In this document: one piece after another, positions 1 through 64,000 of the stretch | Layout: each line of letters begins with the position of its first letter | Position numbering within the stretch: the stretch's first letter is position 1 | Assembly: GCF_019132845.1 (NCBI RefSeq) | Contig: NZ_JAHSPR010000008.1 | Location: forward strand, 1-64,000 | DNA: 64,000 nt | DNA from: Advenella alkanexedens | GTDB taxonomy: Bacteria; Pseudomonadota; Gammaproteobacteria; Burkholderiales; Burkholderiaceae_B | Direction: 5' to 3' | Program-made: the position numbers and the translations under genes | Notes under the pieces: model-generated | Database searches by the model: none | The model's input: the letters and a program-made list of their open reading frames with translations, nothing else | What the model was told of the DNA's origin: nothing

Positions 1-174
1 AGCTCAATGGGCATGATCCGTATGCCTATTTGAAGGATGTACTCACACGCTTGCCCACTCAGCCCGCCAGCCGTATTGCTGAACTGTTGCCGCATAATTG
101 GCAACCACAGACAGCGATGTAAAAAAAACAGGTTAAAGAAAACCGCTGTCAAGATGAGATGGCCGAACGCTTAC
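1..174 (+). mobile_element. Right end of an IS66-family element with the 3' end of tnpC
   Basis: The frame from 3 to 122 reads as the typical C-terminus of an IS66 TnpC transposase (NGHDPYAYLKDVL then ELLPHNW) and stops at a TAA at 120-122. The element appears to end at 174, where the strand reads CGAACGCTTAC, whose reverse complement GTAAGCG is the usual IS66 terminus. The rest of the element lies upstream of the window, so whether it is complete cannot be judged. No matching 8-bp target duplication was found at the other IS66 end at 1006. Confidence 0.75.
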
Positions 175-972
175 TGCATAAGCAGGGTGCGAAATAAAGA
201 ACTTGCAAAACGTTTAGCTGCCGCCACACCAACGATTACGACTGCATCTATACAATTCGACCAAGCCGCACGTCGTCATCAACTGCATAACATCGCAGTC
301 CATGATGTAGTCGCACCCGATGTAACAGTGAATGAGATGGAGAAAGTCTATACTCAACGCATGGCAAAGAACAACACACCAGGGAGAAATATTTACGACA
401 AAATTTTTTCATCAGCACCACGCGGGCGCTGTCCACTGTGTATGCAACGTTCCGTGACAACACTCGATCATTATTTACCCAAGGCACATTACCCAGCTCT
501 TGCTGTTGCGCCGTACAATCTAATCCCAACCTGCTTTGACTGCAACAAGGCAAAGCGAGACGTCATACCGAAGACTGCCAAAGATGTACCTCTCCATCCT
601 TATTATGACAATCTTGGGGATGATATCTGGTTGACTGCAATCGTGCTTGAACGGTGGCCAACCGCATTACGTTTCACGGTTACACGATCGAAAACATGGG
701 ACGATACGCTTTATGCTAGAGTAAACCATCATTTCCGCTCCCTAGGCCTAGCCGCACTCTTCGCATCCGAAGCAGCAGAAGAATTGCTAAATATTCGTCA
801 TCAGCTTCAAATTCTGAGTGCTGCTGATCCGAAAAACGGTGTCCGCACTGAACTCAAACGACGCGCTGAAAGCTGTGCTGCAGCGCGAGTAAATGGCTGG
901 AAAACAGCAGCCTATCATGCTTGGAGCCAGAGTAAGTGGTTCTGTGAGAAAGGTTTCTTACCGAACAACTAG
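154..972 (+). CDS. HNH endonuclease-like protein, N-terminus replaced by an IS66 end
   Basis: This is a predicted DNA or RNA nuclease. The zinc-binding HNH core is clear: CPLC, then LDHYLPKAHYPALAV, then NLIPTCFDCNKAK, that is two CxxC pairs around a DH motif. The rest is an alpha-helical C-terminus with no known fold. The reading frame runs back into the IS66 end, and homologues (from memory) start with a short leader before the CISRVRN segment. The native start was therefore probably removed, and the ATG at 154 inside the inverted repeat would make a chimeric MRWPNAY leader. A GTG at 187 is an alternative. Such HNH proteins often pair with an ATPase in phage-defence loci; if a partner existed it was upstream and has been displaced. 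The nuclease motif is secure; the start and the role are inferred. Confidence 0.7.
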   Translation: MRWPNAYCISRVRNKELAKRLAAATPTITTASIQFDQAARRHQLHNIAVHDVVAPDVTVNEMEKVYTQRMAKNNTPGRNIYDKIFSSAPRGRCPLCMQRSVTTLDHYLPKAHYPALAVAPYNLIPTCFDCNKAKRDVIPKTAKDVPLHPYYDNLGDDIWLTAIVLERWPTALRFTVTRSKTWDDTLYARVNHHFRSLGLAALFASEAAEELLNIRHQLQILSAADPKNGVRTELKRRAESCAAARVNGWKTAAYHAWSQSKWFCEKGFLPNN

Positions 973-1048
973 AACAAAAACGTCACTACCAATTATCGCT
1001 AAATAGTAAGCATCCGCCCCATACCGTATTGACAGCTTAAAGCTTTTT

Positions 1049-1249
1049 TTACAGTTGTACTCGCCAGGGCAATAACTCGTCGACGCGATTCACCGGATAG
1101 TCGGCAATCACCGACAGCACATGACGCAGGTACGCCTCAGGATTAATCCCGTTCAGTTTGGCCGTGCCCAACAAACTGTAAAGCGTCGCCGCCCGTTCAC
1201 CACCGGCATCCGAACCCAGGAATAAGTAATTCTTGCGTCCAACCGACAC
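1049..1249 (-). pseudogene. IS66 transposase (TnpC) 3' fragment
   Basis: This is the last 66 codons of a second IS66 TnpC, with the typical block GRKNYLFLGSDAGGERAA, TAKLNGINPEAYLRHVL and DELLPW. The element's end is the GTAAG at 1006-1010, 38 bp beyond the stop. The upstream part of the gene is missing because an IS3-type element abuts it near 1255-1264. It differs in sequence from the IS66 end at 1-174, so the two are separate insertions. Confidence 0.75.
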
Positions 1250-1264
1250 ACCGTAAGCTTACCG

Positions 1265-1789
1265 TCAAGCGCACAGTTCATAACTAGAGACTTCTGCTGC
1301 TAACTGTCGTTTAAATTCACTGGGTGGTAAGTTACCCAATGACTCATGGGGTCGTTCCTCGTTATAACTTAACATCCAGGCCCAACTGAGGTCTCGCACC
1401 TGATCCAGCGATGAGAACAAATGCGGGTCCAGGACTTCGGTGCGATAACTGCGATTAAATCGCTCTATATAAGCATTTTGGTTTGGCTTGCCTGGCTCAA
1501 TATAACAAATCTTGATGCCATGTGCTTCACACCACTGTGTAAAAGCAAGCGACGTCATTTCACTACCATTATCCACGCGAATCATTTTAGGCAGGCCTCT
1601 TTCTGCTTTAAGTTGCTCCAGCGTTCTCACCACTCTGGTGGCAGGTAATGAGGTATCAATCACGATATCCAAGGCTTCCCTGACGCCTTCGTCAATGATA
1701 TTGAGCACACGAAAGCGCGTACCGTTGTAAAGTGCATCGCTCATAAAATCAAAAGACCAACTGTAATTCGATTCCGCAGGCACCGCCAA
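1265..1789 (-). pseudogene. IS3-family transposase OrfB, 3' part
   Basis: This is the integrase catalytic half of an IS3 OrfB. The DDE residues are visible in FDFMSDAL, RVDNGSEM and AYIERFNRSYRTEVL, followed by YNEERPHESLGNLPP. Coding-like sequence (LPERAPAPLAVPAES) continues upstream to about 1812 and then stops abruptly where an IS1634-type terminus begins. The helper OrfA and the OrfB N-terminus are absent, so this copy is not autonomous. It resembles the IS407/IS2-type side of the family; the subgroup is not certain. Confidence 0.8.
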
Positions 1790-1887
1790 AGGCGCTGGCG
1801 CACGCTCGGGTAACCTGAGTTCGACACTTTAATCCTGTGCTTTTGACACGAACGCCTTTATTCATGCGGGTTTTTAATTAGGGCGTG

Positions 1888-2274
1888 TTAACACAAACGC
1901 AGTCCGTCCATCACGAGTACGAAATTGACGAATCCAATGAACATGAGATCGAGCTTCTCAAAGCGGGAGAAGATTCTTCGGTAGCCTTTGAGGCGACGAA
2001 ACAATCGCTCCACCTCGTTTCGCCGTCGATACATCGCGCGGTCATACTCCCATGGATCCAACCGCCTGGAGGACGGGGGTACGACGGGGATATAGCCAAG
2101 ATCGAGCGCAAGCTGCCGGGTTTTATTGCCCTCATAAGCGCGATCCATCAGCAAATGGACGGGCCGAGTGAGCGCGCCGAGCCGTTCGAGCAAGACACGT
2201 CCAGCAGGCGCATCATGGGCCTGTCCGGGAGAAAGTGAAAACGCTACGGCAGTTCGATCATCCGCGGCAACCAT
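1888..2274 (-). CDS. IS5/IS427 transposase, C-terminal frame (OrfB)
   Basis: This is the catalytic C-terminal half: LLMDRAYEGNKTR carries the second aspartate and RNEVERLFRRLKGYRRI the glutamate. It overlaps the first frame by 31 bp and is expected to be made as an OrfAB fusion by -1 frameshifting rather than from its own start. The open frame is intact to the stop next to the left terminal repeat, so the element may be active. Confidence 0.85.
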   Translation of the reverse strand: MVAADDRTAVAFSLSPGQAHDAPAGRVLLERLGALTRPVHLLMDRAYEGNKTRQLALDLGYIPVVPPSSRRLDPWEYDRAMYRRRNEVERLFRRLKGYRRIFSRFEKLDLMFIGFVNFVLVMDGLRLC

Positions 2275-2651
2275 ATGAATCTTGGTGTTCCAGCCCCCTC
2301 TCGACTTTCCAATGGATTGGGGGCCGTTTTTTTTAAAGCACCCGTGCCATCGGGATGCACCTTTATGCTGGTGCTGTCCAATGAGACCGCTTCGATCTTT
2401 ATACGCACGATCTGATGCTTCTGAAGCTCAGCAAACATCCGATCAAGAACACCAGCCTTTGCCCAGCGGTTCATGCGCGTGTAAACGGTGTGCCAGTTCC
2501 CGAATCGCTCGGGCAGACCGCGCCACTTGCAGCCATGCTCGGCCACATAAAGAATGGCATTGACTACCTGCAAATTCGTTAGCTTGACATTGCCTCGTTG
2601 CCGGGGAAGGCAGCTTTCGATATGCGTAAATTGTTCAGGTGTGATTTCCAT
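2244..2651 (-). CDS. IS5/IS427 transposase, N-terminal frame (OrfA)
   Basis: This is the N-terminal half of an IS427-type DDE transposase: a helix-turn-helix region with CKWRGLPERFGNWHTVYTR, and the first catalytic aspartate in SLDSTSIKVHPDG. In the zero frame the protein ends in a non-homologous tail after GALKK. A -1 shift at the A8 run (2327-2334) joins it to the downstream frame and restores the usual NGPQSIGKSRGGW linker. The gene starts just inside the right terminal repeat. Confidence 0.85.
   Translation of the reverse strand: MEITPEQFTHIESCLPRQRGNVKLTNLQVVNAILYVAEHGCKWRGLPERFGNWHTVYTRMNRWAKAGVLDRMFAELQKHQIVRIKIEAVSLDSTSIKVHPDGTGALKKTAPNPLESREGAGTPRFIWLPRMIELP
2327..2334 (-). promoter_or_regulatory. 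Slippery A8 site for -1 programmed frameshift
   Basis: On the minus strand the run of eight A's (TTA AAA AAA ACG) allows a -1 slip that changes KKTAP to KKNGPQ and links the two IS427 frames. This is the standard expression mechanism of the group. Here it is inferred from frame continuity. Confidence 0.75.
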
Positions 2652-2786
2652 TCCTGTAGGATAGGCAATATTGCGGCCGATTGTCTATTAGTGTTAACAC
2701 GCCCTAATTTAATGCAATTATTTGTAATGGCACGTTTTAATAAAAAAACATTGTATTAAATATTAAAATAGTGATATAGTAGTGGC

Positions 2787-4490
2787 ATGTTTATCAAAGT
2801 CACCAAATCGGGCCCCAGGCGCTATGTACAGCTGGTCGAGGCCTACCGCGACGACACTGGGCGCCCCAAGCAGCGCACGGTGGCGACGCTTGGGCGGTTG
2901 GATCAACTGGGTGACTCAATCAAATCCATGCATGAGGGATTGTCTCGTATTCTCGGTGTGGACGGCGCGTCTGCCGCGGGTAGCGGCACACCGCAGTTTG
3001 AATCATCCCGTGCGTTGGGCGATGTCTGGGTCCTTACCCAAATCTGGAAGCAACTGGGGCTGGACCGTTTGCGTCAGGCCTTGAAGCAACGAACGCGTCA
3101 TCGCATTGATCTGGAAGCGTTGTTGCGTGTAATGGTCATCAATCGTTTATGCGATGCAGATTCCAAGCCAGGCACCTTACGATGGCTCAAGACCGTCAGC
3201 CTGCCTGATACGAGCCTGGAGTCCGTCAATCACCAACAACTGTTGCGCACCATGGACGCACTGCTTGAACACCAGGACGTCATTGACAAGATCTTGGCCG
3301 ATGCCGTACGGCCACTCGTCAGTGAAGATCTCTCCGTTGTCTTCTACGATATGACCACTATACGGGCCGAGGGCCTGTCTGAAGCAGACGAAGAGATCCG
3401 CCAGTTTGGTAAGTCCAAGGAAGGTGGCCTGGCCCGTCAATTCATGCTGGGGCTGGTGCAAACCGCTGAAGGCATTCCCCTTTATCACGAGGTCTTCCCG
3501 GGCAATACGGCCGAAGTGGGTACCTTGAAATCTTCTTTACTCAAGGTACTGGAACGCTTCCCGATCAAACGGGTCATTGCCGTTGCCGACCGGGGCTTGC
3601 TGTCGTTAGATAACCTGGAAACGTTGCAAAAAATCGTGCTGCCATCGGGCGCACCGCTGGAATTTATTCTGGCGGTACCAGGCCGCCGTTACAACGAATT
3701 TGCCGATCTGCTGGCACCATTTAATCAGCGTGCGCAAACCGCTGACGAATCCGAGATCGTGGGTGAGGAACAGTGGAACAACCTGCGGTTGGTCGTCGCG
3801 CACGACCGGCACCGAGCCGCTGAGCAAACCGCGCAACGTGATGCCACCATCGCCCAATTGGAAGCCCAAGCGGCACAGTGGGTAGGAAAACTTGACTCGC
3901 AGGACGAAGGCCAACGAAGCCGGGGTCGTGGGTTATCGGACGGTGGCGTTCGCGCCCGGTTTTACCACGAAGTATGTGAGCAACGGCTACGGCGCATTAT
4001 CCGGGTGGATCTGAAAAGTGAACTGTTCACCTATGATATTGACGAAAAGGCATTAGCGCTGGCCCGTGCCATGGATGGCAAACTACTACTGGTCACCAAT
4101 ACGCAGGATCTGAAGGCGAGCGAAGTCATCGCCCGTTATAAATCCCTGGCCGATATCGAACGCGGATTCAAGATGCTCAAGTCAGATATCGAAATCGGAC
4201 CAGTCTATCATCGCTTGCCCGATCGTATCCGGGCGCATGCGTATATCTGTTTTATCGCGTTGGTACTCGCGCGTGTCATGCGCGAACGGCTGTACCAGAA
4301 TCCGGTGCCCGACGTGTGTTCACCGGAACGGGCCTTGTCAGTATTGCGCCGGATTCAGACGCATAAAGTCACCTTCGATGCTCAGGCACCCGTTACCGGC
4401 ATCTCCGCCATTGATGCGGAACAAGCGGCTGTGTTAGCCAGCCTGAAGGTTAAAAAACCGACCACTGATGTTGAATATGTGAATTTGTAA
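2787..4490 (+). CDS. IS1634-family transposase
   Basis: This 567-residue DDE transposase is of normal family length. It begins with the family-typical MFIKVTKSGPRRYVQLVEAYRD and a conserved YDMTTI aspartate block. A second catalytic aspartate is in VIAVADRGLLS, and the family-typical SLADIERGFKMLKSDIEIGPVYHR carries the glutamate, followed by HAYICFIALVLARV. The open frame is intact, so it could be functional in spite of the IS5-type insertion about 80 bp upstream of its start, which may have altered its promoter. Confidence 0.9.
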   Translation: MFIKVTKSGPRRYVQLVEAYRDDTGRPKQRTVATLGRLDQLGDSIKSMHEGLSRILGVDGASAAGSGTPQFESSRALGDVWVLTQIWKQLGLDRLRQALKQRTRHRIDLEALLRVMVINRLCDADSKPGTLRWLKTVSLPDTSLESVNHQQLLRTMDALLEHQDVIDKILADAVRPLVSEDLSVVFYDMTTIRAEGLSEADEEIRQFGKSKEGGLARQFMLGLVQTAEGIPLYHEVFPGNTAEVGTLKSSLLKVLERFPIKRVIAVADRGLLSLDNLETLQKIVLPSGAPLEFILAVPGRRYNEFADLLAPFNQRAQTADESEIVGEEQWNNLRLVVAHDRHRAAEQTAQRDATIAQLEAQAAQWVGKLDSQDEGQRSRGRGLSDGGVRARFYHEVCEQRLRRIIRVDLKSELFTYDIDEKALALARAMDGKLLLVTNTQDLKASEVIARYKSLADIERGFKMLKSDIEIGPVYHRLPDRIRAHAYICFIALVLARVMRERLYQNPVPDVCSPERALSVLRRIQTHKVTFDAQAPVTGISAIDAEQAAVLASLKVKKPTTDVEYVNL

Positions 4491-4587
4491 TGGAGCGTTT
4501 ATAACATAATCCTTTATAAATCAATAACTTAAAATTTTAACTGTCGAACTCGGGTGACAAGGCCCGGCCGTAACGTACAATCACTCC

Positions 4588-4635
4588 TTGCCAATCAAAC
4601 CCATATTGGGTATGATAAAACCCAATATGGGTTTG
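4588..4635 (+). promoter_or_regulatory. Promoter wrapped by a 16-bp inverted repeat (likely autoregulatory operator)
   Basis: TTGCCA (4588-4593), a 17-bp spacer and TATGAT (4611-4616) form a good sigma-70 promoter. Two exact inverted arms, CAAACCCATATTGGGT (4596-4611) and ACCCAATATGGGTTTG (4620-4635), flank the -10 box. Each arm is itself almost palindromic. Transcription would begin near 4623, only a few bases before the ATG at 4627. The geometry suggests repression by the wHTH-nucleotidyltransferase product; that is inference. Confidence 0.65.
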
Positions 4636-5244
4636 AAAATTAATTCACAATCATCGCATACGAGCTTTTCCGACGCTCTATTCTCCGGTACCAAACAAAG
4701 GGTACTGGGGGTTTTATTTGGTCAACCCAATCGTAGCTTTTACTCAAACGAATTAATCAATTTGGCTTCCAGCGGTTCAGGTGCCGTTCAACGAGAATTA
4801 GCCTCATTGGCAAATAGTGGCCTGATTACGGTAAAAATGGTTGGCAATCAAAAACATTACCAAGCGAACCATGACTCCCCCATCTTTGAAGAACTATGTT
4901 CAATCGTTCAAAAAACCATTGGCTTGGCTGACCCACTTCGTAATGCCCTTCAACCCTTGGCTGCTCAAATAATCGCTGCCTTTGTTTATGGTTCTGTTGC
5001 CAAAAAAACCGATACCGCCAACAGTGATATTGACTTGATGCTAATCAGTAATGAAATCAGTTATGGAACGCTTTTTTCCTTATTGGAGGAAACCAGTCAA
5101 TTACTGGGGCGTTCGGTAAACCCCACTATTCTAAGCCAGGAAGAATTCAATAAACGCCTTGAAAATCAAGAGTCTTTCTTAACACGAATACTGGAACAGC
5201 CAAAAATCTGGATCATGGGGGAAAGCAGTGACCTTGGCATTTAA
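4627..5244 (+). CDS. wHTH-nucleotidyltransferase (MNT-type) regulator
   Basis: The predicted protein joins an N-terminal winged helix (FSDALFSGTKQRVLGVLF, then NELINLASSGSGAVQRELASL) to a minimal nucleotidyltransferase domain. The latter shows G122-S123 and D134/D136 in the GSVAKKTDTANSDIDLM motif. Such proteins resemble the MNT antitoxins that modify HEPN toxins. The start at 4627 was chosen because it lies just after the predicted transcription start; a TTG start at 4588 would sit in the -35 box. The 3' end overlaps a short remnant that looks like the start of a HEPN-type partner (5228-5284), so the gene now stands alone. Family assignment is firm; an antitoxin or autorepressor role is inferred. 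Confidence 0.8.
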   Translation: MGLKINSQSSHTSFSDALFSGTKQRVLGVLFGQPNRSFYSNELINLASSGSGAVQRELASLANSGLITVKMVGNQKHYQANHDSPIFEELCSIVQKTIGLADPLRNALQPLAAQIIAAFVYGSVAKKTDTANSDIDLMLISNEISYGTLFSLLEETSQLLGRSVNPTILSQEEFNKRLENQESFLTRILEQPKIWIMGESSDLGI

Positions 5245-5284
5245 GAACCTGTCAGGCCCAGGCAAGCCCCGAAGTTTTGTGTGA
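5228..5284 (+). pseudogene. Truncated 5' end of a HEPN-like partner gene
   Basis: A GTG overlapping the nucleotidyltransferase gene opens a frame reading VTLAFKNLSGPGKP and then leaves homology, stopping at 5282-5284. The same start is repeated at 6569 and runs further there (GKPLRAEPPDKKEI). From memory, homologous loci continue as a helical HEPN-type protein of over 100 residues. Only the first 14 or so codons survive. Confidence 0.5.
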
Positions 5285-5409
5285 GTGGGTTTATTGTAAA
5301 ATTCTCGTATTTTTAGAGCTTGCGAAAAGATACTCAATGTGCAAGCGTTGTGCCGTTGACAGGCCTTTGGCCTGTGCGACAAACCTTCAGGTGAGTTCTC
5401 TTAAAAAAA

Positions 5410-5445
5410 TTGAAAAACATACGTCATTGACGTATAATAAAACCA
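5410..5445 (+). promoter_or_regulatory. Toxin-antitoxin promoter with a 17-bp palindromic operator
   Basis: TTGAAA (5410-5415), a 17-bp spacer and a perfect TATAAT (5433-5438) precede the toxin ATG at 5445. ATACGTCA-T-TGACGTAT (5419-5435) is a perfect palindrome covering the spacer and the start of the -10 box, a natural site for repression by the HigA-like protein. The predicted transcription start falls on or next to the A of the ATG, so the mRNA may be leaderless. Confidence 0.7.
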
Positions 5446-5759
5446 TGATTTACACTGTTTACGAAACTTCCATATTTATAAAAACAATAGCTGGCATATG
5501 GTCCAATGATGAGCGGCATGAGTTTATCAAGTGGATTGCCTGTAACCCCGAAGCGGGCGATGTCATACCAGGTTCAGGTGGTTTGCGTAAGGTACGCTGG
5601 GGCAAACAAGGTATTGGTAAACGAGGGGGTGTGCGAATCATCTATTTCAATACGCTCTCTGTCGGTGAAATATCCTTGCTAATAGCATATACAAAAGCGA
5701 AATTCGATAATCTTTCTACCGAGTTTTTGCTTAAGCTGAAAAATGAGGTGTCAAAATGA
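5445..5759 (+). CDS. higB: HigB/RelE-like toxin
   Basis: This 104-residue protein of the RelE/HigB superfamily is predicted to cut mRNA on the ribosome. Diagnostic segments are FIKWIACNPEAGDVIPGSGGLRKVRWG and GKRGGVRIIYFN, typical of the COG4737 branch. The open frame continues upstream to 5277, but the promoter and palindrome fix the start at 5445. It overlaps the antitoxin by 4 bp (ATGA) in toxin-first order, as in higBA. Both genes look intact. The target is unproven. Confidence 0.85.
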   Translation: MIYTVYETSIFIKTIAGIWSNDERHEFIKWIACNPEAGDVIPGSGGLRKVRWGKQGIGKRGGVRIIYFNTLSVGEISLLIAYTKAKFDNLSTEFLLKLKNEVSK

Positions 5760-6046
5760 ATGATAAAGAAATGAAACAGTTTGAAGATGAGCTTCTTCAA
5801 TCCGTGCGAGAAATGAAAAACCGGCAGTTTGCAAGGGCAACCAAGGTCAATGTAACCGAAATGGCAAAAACCCGTATTAATGCCGGCTTCTCCCAGGACT
5901 CTTTCGCTAAACTGATGGGGGTTTCCGTGCGTACCCTGCAAGAATGGGAGCAAGGTAGACGCAACCCCAGTGGTGCCGCACAAACGCTACTGAAGATCGC
6001 TGGCCGGCACCCTGAAGTGTTGCGTGAGCTGAATGAGGTTGTTTAA
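5756..6046 (+). CDS. higA: HigA-like XRE antitoxin
   Basis: This 96-residue protein has a C-terminal Cro/C1-type helix-turn-helix (TRINAGFSQDSFAKLMGVSVRTLQEWEQGRRNPSGAAQTLL) after a charged N-terminal arm that should bind the toxin. It follows the toxin with a 4-bp overlap, so the two are translationally coupled. It is the probable repressor acting on the palindrome at 5419-5435. Confidence 0.87.
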   Translation: MNDKEMKQFEDELLQSVREMKNRQFARATKVNVTEMAKTRINAGFSQDSFAKLMGVSVRTLQEWEQGRRNPSGAAQTLLKIAGRHPEVLRELNEVV

Positions 6047-6290
6047 TGCAGTTTTAGTGGATGAATCGTTGGCAAAAAAAGGATAACAAACTTTTTAAAA
6101 ATCTATGGTATAGCTTTTTGCCATTTTTTGGCAAATTGCTAATTTTTCGTAAGCATCCAGTAAACACACGTTGACATGACCGTACTAGCGGTCATTATAT
6201 TTTTTACTCGTATACAACGGATGCCCAATTGTGGCCTAAAAATAAAAATCTTCCGGTGTCAATGGGGATCAGGGTGTAGTTTGCCGACCG
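6047..6290. other. Spacer without a gene
   Basis: No credible coding frame was seen. An AT-rich hairpin (TTTGCCA at about 6118-6123 with TGGCAAA at 6129-6135) follows higA by some 70 bp and could end its transcript, but the stem is short and the call is weak. Confidence 0.4.
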
Positions 6291-6297
6291 TTTACTA

Positions 6298-6585
6298 CGA
6301 GTCTTTCCGACGCCCTCTTCTCCGGTACCAAACAACGGGGGCTGGGGATTTTGTTCGGCCAACCTGATCGCAGCTTTTACTCCAACGAATTAATCAATTT
6401 GGTTTCCAGCGGTTCGGGTGCTGTTCAACGAGCTTGGCTTCCGAAATAACGGCTGCCTTCGTCTATGGTTCTGTTGCCAGGAAGAATTCCATAAACGCCT
6501 TGAAGATCAAGAATCTTTCTTAACACGAATACTGGAACAGCCAAAAATCTGGATCATAGGAGAAAGCAGTGACCTTGGCATTTGA
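6298..6585 (+). pseudogene. Decayed second copy of the wHTH-nucleotidyltransferase gene
   Basis: The DNA repeats the 4627-5244 gene closely (SDALFSGTKQR, LFGQPDRSFYSNELINLVSSGSGAVQR, then AAFVYGSVA, then EFHKRLEDQESFLTRILEQPKIWI). Two internal deletions and a frameshift have removed about half of it, including the DxD catalytic segment. The upstream palindromic operator of the intact copy is not present. It records a tandem duplication of the locus, now broken, on the far side of higBA. Confidence 0.8.
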
Positions 6586-6679
6586 GAACCTGTCTGGCCC
6601 TGGCAAGCCATTACGGGCAGAGCCTCCTGACAAGAAAGAAATTGTTGCGGAAAAACTGGATACATTGGAGCCATTGTAG
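6569..6679 (+). pseudogene. Truncated HEPN-like partner of the second copy
   Basis: A GTG-started frame reads VTLAFENLSGPGKPLRAEPPDKKEIVAEKLDTLEPL and stops at 6677-6679. The first 13 residues nearly match the stub at 5228, and more of the N-terminus is kept here. The remainder is replaced by unrelated sequence leading into the comC-like gene. Confidence 0.5.
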
Positions 6680-6704
6680 TTATCTTAACTTCGTGTCCAG
6701 AAAA

Positions 6705-7715
6705 TCAAACCTTCTCCGCTGCTTGATAGCCCATCTCCATCAGCAAACTGTCTGGAATTTCCACCCCTTCATCTTTTGCTGTATTTGCCAAGTCATGACG
6801 GCGGGCGCCAGGAAGACGTACGCCATTCTCTTCCAACATCGCAAGAATCAAACTTTCAAAGCGATCAAAGTAAACTTGCTCTCCAGCCAGTGCTTGCGGA
6901 TCTATCAATATAAATACTTGACCCAACATCGGCTTGTTCCCAACCTCATCATAAATAGGATCGGCCTCAAAGCCAAATTTTGCGCCGGTTAACGCTACGC
7001 AAAGCACCTCTACCATCATGGCCAGCATGGCGCCCTTTACACCGCCTGCTGCCTGCATGCTACCTTTAAGGGCGGCCTTGGCATCATTGGTGGGTTGCCC
7101 TTCGCTATCCAGGGCCCAACCATCAGGTATGGGTTTGTTGTCTCGGGCGGCCAGTATGACTTTGCCGCGCGCTACCTGTGATAAAGAAAGGTCTATCATG
7201 ACCGGGGCAGATTGCATACGCGGAAAAGCAGCGGCAATGGGGTTCGTACCAAACAACGGCCGTTTACCACCCCATGCAGGAATTGCAGCCGGAGAGTTAC
7301 TAAATGCCAGTCCAATCAGATTCTCTTGCGCAACCGGCTCAAGATGATAAGCGGCCACTCCAAAGTGGTGGCTATTGGTTACTCCTGCTATGCAAATACC
7401 GGTTTGTTTTGCCTTTTGTATGGCAGAAGAAATGGCCAATTCACAAGCAGGGAATGCCAGTCCTGTACCCGCATCAACCAATACCGCAGATGCTTTTTCT
7501 CGTACAATGCGGGGTTCTGCAGCTCCATCGGCACGTCCCGAAGATAAATGCTGTGCATAACAGGGAACACGCGATACGCCATGCGTTGCAATACCATGCG
7601 CATCGGCAAATACCAAGGCATTGGCCGTGGATGTCGCCATTGAGGCATTCGCGCCTGCAGCAGCCAGGGCTTCCTGTGCCAATTTCGTTAACTCAGAAAG
7701 TGAAACTGTTGTCAT
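6705..7715 (-). CDS. comC: Ldh_2-family dehydrogenase, second (R)-sulfolactate dehydrogenase copy
   Basis: This 336-residue protein belongs to the malate/L-lactate dehydrogenase type 2 family (NAD(P)-dependent, non-Rossmann) and keeps the SHHFG active-site histidines. About nine in ten residues match the comC gene at 20319-21320, so it should reduce sulfopyruvate to (2R)-sulfolactate or the reverse. The start at 7715 is set by AAGGA eight bases upstream, conserved in both copies. Its C-terminus has three extra residues (EKV). A remnant of slcC sits just upstream in the same order as in the main cluster, so this is a duplicated operon fragment. The frame is intact; whether it is expressed is unknown. 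Confidence 0.8.
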   Translation of the reverse strand: MTTVSLSELTKLAQEALAAAGANASMATSTANALVFADAHGIATHGVSRVPCYAQHLSSGRADGAAEPRIVREKASAVLVDAGTGLAFPACELAISSAIQKAKQTGICIAGVTNSHHFGVAAYHLEPVAQENLIGLAFSNSPAAIPAWGGKRPLFGTNPIAAAFPRMQSAPVMIDLSLSQVARGKVILAARDNKPIPDGWALDSEGQPTNDAKAALKGSMQAAGGVKGAMLAMMVEVLCVALTGAKFGFEADPIYDEVGNKPMLGQVFILIDPQALAGEQVYFDRFESLILAMLEENGVRLPGARRHDLANTAKDEGVEIPDSLLMEMGYQAAEKV

Positions 7716-7740
7716 ACCATTGATCCTTACTATCATTATT

Positions 7741-7836
7741 TTAAGAAAAATATCCAATCACTGTTTGTGCAATCACGTCTAACACCCTTTTATTGGCCTC
7801 TTCAGTTAATCCGGCAATATGCGGGGTTAATATTGA
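7741..7836 (-). pseudogene. slcC: 3' remnant of slcC ((S)-sulfolactate dehydrogenase)
   Basis: The frame reads ILTPHIAGLTEEANKRVLDVIAQTVIG and matches the C-terminal end of the slcC product at 21344-22273, with the same spacing to the following comC gene (25 versus 23 bp). Everything before the catalytic histidine region is lost; an ATG at 7873-7875 opens a 44-codon chimeric frame of no likely function. Confidence 0.8.
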
Positions 7837-8645
7837 CAGGCCCCCGATAGGGCCATCAACAAGGGCTGCCACCATAGCATCAATCCAAACATATGCAAGC
7901 CATTACCTCCTACAAACAATGGGTAATATTTATAGGCTGAAAAGTGATTTGTTTTGATCCAGGTTAATCTATATACTGGTCTGTCCTGATGTCAATATAT
8001 CAAACCACATTTCACATATAGTTGCTGCATGTCACGCTTCATTTTGTTAATAAAATTCAGTAGTCTAATTTTATTATTACCCGCGGTATCAACCAAGGCA
8101 CTTAATTTGCACGCCACCAAATATCCCGGAAGATGGACATCCGCATCCCGTGCGCCTTATTCGGCCAATCAATCCATTTCAGACTGAATTTTTCTATAAA
8201 ATTCAGGTCAAGTCCCTTGACGATCGCCCCCGCTGTTACCAGGCGTCGTTTTGTAGTGTCGCCATGGAATCCTGCCAACAAAAGGTAATATTCAAAGATT
8301 GAAAAGTGATTGGTCAACTGGCCTTTATCCTGGTTAACCCAGTGTGGTGGCTGCATCTGCGGCTGTCATTCAGCCCAATCAGAAGATCATCCGTTCTGCC
8401 TATCGCTTGCAAACAGCCAAATACTTGAAAACTTGCTTGTTTGCGCTCCTTGGTTAGTCCAGCTAGTGTCTAACATTCGGAGCGCAGTTCAAAAAAATAC
8501 TTTATCAAATACCGCGTTTATGAATACGATTACAGTAAATTAAAAGGCAGCACGCATTGATAAGTAATAAGAACGTCCTGGTTCATTATTTCTCTGGAGA
8601 GGGCTTCAATATTGTGAACACCAGTACATATTAAATTCAGCAAAA
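7837..8645. other. Gene-poor decayed stretch with diverged direct repeats
   Basis: No convincing gene was found. Two blocks resemble each other: GGTAATATT...TGAAAAGTGATT...CC(A/T)GGTTAA at about 7920-7967 and about 8284-8335. On the minus strand both can read NHFS..(E/K)YY, so they may be remains of one coding sequence. An 84-codon minus frame (8102-8356) covers one block but has no recognisable family. A short rloB relic lies at 8386-8417. Confidence 0.5.
8386..8417 (+). pseudogene. Relic of an rloB-like gene
   Basis: About 32 bp (ATCCGTTCTGCCTA...GCAAACAGCCAA) match the rloB gene at 11148-11179 at all but two positions and encode the same RSAYRLQTA. Homology does not extend far on either side. 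It implies a second, lost copy of the RloA/RloB locus or a local rearrangement. Confidence 0.6.
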
Positions 8646-8665
8646 ATCACTTTCTCAAAAGCGTT

Positions 8666-8935
8666 TTACTTAATTCCTTTTGATAGTAGTCTGAGATATG
8701 TTTCTTTTTCTGCCTTAAGGCATCTATTTCTAATCTCGTCAAAGTCCCTGAAGCCAATAAGGTAGTTCGCCTCATTTGCTGTAAGGGCTTTTGTTTGGAT
8801 ACCAAACTGTTGTCTGATTTTGTCATCATATCTTTGCTCCAGAAGTTTTATGTGTTTTTTAAGTGGCTCAAAACTTTTGTCTCTGCCAGCATTAACCAAT
8901 ACAATGCTACCTAATACTGTACCACCATCGGTGTT
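8666..8935 (-). pseudogene. C-terminal fragment of an unrecognised gene cut by an IS3 element
   Basis: An open frame of about 90 codons reads GSIVLVNAGRDKSFEPLKK, LLEQRYDDKIRQQFGIQTK and YLIGFRDFDEIRNRCLKAEKE. It is hydrophilic with many charged residues and no transmembrane segment. I do not recognise the family. Its first codons (MTTTLT) derive from the terminal repeat of the IS3 remnant, so the true N-terminus was probably lost to the insertion. Confidence 0.45.
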
Positions 8936-8963
8936 TGTCAAGGTAGTTGTCACTATTTTTGTC

Positions 8964-9470
8964 TTAAGCAGCTTGTTGCATGGTTATCTCTTTTTCAGGG
9001 TTCAGGCTCACTGGCCCTGTCGGTTCACAGTTCCTGACTGGACGTGATCCCCAGCGTGACGGATTGTTCTGCTTGGCCTGTTCCAGCACTGCTTTACGTT
9101 GGGCCAGCAGCGCTGGGTCTTCACCGTCATGGCGTTGCTGGGGGGTAACGAAGTTGAGTTTACTGTGGCGGTGCTCGGTGTTGTACCAACGTACAAACCG
9201 TTCAACCCATTGCCGTGCCTCAGTGAGCGAAGCAAAGCCGGACGAAGGCCACTGCGGGCGGTATTTCAACACTCTGAACAGGGACTCGATAAATGCATTG
9301 TCATTACTGACCCGGGGACGGCTGTAGGAGGGCAATACCCCCAACTCTTCCAGCTTGGCCTTCATGGTCTGCGCTTTCATTGGCGCACCATTATCGGAAT
9401 GCAGAACCAGCGGCAGATGCAGGCATTGTTCGCGCAACAGGCAGCGCCTTCTCCTTGTACCGTAATTCAC
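8964..9470 (-). pseudogene. IS3-family OrfB, 3' part
   Basis: This frame carries the second and third catalytic residues of the integrase core (LHSDNGAPMKAQTM, then NDNAFIESLFRVLKYRPQWP) and the usual tail RWYNTEHRHSKLNFVTPQQRH. The first catalytic aspartate and the N-terminal region are missing. The first residues of the open frame (MNYGTRRRRC) come from another frame of orfA DNA, so the call applies from about residue 18 on. Confidence 0.75.
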
Positions 9471-9577
9471 GCTGCAGTTTCAATGACGGTCGCAAGCTTG
9501 GCTTGGGCTGACCATTGTTCTGATTTGGCTTTAGATCCTGGCACGGCTTGTTTACGTTCATGGGAATAACGGACCAT
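9467..9577 (-). pseudogene. IS3-family OrfA, N-terminal stub
   Basis: ATG at 9577 opens MVRYSHERKQAV, then SEQWSAQAKLATVIETAA, typical of the OrfA N-terminus, and hits a stop after 36 codons. In another frame the next bases read KLQRELRYKEKAL, the OrfA leucine-zipper end, showing a deletion that joined the two parts out of frame. Confidence 0.65.
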
Positions 9578-9688
9578 GATGGATGTCCTTTACCGCCTGT
9601 CTGGTTGAAATGGGAGGGTGACAACTATCCTGCCAGAGGGGGAGAACAAGAAATTCACAATCAAAACCCACATTAATAATAAAATAAG

Positions 9689-9716
9689 TTGATTTTTTGC
9701 ATAAAAAATGCATAAT
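9689..9716 (+). promoter_or_regulatory. Candidate promoter for the ATPase-RloB-dGTPase unit
   Basis: TTGATT (9689-9694) and CATAAT (9711-9716) are 16 bp apart and 35 bp before the ATPase start. A TGCAT/ATGCA inverted repeat (about 9698-9713) overlaps the -10 side and could be an operator. The region is strongly AT-rich, as are many defence-gene promoters. Confidence 0.45.
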
Positions 9717-9750
9717 CATCATATATTTTTGATTATCTGGTAAAAATAAA

Positions 9751-11019
9751 ATGCTCATCGAGTTTCGGGTCAAAAACTTTCGTAGTCTGCGGGATGAACA
9801 GGTACTCAGCCTGGTTGCCTCAAAAGACAACACACTGCAAGATACCCACACATTGGCTTCCGACCTGAACACTGTACCCAGGCTCTTGCGCAGTGCGGTT
9901 ATCTACGGTGCCAATGCAAGCGGAAAATCCAATCTGCTGAAGGCCCTGCAATACATGCGTGGTGTGGTGCTGGAATCTGCCACTGTCATCCAGCCCGATC
10001 AAGTATATTCCATACAACCGTTCCGCCTGGATACCGTTTCAGCCAGTCAACCAAGCGAATTCGAAGTCACTTTTGCGCTTGGATCGGTTCGTTACCAATA
10101 CGGTTTTACCATGACAGCCCAACGGATAATCAACGAATATTTGCTGGTATACAAATCAGCCAAACCCCAGCGCTGGTTTGAACGGTGGTACGACTCCGAA
10201 ACAGGTAAAGATGTTTATGAGTTTGGCCCTGGCATGAAAGGTTCCAAAGCCTTATGGGAAGGCGCCACCCGTTCCAACTCCCTGTTCCTGTCAATGGCAG
10301 TACAACTCAACAGCGACAGCTTACGCCCCGTTTTTGACTGGTTTTCAAGCAGTCTGGTTATTTTCAATGAACATAATAAACTCAACCCGCAAACTTCACT
10401 TCAAATGCTCAAAAATTCAGGTGGCCGCAAGCAGATTTGCGATTTTCTAAGTGCTGCCGACATTAGCATCTCAGATATAGAACTGGTTACCCAAAAAGTA
10501 CCTGGCCAAACCGTTCACTTTGATCTGACTGCGGGTAAAACAGAAATCCGCAACGAAGAAGTTGAAAAACAGCAATTACGTTTTTCCCATGTGACGCCTC
10601 ATGGGAAAGCAGTCTTTGACTTGATGGATGAATCTGGTGGCACGCGGAATTTGCTGTTCCTGGCTGGCCCGGTATTGGAAATTTTGCAAAAAGGATTAAC
10701 GCTTGTTATTGATGAACTGGACACCAGCTTGCATACGTTGCTGGTTCGAGAGCTGGTACATTTATTCCACCAGCCCGACATCAATACAGGAGGTGCCCAG
10801 TTAGTTTTCACAACGCACGACACGTCATTGCTGGATGCACCGGATTTATTCCGACGTGATCAAATATGGTTTGTAGAGAAAGATCAAGACCAGGCCTCTA
10901 CACTCGTCAGCCTGTCCGAATTCAGCCCACGTAAAAATGAAGCATTGGAACGTGGTTATTTGATGGGAAGATATGGTGGCATACCGTTTCTAAATCATTC
11001 CCTGGGGCTAAACTCCTGA
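9751..11019 (+). CDS. AAA family ATPase, RloA/AbiLi-like
   Basis: This 422-residue SMC/OLD-like ATPase starts with the typical MLIEFRVKNFRSLRDEQ. Visible motifs are Walker A GANASGKS (53-60), an ABC-like signature ESGGTRNLL (about 294-302), Walker B LTLVIDELD with D321/E322, and the H-loop TTHD with H356. The stop overlaps the rloB start by one base (TGATG), so the pair is translationally coupled. ATPase plus RloB pairs correspond to AbiL of lactococci and RloA/RloB near type I restriction systems. The likely role is sensing infection and gating the Toprim partner. The family is sure; anti-phage function is inferred. Confidence 0.85.
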   Translation: MLIEFRVKNFRSLRDEQVLSLVASKDNTLQDTHTLASDLNTVPRLLRSAVIYGANASGKSNLLKALQYMRGVVLESATVIQPDQVYSIQPFRLDTVSASQPSEFEVTFALGSVRYQYGFTMTAQRIINEYLLVYKSAKPQRWFERWYDSETGKDVYEFGPGMKGSKALWEGATRSNSLFLSMAVQLNSDSLRPVFDWFSSSLVIFNEHNKLNPQTSLQMLKNSGGRKQICDFLSAADISISDIELVTQKVPGQTVHFDLTAGKTEIRNEEVEKQQLRFSHVTPHGKAVFDLMDESGGTRNLLFLAGPVLEILQKGLTLVIDELDTSLHTLLVRELVHLFHQPDINTGGAQLVFTTHDTSLLDAPDLFRRDQIWFVEKDQDQASTLVSLSEFSPRKNEALERGYLMGRYGGIPFLNHSLGLNS

Positions 11020-11693
11020 TGGTTCGCGACAATTCTCCAAAAGTACGCAACAAACGGCAACTTGCAAGGAAACGCACTAGTCGTGCTTCTTATGACCGAA
11101 TATTAATTGTATCGGAAGGCAGTAAAACCGAACCAAACTATTTCAAAGAAATCCGTTCTGCCTACCGCTTGCAAACGGCCAACATAGAAGTTCGTGCAAG
11201 CGACCTTGGTACGGCACCAATTCAGGTAGTACAGTATGCCCAGTCATTATTTGAAAATGGTGACTCACATAAACGCCTGCAAAAAAGAGCATTTGAACGT
11301 GTTTATGCTGTATTCGATCGCGATGAGCACGATAGTTATAACCAAGCCTTAAGTCTGGCCAAGTCTCTGGATAAAAAGCTCAAAAATGATAATAACCAAT
11401 TAATCAGCTTTAATGCCATTCCTTCAATACCATGTTTTGAACTTTGGTTATTACTTCATTATGAAGATATACAGGCTCCTATTCATCGAACTGAGGTTCT
11501 TCAACGTTTAAAACACTATCTACCCAACTATGAAAAAGGTACAAATAACGCCTTTGCCAACACAAAACAGCATTTGGAATTGGCAATTTTACGAGCACAA
11601 ACTTTAACCAAAAAATTTACGGCTTATACTAATCCAGAACCTTTCACCGATATACACGTACTTGTACAGCGGTTGACGACACTAGGAAAGTAA
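11019..11693 (+). CDS. RloB/AbiLii-like Toprim-type effector
   Basis: This 224-residue protein of the RloB family has a basic N-terminal tail followed by RILIVSEGSKTEPNYFKEI (acidic E33, E38), then VYAVFDRDEHD with D100 and D102, and SIPCFELWLLLHYE, together a Toprim-like metal site. It is the presumed nuclease effector controlled by the upstream ATPase. Its start overlaps that gene's stop. A 32-bp relic of a related gene lies at 8386. The dGTPase gene follows after 50 bp on the same strand. Confidence 0.83.
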   Translation: MVRDNSPKVRNKRQLARKRTSRASYDRILIVSEGSKTEPNYFKEIRSAYRLQTANIEVRASDLGTAPIQVVQYAQSLFENGDSHKRLQKRAFERVYAVFDRDEHDSYNQALSLAKSLDKKLKNDNNQLISFNAIPSIPCFELWLLLHYEDIQAPIHRTEVLQRLKHYLPNYEKGTNNAFANTKQHLELAILRAQTLTKKFTAYTNPEPFTDIHVLVQRLTTLGK

Positions 11694-11743
11694 TGCGGTA
11701 ATTTTTAACCAATAAAATTAACTAAAACAAGGAGACCTACAAT

Positions 11744-13084
11744 ATGACCGTTGATATTTGGGAAGAGCGATTTGAGCCAAATGATACTCGTGCTAAGACT
11801 GATATACGTAGTGAATGGGAACGAGATTACGCTCGATTAGTTCATTCATCAGCATTTCGTCGTTTACAGTCAAAAACCCAGGTATTAGGCCTGGGAGAAA
11901 GTGACTTCTATCGAACCCGTCTGACTCACTCCATGGAGGTGGCACAAATTGGCACTGGTATTGTTCATTGGCTAAAAGAAAAACATAAAGATGATACGGA
12001 AATTTCTACTGCGCTGCCCTGCTCAGCACTAATGAACACTATTTGCCTGGCTCATGATATTGGCCACCCGCCATTCGGTCATGGCGGTGAGGTCGCACTA
12101 AACATTTGTATGCGAGATTATGGTGGTTTTGAAGGAAATGGTCAAACCTTGAGAATTCTTTCCAAGCTGGATAAGTACACCGAAAAAAACGGCATGAATC
12201 CAACTCGTCGAACCCTTCTTGGGGTTCTTAAATATCCAGCGTCCTACAACGATACAGTCCAGGATAGTGCCTATGGTGAACTACCTAATCAACGCTGGTT
12301 GTGTAAAGCAAATAAACAACTCCCCCCAAAATGCTATTTGGATGATGAACAAGCTGTAGTTTCCTGGATATTCAATCCCCTGACTGAAGCAGAAAAAAAG
12401 GCATTTATTAAGCTTCAGCCTAATAAAAAATCAGGCCATCTGAAACCCATATACAAAGCCCTTGATACCTCTATTATGGAACTTGCAGACGATATCTCGT
12501 ATAGTTTGCATGACTTGGAGGATGCTATTGCTCTAGGCATGGTAACTCGTGAAGATTGGGACGCCCACTTCGGACCAGTAGAAGACAACACATTGTTTTC
12601 TGACTGTGGACTGAAAGCTACTGATATAAGAAATAAGTTATTTTCAGGCGAAAGCCATAGCCGCAAAAAATGTATTGGCAGCCTGGTACACAAGCTGATC
12701 ATTAGCATTTCTGTTAAAAACTCAGGCTTGGCCCAAGCAACCACTCATTTACTAAAGTGGAATGCAGTGATGGATCAAGCCCCAAAAGCCATGATGGATA
12801 GCATTACCAAGCTGGTACTTGATAAGGTTATTAAAAGCCCAAATGTACAGCAATTGGAATTCAAAGGTCAAAAATTAATCATAGAACTGTTCGAAGCCTT
12901 GGCATCTGATCCTGAGCGTTTATTACCTCTTTCAACTAAACACAAACATCAGCAAGCTAGTACCGATGCCGGAAAAATTCGGGTAATTTGCGATTATGTT
13001 GCAGGCATGACGGATGACTACGCAACACGCATGTACGAGAAAATTTACCATCCTCAAAAGGGATCAATCTTTGATCGGCTTTGA
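11744..13084 (+). CDS. dgt: dGTP triphosphohydrolase (HD domain)
   Basis: This 446-residue protein splits dGTP, or other dNTPs, into the nucleoside and triphosphate. The HD metal site is complete: H62 in RTRLTHSMEV, H104-D105 in CLAHDIGHPPFGHGGE and the D249/D250 region in LADDISYSLHDLEDA. The N-terminal RSEWERDYARLVHSSAFRRLQSKTQV is typical of the family. A good AAGGAG site precedes the ATG. It lies 50 bp after rloB with no terminator between, so it is likely co-transcribed. Since dGTPases are known to starve phages of nucleotides, the position next to an Abi-type pair suggests a third defence component rather than housekeeping. Confidence 0.88.
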   Translation: MTVDIWEERFEPNDTRAKTDIRSEWERDYARLVHSSAFRRLQSKTQVLGLGESDFYRTRLTHSMEVAQIGTGIVHWLKEKHKDDTEISTALPCSALMNTICLAHDIGHPPFGHGGEVALNICMRDYGGFEGNGQTLRILSKLDKYTEKNGMNPTRRTLLGVLKYPASYNDTVQDSAYGELPNQRWLCKANKQLPPKCYLDDEQAVVSWIFNPLTEAEKKAFIKLQPNKKSGHLKPIYKALDTSIMELADDISYSLHDLEDAIALGMVTREDWDAHFGPVEDNTLFSDCGLKATDIRNKLFSGESHSRKKCIGSLVHKLIISISVKNSGLAQATTHLLKWNAVMDQAPKAMMDSITKLVLDKVIKSPNVQQLEFKGQKLIIELFEALASDPERLLPLSTKHKHQQASTDAGKIRVICDYVAGMTDDYATRMYEKIYHPQKGSIFDRL

Positions 13085-13109
13085 AATCTGAACCAACACT
13101 TATATTTCA

Positions 13110-13130
13110 ACTCACCCTTTGAGGGTGAGT
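13110..13130 (+). terminator. Hairpin after the dGTPase gene
   Basis: ACTCACCCT (13110-13118) and AGGGTGAGT (13122-13130) make a perfect 9-bp stem with a 3-base loop, 26 bp after the stop. There is no strong T-run, so termination would be imperfect. Confidence 0.45.
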
Positions 13131-13250
13131 CCTACTTGTTCCCACACGGAGCATCACTTGTCATTTAGTTAAGGAAAATCCATTTAAAAACAATATTTTT
13201 CTGTCGTTTATGAAAGTTCAACTGTCTCCTTGATGTTGGTTTTTTACTGC

Positions 13251-13310
13251 CCCCTCTGGCAGGATAGTTGTCCGAGACTTCATGTATGTCAACTATCCTG
13301 CCAGAGAGGG
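13251..13310. repeat. Long inverted repeat made of two facing IS3-type ends
   Basis: CTCTGGCAGGATAGTTG (13254-13270) and CAACTATCCTGCCAGAG (13290-13306) form a perfect 17-bp stem with a 19-nt loop. The arm sequence is the same as the right end of the IS3 remnant at 9618-9640. This may be a miniature element or scar with both ends and no body. A GTTCCCACGC-family fragment follows at 13311-13338. Confidence 0.6.
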
Positions 13311-13469
13311 CTCCCGCGCAGGAGCATGGGAACCAGGAAACTGTAAAATAAGTTCCAAACCATGGTCAATTAAAACATAACTGTTCAGCAATCAACACTT
13401 TGTGGAAAATCATGTTTTTTATATCTGTTCCAAATGAAATGTATAAAAAACCAAGAGGTAAATAGTTCA

Positions 13470-13793
13470 ATGCTTAATAATCAACCGGCCCATAAATTGA
13501 AAGTCATTTTGCACGCGCCAACAGGCAATGCGTTGCAACGTGCGCGCAATAATGCCCGTAACCTGAAAAAAGCAACGCCTGATGCTGAAATACGCATTAT
13601 TGTTAATGCCGAAGCTGTCACCACCGCTTTGGATACTGTAGAAGCCGATACAGACATGATGACTTGGGTCTGTCCAAATACACTGGCAAAGTTAAACAGG
13701 GAATTACGCAACCCCCTTACTTTATTGCAAAACCCTGCAATTCTTGAACTGGTTCTCATGCAGCAATCCGGCTGGACTTACATCCGGGCATAA
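13470..13793 (+). CDS. DsrE-like small protein
   Basis: The 107-residue product (KLKVILHAPTGNALQRARNNARNLKKATPDAEIRIIVNAEAVTTAL) has the alternating strand and helix pattern of DsrE/DsrF-like proteins. In that family these act in sulfur transfer or as small soluble proteins of unknown role. The sulfur-relay cysteine expected of DsrE is not obvious; the single cysteine is in WVCPNTLAKL. ATG 13470 is preceded by AGAGG at a rather wide distance; ATG 13434 is an alternative. It stands alone between repeats. Confidence 0.6.
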   Translation: MLNNQPAHKLKVILHAPTGNALQRARNNARNLKKATPDAEIRIIVNAEAVTTALDTVEADTDMMTWVCPNTLAKLNRELRNPLTLLQNPAILELVLMQQSGWTYIRA

Positions 13794-13902
13794 AAAAAGG
13801 CCAAAATTTCGCACCTCACTGCCCCTGAACGTATAAGCATGAACGGTCAAATAAGGTGCCGGGTGGCATGACACGAAACCCGCAATTAGCCATGACAACA
13901 TA

Positions 13903-13932
13903 CTTGTTCCCATGCACCCGCATGGGAACAAG
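13903..13932. repeat. REP-like palindrome, GTTCCCATGC type
   Basis: CTTGTTCCCATGC (13903-13915) and GCATGGGAACAAG (13920-13932) form a perfect 13-bp stem with an ACCC loop. It lies 17 bp beyond the stop of the minus-strand permease gene and may limit its transcript. It belongs to the dispersed GTTCCCACGC family found at seven other places in the window. Confidence 0.65.
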
Positions 13933-13948
13933 CAACAACCTCACACAA

Positions 13949-15016
13949 TTACTTGGTAGCTGGTTTTATCTCGTAGCCAACTTCCTCATTCGTCTGTTCC
14001 ACCTCATACAGCGCTTCTTCATTTTCCGGCGTAATGCCATTGCGTTTTTGCCAGCCCGCAAACCAGGCTACAAAAAACGGAAGAACGAAGGCGGTAGTCA
14101 CTACGGCTGCGGCAATCTGTGCTGTTGCGGCATCTTGCACTGCCAAGTAAGTGGGATCCAAAGAGGCAACAACAGCAGGCGTTGCAATCGCATTACCCGC
14201 AACACTTGCTTCAGAGGCGGCAGAAACCATGTTTCTGGTGGGTTTGGGGTGACGGCGAACCACATGCCAGATATACAGGGAAATAATCGCGGCACCACCC
14301 GAGATCACTGCCGTTGCAATGCCCAATAAAACCCCAATGGCTCCTTGGCCCAGCAACACCTCCAGATTAATACCTGCTCCAATCGCAAAAGCGGCAAAAG
14401 GAATAATGAGTTTTTCACCGGGAGCTAAAAAATTACGTGCTATCGTACTGCTGTTTCCAAGAATGAATCCAAAGAGCATTGGAAAAATAGCGGCAAAAAG
14501 AGCAAGCAGGGGAAAAGCGGCAAGTCCGGCAACGCCCAATGCGACCAGGGTAAGAAACGGGCCATCATTAATTGAAAGAATGGAGATCGCACCCTTATCT
14601 GTCTTGTTACCAAACTGGCTGGTAAGCGCTACATACAATGAACCGTTTGAATTGGACATACCGGCAATAATAGCCAGTGGAAGCAGTCCAAACAGCACGC
14701 CATCCGGAGCAAAAAAAGCAACGCCAAGCCCGAAAATAAGAGCTATGCCAAATTTTGCCACAAGTAAAACAACTCCCTTTTCCACAGAGGGCAGCGCCGA
14801 GCGAAAACTGATTTGAGAACCTACGGACAGAAAGAAAAGCCCGATTAAAACAGCCAGTCCATTTTTGAACAGCGCGGTTGTAAAGCTGCCAATATTCAAT
14901 ACTTCAGGTGCGAAAGTATTGAATATGACGCCAAGAAATAAAGGCACAATCATCAATGCACCAGGTATTTTTAAAACCTTAAGCAGAACCCTGTCAAAAC
15001 TTGTGTAATTTTCCAT
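13949..15016 (-). CDS. KdgT-family permease (2-keto-3-deoxygluconate type)
   Basis: This 355-residue inner-membrane protein has about ten hydrophobic segments and the family's hallmark stretches: KIPGALMIVPLFLGVIFNTF near the N-terminus, GMSNSNGSLYVALTSQFG, and ASEASVAGNAIATPAVVA. KdgT proteins import 2-keto-3-deoxygluconate with protons, but many homologues carry other organic acids. The BenD-like dehydrogenase gene lies directly upstream on the same strand (65-bp gap), so the two may form an operon for one substrate. No sugar-acid kinase or aldolase is nearby, so the substrate is open. Confidence 0.82.
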   Translation of the reverse strand: MENYTSFDRVLLKVLKIPGALMIVPLFLGVIFNTFAPEVLNIGSFTTALFKNGLAVLIGLFFLSVGSQISFRSALPSVEKGVVLLVAKFGIALIFGLGVAFFAPDGVLFGLLPLAIIAGMSNSNGSLYVALTSQFGNKTDKGAISILSINDGPFLTLVALGVAGLAAFPLLALFAAIFPMLFGFILGNSSTIARNFLAPGEKLIIPFAAFAIGAGINLEVLLGQGAIGVLLGIATAVISGGAAIISLYIWHVVRRHPKPTRNMVSAASEASVAGNAIATPAVVASLDPTYLAVQDAATAQIAAAVVTTAFVLPFFVAWFAGWQKRNGITPENEEALYEVEQTNEEVGYEIKPATK

Positions 15017-15080
15017 ATTGTCTAGCCTTTTGTGTTTATTTTAAATATTGATATGTCTAATGAATATGCCTGGTGATTTT

Positions 15081-15872
15081 TTAGCCTTGATCGCCACCAC
15101 CAGAAGGCAGCACCGATCCTGTAATGTATGAAGCCTCATCTGAAGCCATAAATAACAGCGGGGCAACCATCTCATCGATGGTTCCGTAACGGCCAAAATA
15201 GGTACTGTCTTTTGTTTGTTCTATGATTTCCTGATACCAAATCTGATCCTGCTCGGCAAGATCTGATGGATTACCCAATGGATTCCTTGGTATGCGACGT
15301 GCAGGCGCCTCTGTGCCGCCAACAGCAACAGCCACCACACGAACGCCTTTAGGGGCAACCTCCATGGCCAGGGATGCTGTTAAAGCATTCACGCCACCTT
15401 TGGCCGCCGCATAAGGAACACGATAGATACTTCGGGTGGCGATAGAAGAAACGTTCACAATAACCCCGCGCTTTTTTTCCACCATGTAAGGCAGTACCGC
15501 ACGGCAGCACCAGAGCGTTGGAAATAAAGACCGGTTTACTTCATCCACAATGTGCGAAGGCTCATATTTTTCGAAGGGTCTTGTCCAGATTGTTCCGCCA
15601 ACGTTATTGAAAAGAATATCGATTTGGCCATAATGCTCAATCGCATGAGCCGCCATCTTTTCTGCCCCTTCGTAGGTCTCCAGATCGGCTTCGACCCAGG
15701 AAACCTTTGCATTGCCATCATTACTCTTGATTCTTTCAGCGACGTCCTTGACAAGAGGTGAGCGGTCTACCAGCACCGTTGTGCCACCTTCTTGCGAAAC
15801 TCTTGTTGCTACACCTTCACCAATACCCTGAGCAGCACCAGTTACAATCACTACCTTATTAGCGAATCTCAT
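15081..15872 (-). CDS. BenD-like short-chain dehydrogenase
   Basis: This 263-residue SDR has TGAAQGIG (11-18) for NAD, NNVGG at 89-93 and the S142-Y154-K158 triad. It is strikingly close to BenD, the cis-diol carboxylate dehydrogenase of benzoate degradation: NNVGGTIWTRPFEKYE, EVNRSLFPTLWCCRAVLP and the tail SYITGSVLPSGGGDQG. However, benABC and cat genes are absent, and the partner gene is a KdgT-type permease. It may oxidise a different hydroxy-acid or be a displaced benD. Family membership is certain; the substrate is not. Confidence 0.8.
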   Translation of the reverse strand: MRFANKVVIVTGAAQGIGEGVATRVSQEGGTTVLVDRSPLVKDVAERIKSNDGNAKVSWVEADLETYEGAEKMAAHAIEHYGQIDILFNNVGGTIWTRPFEKYEPSHIVDEVNRSLFPTLWCCRAVLPYMVEKKRGVIVNVSSIATRSIYRVPYAAAKGGVNALTASLAMEVAPKGVRVVAVAVGGTEAPARRIPRNPLGNPSDLAEQDQIWYQEIIEQTKDSTYFGRYGTIDEMVAPLLFMASDEASYITGSVLPSGGGDQG

Positions 15873-16461
15873 TACTCACCTTTAATCCTTAATACTTATG
15901 TTTATTTCCATGAGAAATGTTTTTGATTTAAAACTGAGGGACAAGCTTAGTAGTGTTTTCCCAAACACGTCTAATACCATAAAGATCCGAATCCATACCT
16001 TTAAGATATAAGTTAACTATTCAGCATAAAAATCAAGTATTTATATTGATAGTTGGATTTTGAATACAGGGTTAACACTAACCTCCCTTGATAAGATAGT
16101 TGTCACCCCGTAGCAACCTTCGACGCTCTGCATGAGAACCAGGAACTACTGCACACTCATACCAGTTCCCACGCAGGAGCATGGGAACCAGGAAGTTCCC
16201 ACGCAGATTAAGGCTCCCACGCAGGAGCATGGGAGCCAGAAAAAAACCAACAGAAGCTTCCCATTTGTTGTTTTACCCAATGAAGCGCAAAAATCCAGTT
16301 AAAATCAAACAAACTCTGACAAACGTCTGTAAAGACACGGTATTATCATTGATACAACAACAAACAACCTATAGCCCAATACCAAAACCATTTACGCATA
16401 CTAAAAACATAAGCAAACGCATACCAACAACATAGTCAAATTCAACCCAATAAAAACCTTC
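15873..16461. other. Intergenic region with IS end and REP-like repeats
   Basis: About 590 bp without a gene separate divergent transcripts. It holds the minus-strand promoter region of the dehydrogenase, a solo IS3-type end (GATAGTTGTCACCC at about 16094-16107), two REP-like palindromes and degenerate copies (16126-16237), and AT-rich DNA before galU. Confidence 0.6.
16165..16237. repeat. Two tandem REP-like palindromes
   Basis: GTTCCCACGCAGGAGCATGG (from 16165) and GCTCCCACGCAGGAGCATGG (from 16213) are hairpins of the GTTCCCACGC family with slightly different arms, separated by a third half-copy. The second keeps its pairing by a compensated change (GCTCCC/GGGAGC), which suggests selection on structure. 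Confidence 0.65.
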
Positions 16462-17337
16462 ATGATTAAAAAAGCCATTCTTCCCGTTGCCGGTTTAGGT
16501 ACCCGTTTTCTTCCTGCCAGTAAATCCATTCCCAAGGAAATGGTAACGGTGGTAGACCGCCCTGCCATTGAATATGTGGTCAAGGAAGCGGTTGAAGCGG
16601 GGATTGAACAGATTATTCTGGTCACCCATTCGGCCAAAGCCTCTATTGAAAATTATTTCGACCGCAATTTCGAGCTTGAAACCACGCTGGAACAGAAGAA
16701 AAAATTTGATATCCTGAAGGAGATCACCGATATCCTGCCTCCCAATGTCAGCGTGATCAGCGTGCGCCAGCCCCAGCCTCTGGGCCTGGGACATGCGGTT
16801 TTATGCGCCCGGGCGGTTACCGGCAATGAGCCGTTTGCCGTGCTGTTGCCCGATGTACTGGTTAAAAACGCGTCTGGCAAGAATGACCTGGCCTTGATGA
16901 TTCAACGCTTTGGCCAATCTGCGACTGCGCAGATTATGGTCGAGTCGGTGCCCCAGGATATGGTGGACCAGTACGGGATTGTGGATGTTGCCAGTTCCCC
17001 TGCCGAAGGTGAAAGCATTGAAATGCAAGGTATTGTCGAAAAACCTCCTGTGGGTACAGCCCCTTCCAACCTGTCAGTGGTGGGGCGCTATGTATTGCCG
17101 GCGCGCATCATGCAATTGCTGGCGGTTACCCCAAAAGGGGCCGGCAATGAAATCCAGCTGACTGACGCGATTGCCCTGTTGCAAAAAGAAGAAACCGTTG
17201 AAGCCTATCGCATGAAGGGGCAAACCTTTGATTGCGGCAGCAAGCTGGGCTATTTGAAAGCGGTGCTGCATTACGGGGTGGAACACCCTGCTTTGGGTGA
17301 AGACTTCAAAAGCCTGATTAAAGCGCTGGCAATCTAG
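16462..17337 (+). CDS. galU: UTP-glucose-1-phosphate uridylyltransferase
   Basis: This 291-residue cytoplasmic enzyme makes UDP-glucose from UTP and glucose 1-phosphate for surface polysaccharide. Signatures are AILPVAGLGTRFLPASKSIPKEM near the start, the LPDVLV metal-binding region, GIVEKP, and KGAGNEIQLTDAI. Length is normal. It is the first gene of an operon with the Ugd-like gene (38-bp gap) and pgi. Confidence 0.93.
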   Translation: MIKKAILPVAGLGTRFLPASKSIPKEMVTVVDRPAIEYVVKEAVEAGIEQIILVTHSAKASIENYFDRNFELETTLEQKKKFDILKEITDILPPNVSVISVRQPQPLGLGHAVLCARAVTGNEPFAVLLPDVLVKNASGKNDLALMIQRFGQSATAQIMVESVPQDMVDQYGIVDVASSPAEGESIEMQGIVEKPPVGTAPSNLSVVGRYVLPARIMQLLAVTPKGAGNEIQLTDAIALLQKEETVEAYRMKGQTFDCGSKLGYLKAVLHYGVEHPALGEDFKSLIKALAI

Positions 17338-17375
17338 GCGCTTAATCCCTGACAGGACTGGAACAGGAAGAACCA

Positions 17376-18629
17376 ATGAAAGTGGCCATTTTCGGAAAAA
17401 CGCTTTACGCCGGGGTGATGGCGGCCCTGCTTGCCGAGTGCGGGCATCAGGTGTTTTGGTGTGATGCCAGGCAATATGAGCTGTTCAGGCAGCATTTCCC
17501 TGATGAAAGCGTTAACCGCTTGCTGGAAAAGCAGTTTGCCAGCGGTTTTCTGGCGTGTAGCGATATTTCCACCCTGCCGCTGGATATCGACGTGTATTTT
17601 TTCAGTTTCAGTCCTGCGGAAGAAGCCGCCGGCCTGGCACTGTTGCATCAGCTGGCGCAGCGAACGATCATTCACCCCAAGCTCATGATTAATGCTTCTA
17701 CCCTGGGTCTTCATGGCACCAGCCGGCTCAGGCAGGTATTGCCCGGCGATGACTGGATTTATCTGCCCGATATTATTCAGGAAGGCCAGGCGCTGAACAG
17801 TTTCTCGCAGGTAACGCAGCTGATTGTGGGCTGTACCGAGGCAACCGTACAAAAAAAAGTGCGTGAATTTTTACGTCCGCTGTTCCCCCGCGAGCAGCAG
17901 TATTTGTTCATGCCCGTGCTGGATGCCGAATTCACCAAGTTAAGCATTTCAGGCATGCTGGCTACCCGCATTAGCTATATGAATGACCTGGCCGTTGTCG
18001 CTGAAAAGCTGGGCATCGATATTTCCCATGTGCGCCAGGGCATGGCGGCAGACAGCCGCATTGGCGCCGCTTATTTGTACCCCGGTGCCGGGTTTGGGGG
18101 GGATAATTTCTCTCATGATATTTTAACCCTGTCCGATGCCGTGTCTGATACCGGGGTAAAAAGCCGACTGCTGGCGCAGGTGTGGGAGATTAACGAGCAG
18201 CAAAAAGAATTGCTGTTCAGAAAACTGTGGAATTATTATCACGGTGAACTGGCGGGTAAAACAGTGGCCATTTGGGGCGCCTCATTTAAAGAAAATACAT
18301 CCAATGTGCAGCAGTCACCGGTTCATGTCATGTTAAAGGCCTTATGGGCCCAGGGTGTGACGGTAAAACTGCACGACCCGCAGGCCTTGCCTGAAATCGC
18401 GGCCATTTACGGGCAGCGTGATGATTTGGTGTTGTGCAACGACCAATACGAGGCCGTGCAGAATGCGCATGCCCTGTGTTTGCTGACCGCCTGGAAACAG
18501 TACTGGAGCCCCAATTACAAGTATTTGCTTCAGCATATGCAGCATCCCCTGGTGCTGGATGGTCGCAATATTTATGACCCCGAGTATGTCAAGGCGCAGG
18601 GCTTTGCCTATATGGGGGTAGGAAGATAA
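17376..18629 (+). CDS. UDP-glucose dehydrogenase-like protein lacking the catalytic cysteine
   Basis: This 417-residue protein has the three-domain layout of UDP-glucose 6-dehydrogenases (N-terminal NAD domain, central helix with K188 in [20 protein letters not shown]-terminal UDP domain with [17 protein letters not shown]). Key residues differ: the usual GFGGSCFPKD is [10 protein letters not shown], so the catalytic Cys is N244 and the following Lys is H247. The N-terminal GxGxxG is replaced by GKTLYAG. A normal oxidation through a thiohemiacetal therefore looks impossible. The gene sits between galU and pgi with a 1-bp overlap to pgi and keeps a clean frame, so it is maintained. It may be a regulatory pseudoenzyme or catalyse a different reaction. 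Confidence 0.75.
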
Positions 18630-20314
18630 TGAGTCACCGTATTCAACGTTTGCCACTTAACGATACCCAATCCGTGCTGGCCGGTTTAACCGAAGCCGGC
18701 CAACAGTTCCAGTCGGTTCATTTGAAGGATTTGTTCGCCCAAGATGCAGAACGTTTCACACGTTTTCATGTGCGGTTTGATGAGGTTGTGTATGATTTCA
18801 GCAAACACCGCCTTGACCGGAAAGTGCTGAACCGTTTGATTGATTTTGCAAATGCCCAGGATTTATCGGGCTGGATCAAGCGGCTGTTTTCTGAAGAAGC
18901 CATTAATTACACCGAGCAGCGCAGCGTGATGCACTGGGCCTTGCGCCTGCCCCAAAATGATACCCGCCATCCTGTGCTGGCCCGGCAGGTTCATGCGCAA
19001 TTGCAGCGCATGTTTGCCCTGGTTGAAAAGATTCATGCGGGCCAATACCGGGGTGCGACCGGCGAGGTAATCCAGGATGTGGTGAATATCGGCGTGGGCG
19101 GCTCAGACCTGGGGCCTTTGATGGCCTCACATGCCCTGGCCGATTTCAGGCAGGCAACGGTCAAACCGCTCAACATGCATTTCGTATCCACCATGGACGG
19201 CAGCCAGCTGTCTGAACTGCTGCACCGGCTGCGCCCGGAAACCACCCTGTTCATTATTTCCTCCAAGTCGTTCAGCACCATCGACACACTGTCCAATGCG
19301 CAAACCGTGCGTTTGTGGCTGGAAAAAGCCCTGGGGCAATACGCGCAGGTGTTGCGACACCATTTTGTGGGTGTTTCCACCAAACCTGAAAAGATGACGG
19401 CCTGGGGCATCGCCCCCGAAAACCAGTTCCTGCTTTGGGATTGGGTGGGTGGACGTTATTCTTTATGGTCTTGCATTGGCTTGCCGATTGCCCTGACCAT
19501 TGGAGTGGAAGGTTTCCGGCAGTTTCTGGCGGGCGCACATGCTATTGACCGGCATTTCCAAACCGCGCCTTTTGCACAAAACATTCCTGTATTAATGGGA
19601 CTGATTGGCGCATGGAATAATAATTTCCTGGATATCCAGACCCATGCCATGCTGCCTTATGATGGCCGGCTGAAGTATTTTTCTTCTTATTTGCAGCAGC
19701 TGGAAATGGAGTCGAATGGCAAATCCGTTCAGCGCAACGGCAAAGCGGTCAACCTTGACACCTGCCCGATTATATGGGGCGAAGTCGGCCCCAATGCCCA
19801 GCATGCGTTTTACCAGTTGCTGCACCAGGGTACGCATGCCGTCAGCTGCGATTTCATTGCCCCGGTTAAACGCTATAACGCCAACCAGTTTACCTATGCC
19901 GAAAATGCCGAGGCCCTGGTGGCGCAGCACCACCTGGCCCTGTCCAACTGCCTGGCCCAGTCCCGATTACTGGCATTTGGCAACCAGGCGCTGGGGGCTG
20001 ATGCCCTTGAATCATTGCCCGCTTACAAGCAATATGAAGGCAACCAGCCCAGCAGCACGATTTTGCTCAACGAACTCAGTCCGTACAGCTTGGGCATGCT
20101 GATCGCGATGTATGAGCATAAGGTGTTTGTACAATCAGTCCTGTGGAACATCAACCCGTTTGACCAATGGGGCGTGGAAAAAGGCAAGGAAATTGCCAAC
20201 CAGCTGCTACCCTTGCTGAATGGTGAAGGCGGCAGCCTGGACGGCCTGGATGCCTCCACCCGGGGGCTGATTGAGGTTCTTCAGACTCGTTCCCACGCTC
20301 CCGCGTGGGAATGA
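18629..20314 (+). CDS. pgi: Glucose-6-phosphate isomerase with altered C-terminus
   Basis: This 561-residue enzyme interconverts glucose 6-phosphate and fructose 6-phosphate. Signatures include [44 protein letters not shown] and [21 protein letters not shown]. It overlaps the upstream gene at TAATG. The last residues after LIEVL ([10 protein letters not shown]) are encoded by a REP-like palindrome at 20290-20311. A second copy of the pgi 3' end at 25894-25975 finishes as LIEVLRG and probably shows the ancestral tail. Confidence 0.93.
20209..20278 (+). repeat. pgi 3'-end direct repeat, left copy
   Basis: These 70 bp recur at 25894-25963 with four mismatches. The two copies flank the whole sulfolactate cluster. 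The left copy belongs to the functional pgi gene. Confidence 0.85.
20290..20311. repeat. REP-like palindrome inside the pgi 3' end
   Basis: TTCCCACGC (20290-20298) and GCGTGGGAA (20303-20311) form a 9-bp stem with a TCCC loop, directly before the pgi stop. It lies between convergent pgi and comC and may act as a two-way transcription barrier. Confidence 0.7.
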
Positions 20315-20318
20315 TACC

Positions 20319-21320
20319 TCAAGCGGCCTGATACCCCATCTGCATCAATAAACTATCCGGAACATCCACCCCTTCACTGGTGGCGATCTTTGCCAGGTCA
20401 TGACGGCGGGCGCCAGGAAGGCGTACGCCATTATCTTCCAGCATCGCCTCAATCAGGCTTTCAAAACGGTCAAAGTAGGTCTGCTGCCCGGCCAGTGCTT
20501 CAGGGTCGATCAAGATAAACACCTGCCCCAGCCTTGGTTTATTCCCCACATCATCGTAAAGAGGGTCGGCTTCAAAACCAAAGCTTGCACCGGTTAAGGC
20601 AACACACAACACTTCAACCATCATGGCCAACATGGCGCCCTTTACACCGCCAACCGCCTGCATGCTGCCTTTAAGTGCGGCCTTGGCATCATTGGTGGGT
20701 TTGCCCTCGCTATCCAGGGCCCAGCCATCAGGAATGGGTTTATTGTCCCTGGCCGCCAAAATAACTTTGCCGCGTGCCACCTGCGATAAAGAAAGGTCTA
20801 TCATGACCGGCGCAGATTGAATGCGTGGAAAAGCGGCTGCAATGGGGTTGGTACCAAACAATGGCCGTTTACCGCCCCATGCCGGAATGGCGGATGGAGA
20901 ATTGCTGAAAGCCAGTCCAATCAGGTTTTCCTGTGCGACCGGTTCAAGATGATAGGCAGCCATACCGAAATGATGGCTGTTGGTGACGCCCGCAATACAA
21001 ATACCGGTTTGTTTCGCTTTTTTTATTGCCGAAGCAATCGCCAACTCACAGGCGGGGAATGCCAACCCGGTACCCGCATCAACCAGAATGGCGGAAGCCT
21101 TTTCTTGCACAATATTGGGTTCTGCATTACCGTCGGCACGGCCTGAAGACAAATGCTGCGCATAACTGGGCACCCGCGATACGCCATGGGTGGCAATGCC
21201 CTGGGCATCCGCAAATACCAAAGCATTGGCCGTTAAGGTTGCCATTGAAGCATTCGCCCCTGAAGCAGCCAGGGTATCCCGTGCCAATTGGGTTAATTCA
21301 GACAGTGAAACTGTTGTCAT
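20319..21320 (-). CDS. comC: (2R)-3-sulfolactate dehydrogenase
   Basis: This 333-residue Ldh_2-family oxidoreductase has SHHFG (115-119), H45 in GIATHGVSR and GTNPIAAAFP. In sulfolactate degraders ComC interconverts sulfopyruvate and (2R)-sulfolactate. Here it lies after slcC (23-bp gap), and the suyAB lyase genes are on the same strand, so this function is the best fit. The start at 21320 is preceded by AAGGA at 8 bases; an upstream ATG in MNGMTT is less likely. A near copy is found at 6705-7715. Without the context it would only be called a malate/lactate-type dehydrogenase. Confidence 0.85.
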   Translation of the reverse strand: MTTVSLSELTQLARDTLAASGANASMATLTANALVFADAQGIATHGVSRVPSYAQHLSSGRADGNAEPNIVQEKASAILVDAGTGLAFPACELAIASAIKKAKQTGICIAGVTNSHHFGMAAYHLEPVAQENLIGLAFSNSPSAIPAWGGKRPLFGTNPIAAAFPRIQSAPVMIDLSLSQVARGKVILAARDNKPIPDGWALDSEGKPTNDAKAALKGSMQAVGGVKGAMLAMMVEVLCVALTGASFGFEADPLYDDVGNKPRLGQVFILIDPEALAGQQTYFDRFESLIEAMLEDNGVRLPGARRHDLAKIATSEGVDVPDSLLMQMGYQAA

Positions 21321-21343
21321 ACCATTCATCCTTATCAGGCTTA

Positions 21344-22273
21344 TTAAGCAAAATGCCCAATCACTTTCTGTGCAATAACGTCTGAAACCCGCTTGTTGGC
21401 TTCCTCGGTTAAGCCTGCAATATGTGGGGTTAATAATAAATTGGGTATCACCGGCAGACAGTTACCTGGCTTTACCGGTTCATCCTCAAAAACATCCAGT
21501 GCGGCACCACGCAGTTTACCAAGCTTCAGCGCCTCTACCAAGGCTTGCTCATCAACAATCCCGCCCCTGGAACTATTAATTAATACAGCTTGCGGTTTCA
21601 TTAGTGAGATTCGTTTTTCATTGATTAAATGACGTGTTTCGGATGTTAATGGTGTATGCAGGCTCACCACATCACTGTGCTGCAGCAACTCATCCAATGA
21701 CATGCGTGTTGCCCCGGTTTCACGCCAGACAGGACTGTCCACCCCGATCAAAGGATCATAGGCAATAATTCTCATACCCAGCGCCCTGGCAAGACTGGCG
21801 GTTAACCTTCCTATGCTGCCAAAGCCCACCAATCCCATGGTTCGGCCCGCACATTCCAGGCCATTGCTCAACCGCGTACGAGGCCACTTACCTTCCACTA
21901 TTTGCTCGCTGGAATGATAAGCGCCCCGTAGCAATATGAAAGCGCTGGCAATCACATACTCAGCCACCGCTTGGGCATTGGCCCCGTAAGCCGGATAAAC
22001 GGTAATACCTTTTTCTTCACACAACTGAAGATCAATATTATCCAGGCCCACCCCCAACCTTCCCACCACCTTCAGTTGCGGGGCATGCTCCAGCAATTCC
22101 CGGTTGACCTGCGTCCTGTTACGTACGATAAGGACACGGGCATTGGTCAAAGACTGAAAAAGGGTTTCACGTTTATCGACAAGATCCGGGCGGTAATCAA
22201 CCTGTGCCTTCTCGCGCAGGCAATCCACGGCGGTATCGTCCATAAATTCAGAAATAACAATAAGGTGGCTCAT
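21344..22273 (-). CDS. slcC: (S)-sulfolactate dehydrogenase
   Basis: This 309-residue D-isomer-specific 2-hydroxyacid dehydrogenase carries the NAD fold GLVGFGSIG (147-155), catalytic R236 in NSSRGGIVDE, E265 in DVFEDEP and H284 in LTPHIAG. SlcC oxidises (S)-sulfolactate to sulfopyruvate with NAD, which ComC then reduces to the (R) form. The pair thus acts as a racemase ahead of SuyAB. Neighbours on the same strand support this. A C-terminal remnant of a second copy lies at 7741-7836. Confidence 0.85.
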   Translation of the reverse strand: MSHLIVISEFMDDTAVDCLREKAQVDYRPDLVDKRETLFQSLTNARVLIVRNRTQVNRELLEHAPQLKVVGRLGVGLDNIDLQLCEEKGITVYPAYGANAQAVAEYVIASAFILLRGAYHSSEQIVEGKWPRTRLSNGLECAGRTMGLVGFGSIGRLTASLARALGMRIIAYDPLIGVDSPVWRETGATRMSLDELLQHSDVVSLHTPLTSETRHLINEKRISLMKPQAVLINSSRGGIVDEQALVEALKLGKLRGAALDVFEDEPVKPGNCLPVIPNLLLTPHIAGLTEEANKRVSDVIAQKVIGHFA

Positions 22274-22291
22274 AATAATTATATGCAGTCG

Positions 22292-23290
22292 TTAATTAAC
22301 TTTAATATCGGCATCTTTAATGGTTTTGGACAAGGCCTGGATCTGTTCATTCAAATACGTTTTGAACTGATCGGACCCCATTGGGTCGGGAATAAAGCCC
22401 AGCTTGACCAGCTGCTCACCGATTGCCTTGTCACCCACAACCTTGACAACACGATCACTGATTTCCCTGACCAAAGCGGGATCAGTGCCTTTGGGTGCCA
22501 GCAAGCCGGTAAAGTTGTCCACCTTTAATCCAGGCAAGCCCGCCTCTGCCGTCGTGGGCACATCCGGAACGGCCGGTGCCCGCTGGTCTGATGTCACGGC
22601 AATCGCCCGCAATTTACCCTGTTGCACGTATGGCAGGGATTCCGGGTAATTAGAGAAGACCACATCCAGCTGACCACCAATTAAATCCACCATGGATGGC
22701 GCACCGCCTTTATAAGGAACATGCGTCATTTTCGTGCCAGTCAGGTCCTGAAACAAGGCCATGGCAATATGGGGAGGTGTTCCGGTACCGCTGCTGCCCA
22801 CATTCAGGGTTTTCTTTTGGGCCGTATCAATCAGGTCCTGCAGGGTTTTGATAGGGCTATTTTCCGGCACGACCACCATAATTGCCGAAGACGCAATTTT
22901 TGCAACGGGGACAAAGTCTTCTTCAACATCATAGCCGGCCTTTTCCCCAAACAGGGTTTTATTAACAGCATGTGTCATGGTAATGGCCAACCAGGTTGTA
23001 CCATCCGGTTTTGCACGCGCCGCCTCGGCGGCACCCAGGTTGGCATTGGCGCCGGCTTTATTGCTGACAACAATATTCCAGCCCGTTTTATCGCCAATCC
23101 CCTTGGCCATCATGCGCGCGGCAACATCGGTCAAACCACCCGGCGCAAAGGGAACAATATACGTAATATACTGGGTCGGCTTCCAATCGGCGTGTGCCAC
23201 GGGTGCCAGCAGCGGACTGGCGGCACAGAAAACTGATAATACTCCAAACTTCAACATCCTTCTTTTTGTTACATTAAAACAATGCTTCAT
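22292..23290 (-). CDS. Bug/TctC-family periplasmic receptor, likely for sulfolactate
   Basis: This 332-residue protein has a Sec signal (MLKFGVLSVFCAASPLLAPVAHA) and the family blocks ITYIVPFAPGGLTDVAAR, NKAGANANLGAAEAARAKPDGTT and HVPYKGGAPSMVDLIGGQ. Bug proteins bind carboxylates for tripartite TctAB transporters or for sensing. Placed between suyB and slcC, its ligand is probably sulfolactate, comparable with the Slc tripartite transporter of other degraders. TctA and TctB are not in the window. GGAGGAGA precedes the start. Confidence 0.87.
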   Translation of the reverse strand: MKHCFNVTKRRMLKFGVLSVFCAASPLLAPVAHADWKPTQYITYIVPFAPGGLTDVAARMMAKGIGDKTGWNIVVSNKAGANANLGAAEAARAKPDGTTWLAITMTHAVNKTLFGEKAGYDVEEDFVPVAKIASSAIMVVVPENSPIKTLQDLIDTAQKKTLNVGSSGTGTPPHIAMALFQDLTGTKMTHVPYKGGAPSMVDLIGGQLDVVFSNYPESLPYVQQGKLRAIAVTSDQRAPAVPDVPTTAEAGLPGLKVDNFTGLLAPKGTDPALVREISDRVVKVVGDKAIGEQLVKLGFIPDPMGSDQFKTYLNEQIQALSKTIKDADIKVN

Positions 23291-23354
23291 GGGGTGTCTC
23301 CTCCACGAGTAGGATTAATGGCCGGTTTGTTTTTTTATGAACCGGCCCTGAAAA

Positions 23355-24530
23355 TCAGGCACTTTCGAATAAGCGAGTCAATACGAATTCACGATGGCCA
23401 AGCGCTTCAGCCGCTGTCCAACGGCCATTCGCCGTTTCCAGCATGCACTCAAGCAATTTATCGCCCGCCTGATCCAAATTGATTTCACGTTGCAAAAGTC
23501 CTGATGTATCCACATCTATATGTTCAGACATGGTTCTGACTGTGCGGGGGTTCGCACAAATTTTAATAACCGGCACAATGGGGTTGCCAATCACGTTACC
23601 TTGCCCTGTCGGGAAGAAATGCACCACATAGCCTGAGGCGGCACATAATGTGACCATTTCAGCAGCGGCTGAGGAGGAGTCCATAAACCAGAGTCCTTTA
23701 CCGGTGGGCATTTCCGCCTTGTCCAGAACGCCATCCACAATACATTTTTTACCAATCTTCTGAATATTGCCCAGCGCTTTTTCTTCAATGGTGGTCAAAC
23801 CGCCGGCAATATTGCCCTTCGTTGGCTGAGACTCGGACAGATCCGAGGTTTTCCAGCGGTTGATCATGTCCTGGTAACGGTTAAACATGAACATGAAGTC
23901 TTCACGCACTTTATCATTGGCACATCGTGCCGCAACGATTTGTTCACCGCCCGTTAATTCAGAGGTTTCGCCAAACACCAGCGTATTGCCATTGGCATAG
24001 AGCTTGTCAAACGCATCGCCTACCGTCGGATTTGCCCCGCATCCTGACGTCGTGTCTGACTCACCGCATTTGGTGGATACCCACAATTCGGAAACCGGGC
24101 ATTCTTCTCTTCTCAGGCTGGTGGCATAGTGCACAAATTCTTTAGCCTTTTTGGATGCACGCATGATGGTGTCATGATCGCCATGCATTTCAATGCTGAA
24201 TCCGGCGACCGGCTTACCGGTGACGGCTATGGCATCCACAATTTTCTTGGTCCAGCCTTCTTCAATACCAATCACGATAACCGCTGCCACGTTCGGGTTA
24301 CAGCCCGTGCCAATCAGGGTACGGAAATGCAAATCCAGATCGGCACCAAACTGAAGGCGGCCATAAGGGTGAGGCAAGGCAAGGGTTCCTTTGATATTGT
24401 TGGCAACCGCCTCAACTGCCGCATTGGAAATATCATCCACGGGAAGAATGATGACGTGGTTACGGACCCCTACCCGTCCGTTGTCTCTTCTGTAACCATA
24501 AAAAGTGGTATTTGAATCAATAATAGCCAT
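23355..24530 (-). CDS. suyB: (2R)-sulfolactate sulfo-lyase, large subunit
   Basis: This 391-residue protein of the UxaA (altronate dehydratase) family has [22 protein letters not shown] at the start and [30 protein letters not shown] and [21 protein letters not shown] further on; the cysteines are typical of the metal site. Together with SuyA it splits (2R)-sulfolactate to pyruvate and sulfite. suyA is 68 bp upstream. No sulfite dehydrogenase or exporter gene follows in the window, so sulfite disposal must be coded elsewhere. Confidence 0.92.
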
Positions 24531-24598
24531 TGTAAATTCCTGGTAAATATGTCTATAAAAAATAGAATGAGATGAACAGCGAAGTCAGTCGGGATTGA

Positions 24599-24880
24599 TT
24601 ACCAACGCTTGGTTTTGATGTTATGCACATGAGCGTGGTCGCCCGCCCTGATGGGCGCCACCACCTTGCCAATGTCCACGCTGTACTTGAACACCGTGTC
24701 ACCTTCTTTCATGTCTACCAAAGCCACTTTATGACCAATAGGAATATCCTGTGTGGCCTTGACGGAAATGATTTTGTCTTCTTCCATATTCCAGCAGCTA
24801 AGTTCCGTACCCGCCGTTATCCCCTCTACCACGGCAACCGCTACGGTATCTTTTGAATCATGCAATACGGCATGGATCAT
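24599..24880 (-). CDS. suyA: (2R)-sulfolactate sulfo-lyase, small subunit
   Basis: This 93-residue SAF-domain protein (MIHAVLHDSKDTVAVAVVEGI, then IPIGHKVALVDMKEGDTVFKY and a VAPIRAGDHAHVHNIKTKRW end) is the small subunit paired with SuyB. The start at 24880 has AAAGGAG six bases upstream; an in-frame ATG at 24901 has no such site. It is the first gene of the minus-strand sulfolactate operon, divergent from the GntR regulator. Confidence 0.92.
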   Translation of the reverse strand: MIHAVLHDSKDTVAVAVVEGITAGTELSCWNMEEDKIISVKATQDIPIGHKVALVDMKEGDTVFKYSVDIGKVVAPIRAGDHAHVHNIKTKRW

Positions 24881-24981
24881 TGTCTTCTCCTTTAATTTCA
24901 ATTGAATAAGCAGTGCTTGAATCGACTTACCTTTAGGATAGATAAAACATTTTTCTGAATTTTTTATCTACTGTTGAAATA

Positions 24982-25122
24982 ATATTAATCATATTAATCA
25001 TATAAGTCAACTAAATCATCTATATGAATTTTTTAGTGTTAGAATTACGCATCTGCCCATGGAACCAACATTCCGTCCGTGATACCATCGCTTAAACAAG
25101 TTACATTTTGATCTATATGAAT
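24982..25122. promoter_or_regulatory. Divergent suyA/gntR control region with repeated sites
   Basis: In the gap between suyA and the regulator, ATCTATATGAAT occurs twice in direct orientation (25018-25029 and 25111-25122). The second copy covers the regulator's own ATG. Next to the first is a tandem ATATTAATC repeat (about 24982-24999). These are plausible operators for the GntR protein, giving control of the operon and autorepression. Binding is inferred from position only. Confidence 0.5.
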
Positions 25123-25848
25123 AAAAAAAATTATTTCGTTCCGGGAACACCGCTATACTTTGCTGTCAAGCAATCATTACTGGCATCACTGGCAAGTGGA
25201 GAGTGGGTCAGGGGCGAAGCCATTCCTCCAGAAAACCAGCTTGCAAAGAAATTTGGTGTCTCTATCGGCACACTGCGCAAAGCCGTTGATGAACTGGTCA
25301 AGGAACATATTCTGGTCCGTCACCAGGGACGCGGCACATTTGTGGCCACGCAAGAAAGTGACCAGCATTTTTTCAGGTTTTTCCGCATCCAGCGCCGGGA
25401 CGGCCTCAAGTCCTATCCTGTTACACAGCTTCTGAAATTCCAGAAAAAAAAGGCGTCCAAAGAAATCAGGGAGCAGCTTCAATTAGCCAAAGATGCCTAT
25501 ATTTTTGAGTTTTTCAATTTACTGAGTCTGAATGATGACCTGGTCATGATTGATGAAATCCAGGTTCCCGAGAATCTGTTTTCCTCTCTGACAGAGAAAA
25601 GTTTAGCCGAGCGCTCAAGCACGCTTTATAATTTTTATCAGAATAATTTTGGTGTGAATGTGATTGATACCAAAGAAAAATTAATCACTTGCCAAGCCAA
25701 CAAAGACATTGCCGCCTGGCTGCAAGTACCCGAAAATACCGCCCTGCTGCAAATTAACCGTATTGCCTATACGTATAATGAAAAACCGGTAGAGTTGCGA
25801 CAATCCTATGTCAATACTGAAAAATACGAATATATTGCCAAGGAATGA
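25117..25848 (+). CDS. GntR/HutC-family regulator of the sulfolactate operon
   Basis: This 243-residue protein has an N-terminal winged helix (GEAIPPENQLAKKFGVSIGTLRKAVDELVKEHILVRHQGRGTFV) and a C-terminal UTRA ligand domain ending in LQINRIAYTYNEKPVELRQSYVNTEKYEY. It is divergent from suyA and inside the repeat-bounded cassette, so it is the likely local repressor that responds to sulfolactate. ATG 25117 was chosen over TTG 25108. Confidence 0.87.
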   Translation: MNKKNYFVPGTPLYFAVKQSLLASLASGEWVRGEAIPPENQLAKKFGVSIGTLRKAVDELVKEHILVRHQGRGTFVATQESDQHFFRFFRIQRRDGLKSYPVTQLLKFQKKKASKEIREQLQLAKDAYIFEFFNLLSLNDDLVMIDEIQVPENLFSSLTEKSLAERSSTLYNFYQNNFGVNVIDTKEKLITCQANKDIAAWLQVPENTALLQINRIAYTYNEKPVELRQSYVNTEKYEYIAKE

Positions 25849-25863
25849 CCTGGTGAGTGAAAC

Positions 25864-25890
25864 GGTTCCCACGCACAGAGCGTGGGAACC
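25864..25890. repeat. REP-like palindrome at the right edge of the sulfolactate cassette
   Basis: GGTTCCCACGC (25864-25874) and GCGTGGGAACC (25880-25890) form a perfect 11-bp stem with a 5-base loop. A half copy (CCGCGTGGGAATGC) follows at about 25983-25996. It mirrors the palindrome at 20290-20311 on the other edge. Confidence 0.75.
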
Positions 25891-25893
25891 AGA

Positions 25894-25975
25894 ACCCTTG
25901 CTTAATGGTGAAGGCGACAACCTGGACAGCCTGGATGCCTCCACCCGGGGGCTGATTGAGGTTTTGCGGGGATGA
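25894..25975 (+). pseudogene. pgi: Duplicated 3' end of pgi
   Basis: The frame reads [26 protein letters not shown] and a stop. It matches the end of pgi at 20209-20278 in 66 of 70 bases but ends with RG rather than the REP-encoded tail. It directly abuts the stop of paaY. It looks like the original pgi terminus, displaced by about 5.7 kb. Confidence 0.85.
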
Positions 25976-25977
25976 GT

Positions 25978-26628
25978 TCACTCCGCGTGGGAATGCATAC
26001 CCGCAGACACGCCCGCATCCTGCTTCAAGCGGGCAATAAACAAAGGGTCATATTTGGGTGCACGAACCCGCTTCCGGTTGGCTTCCGGCCGGGTTAATGG
26101 TTCGGCCACCTGCTTCGTACTGTTCCTGGATTCCAGCGCAAGCCGCTGGTAAACCAGGGTGCCTTCACGCTTCCAGGCTATTTCTTCCGGTTTTAATGGT
26201 CGCACGACACTGGCAGGAGAGCCCAGTGCCAAATGGCCGGCTGGAATTTCCATGGAAGCCTTTAAAAAAGACATGGCACCAATGATGGCGTTTTCACCAA
26301 TCACCACCCTGTCCATGACCACGGAGTTCATGCCTACCATTGCATTTTTACCTACCCGACAGCCATGCAATATCGTGCCATGACCAATATGGCCTTCTTC
26401 TTCCACAAGCACTTCAGCATCAGGAAAACTGTGTGCCACGCAGTTATCCTGAAAATTTGCGCCCGCCAGCAACTGGATACGGCCAAAATCACCACGCAAT
26501 ACGGCGCCCGGCCCCACATAGCAGGCCGGACCAATCAGTACATCACCAATCAACGTGGCTGCAGGATGGACATAAGCAGAAGGATCAACAACAGGAATCA
26601 CACCATCAAAAGAAAAAATCTGAGCCAT
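25978..26628 (-). CDS. paaY: PaaY, gamma-carbonic-anhydrase-fold thioesterase
   Basis: This 216-residue left-handed beta-helix protein has hexapeptide repeats: GDVLIGPACYVGPGAVLRGDFGRIQL, NFQDNCVAHSFPD, HIGHGTILHGCRVG, VGMNSVVMDRVVIGENAIIGA. PaaY hydrolyses the toxic ring-opened CoA ester from stalled phenylacetate degradation. Histidines in NCVAH and the HIGHG/LHGC region provide the metal site. It is last in the paaA-E operon. The start at 26628 follows GGAGG ten bases upstream. Confidence 0.9.
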   Translation of the reverse strand: MAQIFSFDGVIPVVDPSAYVHPAATLIGDVLIGPACYVGPGAVLRGDFGRIQLLAGANFQDNCVAHSFPDAEVLVEEEGHIGHGTILHGCRVGKNAMVGMNSVVMDRVVIGENAIIGAMSFLKASMEIPAGHLALGSPASVVRPLKPEEIAWKREGTLVYQRLALESRNSTKQVAEPLTRPEANRKRVRAPKYDPLFIARLKQDAGVSAGMHSHAE

Positions 26629-26679
26629 TAAACAAATACCTCCAATGATTGGCAAGCATAATCAAAACACTGTTTTATA

Positions 26680-27441
26680 TTACTGAACACGTAATCCCAG
26701 CGCCTGGAAACTGTTTTTAACCAACGACTCCCAGCGCTTCAATTGGTTTTCAGTGCTTTCATGACGCAATCCCAGCTTGCGCAACATCTCATATCGTTCG
26801 GCATTCTGCTGACCGAAACCGGCCGCAACCCTGGGGTACCAATAATCCACGCTTTGCTGCAAGGACTGTTGATGTTCACCGGTTTTAAGCAGCAACGCCA
26901 AACCGTCCTGTGACAATTGGGTGTGTTCATGCTCGCGTGGCGCGATTTCCCGGAAAGCCACGGCCAATGGATCATACGAAACACGACCCAACTCTTCAAG
27001 CTGGACTTGTGCTGCCAAGCCTTGCATCGCAGTCATCACCAGCGCATCAGCCCAGTTAAGCAGCGGGAAATAAAACACGGGCAAACGCATATCCGCCGCC
27101 TGGCGCTCTTTAGGCACATCACTGTCACGGTGAAGGCGGAATGCCCACTCATGCTGTTTTTCATAGCGCTCGGCATCAGTACCAAATCCACTTAAAATCC
27201 GTAATACCCGCTGGGCATGATCGGCTTTTTCCAGTGTAATACGACTGGCCGCAATGCGTGCTTTAATATCCGGTGCAAAATTAATGGATGAGGCAAAACC
27301 AGCCGAAGCAGCCAATTCGCTATCCACAAACACAAACATCATGCGCATCAGTTCGGCACGGTAACGGGCCGGTGCATTTTCAGGAGAACTGAAAACGCCC
27401 CCCTGGGCCAGATACTCTTCAACTTTCATGTTATCAAACAT
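26680..27441 (-). CDS. Extra PaaA/PaaC-type ferritin-like protein of the paa operon
   Basis: This 253-residue protein belongs to the phenylacetic acid catabolic family (PF05138) but is neither the paaA nor the paaC of this operon. Metal-ligand motifs are only partly kept: EKADH where PaaA has DEAGH, and PREHEHTQ where PaaA has EESFHQRQ. It lies between paaE and paaY, 11 bp from paaE, so it is surely co-transcribed. It may be an accessory subunit or a second oxygenase for another CoA ester. Confidence 0.75.
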   Translation of the reverse strand: MFDNMKVEEYLAQGGVFSSPENAPARYRAELMRMMFVFVDSELAASAGFASSINFAPDIKARIAASRITLEKADHAQRVLRILSGFGTDAERYEKQHEWAFRLHRDSDVPKERQAADMRLPVFYFPLLNWADALVMTAMQGLAAQVQLEELGRVSYDPLAVAFREIAPREHEHTQLSQDGLALLLKTGEHQQSLQQSVDYWYPRVAAGFGQQNAERYEMLRKLGLRHESTENQLKRWESLVKNSFQALGLRVQ

Positions 27442-27452
27442 CCTGCAGCTCC

Positions 27453-28529
27453 TTATTCGTCAAAACTGACGGTAACCCGATCACTCTGGGGATAACACTG
27501 ACATGTCAGCACATACCCCTGTTCCACTTCATAATCTTCCAGTGCATGGTTAACAGCCATTTCAACTTCACCTTCCAGCACCTTGGCTTTACAAGTGGAA
27601 CAAATACCCGCTTTACAGGCATAAGGGGCATCCATATTGTTTTCCAGTGCGGCATCCAGCAAACTTTGTCCTTCTTTGGGGAATTCAAACTTATGGGCCA
27701 CGCCATCCAGAGTGACGGTTGCCACGCATTGGTCGGCGGTAGTGCGGGTGGCCGATTTCACAACCGGTCGGCTTAAGCGGCCGGGCTGGGACGAAGCAAA
27801 AAGTTCAAACTTGATATTTTCTTTGGCCATCCCATGCGCTTTCAGGGCATCGGCAATCGTCAGCATCATGGCTTCAGGACCGCAGATAAAGGCAGTATGG
27901 ACTTGCTTCAGATTAATCCAGCTGTTAAACAGCGCATTGCATTTTTCAGTGTTGATGCGGCCTGAAAACATCTCGTTTTCCTGCCCTTCGCTTTCAAGAA
28001 AATGGATAATCGAAAAACGTCCCATATACTCGTTTTTCAGGTCTTCCAGCTCTTCGCGAAACATAATGGAACCCACCTGGCGATTGGCGTAAACCAGTGT
28101 AAAACTGCTCAATGGCTCTTGTGCCAGGGTGCTTTTGATGATGGAAAGTAATGGCGTAATTCCGCTGCCACCGGCAAACCCCAAATAATGTCGCTTGTTA
28201 TCAGACGCCAGCGGTATATGGAAGCTGCCCATGGGCGGCATTGCTTCCAGGACAGTACCGGCACTCAGGTTTTCGTTGGCCCAGGTGGAAAAGGCACCGC
28301 CATCCACCCGTTTAATGCCCACCCGTATAACTCCCTCATCAGGGGCCGAGCAGATAGAGTATGAACGACGCAGCTCATCACCATCCACCCCGTGCCGGAA
28401 GGTCAGATACTGGCCGGGAATAAACTTGAACAATGCGTCATCTTCCTGACGCGGTTTTAATGTGACAACAACGGCATCACGGGTGTCGTGATGCACATCC
28501 AGAACTTGCAAAGGGTGAAAGCGTGTCAT
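27453..28529 (-). CDS. paaE: Phenylacetyl-CoA epoxidase reductase subunit
   Basis: This 358-residue protein passes electrons from NADPH to the epoxidase. It has an FAD domain (RRSYSICSAPDEG), an NAD(P) domain (FAGGSGITPLLSIIKS and ICGPEAMM) and a C-terminal plant-type ferredoxin domain with CKAGICSTCKAKVLEGEV and a later CQC cysteine. It follows paaD with an 18-bp gap. Confidence 0.93.
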   Translation of the reverse strand: MTRFHPLQVLDVHHDTRDAVVVTLKPRQEDDALFKFIPGQYLTFRHGVDGDELRRSYSICSAPDEGVIRVGIKRVDGGAFSTWANENLSAGTVLEAMPPMGSFHIPLASDNKRHYLGFAGGSGITPLLSIIKSTLAQEPLSSFTLVYANRQVGSIMFREELEDLKNEYMGRFSIIHFLESEGQENEMFSGRINTEKCNALFNSWINLKQVHTAFICGPEAMMLTIADALKAHGMAKENIKFELFASSQPGRLSRPVVKSATRTTADQCVATVTLDGVAHKFEFPKEGQSLLDAALENNMDAPYACKAGICSTCKAKVLEGEVEMAVNHALEDYEVEQGYVLTCQCYPQSDRVTVSFDE

Positions 28530-28547
28530 GAGCTCCTCCGCTAATGA

Positions 28548-29063
28548 TTAAATACATTTAAAATAATCAAATGGTTCCAGACAATCCTGGCAGCGATAAT
28601 TGGCTTTGCAAGGTGTGGAACCAAACTGACTGACTCGTGTGGTGTGACGGGAGCCACAGCGCGGGCAGGCAACCGTAAGGTTGTTTTCTGTCCGCAACCA
28701 GATACGGGTACCCGTATCGGTGCTTTCCTGTGTAACCGGCGGCGCAATACCGTAATCGCGCAACTTTTCCCGCCCCTGCTCACTGATCCAGTCAGTACTC
28801 CAGGGAGGAGACAGCTGGCGTTCCAGACGCAGGTTTTCTATGCCATGCGAACGTAAGGCCGCTTCAATATCCGCGTTTATGACTGAGGTGGCCGGACAAC
28901 CTGAATAAGTGGGTGTTACCACAACCACCAGTGTTTCACCCTCGTAATACAGCTCGCGGATAATGCCCAGATCCACCAATGAAATAACTGGAATTTCCGG
29001 ATCTGGCACGGCGTCCAGCCATTGCCAGACCTGTTCCAGCTCTGGTCGGGATAAAGTATTCAT
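28548..29063 (-). CDS. paaD: PaaD, Fe-S maturation factor of the epoxidase
   Basis: This 171-residue protein has an N-terminal DUF59/MIP18 domain (VPDPEIPVISLVDLGIIREL, TPTYSGCPAT) and a C-terminal zinc-ribbon-like part (CPRCGSRHTTRVSQFGSTPCKANYRCQDC). It is needed for assembling the metal centre of PaaABCE. GGTGA lies five bases before ATG 29063; 29075 is an alternative start that overlaps paaC. Confidence 0.92.
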   Translation of the reverse strand: MNTLSRPELEQVWQWLDAVPDPEIPVISLVDLGIIRELYYEGETLVVVVTPTYSGCPATSVINADIEAALRSHGIENLRLERQLSPPWSTDWISEQGREKLRDYGIAPPVTQESTDTGTRIWLRTENNLTVACPRCGSRHTTRVSQFGSTPCKANYRCQDCLEPFDYFKCI

Positions 29064-29068
29064 GCTTA

Positions 29069-29842
29069 TCACCATGCACAGCCCGGGTAGGCGCGCTGCA
29101 AGAATTGCATTTGCGCCAGAAGGTGTCCCAGGTACTCGGTATGCCGACCCTGTTTGCCACCTTTATGCATGAAAGGATTATCAGGTAAAGTAAGGGTGGC
29201 CTGCTGCATGACTTCCTGCACACATGCCAGCCAGTCATCACGCAAACTTTCCGGCAAGGGGGCGATACCGGCCTTGGCCAGCGCAATGTCATGCTCGTCA
29301 CCCATAAACATTTCCCCTGTATAGGCCCACAAATCATCAAGCGCCGCCTGCATGCGGGTATGGCTTTCAGGAGTGCCATCACCCAGGCGGATGAGCAAAT
29401 CACTGCTTCGTTCAAGATGATAATTCACCTCTTTAATCGCTTTGGCGGCAATTTCGGCAACGCTGGCATTGGTTGACTTCATCAAGGCCTGTAATTGCAG
29501 AAAATGCCAGGCATCAAATAAAAACTGCCTGACGATAGTATGGGCATAATCACCATTGGGCTGCTCTGCCAAAAGCAAATTACGAAATTGCGCACAGTCC
29601 CGTAAATAGGCCAGTTGATCGGCCGTTTTTCCCTCGGCCTCAAGCTCTGCCGCCATCCCCAGCCAAAATTGGGTTTGACCGATAAAATCCAGGGCAATAT
29701 TGGCCATGGCAATATCTTCTTCCAGGACCGGTGCGTGACCGCACCATTCTGAAATACGGTGTCCCAGCACCAAGGTGCTGTCGCCCATTCTCAATAGCAT
29801 CTGCTGCAAGGCCGTTGAAGTATCTGAATGTGCTGTTTTCAT
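29069..29842 (-). CDS. paaC: Phenylacetyl-CoA epoxidase structural subunit PaaC
   Basis: This 257-residue ferritin-fold subunit stabilises the catalytic PaaA. It shows the typical LRMGDSTLVLGHRISEWCGHAPVLEEDIAMANIALDFIGQ start and EVNYHLERSSDLLIRLGDGT. It overlaps the paaB stop by a single base at 29842, showing tight coupling. Confidence 0.93.
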   Translation of the reverse strand: MKTAHSDTSTALQQMLLRMGDSTLVLGHRISEWCGHAPVLEEDIAMANIALDFIGQTQFWLGMAAELEAEGKTADQLAYLRDCAQFRNLLLAEQPNGDYAHTIVRQFLFDAWHFLQLQALMKSTNASVAEIAAKAIKEVNYHLERSSDLLIRLGDGTPESHTRMQAALDDLWAYTGEMFMGDEHDIALAKAGIAPLPESLRDDWLACVQEVMQQATLTLPDNPFMHKGGKQGRHTEYLGHLLAQMQFLQRAYPGCAW

Positions 29843-30126
29843 TACATACTCCCCACTTCCTTGGGAATTTTAAAAAAAGTAGGGTGTCGGTAAACCTTGG
29901 AATTTGAAGGTTCAAACAAGGGACCACGTTTGGATGGTGCGCTGGCCACCACTTCTTCAGACCTGACAGCCCAAATACTGACCCCTTCATTGCGGCGGGT
30001 ATATACATCACGGGCATTATTAATGGCCATTTCTGCATCAGGCGCATGCAGGCTGCCCACATGACGATGACTTAAACCATGCTGACCACGAATAAATATT
30101 TCCCATAAAGGCCATTCTTGAGACAT
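29842..30126 (-). CDS. paaB: Phenylacetyl-CoA epoxidase subunit PaaB
   Basis: This 94-residue protein (MSQEWPLWEIFIRGQHGLSHRHVGSLHAPDAEMAINNARDVYTRR) is the small bridging subunit of the epoxidase. The start at 30126 has AAGGAGG seven bases upstream; the longer frame to 30147 is not needed. Confidence 0.94.
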   Translation of the reverse strand: MSQEWPLWEIFIRGQHGLSHRHVGSLHAPDAEMAINNARDVYTRRNEGVSIWAVRSEEVVASAPSKRGPLFEPSNSKVYRHPTFFKIPKEVGSM

Positions 30127-30209
30127 GATATGTCCTCCTTTTCTCATTGATTGTGACTAAATATCCAAATTTGACCCGCTTTGCAAAGCGGTCTTTGCCC
30201 ATTACCGTT

Positions 30210-31199
30210 TTAGACAGCCTGTTTACGCAAAGGCAATTTTTTCGCATAAGCCGCCAGGCCTTCGCGAAACCACTCCCCATCTTTCCAGGCATTGATCCGG
30301 GCTGCCATGCGGTCTTTATTACAAGGACCATTACCGGCAATCACGTCAAAAAACTCATTCCAGTCGGGTTGGGTAAAATCATAGGAACCGCGTTCTTCGT
30401 TCCACACCAGATTCTCGTCAGGAATGGTCAGACCCAGATATTCCGCCTGAGGCACAGTCTGATCCACAAACTTCTGACGCAATTCATCGTTCGTATTAAT
30501 CTTGATTTTCCAGGCCATGGACTGCTCTGAATGCACCGAATCTTTATCAGACGGGCCAAACATCATCAATGCCGGATACCAGAACCGGTTCATGGCATCT
30601 TGAGCCATTGCTTTTTGCTCGGGACTGCCCTGGCACATTTTGATAAGCAGGTCATAACCCTGACGCTGGTGAAAGCTTTCTTCCTTGCAGATACGGATCA
30701 TCGCGCGACTGTAAGGACCATAAGACGTACGCTGCAAAGCCACCTGGTTCATAATGGCGGCACCATCCACCAGCCAGCCCACGGCACCAATATCCGCCCA
30801 GTTCAGGGTCGGATAATTGAAAATAGACGAGTATTTCATTTTTCCGGCATGCAGCAGTTCTGTCATTTCATCCCGGCTGATACCCAATGTTTCGGCCGCG
30901 CTATACAGATACAGGCCATGACCGGCCTCATCCTGGACCTTGGCCAGCAAAATTGCCTTGCGTTCCAGCGTGGGGGCACGGGTAATCCAGTTCCCTTCCG
31001 GTAATTGCCCCACCACCTCTGAATGGGCATGCTGGCCAATCTGGCGGATCAGCGTTTTACGATAACCCTCTGGCATCCAGTCTTTGGGCTCTATTTTTTC
31101 CCCTTTTTCAATACGTGCCATAAAGGTTTTTTCTTCCTCGGACATTTCTCCGATTGCACGTACACGATCACTACCCGTATCAATTACCTGTGCATACAT
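30210..31199 (-). CDS. paaA: Phenylacetyl-CoA epoxidase catalytic subunit
   Basis: This 329-residue di-iron monooxygenase makes the 1,2-epoxide of phenylacetyl-CoA. Iron ligands lie in [16 protein letters not shown] and [22 protein letters not shown] at 31199 is the usual start with AGAGGTGA upstream. It is the first gene of the paaABCDE-X-Y operon; a PaaR-like palindrome lies 42 bp before the start. Confidence 0.95.
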
Positions 31200-31240
31200 A
31201 AATTTCACCTCTGCTTTAAACGCTACACCCTAAATTAACA

Positions 31241-31257
31241 AACCGACCGGACGGTCA
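31241..31257. promoter_or_regulatory. PaaR-type operator upstream of paaA
   Basis: AACCGACCGGACGGTCA is a near palindrome that resembles the ACCGACCGGTCGGT operators of TetR-type PaaR regulators. It lies between the paaA start and an AT-rich promoter region and should repress the epoxidase operon until phenylacetyl-CoA is present. A similar box is found at 38691-38702. Confidence 0.65.
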
Positions 31258-31283
31258 CTTATAAGGCTATATTAAGCCATTCA

Positions 31284-31328
31284 AAACATTACAATTCAAT
31301 AAGTATTTACCATTAAAATGTAATGTTT
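31284..31328. promoter_or_regulatory. Spaced inverted repeat between paaX and paaA
   Basis: AAACATTACA (31284-31293) and TGTAATGTTT (31319-31328) are exact inverted arms with a 25-base spacer, starting just beyond the paaX stop. The arms are AT-rich, so a terminator is unlikely. The centre-to-centre distance of 35 bp is suited to a looped or dimer-of-dimers regulator. PaaX is one candidate, but the arms do not resemble the known TGATTC-type PaaX box. Confidence 0.45.
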
Positions 31329-31342
31329 GAAGATAAAAAAAA

Positions 31343-32224
31343 TCAATCCAGTTGCGACAAACACACCAAGCGCTGCTGCAAAGATTGCCCCTGCTCGATT
31401 AAAACGCCATTGTTATCAACAAACTTACCGGACACATAAGCATCTGCCTTATTGGACAATGTCAGATACAAGCGGGCAAACAAAGATCTGGCCATATGCC
31501 CTTCCCAGTTTTCCGGCAAAGCTTCGCGGGGCAAATGGGGAGCCCGCAATGCAACATAACGATATTGGTGCACCATTAATAAACGAAGAGTTAGCGCTTC
31601 CTCATCGCCCAGTTTTCCCAACAGGCCCTCTACCGGCTGAAAATTCCTGATAAACGTCCGGTAGGCTTCGGCATAAACAGCCAGATCCCAGTGAGCTGCC
31701 GCAAAACTGCGCATTTGGTCTTGCCCTTGAATGACCCCGGCTTTCCAAACAAGCGCTTCGGGTGACAAAGGCACGTCATCGGGACCAAAGGCCAGCCTGG
31801 GATTCAAGGCCGCATAACCCAGTCTTTTCAGGCCGCGCATTGACACATCCGCATTTTCTCCATCCAAATAAACCAGATGCCATTGCTGGGCAACCCGGGA
31901 GGCATACAGCACCCTGGCCGCATAAGCAAATTCGGCTCGAGCGGCAGGCGTAAGACGATAAAAACTGCGCCGCCCGATACGCTCGCCAGTCAGCTGCCCG
32001 GCAGCCACCAGGCGCGACACGGCCGTACGCACCAGATTTTCACTGATGCCTGCCATGGCACAGGTTTCTATGACATTGCCCATCCACAATACGCCCCCGC
32101 GCGGCTCCACCACATCTCCATACAGCGTGACAATAAACGCAGCCGCCTTCAGCGGGACGGCATGCAACAATTGCCTGGTCAGCATATCAACTTCATTGAC
32201 AGAACGGGAAACAGATTTGGACAT
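31343..32224 (-). CDS. paaX: PaaX-family phenylacetate repressor
   Basis: This 293-residue protein has an N-terminal winged helix (GNVIETCAMAGISENLVRTAVSRLVAAGQLTGERIGRRSFYRLT) and the PaaX central and C-terminal domains (WHLVYLDGEN, LPENWEGHMARSLFARLYLTLSNKADAYV). PaaX binds paa promoters and is released by phenylacetyl-CoA. It is co-directional with paaA, 143 bp upstream. The cluster also codes for PaaR, so control may be dual. Confidence 0.9.
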   Translation of the reverse strand: MSKSVSRSVNEVDMLTRQLLHAVPLKAAAFIVTLYGDVVEPRGGVLWMGNVIETCAMAGISENLVRTAVSRLVAAGQLTGERIGRRSFYRLTPAARAEFAYAARVLYASRVAQQWHLVYLDGENADVSMRGLKRLGYAALNPRLAFGPDDVPLSPEALVWKAGVIQGQDQMRSFAAAHWDLAVYAEAYRTFIRNFQPVEGLLGKLGDEEALTLRLLMVHQYRYVALRAPHLPREALPENWEGHMARSLFARLYLTLSNKADAYVSGKFVDNNGVLIEQGQSLQQRLVCLSQLD

Positions 32225-32368
32225 TAAATATTTACACCAATAAAAACCAGAAACTCAAAATGTACCAGCTTTTGCCACCGATTACTGGCAGCAATATGTT
32301 TTCAGACCGGTTTTCAAGTATGCCTCACACCGTTTTCTTCCTGCATTCAGGCATGAGGCACGGCTTAT

Positions 32369-33070
32369 TTACAAGCCCAAATACGCCGAACGGATACGGG
32401 GGTCGACAATCAACGCCTGCGCCTCTCCTGACAGTGTGATGTGCCCGGTTTCCATGACATAACCACGATCGGCAATCGACAAAGCACCAAAGGCATTCTG
32501 TTCAACCAGCAAGACCGTGACATCCAGGCTTTTCAGGTTTTTGACCACATCAAAAATCTGCGCCACCAGAATGGGTGCCAGCCCCATGCTGGGCTCATCA
32601 AGCAACAGGCATGACGGCCGGCTTAACAAAGCCCTGGCAATAGCCAGCATCTGTTGCTGCCCACCCGACAAACCGCCTGCCGGCAGGTTACGTTTTTCCC
32701 GTAATATGGGAAACATGTTAAAGGCATCCTCCATATCACGATCCACCTTGTCATCCGTGTACAGGTAAGCCCCCAGACGCAGGTTTTCCTCAACACTCAG
32801 GCTGGTGAAAATCTGCCGGCCTTCAGGCACCTGTGCCAGGCCGTGTTTGACTCGACGATAAGCAGGTACGGTATTGAAACTTTCCCCCCGAAAAACAATA
32901 TTGCCGTCCTGTATGGGCTGGATGCCTGACAGACAGTGCAATAATGTTGTTTTGCCCGCTCCATTGGCGCCAATCACCACCACAATTTCTCCAGCACTGA
33001 TCTCCAGACTCACGCCATGTAACACTTCTATCCGCCCATAACTTGAGCGTAACTGACTAACACTCAGCAT
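32369..33070 (-). CDS. livF: LivF-type ABC transporter ATPase
   Basis: This 233-residue ATPase has Walker A GANGAGKTT, signature LSGGQQQMLAIARAL and Walker B LLLDEPSMGLAP. It is the second ATPase of a branched-chain-amino-acid-type importer. It overlaps livG by 14 bp. Its place in the paa cluster suggests uptake of phenylacetate or a related aromatic acid rather than leucine. Confidence 0.88.
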   Translation of the reverse strand: MLSVSQLRSSYGRIEVLHGVSLEISAGEIVVVIGANGAGKTTLLHCLSGIQPIQDGNIVFRGESFNTVPAYRRVKHGLAQVPEGRQIFTSLSVEENLRLGAYLYTDDKVDRDMEDAFNMFPILREKRNLPAGGLSGGQQQMLAIARALLSRPSCLLLDEPSMGLAPILVAQIFDVVKNLKSLDVTVLLVEQNAFGALSIADRGYVMETGHITLSGEAQALIVDPRIRSAYLGL

Positions 33071-33851
33071 AACGTGTTGCCTCCTCTGTAGCGGCTACCC
33101 CCAGATAAGCCTCGATAACCCGCGGATGACTGACGACCTCGGCGGGTGTGCCTTCCGCAATTTTCTCACCATGATCCAGCACGACAATATGATTGGAAAT
33201 ACGCATCACCATTTTCATATCGTGCTCAACCAGTAAAATGGCGGTTCCGCTCTTGGCCACTTGCGCCACCAGTTTTTCAATTTCTTCGGTTTCCACCGCA
33301 TTGCAGCCGGCAGCCGGTTCATCCAGAAGTAAAAGCTGCGGTTGCAAAGCCAGCGCCCTGGCAATTTCCAGGCGCTTTAATGCACCATAAGACAGGGAGC
33401 CGGCTTCAAAACCGGCCGCCCGCTCAAGCCCCACCGTTTTAAGCAGCTCCATCGACTGTTCTTCTGAACGCTTCATACGACGCCGTGCAGACGGCAAGCC
33501 CAGCAAATCCGCCAATAACGACCCATTTTCCTGCAGGTGGAATCCTGTCGCGACATTTTCCAGTACGGTCATTGCTGAAAATATCTGCAGGTTCTGAAAC
33601 GTCCTGGACAGGCCACGACGGGCCAGCAAATGTGCGGGCATCCCCGTCACCAGCTCTCCCGCCAGGCGAACTTCACCCTGTTGTGGACTATAAACCCCCG
33701 ACAACATATTGAATAAAGTGGTCTTACCTGCGCCATTGGGTCCGATGACCGAAACAATCTGTCCCTTATCAATCGAAAAGCTGACATCCTGCACAGCCCG
33801 CACGCCACCAAATGAAATGCTCACTCCTTTTACGTCAAGCAGACTCATCAA
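33057..33851 (-). CDS. livG: LivG-type ABC transporter ATPase
   Basis: This 264-residue ATPase has Walker A GPNGAGKTTLFNMLSG, signature LSYGALKRLEIARAL and Walker B LLLDEPAAGCNAVE. The C-terminal VLDHGEKIAEGTPAEVVSHPRVIEAYLG is usual for LivG. The signature reads LSYG, as in many LivG proteins. It overlaps livM by 4 bp. Confidence 0.88.
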   Translation of the reverse strand: MMSLLDVKGVSISFGGVRAVQDVSFSIDKGQIVSVIGPNGAGKTTLFNMLSGVYSPQQGEVRLAGELVTGMPAHLLARRGLSRTFQNLQIFSAMTVLENVATGFHLQENGSLLADLLGLPSARRRMKRSEEQSMELLKTVGLERAAGFEAGSLSYGALKRLEIARALALQPQLLLLDEPAAGCNAVETEEIEKLVAQVAKSGTAILLVEHDMKMVMRISNHIVVLDHGEKIAEGTPAEVVSHPRVIEAYLGVAATEEATRYAEC

Positions 33852-34804
33852 CCTCTCCCCCGTACCATACGTACCAGACTGGGTAACACGCCACCGCGCA
33901 GAAAAATCATCACCAGCATCATGATCAAGCCCAGAACAATCTGTTCATATTCCTGTAAAAAGGTCAGTATCTGTGGCAATGCCGTCAACAGGGTCGCTCC
34001 CAGAATCGCCCCGACCACTGACGCCGCGCCACCCAGTACCGCCATGGTAACGATTTCAACCGAATGCATGAAACCCGCCACATCGGGGGTGACAAAGCGG
34101 TTTTGCATGGCCAGTAAAGAACCGGCGATCGATGCATAAACGGCGGAAATAACAAAGCCGCGCAATTTGAACCGGGCCACATCGATACCAACAGTACGTG
34201 CCGCCACCTCTGAACCATGCAAGGCATGCAAGGCACGACCGGTCGCGCTATGCTTTAAGTTCAGGGCTATCCAGACGCCGATCAGCAGAACAAACCCATT
34301 GAAGGCATACCAGAACTCGGCATTGTTGAGCGAGATTCCCCAGCTTTTGAGCAAAGCCCTGATCCCGGGATCGGCAACCACCATGCCATCAGGTCCTCCG
34401 GTGAGCCAGGCCTCGTTGTTCAGCACCATAAAGATCAGCATGCCAAATCCCAATGTGGCGACAGACAGGTAGTAACCCCGCAGTCGCAGGATGGGCCGCC
34501 CCACCACCCAGGCCACAACACCGGAAACAACGGCCCCCAGAACGGAAGCGGTTAACACCGAAACATTGAAATGAACCGGGGCCAGGGCACAGGCATAGGC
34601 CCCTATCCCGATAAAGCCGGCATGTCCCAGGCTGATCTGCCCGACATACCCCGTCAGGATCACAATACTGATCACCGACAGACTATTGACAAACACCAGG
34701 GAGCCTATGCGCAAATAATAAGAGGAAGGGAAAAACAAAGGGGCCAGCGCAATCAACGCCAGCAATACCAGCAAGGTTACCTGTTTGGAAGAAAGTCTTT
34801 TCAT
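33848..34804 (-). CDS. livM: LivM-type ABC transporter permease
   Basis: This 318-residue permease has eight or more membrane segments and the family motif LSLGHAGFIGIGAYACA (here QISLGHAGF) plus GRALHALHGSEVAARTVGIDVARFKL. It is separated by 3 bp from livH and forms the inner-membrane channel with it. Confidence 0.88.
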   Translation of the reverse strand: MKRLSSKQVTLLVLLALIALAPLFFPSSYYLRIGSLVFVNSLSVISIVILTGYVGQISLGHAGFIGIGAYACALAPVHFNVSVLTASVLGAVVSGVVAWVVGRPILRLRGYYLSVATLGFGMLIFMVLNNEAWLTGGPDGMVVADPGIRALLKSWGISLNNAEFWYAFNGFVLLIGVWIALNLKHSATGRALHALHGSEVAARTVGIDVARFKLRGFVISAVYASIAGSLLAMQNRFVTPDVAGFMHSVEIVTMAVLGGAASVVGAILGATLLTALPQILTFLQEYEQIVLGLIMMLVMIFLRGGVLPSLVRMVRGRG

Positions 34805-34807
34805 TGC

Positions 34808-35680
34808 TTAAACCCTCTCGGCAACTTTACGGCCAAACATACCCTGGGGCATGAAAAACAGCACCGCCAGAATCACCACAAATGCAGCAGCGTCCTTATA
34901 CTGCGAACTGAGATAGCCCGCTGTCAAGGCCTCAAGCAAACCCAGCACCAGGCCGCCTGCCAGGGCGCCTTTGGGATTTCCCATGCCGCCAAGCATGGCT
35001 GCGGCAAAACCTTTCAGCGCCATCGTCATGCCAATGTCGTAACTTGTCAGGGTAATGGGTGTAATCAATATCCCGGCCAGGGCACCAATGGCGGCAGATA
35101 AGGCAAAGGACAAGGCCATGATATAACGTGTATTAATTCCCACCAGCAAAGCGGCGATACGGTTATTGGCGGTTGCCAGCACTGCCCGCCCCGTTAACGT
35201 CCGGGTAAAAAACAGCCATAACGCCACAAACACCAGCAATGCCCCGGCAATCACCCATAAACTCTGTGGCAGAATGGTCGCCCCCAGTACATGAATGGGA
35301 TCATCGCCAGAAAAAGCGGGAAAGCGATGGAGCTCTTTATCCAGCAATATCTGCGTTAACCCGCGAATAAAAATGGATGCCCCGATGGTAATAATAATCA
35401 GGCTGGCCACGGGTGCACCACGGGCCGGTTCAATGGCCAGCTTGTTCAAAAGGATGCCAATGGCTGCCGTCAGCACAATCGCCAGGGTTGCCGCCAATAA
35501 CAAGGGGGCACCCGCCGCATAGGCGGCAGCCGTAATCATGCCTCCCAGCATGACAAACTCACCTTGGGCAAAGTTGGCCACGTCCGACGCGTTATAAATA
35601 ATGGTAAAACCCAGGGCCACCAGCGCATAGACGGCGCCAACGGTTAGCCCGGACAGCAAAAACTGCATGAACTCAGACAT
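34808..35680 (-). CDS. livH: LivH-type ABC transporter permease
   Basis: This 290-residue permease starts with FLLSGLTVGAVYALVALGFTIIYNASDVANFAQGEFVMLG, diagnostic for LivH, and has the conserved cytoplasmic loop around AVLATANNRIAALLVGINTRY. It partners LivM. It lies 66 bp after the substrate-binding protein gene. Confidence 0.88.
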   Translation of the reverse strand: MSEFMQFLLSGLTVGAVYALVALGFTIIYNASDVANFAQGEFVMLGGMITAAAYAAGAPLLLAATLAIVLTAAIGILLNKLAIEPARGAPVASLIIITIGASIFIRGLTQILLDKELHRFPAFSGDDPIHVLGATILPQSLWVIAGALLVFVALWLFFTRTLTGRAVLATANNRIAALLVGINTRYIMALSFALSAAIGALAGILITPITLTSYDIGMTMALKGFAAAMLGGMGNPKGALAGGLVLGLLEALTAGYLSSQYKDAAAFVVILAVLFFMPQGMFGRKVAERV

Positions 35681-35746
35681 GTACGTCTCCGGAATTTCAT
35701 CTGATCGTAATGATGAATGGAGGCATGCGCCTCCACAAAAATGGCG

Positions 35747-36904
35747 TTACTCGATGAGCTTCCATTTACCATCCTGGATTTCCAGCATCCGGAAAGCACT
35801 AAGATCCAAACCCAGATGATCTGCAGCCGACATGGTATAAGTACCGGTGGTGCCTACCAGACCCTTTGTGTTTTCCAACGCATCACGAATGGCGGCAGGT
35901 TCTGCTTTTCCGGCACGCTCTATGGCATCCACCACCAGATATAAGGCATCATGCGCATATCCGCCAAAGGTGGAAACCGGCTTGCCAGCCATGCTTTCGT
36001 ATTGTTGTTTATAGCGCAAGGCCACTTCCCGCTGCGGATCGTCTTCTGCCAGCAACTCGGCAACCAATAAGGGGGTTCCCGGCAAACGCACGCCTTCCGC
36101 CTCTTTTTTGCCCGCCAGTTTAATAAAGGCATCCGAGGCCACCCCATGCGACTGGTACAGCGGCAAATCAATGGCCAGTTGTGCATAATTCCGGGTAATA
36201 ATGGCAGGTCCCGACCCCAGTCCCAGGCTCAGGATTGCCTGAACGCCCTCTTTATTGCGTAAATTGGTCAACTGTGGGGTCATGTCCGCATCAGTGGGGC
36301 CAAAGACTTCATCGCCCACTACGGTAATACCATAATCACCCACGATATCCAGACATTGCTTGCGCATGGATGCACCAAAACTGTCTGAACCCGATATCAG
36401 GCCCACCGTTAACAGATTCCGCTTTTTCATATCCTCAAAAATCTTGGCGCAGGCCATGCGGTCCGTATGTGGCGTCTTGAAGGTATGGGAGCGTACCGGC
36501 TTGATAACTTCAATCGCACCGGCCAGAGACACAAAAGGTATCCCCTCTTCCTGCACGGTGGGTATAATCGCCATTGTTGCACCGGTTGTGGTGCCTCCTA
36601 TAATGGCAACCACTTCGTCATCTTCCACCAAACGGGTGGCAAAGGTACGTGCTTTGTTGGCATCACCGGCATCATCATAGGCGATCAGCTTAAGCTGCTT
36701 GCCAAGCACACCGCCTTTGGCATTAATGTCATCCACCAGCATTTTCAGGGTTTGCGCTTCGGGCTCTCCGAGATAAGAGGCAAACCCCGTAGCCGAAACC
36801 GTGGAACCGATGCGGATTTCTGCCTGTACGCCTGTTGCAAAGCATAAAGCGGCAAGCAACCCTGCCCATTTACGTCCTGTTTTTCCTGTTTTGTTATGAC
36901 TCAT
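35747..36904 (-). CDS. Periplasmic substrate-binding protein of the paa-linked ABC importer
   Basis: This 385-residue type I binding protein (peripla_BP_6, LivK-like) has a signal peptide GRKWAGLLAALCFATGVQA and mature start EIRIGSTVSATGFASYLGEPEAQ. Blocks such as IAYDDAGDANKARTFATRLVEDDEVVAIIGG are typical. The cluster setting points to an aromatic carboxylate ligand such as phenylacetate; that is inference. Start 36904 follows AGGAG eight bases upstream. Confidence 0.85.
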   Translation of the reverse strand: MSHNKTGKTGRKWAGLLAALCFATGVQAEIRIGSTVSATGFASYLGEPEAQTLKMLVDDINAKGGVLGKQLKLIAYDDAGDANKARTFATRLVEDDEVVAIIGGTTTGATMAIIPTVQEEGIPFVSLAGAIEVIKPVRSHTFKTPHTDRMACAKIFEDMKKRNLLTVGLISGSDSFGASMRKQCLDIVGDYGITVVGDEVFGPTDADMTPQLTNLRNKEGVQAILSLGLGSGPAIITRNYAQLAIDLPLYQSHGVASDAFIKLAGKKEAEGVRLPGTPLLVAELLAEDDPQREVALRYKQQYESMAGKPVSTFGGYAHDALYLVVDAIERAGKAEPAAIRDALENTKGLVGTTGTYTMSAADHLGLDLSAFRMLEIQDGKWKLIE

Positions 36905-36940
36905 TTTTTGTCTCCTGTTTATTTTCAGACATTTAAATAC

Positions 36941-36974
36941 TTTCCGGCCTGTACCTGACGACACCGGCCGGAAA
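36941..36974. promoter_or_regulatory. Hairpin between paaN and the ABC importer genes
   Basis: TTTCCGGCC (36941-36949) and GGCCGGAAA (36966-36974) form a 9-bp stem with a 16-nt loop, directly after the paaN stop on the minus strand. No T-run follows, so it may protect or attenuate the transcript rather than end it. The inner ACCGGCCGG also resembles a weak PaaR half-palindrome. Confidence 0.4.
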
Positions 36975-36984
36975 CAAACACAGC

Positions 36985-38646
36985 TTAATTATTTTTCAGG
37001 CGACGCCACATCGCCACCCTGAACCGATTGGCCACAAAAGCGGAGTCCGCATAACAGCAGTTACCCGCCGGATTGGCTCCCGTACCATGGAAATCACTGA
37101 AAGCGGCACTTTGATTGACAAAAATCCCACCCACCAAATTAACGGACAGGTTCACACCCGCTCGGGCAAATGCATCAACCGCCTGAGCCAGACGCTTTTC
37201 ATCGGTTTCATAAATAGCCCCTGTAATCGCTCCTTTGGTACGTGCCAGCTGCGTGGCACGACGTATGCCGTCTTCCACATCGTCCACGGCAATCACAAAA
37301 GAAACCGGGCCAAAGCACTCGGTACCGTAAACGTTTTCATCACTGGCATCCAAAGCCTGAATCAATGGTGTTGCCGTACGTACCTGTTCCATGCCAGGCA
37401 AGGCAGCCGAATCACGGATCAGGCGCCCGGCTCCCCGCATGGTGGCAACGCGTTCCAGCGTAGCCTGATTGGCAATGGCTCCCGTAACCATGACCGCCCG
37501 CGCAGGATCAACCAGCAGGGCATCCACGGCACTGGCGATACCGGCGGTCACTTCATCAAACGTTTTGCGCTCGCCATTGACCAAGATCCCGTCACGCGGC
37601 ACAAACAGGTTTTGCGGTGTTGTACACATTTGTCCGCTGTACAGGGTCAGGGAAAAAGCAATGTTCTGGCACATGGCATCAAAGTTATCGGTAGAGCCCA
37701 GCACAATACTGTTCACACCGGCCTCTTCGGTATACACCAGCGGGGTCGCCGCCTGTGTACGCAGCCACTGTCCAAAAGCGCTTGACCCCGTGTAATCAAT
37801 CAGCGCCACGTCAGGATGCAAAGCCAGTTGTTTTGCCATGCCCATGCCATCCTCTTCAGCCGCCAATAACACGACATCTGCAGGCAGGCCCTGTTCTGAC
37901 AGCACTTCGCGGGCCACCCGTACTGTTAAGGCCATAGGCAGAATGGCCGATGGGTGCGGCTTGGCAATAACCGTGTTGCCGGTCACCAGATTGGCAAAAA
38001 ATGCCGAGTAGCTGTTCCAGGTTGGAAATGTCTGGCATCCGATCAGCAACGAAACGCCGCGTGGAATAATGCGCCAGTGTTTTTCCAGGACCAGATCACC
38101 TGCCTTGCCCTGTGGCTTGACCCAATCGGTCTGGCTGGGAATCTGACTCATTTCCGCCCAGGCGTAAGCCAGTGCTTCCAGGGCCCTGTCCTGTGCATTC
38201 GGACCACCGGCCTGAAATGCCATTGGGAAAGCCTGCCCGGAAGTATGCATCACGGCATTGGCTATTTCAAAGCTCATGCTGTTAAGACGAGCAAGAATTT
38301 CCAGACAAATCCCCATACGCACGTCCAGGGGCGTATCGGCCCAGACATTACCGGCTTCCCGTGATTGCTTCACCAGCGTTTCCACACTGGCAACCGGATA
38401 ACGTATGCCCAATGCCACACCATAAGGGGATTGCTCATTGCCGGCCCGGCCCTGCTCGGGATGACCGGGCAAGCTGAAATCCCTGTTCAAAAGGGCATCA
38501 TAGGCCTGCTGCCCCTCTTCTTTGGCATGTTCCCCATAGAAACGGGTACTGGGCATTTCCGGATAGGCAGACCAGAACCCGCGATGCCTGATAACCTCAA
38601 GTGCCGTTTCCAGCGTAGAACCATGCTTTTCAAATAAACTAGACAT
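36985..38646 (-). CDS. paaN: PaaN-type aldehyde dehydrogenase of phenylacetate degradation
   Basis: This 553-residue protein has the length of the PaaN form that lacks the MaoC hydratase domain found in PaaZ. Aldehyde dehydrogenase features are seen in TGNTVIAKPHPSAILPMALTV, LIDYTGSSAFGQWL and the cysteine region LYSGQMCTTPQNLFVP. It should oxidise the ring-opened semialdehyde CoA ester; the hydrolase partner must be elsewhere. It is divergent from paaG and shares its promoter box. Confidence 0.9.
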   Translation of the reverse strand: MSSLFEKHGSTLETALEVIRHRGFWSAYPEMPSTRFYGEHAKEEGQQAYDALLNRDFSLPGHPEQGRAGNEQSPYGVALGIRYPVASVETLVKQSREAGNVWADTPLDVRMGICLEILARLNSMSFEIANAVMHTSGQAFPMAFQAGGPNAQDRALEALAYAWAEMSQIPSQTDWVKPQGKAGDLVLEKHWRIIPRGVSLLIGCQTFPTWNSYSAFFANLVTGNTVIAKPHPSAILPMALTVRVAREVLSEQGLPADVVLLAAEEDGMGMAKQLALHPDVALIDYTGSSAFGQWLRTQAATPLVYTEEAGVNSIVLGSTDNFDAMCQNIAFSLTLYSGQMCTTPQNLFVPRDGILVNGERKTFDEVTAGIASAVDALLVDPARAVMVTGAIANQATLERVATMRGAGRLIRDSAALPGMEQVRTATPLIQALDASDENVYGTECFGPVSFVIAVDDVEDGIRRATQLARTKGAITGAIYETDEKRLAQAVDAFARAGVNLSVNLVGGIFVNQSAAFSDFHGTGANPAGNCCYADSAFVANRFRVAMWRRLKNN

Positions 38647-38680
38647 TCCTGATTTTCCTGTATGAAATTATTTTCAACAC

Positions 38681-38713
38681 ATTATTGACCAACCGGCCGG
38701 TTTATGCAATAGT
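38681..38713. promoter_or_regulatory. Face-to-face paaN/paaG promoters sharing one PaaR-like box
   Basis: AACCGGCCGGTT (38691-38702) is a perfect 12-bp palindrome. On the plus strand TTGACC (38685-38690) and AATAGT (38708-38713) are 17 bp apart. On the minus strand TTGCAT (38704-38709) and AATAAT (38681-38686) are also 17 bp apart. The box thus lies in the spacer of both promoters, and one bound repressor would block both directions. Confidence 0.7.
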
Positions 38714-38788
38714 ATCGAACATCAAATACAAAAAAAATCCGGGAAAGCCATAAATCCCAACTGAATAAACCGAATTAAAGGAGACAAC

Positions 38789-39589
38789 ATGGGACTTCAG
38801 TCACATGAAAGTGTTGCAATAAAACTTGAAGAGCATGTTTTGCATCTAACCCTGAACCGTCCTGACAAATTAAATTCGTTCAATGTCGATATGCATCTGG
38901 CATTACGGGCAGGCCTCACACAGGCGGCAGAAGACCCTGCTGTGCGGGCTGTTTTGCTGACAGGTGCCGGCCGGGGGTTTTGTGCCGGCCAGGATCTGTC
39001 CGAGCGAAACCCTGCAAACGGCCATACCGCACCAGACCTGGGTGAAACCATTGAGCAGTATTACAACCCTCTGGTACGGCAAATCCGCGAACTGGACAAG
39101 CCGGTCATTTGCGCTGTCAACGGGGTGGCAGCCGGTGCCGGTGCCAACCTGGCTCTGGCTTGCGATATTGTGCTGGCTGCCCGTTCCGCCCGTTTCATCC
39201 AGGCTTTTTCCAAAATCGGCCTGATTCCCGATTCAGGCGGCACCTGGACACTTCCCCACCTTATCGGAGAGGCCCGTGCCAAAGCGCTGGCATTAACCGC
39301 GGCCCCACTTGATGCGAGCACTGCGGCCAACTGGGGCATGATTTGGCAAGTCATTGAAGATGATCAATTGCAAATCCGGGCAACTGAACTTGCCCGGGAA
39401 CTGGCTAAAGGTCCCACTTTCGGCCTGGGCCTGATCAAACAGGCCATCCAGACTGCGGCAAGCAGCACACTGGACCAGCAACTGGAGCTGGAACGCAAGC
39501 TGCAACGCCAGGCCGGATGCAGCGAAGATTATGCCGAGGGCGTCAGCGCTTTTCTGGAAAAACGTCCAGCCGCTTTCAAAGGAAAATAA
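38789..39589 (+). CDS. paaG: 1,2-epoxyphenylacetyl-CoA isomerase
   Basis: This 266-residue crotonase-fold enzyme converts the epoxide to the seven-membered oxepin-CoA. It has the oxyanion-hole segments TGAGRGFCAGQDLSERN and CAVNGVAAGAGANLALACDIVLAA, followed by SKIGLIPDSGGTWTLPHLIG with the catalytic aspartate. A good RBS (AAGGAGAC) precedes it. First gene of the plus-strand paaGIKR operon. Confidence 0.92.
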   Translation: MGLQSHESVAIKLEEHVLHLTLNRPDKLNSFNVDMHLALRAGLTQAAEDPAVRAVLLTGAGRGFCAGQDLSERNPANGHTAPDLGETIEQYYNPLVRQIRELDKPVICAVNGVAAGAGANLALACDIVLAARSARFIQAFSKIGLIPDSGGTWTLPHLIGEARAKALALTAAPLDASTAANWGMIWQVIEDDQLQIRATELARELAKGPTFGLGLIKQAIQTAASSTLDQQLELERKLQRQAGCSEDYAEGVSAFLEKRPAAFKGK

Positions 39590-39591
39590 AC

Positions 39592-40038
39592 ATGTCCGAT
39601 CACACCCTTTCCCCCACCCTGGCCCAGGACTGCGCTGACGCCATGTGGCAAGACGATCTTGCCGCCCAGCACTTGGGCATGCAACTGCTTGAAGTTGAAA
39701 CCGGCAAGGCCTGCATGCGAATGCGCATCACGCCCCACATGCTTAATGGCCACGGCACATGCCATGGCGGCTATATTTTTACCCTTGCGGATACCTGTTT
39801 TGCTTTTGCCTGCAATACTTATAATCAACGCACCGTTGCCCAGCATTGCTCAATCACCTACCTGGAACCGGCATTTGAAAACGACGAATTGACGGCATAT
39901 GCCCGTGAAATCAGCAAACAGGGCCGCAGCGGGCTCTATGACGTTGTTATTCGCAACCAGAACGGTAAACATATCGCCGAATTTCGCGGTCATGCCCGCA
40001 CGATTAAAGGCACCTTATTGCCCACCACACAATCTTGA
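39592..40038 (+). CDS. paaI: PaaI hotdog-fold thioesterase
   Basis: This 148-residue thioesterase removes CoA from dead-end aryl esters. HGTCHGGYIFTLADTCFAFACNTYNQRTVAQHCSITYLEP holds the active-site helix. ATG 39592, just 2 bp after the paaG stop, is preceded by AAAGGAAA. Confidence 0.93.
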   Translation: MSDHTLSPTLAQDCADAMWQDDLAAQHLGMQLLEVETGKACMRMRITPHMLNGHGTCHGGYIFTLADTCFAFACNTYNQRTVAQHCSITYLEPAFENDELTAYAREISKQGRSGLYDVVIRNQNGKHIAEFRGHARTIKGTLLPTTQS

Positions 40039-40090
40039 CTGATCCATCGTCAAAAACACAATAAAGAAACATAAAGCTAGAGGAAACAAA

Positions 40091-41404
40091 ATGGAAAACC
40101 TGACCCCCAGAAAAGAAGACCTGGACCCCATCGAAATTGCATCCCGTGATGAGCTGTCCGCCCTGCAATTGCAACGCATGCAATGGACACTTAATCATGC
40201 TTATGAAAATTCACCTTTTTACAAAGCGCATTTTGATAAAGCCGGGGTTCATCCATCCGATCTGAAAACCCTGTCAGATCTGGCCAAATTCCCTTTTACC
40301 CAAAAAACAGATCTTCGTGATACCTATCCTTTCGGCATGTTTTCCGTGCCACGCGAAAAATTGACACGCATTCACGCCTCTTCCGGCACCACTGGCAAAC
40401 CGGTGGTTGTGGGATACACCAAAAATGATATTGAGGTTTGGGCAACCCTGGTGGCCCGCTCCATTCGCGCTGCCGGTGGCCGGTCTGGTGATGTCCTGCA
40501 TAATGCCTACGGCTATGGCCTGTTCACCGGAGGCCTGGGGGCGCATTATGGTGCCGAAAAACTGGGGTGTACGGTAGTACCTATTTCCGGTGGCATGACC
40601 GAACGCCAGGTGTCACTCATTCAAGACTTCAAACCCCGCATCATTATGGTCACGCCGTCATACATGCTTTCCATTCTTGATGAATTCCATCGTCAGGGGC
40701 TGGATCCACGCGAATCATCACTGGCCATTGGTATTTTCGGCGCAGAACCCTGGACCAATGCCATGCGCCAGGAAATTGAACAGGCCTTTGATATGCATGC
40801 TGTTGATATTTACGGCCTGTCTGAAGTCATGGGTCCCGGTGTTGCCAATGAATGCGTGGAAACCAAAGATGGCCTGCATATCTGGGAAGACCATTTTTAT
40901 CCTGAAATCATTAATCCTGAAACCGGTGAGGTTTTACCCGATGGGGAAGAAGGAGAACTGGTCTTTACGACCCTGACCAAAGAAGGTTTGCCAATTATAC
41001 GCTACCGCACCCGCGACCTGACCCGCCTTCTGCCCGGTACGGCACGTACTATGCGCCGTATGGAAAAAATTACCGGTCGCAGTGATGACATGATTATTCT
41101 GCGCGGGGTCAATGTCTTTCCTACCCAGATCGAAGAACAGATTCTGAAATGCCATGGCCTGGCTCCCCATTTCCAGATTGAACTGAACAGAAGCAGCTCG
41201 CGTATGGATAGCATGACGATCAATGTGGAATGCCAGCCCGGTGCCGAAGATGAAAATGCCCGGAATTTTTCGGCCAAAGAACTGGCGCATCATATAAAAA
41301 GCATTGTCGGGATCAGCACAATCGTTAATGTTACGTTGCCCGGCACGCTCTTGCGTTCCGAAGGAAAAGCCAAACGGGTCATTGATAATCGTCCAAAACG
41401 CTAA
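40091..41404 (+). CDS. paaK: Phenylacetate-CoA ligase
   Basis: This 437-residue AMP-forming ligase activates phenylacetate. Signatures are RIHASSGTTGKPVVVGYTK (phosphate loop), DIYGLSEVMGPGVANEC, YRTRDLTRLLPG and the GRSDDMIILRGVNVFPTQIEE hinge region. AGAGGAAAC lies before the start. Length is normal for PaaK. Confidence 0.94.
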   Translation: MENLTPRKEDLDPIEIASRDELSALQLQRMQWTLNHAYENSPFYKAHFDKAGVHPSDLKTLSDLAKFPFTQKTDLRDTYPFGMFSVPREKLTRIHASSGTTGKPVVVGYTKNDIEVWATLVARSIRAAGGRSGDVLHNAYGYGLFTGGLGAHYGAEKLGCTVVPISGGMTERQVSLIQDFKPRIIMVTPSYMLSILDEFHRQGLDPRESSLAIGIFGAEPWTNAMRQEIEQAFDMHAVDIYGLSEVMGPGVANECVETKDGLHIWEDHFYPEIINPETGEVLPDGEEGELVFTTLTKEGLPIIRYRTRDLTRLLPGTARTMRRMEKITGRSDDMIILRGVNVFPTQIEEQILKCHGLAPHFQIELNRSSSRMDSMTINVECQPGAEDENARNFSAKELAHHIKSIVGISTIVNVTLPGTLLRSEGKAKRVIDNRPKR

Positions 41405-41501
41405 ATACTGTTGTTCTGAGTAGGGTCTAGGTATAATCCCCAATCAGAAGTAAGCTAGAATAGCGTTTTTGGTTTTTATTTTTATAGGACAGTAAATCAG
41501 T

Positions 41502-42104
41502 ATGGCACGCGTCCGCGCAGCAGATTTCGAGGAAAAACAACTTCACATCCTGGTTAATGCTGCCGCAGTTTTTGCAGAATTGGGCATGGAAAAAGCTTCC
41601 ATGTCACAAATTGCTGCCCGCAGTAAGGTTTCCAAAGCACTTCTTTACCACTATTACCCCAGTAAAAGTGCTTTGATCTTTGATATTATCCGCTCACATC
41701 TGGAAGAGCTGGATCAGGCATTGCAAGCCGTTGCCGATGAGTCGCACAACGACTTGCCTGAACTGCGCCTGCGTAAACTGGTCCGTCAAATACTGGAATG
41801 CTACCGTGATGCCGATGACAAGCATATTGTTCAATTAAATTGTCGCGGCTTGCTGGCGGAAGAAGAAACCAACGAAATCAATGAACTTGAAAGGCGCATC
41901 GTGATGCGGATTGCCGATGCCCTTCACGACATTAACCCTGAAATCAATAAGAAACGTCCTTTACTTAAACCGGTAACCATGTCCCTGTTTGGCATGCTCA
42001 ACTGGGTTTACATGTGGTTCAAGCCCAACGGGCCCATTACACGCGAAGAGTATGCCGACGTGGCCACCACGTTAGTACTGGAAGGCCTGAAAAACATAAA
42101 ATAA
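41502..42104 (+). CDS. paaR: TetR-family repressor PaaR
   Basis: This 200-residue TetR protein has the N-terminal HTH ELGMEKASMSQIAARSKVSKALLYHYYPSKSALIFDII and a C-terminal ligand domain including MSLFGMLNWVYMWFKPNGP. It lies 97 bp after paaK. PaaR proteins bind ACCGACCGGTCGGT-type palindromes and release on phenylacetyl-CoA; boxes of this kind are at 31241 and 38691. A candidate -10 lies near 41430 (GTATAAT). Confidence 0.9.
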   Translation: MARVRAADFEEKQLHILVNAAAVFAELGMEKASMSQIAARSKVSKALLYHYYPSKSALIFDIIRSHLEELDQALQAVADESHNDLPELRLRKLVRQILECYRDADDKHIVQLNCRGLLAEEETNEINELERRIVMRIADALHDINPEINKKRPLLKPVTMSLFGMLNWVYMWFKPNGPITREEYADVATTLVLEGLKNIK

Positions 42105-42105
42105 A

Positions 42106-42163
42106 TTGACATCCTCCCCTTCCTCTCGCTAACGCTCGGCCCCAAGGGGGCCAGGGAAGAGGA
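42106..42163 (-). mobile_element. Solo right end of an IS605-type (TnpB) element
   Basis: These 58 bp are the reverse complement of the 3' end of the TnpB element at 49091-49148, with only about four differences, including the GGCCCCTTGGGGCC-type hairpin and the terminal GATGTCAA. No tnpB sequence accompanies it. It stands right after the paaR stop and before a REP-like palindrome. Confidence 0.75.
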
Positions 42164-42169
42164 TTACTG

Positions 42170-42193
42170 GTTCCCACGCTCCCGCGTGGGAAC
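42170..42193. repeat. REP-like palindrome after paaR
   Basis: GTTCCCACGC (42170-42179) and GCGTGGGAAC (42184-42193) form a 10-bp stem with a TCCC loop, identical in core to the copy inside pgi. It lies between convergent paaR and a Bug receptor gene. Confidence 0.75.
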
Positions 42194-42201
42194 ACCTACC
42201 C

Positions 42202-43203
42202 CTACTCTATCTTTATATTCCGCTCCTGTATCAAATCCCCCCAGCGTTTGGTTTCATCATTAATAAAAGCTGAAAATTCCTTGGGTGAGGAAAAGGTCAC
42301 ATTGATCCCTGCCTCACTTAACTTGGCGACAATTTCAGGATCCTTAATGACTTGTGCATAGGTATCGGCAAGCTTTTCGATAATGGTATCCGGTGTTCCA
42401 TTTCTGACTGACAAACCAAACCATGACTCCATTTCAAAATCCTTGATGCCCGACTCGGCAATCGTCGGGATTTCCGGAAATTCTTTTACCCGCTCTCGGC
42501 CGGCAACCGCAAGGGCTTTTAAGGTTCCTGCCTTGATGTGACTTCTTACTGCCGCCCTGTCCGAAAGCATGAGATCTATTTCACCGGACAATAAATCCTG
42601 TACCGCAGGAGAAGCGCCCCTGTAGGCAATCGGCGTCATTTCAAGCCCTGCTTTCATGGCAAACAGTTCCATTCCCAAATGATGCGGTGTTCCAACACCT
42701 GGCACCCCATAGGCCATTTTCCCGGGTGATTCCTTTATATAACTGACAAGTTCATCCAGGTTTTGCGCCTTGACCTTTTTGGGATTAATAACCAGCATAT
42801 AATCATAGGTACCCGCTTTAGTCACCGGAGACAAATCTTTTTCCGGATCATAGGTAAGATTGCTGCGAAGATGGCCATTAACCGAATGAATACTGACTTC
42901 CGACAGTAAAACGGTATAACCGTCTGCCGGCATTGTTCTGCCAACCGCCGCAGCTCCAATGGCACCGGATGCGCCGGGCCGGTTCTCAACCACTATCGAT
43001 TGCCCCAGGAGCTTACCCATTGGCTGCGCAATGGTTCTGGCAAAGACATCATTGCCTCCGCCCGGTGCAAAAGGCACCACCAACTTTATTGCCTGATCAG
43101 GATAGGCGCTTTTTGCCTGCAAGCCAGTTGGCAAAAAGCAGCAAGCCGATAAAAAACAGCTCAGCAACCTTCTCATATTCTGTATTTTTTTACTACCTTC
43201 CAT
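42202..43203 (-). CDS. Bug/TctC-family periplasmic receptor
   Basis: This 333-residue protein has a signal peptide (RRLLSCFLSACCFLPTGLQA) and the Bug motifs IKLVVPFAPGGGNDVFARTIAQPMG, VENRPGASGAIGAAAVGR and PIAYRGASPAVQDLLSGEIDLM. AAGGAGG stands before ATG 43203. It is the last gene of an operon with a DUF2783 gene, a flavin hydroxylase and an MBL hydrolase, so its ligand is probably the aromatic acid they degrade. No transporter membrane genes are near. Confidence 0.87.
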   Translation of the reverse strand: MEGSKKIQNMRRLLSCFLSACCFLPTGLQAKSAYPDQAIKLVVPFAPGGGNDVFARTIAQPMGKLLGQSIVVENRPGASGAIGAAAVGRTMPADGYTVLLSEVSIHSVNGHLRSNLTYDPEKDLSPVTKAGTYDYMLVINPKKVKAQNLDELVSYIKESPGKMAYGVPGVGTPHHLGMELFAMKAGLEMTPIAYRGASPAVQDLLSGEIDLMLSDRAAVRSHIKAGTLKALAVAGRERVKEFPEIPTIAESGIKDFEMESWFGLSVRNGTPDTIIEKLADTYAQVIKDPEIVAKLSEAGINVTFSSPKEFSAFINDETKRWGDLIQERNIKIE

Positions 43204-43222
43204 TTTCTCCCCTCCTTATGGT

Positions 43223-43420
43223 TCAAACTGAAGACTCTGGCACGCAAAGCGCAAGTGCGATACATTCAGACAACACTTTCTGACTGCCGATCTGATTGGC
43301 CAGTATTAAAACAAGACGTGCATTCAGGTCGGCACTTGCCGGCAGATCAAGATCCTTGTGTGCATTGGCCAACTCATCATAAAACTGGTCTGGCTGTTCA
43401 AGTTGGTTAACTGTTTTCAT
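43223..43420 (-). CDS. DUF2783 small protein
   Basis: This 65-residue protein (QFYDELANAHKDLDLPASADLNARLVLILANQIG) matches the DUF2783 pattern, small helical proteins often coded beside flavin hydroxylases of aromatic pathways. It is 3 bp from the hydroxylase gene. A second DUF2783 gene beside a second hydroxylase lies at 49145. Function unknown; a partner or chaperone of the hydroxylase is a fair guess. Confidence 0.75.
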   Translation of the reverse strand: MKTVNQLEQPDQFYDELANAHKDLDLPASADLNARLVLILANQIGSQKVLSECIALALCVPESSV

Positions 43421-43423
43421 TTA

Positions 43424-45049
43424 TTACTCCTCCCGTTCCACATAATTAATGCGATGCATGAGCTCATTGATTTGTGCATGCCCAAACTCTTTAAACCTGG
43501 CAAGGACATGCAAATCGGGTCTTAATATCACGATTGAACCGTCCCGAATACCAAGCGCATCGGCTATTTTTTCATCCACATCCAGAATATCATCAGGTTC
43601 CTGTTGCCCAATTATCAAGATTTTAAAAATGGCCTTGTTTTGTAATGGCTGCAATACTTCCCTGGACCTGGATATGAGCATTATTTGGCTGTCTGTCGCG
43701 TAATCAACCAGTTTTCGTTTTTGTCCATTTTTCAATTCAAGCGCAAGATTGGGAATCGACTCCCCTGCACCGATACTTAAATCAGAATCCTGATAACTAA
43801 ACGCAGTTGAAAGCCTTCCTGTATTGACCATTGCCTGGGCAAAATCACATTTTTTGGCCAATGCAATAACGGCGTTACGTAATATCCGCTGCCCTTCACC
43901 CTGTGGTGACAGGAACCGCACACTTCTGGTGGCCAGATCCATATTATGAATCGCGGCAGGCCTTCGTTCCTGGGAGTAGGTATTCAAAAGCGTCTCTTGC
44001 GCCTGCCCTTTAAGTACCAATGCCAGTTTCCAGCCCAGATTATCGGCATCCTGAATACCGCTATTACCGCCACGTGCACCTAATGGGGGAAAGACATGGG
44101 CGGAATCGCCGGCAAACAAAACCCGGCGATACTTGAAGTTATCCAGAAGGTGAGTCCGGCTTGCCCAGGGACCTACCCAGACAAGTTCGAATGGCTCGTT
44201 ATGACCCAATAATTTTCTCACCCTTTCTTCACACACATCGGGTCGGCTTATGTACTCGACATCCGAATCAATTTTCATTTGAAAATCTATGCGCCAGACG
44301 CCATCGGCCATGGGATGTTGCCAAACCGCACGCCCGTCATTGACCGGTGATTCAACCCAGGTCCAGCGCTCCAGGGGCAGCTCTTTTTTAAACCGGATGT
44401 CTGAAATACACCAGCGCTCGGTCCCTTTTTCAGGAAAAGTTTCCAAACCAAGCTTTTCACGCACGCCACTGGCCAAACCACAACAATCCACCAGCCACTC
44501 TGCTTCCAGCCAATAGGTGCCATCCGGCGTTTCCACTTTAATGCGGGAATGCGTTTGCGCCGCCTCAACGTCAATGACACGACTTTTCCAGCGAATTTCT
44601 CCCGTTTTCAGTTCATTGATTCTTTCAACCAGAAACCACTCTATATAAAACTGTTGGATATTCAGAAAAGGCGGCTGAAGTGATTGCGAACTTTTTGCCG
44701 CATCAAACTCATAAATAATATCATTTTGCCCAACCAGAGATTTTCCTACTGACCAGGCCACCCCTTTCTGGGCTATCTTTTCATATATACCCAAACGATC
44801 AAAAATTTCCAACGATTTTTGCGCATAGACAATACCTCTGCTGGAGGCCCCTTTAACGCCAACCGTATCGTCCTCATCCAGCAAAACAAACGCAATACCC
44901 CGAGTTGACAAATCTGCCGCCAGGGTTAATCCTGCCAGACCTCCCCCCACAATCACAACCGGATATCGTTGCACCGTTTTATCAAAATCAGCGGGTTTGC
45001 GATATTCAAATCGGGGCAGTTTATAACCCGATACGTTTTCCTCAATCAT
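43424..45049 (-). CDS. FAD-dependent aromatic hydroxylase (MhpA-like)
   Basis: This 541-residue class A flavin monooxygenase has the FAD fold VVIVGGGLAGLTLAADL with the ribose-binding LLDEDD, the DG-type region WLVDCCGLASGVREKL, and the second FAD motif VLFAGDSAHVFPPLGARGGNSGIQDADNL. The C-terminal thioredoxin-like domain is present. Substrate probably a phenolic acid; it cannot be named from sequence. AGGAGAC precedes the start. Confidence 0.85.
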   Translation of the reverse strand: MIEENVSGYKLPRFEYRKPADFDKTVQRYPVVIVGGGLAGLTLAADLSTRGIAFVLLDEDDTVGVKGASSRGIVYAQKSLEIFDRLGIYEKIAQKGVAWSVGKSLVGQNDIIYEFDAAKSSQSLQPPFLNIQQFYIEWFLVERINELKTGEIRWKSRVIDVEAAQTHSRIKVETPDGTYWLEAEWLVDCCGLASGVREKLGLETFPEKGTERWCISDIRFKKELPLERWTWVESPVNDGRAVWQHPMADGVWRIDFQMKIDSDVEYISRPDVCEERVRKLLGHNEPFELVWVGPWASRTHLLDNFKYRRVLFAGDSAHVFPPLGARGGNSGIQDADNLGWKLALVLKGQAQETLLNTYSQERRPAAIHNMDLATRSVRFLSPQGEGQRILRNAVIALAKKCDFAQAMVNTGRLSTAFSYQDSDLSIGAGESIPNLALELKNGQKRKLVDYATDSQIMLISRSREVLQPLQNKAIFKILIIGQQEPDDILDVDEKIADALGIRDGSIVILRPDLHVLARFKEFGHAQINELMHRINYVEREE

Positions 45050-45097
45050 CTCTTTTGTCTCCTTTTAATTTGAATATGTTCACTTTGACAACTTTTA

Positions 45098-46063
45098 TCA
45101 GGTATTTTTTTCTGTTGCCCGGTGCACTTCACGCCAAAGTTCCTTATCACGCTCCGCCGTCCAGATACGCGGCTCTGTTATGCCCTGGCTTTCATCAAAT
45201 GCCCTTGATATACTGAACGGAATACAATGTTCAAATATGAACCAATTGCCATATTTTTCTTTTAAGCGCGGATACGCATAATCAAAGGCTTCTTTCAAGC
45301 CACCAAGCGTCGTCCCCTGGCGGGTAATTTCATACACATCAGCCAGATACTCATCCATTTCATCAAATGCTGCCGAACAGTTTTCCTTGCCCAATAACGC
45401 CGAGCCACGCCCTGGCACAAGTATGGCCGGTTCAAGACTGCGAATTGCACGCAGCGACTCTCGCCATTCTTTCAAATAAGCATCGCCACAATACGGTGTT
45501 GAACGGTAATCAATGGCATCCCCACCAAACATGATCCTGTACTTGGGAATCCAAACCACGGTATCACCCTTGGTATGCCCTTTTCCAAGATGCAAAATCC
45601 GTACCTCAAGATCATCGATAAATATTTGCAGTTTTTGCTCGAACACAATGGTTGGCCAGGTCAGGCCCGGGATAGAGTCCACTCCTCTGAACAAGCGCGG
45701 GAAACGCTCGAACTCACTGTCGTAATCCTGCTGCCCCCGTTCCTTGATCAGATCAAAGGTACCTCTGCTGGCAATAATCGCCTGGGCATCATAAGCGGAA
45801 GCCCCCAAAGTACGTACGGCATGATAATGGGACAACACCACATATTTGAAGGGCGCATCTGAAATCTCCCTGATTTTTTCTATCACGGGCTGTGCCATCG
45901 CTGGTGTTGCGGTCGTATCGACCACCATAATACCGCTTTTGCCAATAATCACCAGCACATTCGGGTCCCCTTCCGCTGTCGCGGCATAAATGTTCGGGGC
46001 GATCGCTTCAAAATATAATTGCTGATCCTGATGGTCTGCTGTTGATGCAAATGCAACGGTCAT
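45098..46063 (-). CDS. MBL-fold metallo-hydrolase with an unusual metal motif
   Basis: This 321-residue protein has the MBL fold: MVVDTTATP, LSHYHAVRTLGAS, LGKGHTKGDTVVW and MFGGDAIDYR. The usual HxHxDH is reduced to HYHAVR, so the Asp-His pair is Val83-Arg84; only part of the two-metal site remains. It is the first gene of the minus-strand hydroxylase operon and could open a lactone or ester, or be a one-metal variant. ATG 46063 with AGGAGGAA upstream is preferred to TTG 46069. Confidence 0.78.
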   Translation of the reverse strand: MTVAFASTADHQDQQLYFEAIAPNIYAATAEGDPNVLVIIGKSGIMVVDTTATPAMAQPVIEKIREISDAPFKYVVLSHYHAVRTLGASAYDAQAIIASRGTFDLIKERGQQDYDSEFERFPRLFRGVDSIPGLTWPTIVFEQKLQIFIDDLEVRILHLGKGHTKGDTVVWIPKYRIMFGGDAIDYRSTPYCGDAYLKEWRESLRAIRSLEPAILVPGRGSALLGKENCSAAFDEMDEYLADVYEITRQGTTLGGLKEAFDYAYPRLKEKYGNWFIFEHCIPFSISRAFDESQGITEPRIWTAERDKELWREVHRATEKNT

Positions 46064-46069
46064 TTCCAA

Positions 46070-46302
46070 TTCCTCCTCTGGTTGGTAGATGGGAGAAAGT
46101 ATGGTTTATTTTTTGCTTTTATCCTGTCACATGGCTTTGTGACAAATTTCCTGCTGAAGACAAAATCCGGTACTTTTTTATGACAATCAGTAATTCTTAT
46201 AATTGACAGGAAGACCTGTAAGGCTCTACTGTATGTGACACCAGAATTTAGGCCCCATAAAAAAATAAGCCATTAATAATAAATATATTCAAGGAATATT
46301 TC
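46070..46302. other. Divergent promoter region of the hydroxylase operon and a LuxR gene
   Basis: No gene. It is AT-rich and lies between divergent starts, so it should hold promoters for both. ATCCTGTCACATGG and TATGTGACACCAG (about 46120-46135 and 46232-46246) share a TGTCACA/TGTGACA inverted pair about 110 bp apart, a possible regulator site. Confidence 0.4.
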
Positions 46303-47130
46303 ATGTTAGCCAAACCTGTATTTCAAACCAATCCGTCAACAAGTGAACATACAGACTCAACATGGTTGCGTTTTTCAAAATATGAACTCCCCGGCCTGAT
46401 CGGCCAAATCGGAAGCAAGCATTTTATTTCTGCCATTATGGGTGCCATCAGCCGCTCTGTGACACCGGTGGATGTCTGCTCTTTATTCCACTACGACAAT
46501 GCCAGCAATCCCAGTAACTTTGGAACGGCAAGTCGTGTTTCGAATGAAATCACCCGGCTGACCGCAGAACGTTACGCATCAGGATTGGGTTTGCATGACC
46601 CGATGCGACTGGAAATAAACAATGTACTTGCAAGCAATTCAATAGGCGTCTTTCATTTATTCAAGGAGCGTATCAGCTACGCGCCCTATCGTGAGTTGTG
46701 TTTTAACCTGACCGGAACGCTGGAGCGTCTTTCCATCCTGTTCAAGGATGACCGGTCTTGTTATGCAATGAGTTTTTACCGGACCTATCACTCCGGCCTG
46801 TTTTTCAGAAACGAGGTGAATGCCCTTTCATCGCTGTCTGAAATACTGTCAAGCCTTGTTCTGAAACATCTCAATGTATCCAATCTTTCGCCTGCCATTT
46901 TTAACCAATCCGTTTCGGACGATATTCTACGCAAGCTGCATGACAGGGCTAACAATTTATCTGCCAGAGAGGCCGAAGTATGCAAGCTCATTATGCTTGG
47001 TCACAGCTCCGAATCCATCAGCCTGAAACTGGACTTATCCATCAATACCATACTGACCTATCGCAAAAGGGCATACACAAAACTCAACATCAACTCACAA
47101 AACGAGTTATTCCATATCTGCCTTCATTAG
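46303..47130 (+). CDS. LuxR-type transcriptional regulator
   Basis: This 275-residue protein has a C-terminal LuxR helix-turn-helix (LSAREAEVCKLIMLGHSSESISLKLDLSINTILTYRKRAYTKL). The N-terminal 190 residues are of no recognised sensor family, and there is no autoinducer-domain signature. It is divergent from the MBL-hydroxylase operon and probably controls it in response to its substrate. Confidence 0.82.
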   Translation: MLAKPVFQTNPSTSEHTDSTWLRFSKYELPGLIGQIGSKHFISAIMGAISRSVTPVDVCSLFHYDNASNPSNFGTASRVSNEITRLTAERYASGLGLHDPMRLEINNVLASNSIGVFHLFKERISYAPYRELCFNLTGTLERLSILFKDDRSCYAMSFYRTYHSGLFFRNEVNALSSLSEILSSLVLKHLNVSNLSPAIFNQSVSDDILRKLHDRANNLSAREAEVCKLIMLGHSSESISLKLDLSINTILTYRKRAYTKLNINSQNELFHICLH

Positions 47131-47223
47131 TTCAGTTTCAAAATTCTTCCAATCACGGTATAGTTTGTCTTTGCGCCTGTTCCACTCCTTGCCGGGCACC
47201 AAGATAAGACCGTTTACTCTTTT

Positions 47224-47970
47224 ATGACGAAATTTTCCCGTATTGTCGATGTCCTCGATCTGTTTTCAGAAACCGATACTCTTTTGACGGCAGAAGAAAT
47301 CGCTGAAAAACTGCAAGTTTCAAGACCCACGGCGTTCCGTTATGCAAAAGAGCTCAATGCGGCCGGTTTTCTGGCCAACTACTCGGGACGTTACTCACTG
47401 GGTGCCCGTATCATCACACTCGATTACCGGATCCGTCAATCCGATCCCGTCCTGAAAAGAGCTGAACAAATACTGCGTCAGATTTCCGATGAAACCGGAT
47501 GCGATTCCATTTTTTGTCGCATGTATAACGATGAAATCATTAACGTGCACCATCAGGCCAGCAACAACCCTGTGGGTGTGTCATTCGGTCGTGGTCGCCC
47601 GTTACCCTTATTCAAGGGCTCTGCCAGTAAAGTCATGCTGGCCTTATTGCCTTCGGCCAAATTGCAAAAACTGTATGAAAAAAACAGGCATTTACCCGAC
47701 GTCCGGGAAATCGCCACCGAATGGCCCGATTTCAAACAACACTTTACCGCCATACGCAAGGCAGGATTTTATATCTCAATGCATGAAATCGATAGCGGTG
47801 TCATTGGTATTGCCGTCCCGGTTTACACAAGCGGTATTGGCATCGTAGGCGCCATTTCACTGGTCATGACTGAAGAACGCCTGCAAATGATCAACCCCGA
47901 TGGTGTGGTTGCCGTGTTAAAACAAAGGGCCGCCGAATTCGGCGACCGTCTGGTACAACTTGACCGTTAA
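47224..47970 (+). CDS. IclR-family transcriptional regulator
   Basis: This 248-residue regulator has an N-terminal winged helix (LTAEEIAEKLQVSRPTAFRYAKELNAAGFLANYSGRYSLGARI) and the IclR ligand domain (VGVSFGRGRPLPLFKGSASKVMLA, IAVPVYTSGIGIVGAISLV). IclR proteins commonly control aromatic catabolism. It sits between the two hydroxylase modules, next to the TnpB element, and could serve either. Confidence 0.87.
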   Translation: MTKFSRIVDVLDLFSETDTLLTAEEIAEKLQVSRPTAFRYAKELNAAGFLANYSGRYSLGARIITLDYRIRQSDPVLKRAEQILRQISDETGCDSIFCRMYNDEIINVHHQASNNPVGVSFGRGRPLPLFKGSASKVMLALLPSAKLQKLYEKNRHLPDVREIATEWPDFKQHFTAIRKAGFYISMHEIDSGVIGIAVPVYTSGIGIVGAISLVMTEERLQMINPDGVVAVLKQRAAEFGDRLVQLDR

Positions 47971-48056
47971 TACCCGTTCAAGATGGTTTACCACTAAGTG
48001 CGGAAAGCCCCATCATTCATGGTGGGGATGGATAGCACGGGGTTATACTAAACCCT

Positions 48057-49079
48057 ATGCAACGCCTTCAAGCCTACCGATTCGAACTGATGCCCAATGG
48101 CCAACAGCAGCGCGCCATGCGCAGCTTTGCCGGTTCCTGTCGGTATGTGTATAACCAGGCATTGCACTTGCAGCAGGAACGGTATAAAGCGGGAGAAAAG
48201 AAACTGGGTTATGCCGGGTTGTGCAAGGTACTGACTGCATGGAAAAAACAAGCGGAAACCGATTGGTTGAATAACACCCCCAGCCAGGCGTTGCAACAGG
48301 CCTTGAAGGACCTGGAACGGGCCTACAAAAATTTCTTTGAAAAGCGGGCCGAATTTCCGCGCTTCAGGAAAAAAGGCCGTGCTGACAGTTTCCGTTATCC
48401 GCAAGGTATTCAGCTGGAGCAAGGCAATAACCGCATCTTCCTGCCCAAACTGGGCTGGGTACGTTATCGCAACAGCCGGAACGTTCAGGGTCAGGTTAAA
48501 AATGTCACCGTCAGCCAGTCGGCAGGTAAATGGTTTGTGAGTATCCAGACGGAGCGGGAAGTAGACCAGCCCCTGCCTAAAGCGACCACTGCCATTGCCA
48601 ACGCGCGCAAGGACTTTCTGCATAAGGCTTCAAGCCAGATCAGCCAAAACCACGCCATGATCGTGATTGAAGATTTGCCGATACGGAATATGTCCAGGTC
48701 GGCATCCGGCACCCGTGAGCGGCCCGGTAACAACGTAAAGGCCAAGTCGGGCCTGAGCCGTTCCATCCTGGATCAAGGGTGGGGTGAGTTCAGGCGACAG
48801 CTTGAATATAAAACCGCATGGAATGGGGGCTGGCTGATTGCGGTACCACCGCAGCATACCAGCCAGACTTGCCCGGCTTGTGGGCATGTATCGAAAGACA
48901 ATCGCCAGACCCAGGCCCGGTTTCATTGCGTTGAGTGCGGATTTGAAAATCATGCCGATGTCGTCGGTGCGATTAATATTTTAAGGGCGGGACACGCCCG
49001 GTTCGCCTGTGAAGTGAGCGATGCAGTCAGGTCGCCAGCAGCAGGAACCCACCGAGGTGAGTTAGCCTCTGTGGGCTAA
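48057..49079 (+). CDS. tnpB: TnpB RNA-guided nuclease with RuvC-I deleted
   Basis: This 340-residue TnpB (IS605 OrfB) keeps the N-terminal wedge/REC part (LQAYRFELMPNGQQQRAMRS), RuvC-II IEDLPIRNMS with E205, the zinc ribbon CPAC/CVEC (272-294) and RuvC-III NHADVVGAINILRAG with D301. The stretch that normally holds the GIDxG aspartate is gone: KATTA (176-179 region) passes straight into IANARKDFLHK. About 55-60 residues are missing in frame, in line with the short length. The protein may still bind its guide RNA and DNA but should not cut. Confidence 0.85.
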   Translation: MQRLQAYRFELMPNGQQQRAMRSFAGSCRYVYNQALHLQQERYKAGEKKLGYAGLCKVLTAWKKQAETDWLNNTPSQALQQALKDLERAYKNFFEKRAEFPRFRKKGRADSFRYPQGIQLEQGNNRIFLPKLGWVRYRNSRNVQGQVKNVTVSQSAGKWFVSIQTEREVDQPLPKATTAIANARKDFLHKASSQISQNHAMIVIEDLPIRNMSRSASGTRERPGNNVKAKSGLSRSILDQGWGEFRRQLEYKTAWNGGWLIAVPPQHTSQTCPACGHVSKDNRQTQARFHCVECGFENHADVVGAINILRAGHARFACEVSDAVRSPAAGTHRGELASVG

Positions 49080-49148
49080 ACACGGCAGGAATCCCCTTCC
49101 CTGGCCCCTTGGGGCCGAGCGTTAGCGAGAGGGAGGGGAGGATGTCAA
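48990..49148 (+). ncRNA. Putative omega RNA at the right end of the TnpB element
   Basis: TnpB systems make their guide RNA from the tnpB 3' end and right end. Here a strong GGCCCC/GGGGCC hairpin (49103-49116 region) and the conserved GAGCGTTAGCGAGAGG tract precede the boundary at 49148. The guide would be the bases just beyond, in the 3' end of the DUF2783 gene. The extent is inferred by analogy. Confidence 0.45.
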
Positions 49149-49339
49149 AAGTCCTGTTTTGCAATACGGATATGCTCACGCAGTGTTTCGGCACTCCCAA
49201 TGGTTTTGGCATTCAGCAACACCAGTTTTACCAGGAACAGCGCTGTTGCCTCCTTGTCCACCTCATCAATGGCACTTGCCAACTCATCATAAATCATTTC
49301 CAGCGCATCTACTGGCAAAGTATTATTTTGTTCAGACAT
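49145..49339 (-). CDS. DUF2783 small protein, second copy
   Basis: This 64-residue protein (ALEMIYDELASAIDEVDKEATALFLVKLVLLNAKTIGSAETLREHI) shows the same family pattern as 43223-43420. It follows the second flavin hydroxylase by 9 bp. Its stop codon lies inside the right end of the TnpB element, so the insertion may have trimmed the last residues. Confidence 0.7.
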   Translation of the reverse strand: MSEQNNTLPVDALEMIYDELASAIDEVDKEATALFLVKLVLLNAKTIGSAETLREHIRIAKQDF

Positions 49340-49348
49340 AAAAACTCC

Positions 49349-51040
49349 TTATTGCGGTAATGCGGTATTCAATGCCATTTGAAGACGCATGGCATCAAGG
49401 TTAATCCAGCGGGCACAGATATGCTGGTCGGGGCGTAGCAAATAAGCGGCACCATGGTTATTGACGCCGTAGCAGCCACGGATGGCGCCCGATGCATCAT
49501 TAATGGTTTTATCGGCCCCGGCAATCTCCAAGCCGGGCCCAATCCCAACCACATTCAGGGGAATGCCTTTGGCTCTTGCTTGCCGAACCACCGTCATTAT
49601 TGATTCAGGGACGGTTTGATTTTGCGTAAAATACAGCAAGTCAAAACCTCCGCCAAGATAATCAAGCAGATAATTATCGGCGCCCAAACGAACATTTTTA
49701 GGCGGAGCACCATGTGCCGGGCCTGCCTGAAAAAGCGCATTGTCATCCCCCATGCTATTCAGGGCAGAGTGCGTGTACTCATGCGGTCGCGAAGTACGCC
49801 AATGATATAGTGGCCGCACGAACGCCTGCGTCAGTGAAAGTGAAAGCACGGCATCACGCAGCAAATGAAAGCCACGACTGGGAGGGGTCATGAAACGGGT
49901 GCTTTTACCGGCCTCCTCAATAATTTCCCTGGCTGCGGTCACTCGTTCGGCACTGTAATTTTCCAGCAGTTTTCTGCTGGCCAGTCCCTTGACCACAAAG
50001 GCCAAGTGCCAGGCCAGTGACTGACCATCCTGAAAGCCGGTATTGGCCCCCCGGACACCGAAAATAGGAAGCAAGTGTGCGGCATCACCCGTAAAAAGAA
50101 TATTGTCATGGACATAATCCGGCAATGTCAGCGTGCGTGCCGAATACACCGAACACCAATCCAGCTCCCAGGTTTTATCCGCATATCCAATCATGGCCAG
50201 CTGGGCATCAATACGGGCCTTGATTGATTCCGGCTTGAGCGCTTCGTCCGGGTCCTCTCCCTCAGGAAGTTGATAATCCAGCCGCCAGATGCCATGTGGT
50301 TCACGATGCATCAGGATGGTATTGCCAGGATTCCACTCGGGTGCGAAAAAGGCCATTCTTTCAGTGGGTAGCGGCAAATCAATTTTGATATCCGCAATAA
50401 CGAACTTGCCTTCATAAGAAGTCCCCTCCATTTCCAGGCCCAGTGCTGCGCGGATACCGGAACGTCCCCCGTCGGCAGCAACCAGCCATTGTGTTTCAAG
50501 TGAATAAGTTCCCTCTGGTGTATCAACGACCAGCTCAACATATCCCTCTTTCTGCTCCACCTGAACCACTTTATTGCCCCAGCGAAAATCAATCAATGGA
50601 TTCGCCTTGCATGCATCATGCAAAAACTCTTCCATATATTGCTGTTGCACATTGATTAAGGGGTAAAAGCGGTCATTCACATCGTAGGGGGCCTCCATGC
50701 GGAATACCCGCTTGCCACGATAATAAGAATTGCCAAAACGCCAGGGCAGGCCGGCCTCTGTCATACGCTCATCAATGCCAACCTGTTGCAGAATTTCCAT
50801 TGAGCGTCGGGTAAATGCCAAAGCACGACTACCCTGGGAAACCTGCAACTCTGCCGTCACGACCACACAAGACACGCCCAATCGTGCCAGTTCCAGTGCG
50901 GTTACCAGACCAGACGGACCGGCACCAACAATGACAACCTGCTTGCGATCCTGAGGGGCATGTTGCGAAGCAAGCCAGGGTTGATGAATTTTATAGTCGT
51001 AATAAAGTGAAAACCGAGGTTCGGTAGATGGTAAATGCAT
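49349..51040 (-). CDS. FAD-dependent aromatic hydroxylase (MhpA/PheA-like)
   Basis: This 563-residue class A flavin monooxygenase has VVIVGAGPSGLVTALELARLG, SRALAFTRRSMEIL, AADGGRSGIRAALGLEMEG and NILFTGDAAHLLPIFGVRGANTGFQDGQSL. The N-terminal 30 residues precede the FAD fold, as in the other hydroxylase. AGGAGAC before the ATG. It is divergent from the VOC-hydrolase-Bug operon, which probably serves the same pathway. Confidence 0.85.
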   Translation of the reverse strand: MHLPSTEPRFSLYYDYKIHQPWLASQHAPQDRKQVVIVGAGPSGLVTALELARLGVSCVVVTAELQVSQGSRALAFTRRSMEILQQVGIDERMTEAGLPWRFGNSYYRGKRVFRMEAPYDVNDRFYPLINVQQQYMEEFLHDACKANPLIDFRWGNKVVQVEQKEGYVELVVDTPEGTYSLETQWLVAADGGRSGIRAALGLEMEGTSYEGKFVIADIKIDLPLPTERMAFFAPEWNPGNTILMHREPHGIWRLDYQLPEGEDPDEALKPESIKARIDAQLAMIGYADKTWELDWCSVYSARTLTLPDYVHDNILFTGDAAHLLPIFGVRGANTGFQDGQSLAWHLAFVVKGLASRKLLENYSAERVTAAREIIEEAGKSTRFMTPPSRGFHLLRDAVLSLSLTQAFVRPLYHWRTSRPHEYTHSALNSMGDDNALFQAGPAHGAPPKNVRLGADNYLLDYLGGGFDLLYFTQNQTVPESIMTVVRQARAKGIPLNVVGIGPGLEIAGADKTINDASGAIRGCYGVNNHGAAYLLRPDQHICARWINLDAMRLQMALNTALPQ

Positions 51041-51294
51041 GGTGTCTCCTCAAAATATTTTTTAAATAATATCAAAAGCTGATACTTTTACAATATAAAT
51101 TACAATTACAAAAAAATAATTAGGGTTTTCATGCACATAAAAACAATTTTTTTTCTTTACTTAGTTAAAAATCACCCATACTTATAAATTTTTTCAAATT
51201 AACTAGGGTTTTCTCTATTTAATTTATTTAAAAATAATATAAAGTATCAATAATTGAAACTTTTATAAAACAATTCCTGGTCCAGGAGAATGAG
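51041..51294. other. AT-rich divergent promoter region
   Basis: No gene. GATACTTT (about 51075-51082) and AAAGTATC (about 51242-51249) form a widely spaced inverted pair near the two transcription starts, perhaps sites for a shared regulator such as the IclR protein. The core is more than 75% A+T. Confidence 0.4.
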
Positions 51295-51831
51295 ATGCCT
51301 TTAAACCACTTTGAACCCATACAGCGTTTGCACCACTTCGCATGGCGCTGTAAAGACGGCGAGCAAACGCGCGCTTTTTATGAAGACATTCTGGGATTAC
51401 CCCTCATCCATATTATTCGTGCGGATAATGTCCCCAGTACCGGAGAGCACTGCCCTTACGTCCATCTTTTCTTTCGCCTGCAAGATGGCTCTTCCATCGC
51501 CTTTTTTGACCTGGGAGATGACCAGACCGCATTACCCTCACCCAATACGCCCGCCTGGGTCAACCATCTGGCACTCAAAGTTGACTCTTTGGCGGCATTG
51601 GAGCGTGCAAAAACGAAACTGGAAGCCGCCGGCATTCAGGTTCTGGGTATTACCGATCACGGTTTTGTAAGATCCATCTATTTTTTTGACCCTAACGGTA
51701 TCCGGCTTGAATTAACGGTCGACATGTTTCCCGAAAACTTGTCCGAAGAAAGCATTCAGCTGGCGCATGACAAACTGGCAAGCTGGACCCGTGAAAAAGC
51801 ACAAGCCCGCTTGTCCATACTGAAGCAATAA
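51295..51831 (+). CDS. VOC-family metalloprotein
   Basis: This 178-residue vicinal-oxygen-chelate protein has two beta-alpha-beta-beta-beta halves. Likely ligands are H13/H14 in RLHHFAW, a histidine in WVNHLALKV and a glutamate in GIRLELTVD. Family members include extradiol dioxygenases and glyoxalase-like enzymes. Its place at the head of an operon, divergent from a hydroxylase, fits cleavage or isomerisation of a hydroxylated product. GGAGAATGAG stands before the start. Confidence 0.78.
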   Translation: MPLNHFEPIQRLHHFAWRCKDGEQTRAFYEDILGLPLIHIIRADNVPSTGEHCPYVHLFFRLQDGSSIAFFDLGDDQTALPSPNTPAWVNHLALKVDSLAALERAKTKLEAAGIQVLGITDHGFVRSIYFFDPNGIRLELTVDMFPENLSEESIQLAHDKLASWTREKAQARLSILKQ

Positions 51832-51875
51832 ATTTTTGTCAGAAAACCCAGGATTTAACAGGTATTGAATATTTT

Positions 51876-53039
51876 ATGAAACACGAAATTGAACAGCAAT
51901 GGGTACATGTCAGCTATAAGGAAACCAGCAAGTTCACCGAAACCTATGGTTTTGTGGGCAGTCAGGGAACCGTCAATCTCGAAGGCGTACTGATCAAGCC
52001 CAAAAAACACGATAGAAAAACCGTCTTTCTCATGATGCACCCCAGTTCCACCTTGCAATTGCTGCCGCTTCCAAATGCAATGGCCGCAAACGGGTATCCG
52101 GTTTTGTGCATGGGAAGCCGCTATGTCAAAAATGATTCAGCCCTCATCTATGAAAAAATCCTTCTTGATCTTGGCGCTTGCGTTCGTTATGCCAAAGGCC
52201 AACTGGGCTATGAAAATGTGATTCTGCTGGGTTGGTCGGGGGGGGGTTCATTGGCCCTGTTCTACCAGTCTCAGGCCCAAAATCCCACCATTACCCATAC
52301 GCCCGCCGGTGATATGGTGGATATCAAAGAGTCCGGTCTGACACCTGCTGACGGCATCGTTCTTGAAGCGGCTCACCGCTCGCGGGCACGCTGCTTAAGC
52401 GAATGGATAGACCCGTCGGTCATTGATGAACTCAACCCGGACAGAAGAAACCCCGAATTTGACCTGTATTCACCTTCCCTTTCTGTTCAGCCGCCCTACC
52501 CGCAGCAATGGCTGCAGGCTTATCGCCAGGCACAACTGGCGCGCGTACGGCGTATCACTGATTGGGTGCAGGAAACCCTGGAAACCCTGAAAAAACGCAA
52601 TACGGCTGAAATAGAGCGCTGTTTCGTCACCCATCGCACCATGGCGGAACCGCGTTTCCTGGACGGCAGCATCGACCCGAATGACAGAAAAATCGGACAT
52701 TGTTACATGGGTATTCCCGAAACCGTTAATACCGGTCCGGTTGGTCTTGCCCGCTTTTCCACTTTACGCTCCTGGTTATCGCAATGGTCCATAGACCACT
52801 CAAGAGCAGACGGTGAGTCTTGTGCCAGACATATTACGGTTCCCTTGCTGGCCATCGAACACAGTGCAGATGATGCCGTGCCCCAACGCGATATCGGTTT
52901 AATGTACCAGGCCTATAACAGTACCGACAAGCAAATGCATTGCATCAAAGGTGCGAATCATTACTTCAAGGGACAGGCAGAGGAACTGGCCCAGGCCATT
53001 GCCTTAATTACCGACTGGACCCAGAAACATAACTGGTAA
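51876..53039 (+). CDS. Alpha/beta hydrolase with a G9 tract at the catalytic elbow
   Basis: This 387-residue hydrolase has nucleophile S121 in LLGWSGGGSLALF and a C-terminal histidine in GANHYFKGQ; VPLLAIEHSADDAVP probably gives the aspartate. The serine elbow codons contain nine consecutive G's (52238-52246), a site prone to slippage. In the operon it follows the VOC gene by 44 bp and precedes a Bug receptor. It may hydrolyse a ring-fission product or an ester. Confidence 0.8.
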   Translation: MKHEIEQQWVHVSYKETSKFTETYGFVGSQGTVNLEGVLIKPKKHDRKTVFLMMHPSSTLQLLPLPNAMAANGYPVLCMGSRYVKNDSALIYEKILLDLGACVRYAKGQLGYENVILLGWSGGGSLALFYQSQAQNPTITHTPAGDMVDIKESGLTPADGIVLEAAHRSRARCLSEWIDPSVIDELNPDRRNPEFDLYSPSLSVQPPYPQQWLQAYRQAQLARVRRITDWVQETLETLKKRNTAEIERCFVTHRTMAEPRFLDGSIDPNDRKIGHCYMGIPETVNTGPVGLARFSTLRSWLSQWSIDHSRADGESCARHITVPLLAIEHSADDAVPQRDIGLMYQAYNSTDKQMHCIKGANHYFKGQAEELAQAIALITDWTQKHNW

Positions 53040-53088
53040 ACAGACCATAAGCTGCACACTATTTTAAAATAAACCGGAGACAATCAAC

Positions 53089-54087
53089 ATGTTGAACTCA
53101 ATACAATATCGCAGTTCCCGCTTTGGCTCATTTTTTCTGGGCCTGTCCGCAGGCATGGCCCTTCTGCTCGCGCAGCCAGCCATTGCCCAGGAGTATCCGA
53201 AAAAAACCATCAAATGGATTGTCCCATACGGAGCAGGTGGTGCCTCTGATATTCTGGCCCGACTGCTTGGTGAGCAAATTGGTGCCGAACTGAAACAACA
53301 GATCATCATTGAAAACCGCCCCGGTGCCGGTGGCACGATCGGGACGGCCGCCCTGGCCAAAGCCCCTGCCGATGGGTACACATTGGCAACCGCCGATAAC
53401 AGCACCCTGTTCAATAACTGGCATCTTTTCAATAACTTGAATTACAGGCAGAATGATTTTGAGTATGTGGCAACAACCGTACATCTGCCTTTGCTGTTGA
53501 TCGTCAATACAGAAAGCAATGTCACCAATTATCAGGAATGGCTGGAATGGGTCAAACAAAGCCCGAACAAAATCAGTTATGCCTCTCCGGGCATCGGATC
53601 ACCCCATCATATCGCCATGGAAACCTTAAGTGACCGGGAAAAAATCAACATGGTTCACGTTCCCTACCGGGGTGATGCGGCCGCTATGACTGATCTTGTT
53701 GGTGGCCAAATCCAAACTGCCCTGGTTGGCGTTGCCAATGCCCGGCAATACCAGAACGACCCTCGTGTGCGCTTTCTGGCGGTTACCTGGCCGTCACGTT
53801 TAAGCAGCACGCCCAATGTGCCAACGTTCGAAGAACTGGGCGTAAAAGACTTCAGGGGGAGCGCGGAACAGGGTATTATCATGCCGGCAGGCGTACCCAA
53901 AGAGATTGTCAATCGCTGGAACGCGGAAATAACCAAAGCACTTGAAATACCTGCCGTCCGTGAAAAACTGGAGGTTCTGGGCATGTATCCTGTAGCATCC
54001 ACACCGGAAGCCTTCAAGTCTTATGTTGATGAGCGGGCCAAACAGGCAGGGGAAATCATCAGGAAAAGTGGTATCACGGTTAATTGA
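53089..54087 (+). CDS. Bug/TctC-family periplasmic receptor
   Basis: This 332-residue protein has a signal peptide (SFFLGLSAGMALLLAQPAIA) and IKWIVPYGAGGASDILARLLGEQIG, ENRPGAGGTIGTAALAKAPADGYT and MVHVPYRGDAAAMTDLVGGQ. It is the third gene of the VOC-hydrolase operon. As with the others, no TctA or TctB is present in the window. Confidence 0.88.
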   Translation: MLNSIQYRSSRFGSFFLGLSAGMALLLAQPAIAQEYPKKTIKWIVPYGAGGASDILARLLGEQIGAELKQQIIIENRPGAGGTIGTAALAKAPADGYTLATADNSTLFNNWHLFNNLNYRQNDFEYVATTVHLPLLLIVNTESNVTNYQEWLEWVKQSPNKISYASPGIGSPHHIAMETLSDREKINMVHVPYRGDAAAMTDLVGGQIQTALVGVANARQYQNDPRVRFLAVTWPSRLSSTPNVPTFEELGVKDFRGSAEQGIIMPAGVPKEIVNRWNAEITKALEIPAVREKLEVLGMYPVASTPEAFKSYVDERAKQAGEIIRKSGITVN

Positions 54088-54113
54088 CGGCACTTATGCG
54101 GCCAGCCTGGTGA

Positions 54114-54141
54114 TTGCTATCCAAAGACTTGAGACTATAAT
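54114..54141 (+). promoter_or_regulatory. Candidate sigma-70 promoter for the sigma-54 activator gene
   Basis: TTGCTA (54114-54119), a 16-bp gap and a perfect TATAAT (54136-54141) lie 39 bp before the ATG, in the short gap after the Bug gene. It suggests the activator is transcribed on its own. Confidence 0.5.
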
Positions 54142-54179
54142 GTCATTTCTCCGTCTCACGCTCATTTGAAGATTTCGGC

Positions 54180-55184
54180 ATGTCAAACCCCACACCGGTT
54201 AATGAGATAATTGGCAACCATCCTTCCATGGTTGAATTGAAAAACCTGATCACCAAGGTGGCCCGCAGCAAAGTCAGCACGGTCCTGATCTACGGCGAAA
54301 CCGGCACCGGCAAGGGGCTGGTTGCACGCACGCTCCATGAACAATCCAGCCGCGCCAGTCACCTCTTTACGGAAATCAATTGCGCCGCCATTCCTGGCAA
54401 CCTGCTCGAGTCTGAACTGTTCGGACACGAGCGGGGCTCATTCACCGGTGCGGTCGATAAAAAAATGGGGTTATTGGAAGTCTCCAACGGTGGCACCGTG
54501 TTTCTGGATGAGATACGTGAACTTGACCCTATTATGCAGGCCAAAATCCTGACCTTACTGGACAGCCGCCGTTTCCGGCGCATTGGCTCGGTGCAGGAGC
54601 AGTCTACCGACCTGCGCTTTATTGCCGCCACCAATAAGATACTGCTGAATGAGGTGTCGGCCGGCAAGTTTCGGGACGATCTTTATTATCGGCTCCAGGT
54701 GGTTTCCATCAACATTCCTCCTTTACGGGAGCGCGGAGACGATGTTTTTGTACTGGTAGACCGTTTCCTGAAAAAATACAATGCCCTGCATGATGCTCAT
54801 TTCACGGAAATAAGCACAGCCGTCAAGGAAATTTTTCAACAATACCGTTGGCCAGGCAATGTCCGTGAGCTTGGCAATTTACTGGAGCGGATTTGTATTC
54901 TGGAGGAAGGGGAAGTCATTACTGAAAAACACTTGCCATCTCGTATTATCCGCGAGGCAAACGGACAAAGCGCCATGATCCCGGATAATACGGCAGGCAG
55001 CACCGGTCATGATGACGCCCTATCAGCCAGTGATTATTTCGAACAGACGGCACGCTTCCAGAAGTCACTCATTTTGCAGGCCCTAAAACGCAGTGCCGGC
55101 AACCAGACTCTGGCTGCCAGCATCCTGGGCATATCCCGTCATGCCTTGCGTCACCAACTGTCCAGGCTTGGAATAACGCCCTGA
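54180..55184 (+). CDS. Sigma-54-dependent activator without a sensor domain
   Basis: This 334-residue enhancer-binding protein consists of the AAA+ domain and a Fis-type HTH. Walker A GETGTGKG (39-46), the sigma-54 loop GSFTGA (86-91, instead of GAFTGA), Walker B VFLDE (107-111) and the C-terminal NQTLAASILGISRHALRHQL are visible. It has no N-terminal receiver, GAF or PAS domain, as in PspF-type proteins, so activity must be set by a partner or by expression. The likely targets are the flanking catabolic operons, but no clear -24/-12 promoter was found. Confidence 0.85.
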   Translation: MSNPTPVNEIIGNHPSMVELKNLITKVARSKVSTVLIYGETGTGKGLVARTLHEQSSRASHLFTEINCAAIPGNLLESELFGHERGSFTGAVDKKMGLLEVSNGGTVFLDEIRELDPIMQAKILTLLDSRRFRRIGSVQEQSTDLRFIAATNKILLNEVSAGKFRDDLYYRLQVVSINIPPLRERGDDVFVLVDRFLKKYNALHDAHFTEISTAVKEIFQQYRWPGNVRELGNLLERICILEEGEVITEKHLPSRIIREANGQSAMIPDNTAGSTGHDDALSASDYFEQTARFQKSLILQALKRSAGNQTLAASILGISRHALRHQLSRLGITP

Positions 55185-55201
55185 GCCCACAGAAACCGAC
55201 A

Positions 55202-56158
55202 TCAGTTGGCCTGGATCTGGTGTTGGTCCGCCAGCTTTTTCCATCGCTCAAGATCACCCGAAACGCGCTGGGCAAACTCCTCACTGCTCATGGCAGAGGG
55301 AACCGTCCCATCCATCTCGAGCAAACGTGCCAGCTGTTTGGACTGACTGATTTCATTCAGTGCCTCATTCAGGGTTTCAATGAATTCGGGCGATGTGCCC
55401 GCAGGTGCAAAAATCCCCACCCAAATATCCACGTCATAGCCCGGCAGGGTTTGTGAAGCGGGCGGCAAGTCAGGAAATGCAGGATGTACGCCCGGTGCCG
55501 TTGTTGCCAGCAATTTTACCTTGCCGGTGGGCAACAATGGCGCCAAAGAACTGTAGTTGGCCAGCATAATGTCCAGCCGTTCACCGGCAAGGTCGGCAGC
55601 CGCATTGGCCGCTCCTTTATATGGCACATGCGTCATTTTCACATCGGCCGAATCTTCCATTAATGTTGTGGCCAAGTGCGCCAGTGAGCCAATTCCCGAT
55701 GATCCATAATTGACGGCACCAGGACTCATGCGGGCTTTGTTCATGACATCCGGCAATGAGGCATAGGGCTTCTGCGCGGGAACCGCGATCACCAGTGGTC
55801 CCTGCCCGATCATGGCAACGGGCGTAAAGCTCTTGATGGGGTCATAGGGCAAAGACGGTTGCGTGGCCGCGGTTGTTACAAATGTAGACGAGGTGAGTAG
55901 CAAAGTGGAACCGTCATTGGGCGCCTTTGCCACATAATTTGATCCAATGACCCCTGCCGCACCCGCCCTGTTTTCAACAATCACAGGGCGCTTGAGTTTG
56001 TCAGAAAGTAACGGAGCAATAACACGGGCAATTGAATCATTGCTGGCCCCGGTGGAAAAAGGCACCACAAGCGTGATGGGTGAGGCTGCATTAGCCTGGG
56101 AAGCCAGCAATAATACAGAGCTTAAGATAAGTGTTGCTTTGCTGATGAAGTATTTCAT
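55202..56158 (-). CDS. Bug/TctC-family periplasmic receptor
   Basis: This 318-residue protein has a signal peptide (ATLILSSVLLLASQANA) and ITLVVPFSTGASNDSIARVIAPLL, ENRAGAAGVIGSNYVAKAPNDGS and MTHVPYKGAANAAADLAGERLDIM. It is the third gene of an operon with AtuA-like and DUF4387 genes, so its ligand is probably their substrate. Confidence 0.87.
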   Translation of the reverse strand: MKYFISKATLILSSVLLLASQANAASPITLVVPFSTGASNDSIARVIAPLLSDKLKRPVIVENRAGAAGVIGSNYVAKAPNDGSTLLLTSSTFVTTAATQPSLPYDPIKSFTPVAMIGQGPLVIAVPAQKPYASLPDVMNKARMSPGAVNYGSSGIGSLAHLATTLMEDSADVKMTHVPYKGAANAAADLAGERLDIMLANYSSLAPLLPTGKVKLLATTAPGVHPAFPDLPPASQTLPGYDVDIWVGIFAPAGTSPEFIETLNEALNEISQSKQLARLLEMDGTVPSAMSSEEFAQRVSGDLERWKKLADQHQIQAN

Positions 56159-56216
56159 GATTGTCTCTTTATATTAGCTAATTATAGGTTACGTTATTTG
56201 AATGAAATTTCATTCA

Positions 56217-56537
56217 TTAAAGATCGACAGGCAGCTCCAGCAATGGCGCGTATTGTTGTGCGCCAAAAATATCGCCATCACCGGCCGAACCACTGGGTCT
56301 TTGACGGTATATTGTGAATTTGATCGCCAGACCCGGATCGTATTCAACAAAATCCGAAATACGCTCATCAGAAATATTGTACAAATCACATACTGTCTGT
56401 CTGGAAAGCGCTCCTGATTTTTTAACTGCCTGATAGGTTTCCTGATCCCTGAAAATGATATCAAACGTGATTTTATTGACACCGGCATTTTTGCTGCGAA
56501 TGGTTTTGGCTAATTGGTTCAGTTTATAGCTTGTCAT
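56217..56537 (-). CDS. DUF4387 protein
   Basis: This 106-residue protein (LAKTIRSKNAGVNKITFDIIFRDQETYQAVKKSGALSRQTVCDLYNI) matches DUF4387, almost always coded next to AtuA-family genes. Here it is 14 bp after that gene. In other genomes it is fused to AtuA-like proteins, so the two probably form a complex. Function unknown. Confidence 0.82.
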   Translation of the reverse strand: MTSYKLNQLAKTIRSKNAGVNKITFDIIFRDQETYQAVKKSGALSRQTVCDLYNISDERISDFVEYDPGLAIKFTIYRQRPSGSAGDGDIFGAQQYAPLLELPVDL

Positions 56538-56551
56538 GATAAGGCTCCTTG

Positions 56552-57913
56552 TTATACGCCAGCGGTAATCATATTGGTTGGGAAAAGTTCAAACACATCA
56601 TCAACAGGCATGGTGTGGTTAAGTGTCCAGCGATAGGCGGCACTGGCTTCAACCACCTCATCCAACGGGAAGGATACCGAGCCTGCGGTGCCTTTAACAT
56701 CAGGCAAGCGGGCATAAAACATCTGGCGCAGACCGATCAATGTCAGCTCTTCCGCCATTTCACGCGTTGGTGCAACGCCCTGTACCAGGACACCCACTTC
56801 ATGTCCTGTCTGATGCCGTAATGGTTCCAGCGCTCCCATCACACCGTCACGGCCATATACGCTGTAATGCAGCTGATAACCCTCATCACCAAACCGCTCT
56901 TGTACTTTTTCTCTGGCCCAGCCAATGACCCGGTCTATATTTGCAATGGTATAAGGGTCACGGACGCCACAAAACCCGATGAACCGCTCCCCCACTTTTC
57001 CTGAACCTTCCAGTTTTACGCGAATCTGCTGTGCAGGATGAAAACGTGAACCCGTAATTCGGGTGGTTTTCTCTGTAAGCTGTTCATAATGACAATCAGT
57101 CATATCCAGTCTACCGCCCGCAAAAAATTCTTCGAAGGGGTTTGAACGCTCATACATGGCATGACCGGCTACCGAAGCAATCGTGCAACGCTGCTCCGGG
57201 TGCATGGCGGTCACCTGGACATCATCATGAGAGATTTCCCCCATCACCGTTTCCTTGCCACCATACGGTTCGGCACAAAACGATGCGCACTCCAGAACCT
57301 TACCAAGATAGTAGGCTTTGTCCTCTGGAAAGCCCTTGAAAATCGCCGGTGCCGCAAATACGGCCGCATCGGAACTTCTTCCGCCAATAATAACATCAGC
57401 CCCCTGCTCCAGAAGCTTGATATAAGGATGTACCCCCGCGACGGCCACAATACGGTCAGTGGCATCCAGTTCGGCTTCTGTCAGGTCATCAAAACCATCC
57501 AGGCCGGTCACACTGTCCCCATTACGGATTTTCATGCGAACCGTTTCCTTATCCACTTCGGAATAAAAATAACCCAGCTTGAATTTGGGCAAATTATGTT
57601 TTTCCGCCAGTTCCTGAATAATGCGGACATACATATCAACCCGGCTATTGGAACCGGTATCACCCGCCGAACCAATAATCATGGGTACGCCCAGCCGGCG
57701 CGAAGCCAATAGCATTTCTTCCAGGTCATGCATCTGCCATGCTTGCGGACTGGTGGAGGTATCTGAACCCAAAGGCACGGGGCCGACATCATCACTGCCG
57801 GAATCCGCTGCAATAAAATCCGGTGCCGCCTGAACTCCAATATGAAAACTTTCGGTTCTCAACGGGGCAAAACCCAAATGACCGTTAGGACAAATAATCT
57901 TCATCGATTTCAT
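56552..57913 (-). CDS. AtuA-family (acyclic terpene utilization, DUF1446) protein
   Basis: This 453-residue protein has the family blocks CPNGHLGFAPLRTESF, FIAADSGSDDVGPVPLGSD, IIGSAGDTGSNSRVDMYVRII, VIIGGRSSDAAVFAAPAI and CHYEQLTEKTTRITGSRF. AtuA-like proteins are needed for citronellol/geraniol use in pseudomonads, but the biochemical step is unclear and other members serve other acids. Operon order is atuA-like, DUF4387, Bug. Confidence 0.83.
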   Translation of the reverse strand: MKSMKIICPNGHLGFAPLRTESFHIGVQAAPDFIAADSGSDDVGPVPLGSDTSTSPQAWQMHDLEEMLLASRRLGVPMIIGSAGDTGSNSRVDMYVRIIQELAEKHNLPKFKLGYFYSEVDKETVRMKIRNGDSVTGLDGFDDLTEAELDATDRIVAVAGVHPYIKLLEQGADVIIGGRSSDAAVFAAPAIFKGFPEDKAYYLGKVLECASFCAEPYGGKETVMGEISHDDVQVTAMHPEQRCTIASVAGHAMYERSNPFEEFFAGGRLDMTDCHYEQLTEKTTRITGSRFHPAQQIRVKLEGSGKVGERFIGFCGVRDPYTIANIDRVIGWAREKVQERFGDEGYQLHYSVYGRDGVMGALEPLRHQTGHEVGVLVQGVAPTREMAEELTLIGLRQMFYARLPDVKGTAGSVSFPLDEVVEASAAYRWTLNHTMPVDDVFELFPTNMITAGV

Positions 57914-58396
57914 GTTTCTACTCTCTTGTATGGCATTAAAAATTTACGCATTCGCGTAATCCACACTACATACAGCAAAATACATGCCAATTTTCATTAA
58001 TAAAAAAATCGTTTAATATCAATGAGTTAATGAATCCAGTGTTATTTATTTATTTTTTAATGTGAGCAATTTTCACGCTATAATGCGTGCAAATAACACA
58101 TTAATCATCTTTTGCAAGCTACGCAATACTCGTTCCCATGCTCTGCGTTGGAAAGCCCGCCTCCCAGCCATTAAAAAGCCCACCTTGATCTACATCACGC
58201 GTAAATAATTATTTCTTGACAGCCAATGCATTCTCCCTTAAATTTGTCCGTACATTACAAACATACGTACAAATATAATAATTCTTATAAGACATCCAAC
58301 AAAGCAGCACTCCCAAAGGATGCCCAACCCTATGTATTGCCACCCATCACGGGTGATTCCAATACGACAAAACAAAAATTTTCTTCAGGAGACAAA
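57914..58396. other. AT-rich divergent intergenic region
   Basis: No gene is convincing; an open frame from 58226 that runs into the Bug gene has no RBS or signal peptide of its own. A degenerate REP-like sequence (GTTCCCATGCTCTGCGTTGG, from about 58133) is present. Promoters for the AtuA operon and the Bug gene must lie here. Confidence 0.5.
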
Positions 58397-59374
58397 ATGA
58401 AGCAAGCTCATACACGGCTATTTTCTTTGATTCTTATGGGTACCAGCATCGCTGTTGCCACACCAGCCCTGGCCGCAGACCCTTACCCCACACAACCCAT
58501 TACCCTGGTCGTCCCCTACTCTGCCGGTGGCGGCACCGATATTATTGCCAGGCATCTTAGCGACCGGCTTTCCAAGGTATTCAAGCAACCCGTCATTGTT
58601 GAAAACAAACCTGGCGCCAATGGCATTATCGGGACCCGTTCAGTCGCCACGTCAAAACCGGACGGCTACACCTACGCCCTGGTGGTCAACAGCCACCTGA
58701 TCAATCCCCTGGTCACCAAAGACATTCCTTACGATACATTCAAGGATTTCATTGGGGTCACCATGGTGGCCCGTTCTCCCCTGGCATTTTTAAGCAGTTC
58801 TACACTGGATGCCAAAAACATTAAAGACTTCCTTGCGCTGGCCAAAAAACCCGGTAACAAATTTGCCTATGGCAGCTCCGAAAACATGACCCGTCTGGTT
58901 GGAGATATGTTCAATCACTACAATAAACTGAACATGATCAGCGTTCCCTATAAAGGCGGGGCACCGCTCATGGCTGATGTTGCGGGTGGCGTGACCACCA
59001 TGGCCACAGGCAGTTTGCTGTCTTCCAGTGCTTATGTGCAGTCTGGCAAAATTACCCCGTTGGCGGTAACCGGCCAGTCCAGAACCCAAATGTGGCCAGA
59101 TGTACCCACCATGGCAGAACTGGGCTTTAAAGAATTTGATAACGTCTACGTGACTTACAGCATTTTTGCACCCGCCAAAACACCCAAACCTTTGCTGGAC
59201 AGCATGCAACAAGCCGTGGCTCAGGTCATTAACCAGCCCGACATGAAAGAAATCCTGCAAAAACAGGCTGCCGAACCGGTGGGTGATTCGGTTGAAAAAT
59301 TCAATGAACAGGTCAAAAAAGATTTTGAACTATGGCGCAACCTGGCGGTGGCCATTGATTTGAAACCCGTTTGA
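58397..59374 (+). CDS. Bug/TctC-family periplasmic receptor
   Basis: This 325-residue protein has a signal peptide (RLFSLILMGTSIAVATPALA) followed by ITLVVPYSAGGGTDIIARHLSDRLS, ENKPGANGIIGTRSVATSKPDGYT and SVPYKGGAPLMADVAGGV. ATG 58397 with AGGAG upstream is the start. It is 63 bp before an isocitrate-lyase-family gene on the same strand, so the ligand may be the substrate of that lyase. Confidence 0.88.
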   Translation: MKQAHTRLFSLILMGTSIAVATPALAADPYPTQPITLVVPYSAGGGTDIIARHLSDRLSKVFKQPVIVENKPGANGIIGTRSVATSKPDGYTYALVVNSHLINPLVTKDIPYDTFKDFIGVTMVARSPLAFLSSSTLDAKNIKDFLALAKKPGNKFAYGSSENMTRLVGDMFNHYNKLNMISVPYKGGAPLMADVAGGVTTMATGSLLSSSAYVQSGKITPLAVTGQSRTQMWPDVPTMAELGFKEFDNVYVTYSIFAPAKTPKPLLDSMQQAVAQVINQPDMKEILQKQAAEPVGDSVEKFNEQVKKDFELWRNLAVAIDLKPV

Positions 59375-59437
59375 TTCATTCCCGCTTAACCCTGAATACA
59401 CAGGCCTTGAACCGCATACAAGGCCTGACGGATTGCC

Positions 59438-60304
59438 ATGAACAACGAAAAACATAAGCTGAAACAAATAATTTCCCCGGGCAAACTGGTGATCGCCCCC
59501 GGTGTGTATGACCTGATTTCCGTCAAGATCGCCAGCCAAATGAACTTTGACTGCCTTTACATGACAGGTTACGGAACCGTGGCTTCTTATCTGGGCTTAC
59601 CGGATGCCGGCCTTGCCACCATGACCGACATGAACAACCGGGTAGCCGCCTTTTGCAATGCCACCGGCAAACCGGTGATTTGTGATGGAGACACCGGTTA
59701 TGGCGGCTTGCTGAACGTGGCCCATACCGTTCGCGCCTATGAAAAATCGGGCGCGGCGGCTATCCAGCTTGAAGACCAGGCGTTTCCTAAAAAATGCGGC
59801 CATACGCCAGGACGCCGGGTGACTCCTGCCGCTGACATGGTCAAGAAAATCAGGGTGGCCGTCGATACCCGCTCAAACCCCGATTTTCTGATTATTGCCC
59901 GCACCGATGCCCGAACCAGTCTTGGACTGGATGAAGCCTTGCGCCGGGGCGAACAATATGCCCGGGCTGGTGCAGACATCATTTTTATCGAATCGCCTGA
60001 AAATGAAGAGGAGATGTGGAAAATTGCCAAAACGATTGAAAAGCCCCTGCTGATCAATCTGGTGGAAACCGGCCGCACACCCATTCTGCCCCCTGCCACG
60101 TTGCAGGAAATGGGCTATGCCATTGCGATCTATCCTGCCCTGGGGTTTCTGGCCGCTGGCCAAGCACTGCAAAATGCCTACCAGCATTTGGCCACCCACC
60201 ACACATCAGTCGGGCTTGAACCCATGCTTTACAATTTTTCCGATTTCAATAAGCTGATTGGTTTCCCGGAAATTTGGGAATTTGAGAAAAAATATGCCGA
60301 CTGA
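59438..60304 (+). CDS. Isocitrate lyase/PEP mutase-family lyase
   Basis: This 288-residue TIM-barrel enzyme has the KKCGH motif (FPKKCGHTPGRRV) of C-C lyases, DGDTGYGG for the metal-bound substrate and IARTDAR. Relatives include 2-methylisocitrate lyase, dimethylmalate lyase and oxaloacetate decarboxylase. Without a prp cluster the exact substrate is open, but a methylated malate-type acid fits with the neighbouring PrpD and CitE-like genes. Confidence 0.83.
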   Translation: MNNEKHKLKQIISPGKLVIAPGVYDLISVKIASQMNFDCLYMTGYGTVASYLGLPDAGLATMTDMNNRVAAFCNATGKPVICDGDTGYGGLLNVAHTVRAYEKSGAAAIQLEDQAFPKKCGHTPGRRVTPAADMVKKIRVAVDTRSNPDFLIIARTDARTSLGLDEALRRGEQYARAGADIIFIESPENEEEMWKIAKTIEKPLLINLVETGRTPILPPATLQEMGYAIAIYPALGFLAAGQALQNAYQHLATHHTSVGLEPMLYNFSDFNKLIGFPEIWEFEKKYAD

Positions 60305-60324
60305 AACCTGAACAGAAACGCAGG

Positions 60325-60359
60325 CAAAAAAACAGGAGGCCAGGCCCCCTGTTTTTTTT
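60325..60359. terminator. Bidirectional intrinsic terminator
   Basis: A GC-rich hairpin (ACAGGAGG / CCCCCTGT, about 60332-60352) is flanked by an A-run (60326-60332) on one side and a T8 run (60352-60359) on the other. It lies between convergent genes ending at 60304 and 60378 and should stop transcription both ways. Confidence 0.85.
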
Positions 60360-60377
60360 GCCTATCGGCCTGGCCTT

Positions 60378-61193
60378 TTACGCCGCTGCAAGAATACGCT
60401 GTGCCCGTATAAACAAGGGTTTATCCAGCAGTTTTCCTTCCAGGGCAAAAGCACCCAGTCCGAATTTCTCCACGCCTTCAAGTACCCTGTGAGCCCAATC
60501 AATTTCTTTGGCAGAAGGCGCATAGCCTTCATTCACGACATCAACCTGGGCAGGATGAATACACAGTTTTGCCCCAAAACCGTAACGACGGGAACGCGCC
60601 ACATCAGCCTTCAGAACATCCTGGTTCCTGAAATCAACGGTCACGCCATCCACCGGTTTGGCCCTGCCTGCCAGACGGGACTGCAAAACCAGGGAAGAAC
60701 GCACATAATCAAGTTCTTCCTGATCTCCCTCTATCCCGGCATCAATGGCAAAATCGACTGAACCGAAAGCCAGCCGGGAAACGCGCGTGGCCTCTCCCAG
60801 CTGACGGGCGTTGTTCCAGCCCTGGACGGTTTCAATCAAGGGGATGATTTCCTGCTGGCCGTGCAGGGTTGCGGCCAGCGCTTCAAGCGCCTTTGGGTTT
60901 TGTGCCTTGGGCAGCATGACCCCCTGGAATTTACCCGACCCCAACAAGGCCACATCGCTGGCATACCAACTGGTATCCATATCATTCACACGCAGCATGA
61001 GCCGCTCCGTGAATTGACTGGCCTGACTGGTTTCAAGCCACTGACGGATGCCTTCCCGGGCACTGTCTTTGGCATCGGGAGCCACCGCATCCTCAAGATC
61101 CAGAATCACCATCCCTGCATGACTGTTCAGTGCCTTTTCAAAGCGCTCCGGGCGGTCACCCGGCACGAATAAGTAGCTTTTTGCAGTCGGCAT
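60378..61193 (-). CDS. CitE-like CoA-ester lyase (HpcH/HpaI family)
   Basis: This 271-residue TIM-barrel lyase has FVPGDRPERFEKALNSHAGMVILDLEDAV, LMLRVNDMDTSWYASD, IIPLIETVQGWNNARQLG and LCIHPAQVDVVNEGYAPSA. It is of the short, stand-alone type that cleaves malyl-, citramalyl- or similar CoA esters. It is the last gene of the operon with CaiB and acyl-CoA dehydrogenase genes, and probably carries out the final cleavage. Confidence 0.87.
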   Translation of the reverse strand: MPTAKSYLFVPGDRPERFEKALNSHAGMVILDLEDAVAPDAKDSAREGIRQWLETSQASQFTERLMLRVNDMDTSWYASDVALLGSGKFQGVMLPKAQNPKALEALAATLHGQQEIIPLIETVQGWNNARQLGEATRVSRLAFGSVDFAIDAGIEGDQEELDYVRSSLVLQSRLAGRAKPVDGVTVDFRNQDVLKADVARSRRYGFGAKLCIHPAQVDVVNEGYAPSAKEIDWAHRVLEGVEKFGLGAFALEGKLLDKPLFIRAQRILAAA

Positions 61194-61212
61194 TTTTTTC
61201 TCCTGTTCCTGC

Positions 61213-62412
61213 CTAAATCACATGTTCGTCTTTAAACGACCGGATTTCCTCTTCACTATAGCCCACCTCGCCCAGCAGCTCATGATTATGCTCTCCCATG
61301 GCCGGTGCCGCTTGGGCAGGATGTACCCCCACCCGGACAGGAGATGCAATCGTGCGTACATTCCTGCCGGCATGTTCAAATTCGATAATGCGTTCCTGCT
61401 CCTGAATGAAGTCATTATCCAGCGCCTGAGCCACATCGTAAACGGGGGCGGCAGGGACTTTACCGGCAAATGCCTTCATCCATTCTTCGGTGCTACGTGT
61501 CGCCAGAACCGACTCCAGTTCTTCTTTCAGCCTATCCCTGTTTTCAAGACGATCCGGAAAACGCTGGTACTCGGGGCGGTTAATCCACTCGGGACGCTCA
61601 ATGGCCATGCAAAGCGTACCCCAGAACTTTTCCTTGTTACACATCAGGAACACCCAGCCATCCTGTGTCCGGTACAACTGGCTAGGTGTTAAGGACGGAT
61701 GGCTTGAGAAAGGTTCACGTTTCAGGGAGAATCCCTCATTCAGGTACCAGACACCCACATAGGCAAGGTTATGAATGGCGACATCATACAGGCTGACATC
61801 AACATCACGCCCTATGCCGGTTGCACGGGCACCCACCAAACCTGCCAGCATACCCATGGCAGCGGTTGTGCCCGTCATCAGGTCAATAATAGACAGGCCC
61901 ATGCGGCTGGGCGGCCCGTCTGGCTCTCCGGTCAGGGACAGATAGCCCGCCTCGGCCTGCATCAGATAATCGTAGCCAGGCCAGGATTTCCTGGAACCCT
62001 CACGTCCGTATGCGGACAAGTGTGCACACACGATTTTTTCATTGTATTGTTTCAGGTCTTCGTAGGTGAGACCCAGTTTTTCGGGCAAATCACCACGCAG
62101 GTTATTGAACACGATATCGGCATTTTTCAGCAAACGATGAAAAATTTCCTTACCTTGTTCAGACTTCAAATTAAGCGTAATGCTTTTTTTGTTCCGGTTG
62201 AAGGCCTGGTAAAAATGACTGTCATTTTCCCCAAAATAATAGGGGCCGACATGACGGCCAACATCACCGCCATCCGCCTGGTTTTCGATCTTGATGACTT
62301 CGGCGCCCAGATCCGCCAAGTGCTGGGTACCGAATGGACCTGCCCCGTATTGCTCGACCGCAATAATGCGCACGCCCTTCAGGGGCAAACTGTTTAATGC
62401 GTTCTGGTTCAT
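61213..62412 (-). CDS. CaiB/BaiF-type CoA-transferase
   Basis: This 399-residue family III CoA-transferase has VRIIAVEQYGAGPFGTQHLADLGAEVIKIE, the NRNKKSITLNLKSEQGKEIFHRLL block with the following catalytic aspartate (ADIVFNNLRG), and GEPDGPPSRMGLSIIDLMTGTTAAMGMLAGL. It should activate a carboxylic acid by CoA transfer. It overlaps the acyl-CoA dehydrogenase stop by 4 bp. Confidence 0.88.
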   Translation of the reverse strand: MNQNALNSLPLKGVRIIAVEQYGAGPFGTQHLADLGAEVIKIENQADGGDVGRHVGPYYFGENDSHFYQAFNRNKKSITLNLKSEQGKEIFHRLLKNADIVFNNLRGDLPEKLGLTYEDLKQYNEKIVCAHLSAYGREGSRKSWPGYDYLMQAEAGYLSLTGEPDGPPSRMGLSIIDLMTGTTAAMGMLAGLVGARATGIGRDVDVSLYDVAIHNLAYVGVWYLNEGFSLKREPFSSHPSLTPSQLYRTQDGWVFLMCNKEKFWGTLCMAIERPEWINRPEYQRFPDRLENRDRLKEELESVLATRSTEEWMKAFAGKVPAAPVYDVAQALDNDFIQEQERIIEFEHAGRNVRTIASPVRVGVHPAQAAPAMGEHNHELLGEVGYSEEEIRSFKDEHVI

Positions 62413-63575
62413 ACCTTGTTTCTCTCTATCATTTGTTTGGCGATAATAATGCGCTGCATTTCATTGGTGCCTTCACCAATCAGCAACAAAGGCGCATCCC
62501 GATACAGGCGCTCAACGTTATATTCTTTGGAATAACCGTAACCGCCAAAAATACGCATGGCTTCCAGCGAGTTCTCCATGCCGGCCTCGGTGGCAAAGTA
62601 CTTGGCCATTCCGGCTTCGGCATCACAGCGTTCGCCACGGTCATAAGCGGCGGCAGCGGCATACACCAGCAAACGGGCGGCTTCGGTACGTGTGGCCATC
62701 TCGCCCAGCTTCAGCTGGATAGCCTGGTGCTCACAAATGGGCTTGCCGAATGTTTTACGAATTTGTGAATACTGCAACGCTTCTTCCAGTGCCGCCTGTG
62801 CCACGCCCAATCCACGGGCAGCCACGTTAATGCGACCCAGCTCCAGCCCGTTCAGGACATACTGCAATCCCTTACCCTCCACACCGCCAATCAGGCATGA
62901 CTCATCCACTTCATAGTCGTCAAAATTCAGCGAACAGGTATCAATACCCTTGTAGCCCAGTTTGGGCAGTTTCCGGTTAACAATAAAGCCTTTGCCCTTC
63001 TCGGCAATGAAAAGGCTCATGCCTTTATGCCTTGGGGTGGCATCCGGATCGGTTTTAACCAGCAATGCCAGGCAGTTGCCATACATGCTGTTGGTGATCC
63101 ACATTTTTGAACCGTTAATAATATATTTATTGCCCTGTTTGCGTGCAACCGTACGAATGGCCTGCAAATCGGTACCGCAATCCGGCTCGGTCAAGCCAAC
63201 ACCCCCACGCAACTCACCGGTGGCAAAGCGCGGCAGGTATTTACGCTTTTGTTCTTCGGTCCCGTTTTTCTGCACGGCCATGGCCATGATCAGGTGCGAG
63301 TTGATAATGCCTGAAATGGACATCCACACCTTGGACATTCGCTCAATGATCTTGGCGTAGGTCTGGGTCGACAAACCCAGGCCACCATATTCCTGGTCAA
63401 TGATGCAGCCAAACAGCCCCATCTCTTTCATTTTCTCAACAATTTCTTCCGGATAAATATCATCATGCTCCAGCTGGTGCACATGCGGGGCAACCTCAGA
63501 GGCCAGAAATTTATCCAGCATATCCAGAATCAGCGTTTCCTGTTCAACATCGTAGTTATTGCTATCTTTACTCAT
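62409..63575 (-). CDS. Acyl-CoA dehydrogenase
   Basis: This 388-residue flavoprotein has GVGLTEPDCGTDLQAIRT (FAD/substrate loop), KMWITNSMYGNCLAL, RTFGKPICEHQAIQLKLG (reads KTFGKPICEHQ) and the C-terminal LLLIGEGTNEMQRIIIAKQ with the probable catalytic glutamate. Operon context with CaiB and CitE-like genes suggests desaturation of a branched or dicarboxylic acyl-CoA. Confidence 0.9.
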   Translation of the reverse strand: MSKDSNNYDVEQETLILDMLDKFLASEVAPHVHQLEHDDIYPEEIVEKMKEMGLFGCIIDQEYGGLGLSTQTYAKIIERMSKVWMSISGIINSHLIMAMAVQKNGTEEQKRKYLPRFATGELRGGVGLTEPDCGTDLQAIRTVARKQGNKYIINGSKMWITNSMYGNCLALLVKTDPDATPRHKGMSLFIAEKGKGFIVNRKLPKLGYKGIDTCSLNFDDYEVDESCLIGGVEGKGLQYVLNGLELGRINVAARGLGVAQAALEEALQYSQIRKTFGKPICEHQAIQLKLGEMATRTEAARLLVYAAAAAYDRGERCDAEAGMAKYFATEAGMENSLEAMRIFGGYGYSKEYNVERLYRDAPLLLIGEGTNEMQRIIIAKQMIERNKV

Positions 63576-63590
63576 CTTATTCTCACTTGC

Positions 63591-64000
63591 TTATTGGGTA
63601 CTTAATAAATTCATCAATTGGCTGGCACTTTGATTCTCAAGACCTTTAAGGGCTGAAGAAATTTGTGCAATTTTTCCGGCATCCAGCAGATTACCGGTGT
63701 TTTCCACGTATTTGGCCTCCACCTCGCCATTGGTAATCGGGCGGACATCGGCGCCACGGTTGATGGCCTCACGATGGGAAATGACCTTGCCGTCGTTCAG
63801 TGTCACCACGACTTCGCCCGAATAATATCTGGGGAAGTCGGCATCGGGATCGGGCACGCTAATAACTTTGGCTGCCAGCGCCAGGGTTTCGGGGTCGGTA
63901 TAAGCTTTCTCATCCAGGGCATCCAAAGAGAAGCGGCCAAACCGCAAACCGGTGGCAACAGAGTAAGGAATACTGAACTGGGCTTCATAGGAATTGGCCG
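63591..64000 (-). CDS. MmgE/PrpD-family protein, C-terminal part
   Basis: The frame runs off the window; the visible 136 or so residues (AQFSIPYSVATGLRFGRFSLDAL, then SGEVVVTLNDGKVISHREA) are the C-terminal domain of the MmgE/PrpD family, which includes 2-methylcitrate dehydratase and itaconate-related enzymes. It lies 15 bp upstream of the acyl-CoA dehydrogenase gene on the same strand and is thus part of the operon. Confidence 0.82.
   Translation of the reverse strand, partial: ANSYEAQFSIPYSVATGLRFGRFSLDALDEKAYTDPETLALAAKVISVPDPDADFPRYYSGEVVVTLNDGKVISHREAINRGADVRPITNGEVEAKYVENTGNLLDAGKIAQISSALKGLENQSASQLMNLLSTQ

Follow-up and report, generated by a model that had tools for sequence, protein, structure and literature searches.

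A putative sulfolactate gene block between REP palindromes at a duplicated pgi 3′ end in Advenella alkanexedens

The pgi locus and its REP palindromes

The window analysed here is the whole stretch of positions 1-64,000 of contig NZ_JAHSPR010000008.1 (assembly GCF_019132845.1, Advenella alkanexedens; 2.99 Mb genome, hereafter G000), and it was compared with nine other Advenella genomes, among them G002 (A. faeciporci). In this window, a block of six genes lies between pgi and paaY, bordered by REP palindromes and by two copies of the pgi 3′ end:

18629..20314, + strand: pgi, glucose-6-phosphate isomerase (ORF list and profile matches)
20209..20278, + strand: left copy of the duplicated pgi 3′ segment (direct-repeat comparison)
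20285..20318, + strand: REP of type A, CTCG end facing pgi; a 29-nt part recurs with 100% identity at three further genomic places
20319..21329, - strand: comC-like gene for a dehydrogenase of the Ldh_2 family, putative (R)-sulfolactate dehydrogenase (top NCBIfam match NF040650, with 228 bits below its cut-off of 500)
21344..22273, - strand: slcC-like D-2-hydroxyacid dehydrogenase, putative (S)-sulfolactate dehydrogenase (slcC name from context only)
22292..23290, - strand: TctC-type solute-binding protein (PF03401)
23355..24530, - strand: suyB, putative sulfolactate sulfo-lyase large subunit, UxaA family (similarity)
24599..24889, - strand: suyA, putative small subunit (start codon picked by eye)
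25117..25848, + strand: GntR/UTRA regulator (in six genus genomes, regulators adjoining suyAB match it at 74-76%)
25864..25893, - strand: REP of type B, CTGG end facing the right pgi tail (palindrome comparison)
25894..25963, + strand: right copy of the pgi 3′ segment, which begins 1 nt away from the CTGG end of the type B REP and has its native stop at 25973-25975
25976..26001, + strand: decayed REP after the right pgi tail, encoding the last paaY residues (assigned by eye to decayed type A)
25978..26634, - strand: paaY (TIGR02287 at 264 bits, cut-off 320)
6705..7832, - strand: second comC copy with about 100 nt of an slcC 3′ end (81.5% DNA identity to 20323-21435)

The direct repeat connecting the two sides of the block (D1) pairs 20209-20278 with 25894-25963, with 66 of 70 nt identical and a start-to-start distance of 5685 nt, thus reproducing the 70-bp pgi piece reported in the initial annotation. 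The 13 other direct-repeat families listed over the same 10 kb have 20-30 nt at 67-83% identity and were taken as chance matches. As also described there, the working (left) pgi ORF, 18629-20314, enters the left palindrome, and its last residues lie within the REP or next to it. In the right copy, which keeps the native pgi tail, the reading is LIEVLRG followed by a stop. Intact pgi ends (LLG or FLG and a stop) are present in G002, G004 and G005, the three of the nine other genomes that share the pgi type of G000. In G002, additional pgi fragments are found at other places in the genome. On the far side, the paaY C-terminus GVSAGMHSHAE is partly encoded by the decayed REP, while G002 and G005 have GLP there; the C-termini of both pgi and paaY are now supplied by REP sequence.

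Palindromes are present at both edges of the block, as had been claimed, but they do not match in the sense of being identical, since the loop is TCCC on the left and ACAGA on the right, and their CTSG ends face away from each other. This outward arrangement is not significant by itself: among 11 neighbouring REP pairs 400 nt to 10 kb apart it was found in two, the other one being the pair around the RAYT gene.

Sulfolactate genes and the locus in related genomes

Both SuyA and SuyB are assigned by similarity. SuyB matches, at 85%, a Cupriavidus pinatubonensis protein encoded in a stretch with hpsO/hpsN and, at 94%, proteins of five genus genomes, while SuyA (74% to the neighbouring C. pinatubonensis protein) has no Pfam match. 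A TctC-type binding protein is also found nearby in C. pinatubonensis; unlike there, suyAB in the window is grouped with comC-like and slcC-like genes and a GntR regulator. The two dehydrogenases fit their Pfam families and remain below the curated NCBIfam cut-offs. The block is an ordinary-looking operon whose products probably convert sulfolactate to pyruvate and sulfite. The second comC copy (6705..7832) is, judging from its similarity, a remnant of another sulfolactate cluster. Truncation of comC by the REP was considered as a possibility; the comC ends in genus genomes are YQ, YE or YQAC.

The block looks at home in the genus. Recent import from a large-genome Advenella was not favoured, since the comparison with G003 gave 73-94% amino acid identity for five genes of the block (70-81% at the DNA level), and 67-85% for nine other orthologue pairs, after 22 further reciprocal pairs at 24-55% had been left out as likely paralogues; suyB, at 94%, exceeds the range of the nine pairs. 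A first comparison with G003, with 15 mostly paralogous pairs at a median of 34.5%, was not used for this question.

At pgi, the block was found in none of the nine other genus genomes, so the arrangement is not shared by all relatives. Six of them carry suyB far from pgi, and three have no suyB; in six genus genomes, slcC lies within the suyAB cluster and comC elsewhere. The G002 part of the first orthologue comparison gave 46 pairs with median identities of 95.8% (amino acids) and 91.4% (DNA). In G002 and G005, paaY is located on another contig, adjoining an LpxL/LpxP-family acyltransferase (family taken from the G005 copy), and no close paaY was found in G004 (best match 34%). Downstream of pgi, dnaJ follows in G004 and a TctC gene in G005, while the G002 contig ends after 195 nt. 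Comparison of the pgi-paaY junction, suggested in the initial annotation, therefore gave no clean empty site with a single pgi end, as paaY is elsewhere in two relatives, and no ancestral state is visible because the junction is seen only in G000.

REP family, its RAYT and copied flanks

The palindromes at the two edges are members of a genome-wide family, whose exact copies number 43 in G000, 13 in G002, one each in G004 and G005, and none in the six other genomes. The CTSG-ended REP half occurs in 62 exact copies in G000; the other end is GTATGCA or GTAGGCA in many type A copies, and the canonical GT[AG]G foot was not regularly observed. A RAYT gene of G000 (NF047646, 95-96 bits, cut-off 80) is flanked by inverted REPs of the same palindrome family, of the same types and orientation as those at the pgi block. 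Across 399 genomes of the order (G000 among them), a search with an E-value limit of 1e-25 gave two other RAYTs, in two further genomes, 87% and 57% identical and both flanked by TTCCCACGC palindromes. The RAYT of G000 is cognate to its REPs. At C11:115326, a Y1 transposase accompanied by a TnpB-like protein, which we label IS605, was not taken as the RAYT, as no REP lies next to it.

Duplicated flanks are not confined to pgi. The mutS end is present three times and the ubiV end twice around REPs in G000, with no cargo. A survey of direct repeats (45-400 nt, within 12 kb) over 893 kb of G000 gave 19, of which 13 have a REP at each copy, whereas 1.7% of this sequence is no more than 60 nt away from a REP half-core; outside the window, most of the G000 pieces were picked for high REP content. 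These 13 repeats represent about ten places, and three have less than 45 nt outside the palindrome. REP-linked repeats were found in none of 13 direct repeats in 462 kb of G002 and G005 pieces, in none of two in 499 kb of large-genome pieces, and in none of 13 in 400 kb of G330, whose RAYT is 87% identical and where only 17 half-cores occur.

According to the flank census, 14 of 102 REP ends have their outer flank repeated on the other side. Six of these 14, among them pgi, show a copy that begins 0-5 nt from the CTSG end. Seven junctions, selected from the 14 by taking the REP end closest to the copy (for pgi, the right side), have gaps of 0, 1, 1, 2, 3, 5 and 15 nt, with two at mutS that may be one history; at the six other than pgi, copies lie 78 to 266 nt from the original. 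The gaps at the remaining seven ends are 7, 27, 33, 42, 67, 87 and 88 nt; four of these ends belong to one C11 locus, and the others are the second side of pgi and the second REPs of two arrays. With reversed flanks, none of the 102 ends reached the score, and 5 of 430 random positions matched at the same cut-off, the best score of 260 being above any REP end. A REP-end-like target in the gene where the duplication starts (CTGGTT at pgi) was considered and dropped, as the best scores at the seven junctions, 5-7 out of 10, equal background.

Possible origin of the pgi arrangement

In Pseudomonas fluorescens SBW25, the part of PMC3116915 considered here describes tandem REPIN clusters with units formed of a REP pair and duplicated flanking sequence, and suggests that DNA inserted into a REPIN could yield singlets. 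Tandem units including duplicated flanks are likewise present in G000; unlike in those clusters, as far as that part of the source goes, some duplicated flanks are gene 3′ ends, one REP pair 5.6 kb apart encloses an operon, and the palindrome and RAYT differ (PMC3116915). With REPtrons (TnpAREP), as characterized in the relevant parts of PMC2817692, PMC8266576 and PMC6006769, G000 shares a transposase gene flanked by inverted REPs and cognate REPs most abundant where the RAYT is present, but its REPs end in CTCG/CTGG on one side, with the GT[AG]G foot not regularly observed; RAYT classes with atypical REPs are reported in the same part of PMC6006769.

On balance, we favour as probable a two-step history in which a tandem REP cluster formed at the pgi end and comC-slcC-tctC-suyB-suyA-gntR came to lodge between two outward-pointing REPs. 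In the first step, the pgi end would have acquired REPs with outward CTSG ends, and a pgi segment of about 70 nt would have been duplicated across them, the copy directly abutting a REP end. The resident RAYT may have done this by working on single-stranded REP DNA, or the polymerase may have slipped at the hairpin. In the second step, the block would have entered between the two REPs, most simply and probably by REP-REP recombination; this step is an analogy, because no REP pair other than that at pgi was seen to enclose an operon. The pgi anatomy resembles the duplications at mutS and ubiV, and the tail duplication looks like a side effect of REPs that copy other gene ends too.

It is also conceivable, if rather unlikely, that the block entered the pgi end in a single insertion, at a staggered break or via a lost integrase, the 70-nt repeat being a target duplication or att site. 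The geometry of pgi tail, block and pgi tail fits such an event, as does the absence of the block from pgi in the relatives. However, no integrase is visible among ORFs of at least 90 aa in 20319-25848, because the ORF list there holds only the six cluster genes and overlapping frames, which confirms the initial annotation on this point. A target duplication of 70 nt is also longer than those that insertion sequences usually make. The 70-nt repeat does provide the direct repeats at the 3′ end of a gene by which integrase islands are recognized, but similar ones surround REPs that hold no block, and an integrase-type island was rejected as the main reading. The idea of a cassette at the pgi terminus is supported in part, by its absence from pgi in the nine other genus genomes, whereas the tail duplication is not necessarily a cassette scar, given the cassette-free duplications at mutS and ubiV.

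Alternatively, the block could first have been located downstream of pgi, with the pgi tail and stop later copied to the far REP beside gntR. The start of the copy 1 nt from the CTGG end of that REP, as in short-range copies, and the retained native stop speak for this order; the stop suggests that the copy was made before the left pgi end was damaged. We regard it as quite improbable, since the six other junctions join copies from much shorter distances and the gene after pgi in G004 and G005 is not comC. Movement of the whole 5.6-kb segment by the resident RAYT, like an oversized REP pair, is suggested by the RAYT gene itself being placed between REPs of the same types and orientation, but seems very improbable: the 62 exact CTSG-ended REPs bracket no other gene block in this way, and the arrangement lacks significance. 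A wider role of RAYT-REP systems beyond the copying of REPs, in which they would duplicate the 3′ ends of genes at a set position next to the REP and could both bracket and relocate whole operons, here with a sulfonate-degradation cluster as the oversized REP pair, is equally hard to credit.

Related to the two-step history, about 2.5 kb lie between REPs upstream of galU in A. faeciporci, where the window has REPs alone. The portions of the REP/RAYT literature available to us contain no description of gene-tail duplication at REPs, while clusters with duplicated flanks are described (PMC3116915), and REP spread is called poorly understood in the part of PMC8266576 considered. In G000, several REP sites with a copied gene tail or other flank and a closely similar junction offer a testable signature of the reaction. 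Such REP-linked repeats should not be taken as att sites, and cargo may gain access to the end of a gene through REPs, with no need for an integrase.

The duplicated pgi end and its counterparts in related genomes

The features around the end of pgi in A. alkanexedens are arranged as follows (window positions, forward-strand coordinates).

20209-20278, left copy of the repeated pgi end
20285-20318, left REP (short hairpin repeat)
20319-25848, sulfolactate block, comC-slcC-tctC-suyB-suyA-gntR
25864-25893, right REP
25894-25963, right copy of the repeated pgi end
25978-26001, decayed REP at the end of paaY

The 70-nt repeat reported in the initial annotation is present and identical at 66 of 70 positions. 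As also described there, the left copy lies in the working pgi, which has its final residues in or beside the palindrome, and the right copy retains LIEVLRG and the stop. A palindrome precedes the right copy and a decayed one comes after it, encoding the final residues of paaY, whose C-terminus reads ...DAGVSAGMHSHAE in the window vs ...DAGLP in A. faeciporci and in G005, another Advenella genome.

Comparison of the pgi-paaY junction among relatives, proposed as a search for an empty site, covered ten Advenella genomes, including that of A. alkanexedens (2.99 Mb). This type of pgi was found in four of them, and in the three other than A. alkanexedens (A. faeciporci, G004 and G005) the pgi end is intact (LLG or FLG, followed by a stop) and the sulfolactate block is absent at pgi. 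The gene downstream of pgi is dnaJ in G004 and a TctC gene in G005, while the A. faeciporci contig ends 195 nt past the aligned pgi, in sequence that appears IS-like by eye. In A. faeciporci and G005, paaY lies on other contigs than pgi and adjoins an LpxL/LpxP-family acyltransferase gene, a neighbour not found in A. alkanexedens or G004, the sole A. alkanexedens match being the paaY edge itself. Since the pgi-paaY junction was observed in A. alkanexedens only, the check yielded intact pgi ends lacking the block but no comparable junction, and gives no clean answer.

Among the matches listed, those ranking next to A. faeciporci for pgi belong to Acinetobacter (up to 79%), which is why pgi itself may have been acquired. 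Extra pgi pieces are found elsewhere in A. faeciporci, namely a partial second pgi (82%; G002:C28:6708-7833) and a degenerate pgi-end fragment (77%; G002:C20:634-895). In the window, galU, a nucleotide-sugar dehydrogenase gene and pgi lie side by side (16462-20314), a group which we take to resemble an Acinetobacter capsule locus.

The putative sulfolactate cargo

The cargo comprises six genes, comC-like, slcC-like, TctC-type, suyB, suyA and a GntR regulator. Their putative role in sulfolactate metabolism is supported by the 85% (SuyB) and 74% (SuyA) identity to Cupriavidus pinatubonensis proteins encoded two genes from hpsO and hpsN; both dehydrogenases, comC-like and slcC-like, fit their Pfam families, with scores below the curated NCBIfam cut-offs. 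In six larger Advenella genomes gntR-suyA-suyB-tctC-slcC are grouped and comC is located elsewhere. One of the large-genome Advenella, G008, has its suyB divided between two frames (G008:C1:3995088-3996259), due to either a frameshift or a sequencing error. Five cargo genes share 73-94% protein identity with G003, a further Advenella genome, beside 67-85% for nine other reciprocal pairs, 22 pairs at 24-55% being left out as likely paralogues, and the conservation of suyB exceeds that of all nine. Judged by these identities, the block looks at home in the genus.

A second comC, followed by a stump of about 100 nt of slcC, was noticed at 6705-7832, among ORFs that resemble transposases by eye. 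The surrounding 1,897 nt (6683-8579) are 99.5% identical to A. faeciporci, standing above the 87.5, 93.1 and 97.2% of three other stretches common to the window and that genome, which suggests a recent exchange.

REPs, their transposase and the repeats beside them

The exact palindrome TTCCCACGC-loop-GCGTGGGAA is present in 43 copies in A. alkanexedens, 13 in A. faeciporci and one each in G004 and G005, with none in the six other genomes of the genus. REPs occur in two types (the labels are ours), type A with CTCG, the hairpin and mostly TGCATA, and type B with TCTGG, the hairpin and mostly CC or CG; CTSG denotes the end of either. The cognate transposase (RAYT) of A. alkanexedens is encoded on contig C11.

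C11:485737-486210, RAYT gene, 95-96 bits against an NCBIfam cut-off of 80

It is flanked by one type A and one type B REP with CTSG ends outward. In 399 genomes of the order, A. alkanexedens included, two further RAYTs were found at E <= 1e-25 (87% and 57% identical), both flanked by the same palindrome. The same two REP types bracket the sulfolactate block in the same orientation as the RAYT; outward bracketing alone is not significant, as it is seen in 2 of 11 neighbouring REP pairs 400 nt-10 kb apart, the other being the RAYT.

A census of direct repeats (45-400 nt, copies within 12 kb) gave 19 in 893 kb of A. alkanexedens, where a REP half-core is no more than 60 nt away for 1.7% of the bases. 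Both copies were at REPs for 13 of the 19, corresponding to about ten places, and three of these 13 have less than 45 nt outside the palindrome. This is an unfair sample of the genome, because pieces were mostly selected for holding REPs (a long run of C11 with 103 half-cores in 415 kb, other pieces with 111 in 400 kb, and the window plus the next piece with 18 in 78 kb). REP-linked repeats numbered 0 of 13 in pieces of A. faeciporci and G005 (44 half-cores in 462 kb), 0 of two in pieces of large-genome Advenella (12 in 499 kb), and 0 of 13 in G330, which has few REPs and whose RAYT is closely related. Gene ends are duplicated in two cases of the A. alkanexedens census, others being, by eye, flanks outside genes. 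The 3′ end of mutS stands three times in tandem, each tail followed by a REP (C15:234661-235077; L277 14661-15077), and that of ubiV (U32 peptidase family) twice, on either side of a REP array (110 nt at 91%; C14:67940-68299; L271 17940-18299). Duplicated pieces of an ORF with a nucleotidyltransferase domain were also noticed in the window (4659-5268 and 6296-6609).

At 102 REP ends we further compared the sequence outside the CTSG end with the DNA across the REP within 7 kb, and 14 ends had a repeated flank. When each copy is measured from its closest REP end, the gaps at seven junctions are 0, 1, 1, 2, 3, 5 and 15 nt; the right pgi copy is one of the two 1-nt junctions, and two of the seven are both at mutS. 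At the remaining seven ends the gap is 7 (left side of pgi), 27, 33, 42, 67, 87 or 88 nt; apart from pgi, the ubiV and C14:348 arrays contribute their second REPs, and a single C11 locus contributes four ends (29-nt matches). Reversed flanks reached the score in 0 of 102 cases and random positions in 5 of 430 (best 260), so ordinary repeats pass too. The same junction series was found again among 88 near-intact hairpins. On the basis of the REP-linked repeats and the junction censuses, the pgi tail duplication is one of a series in A. alkanexedens, and the only member seen with an operon inside.

A probable REP cluster at the pgi terminus

In PMC3116915, tandem REPIN clusters include flanking sequences, and DNA is suggested to be able to insert into REPINs. 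The pgi locus can be likened to the clusters described there, with an operon here sitting between the REPs, and it is this likeness, together with the series in A. alkanexedens, that leads us to read it as a REP cluster with a lodged operon. A REP cluster would have formed at the pgi end and the operon would have lodged between its REPs; which step came first, where the cargo copy came from and which enzyme acted are inferred. The initial annotation had regarded the block as a cassette inserted at, or duplicated with, the pgi terminus; the lack of the block at pgi in relatives supports that proposal in part, but the 70-nt repeat is better explained as a product of the REP cluster.

In regard to the enzyme, TnpAREP is reported to cleave REP DNA in single-stranded form, at a CT located 5′ or 3′ of the hairpin (PMC8266576), and a cut of this kind would fit junctions near the CTSG end. 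Polymerase slippage at the hairpin would also place the junction near its base, and the data fit either.

Relatives do differ here in what lies between REPs. On the upstream side of galU, at a distance of about 2.4 kb from the start of pgi, A. faeciporci holds about 2.5 kb between REPs (L130 1356-3858), with genes for cytochrome b561, a dihaem cytochrome c and a DUF1924 protein, whereas the window at the same site (16155-16222) has REPs only and the cytochrome genes are absent. We consider the finding to be of moderate interest, chiefly because gene ends are copied repeatedly at REPs in A. alkanexedens.
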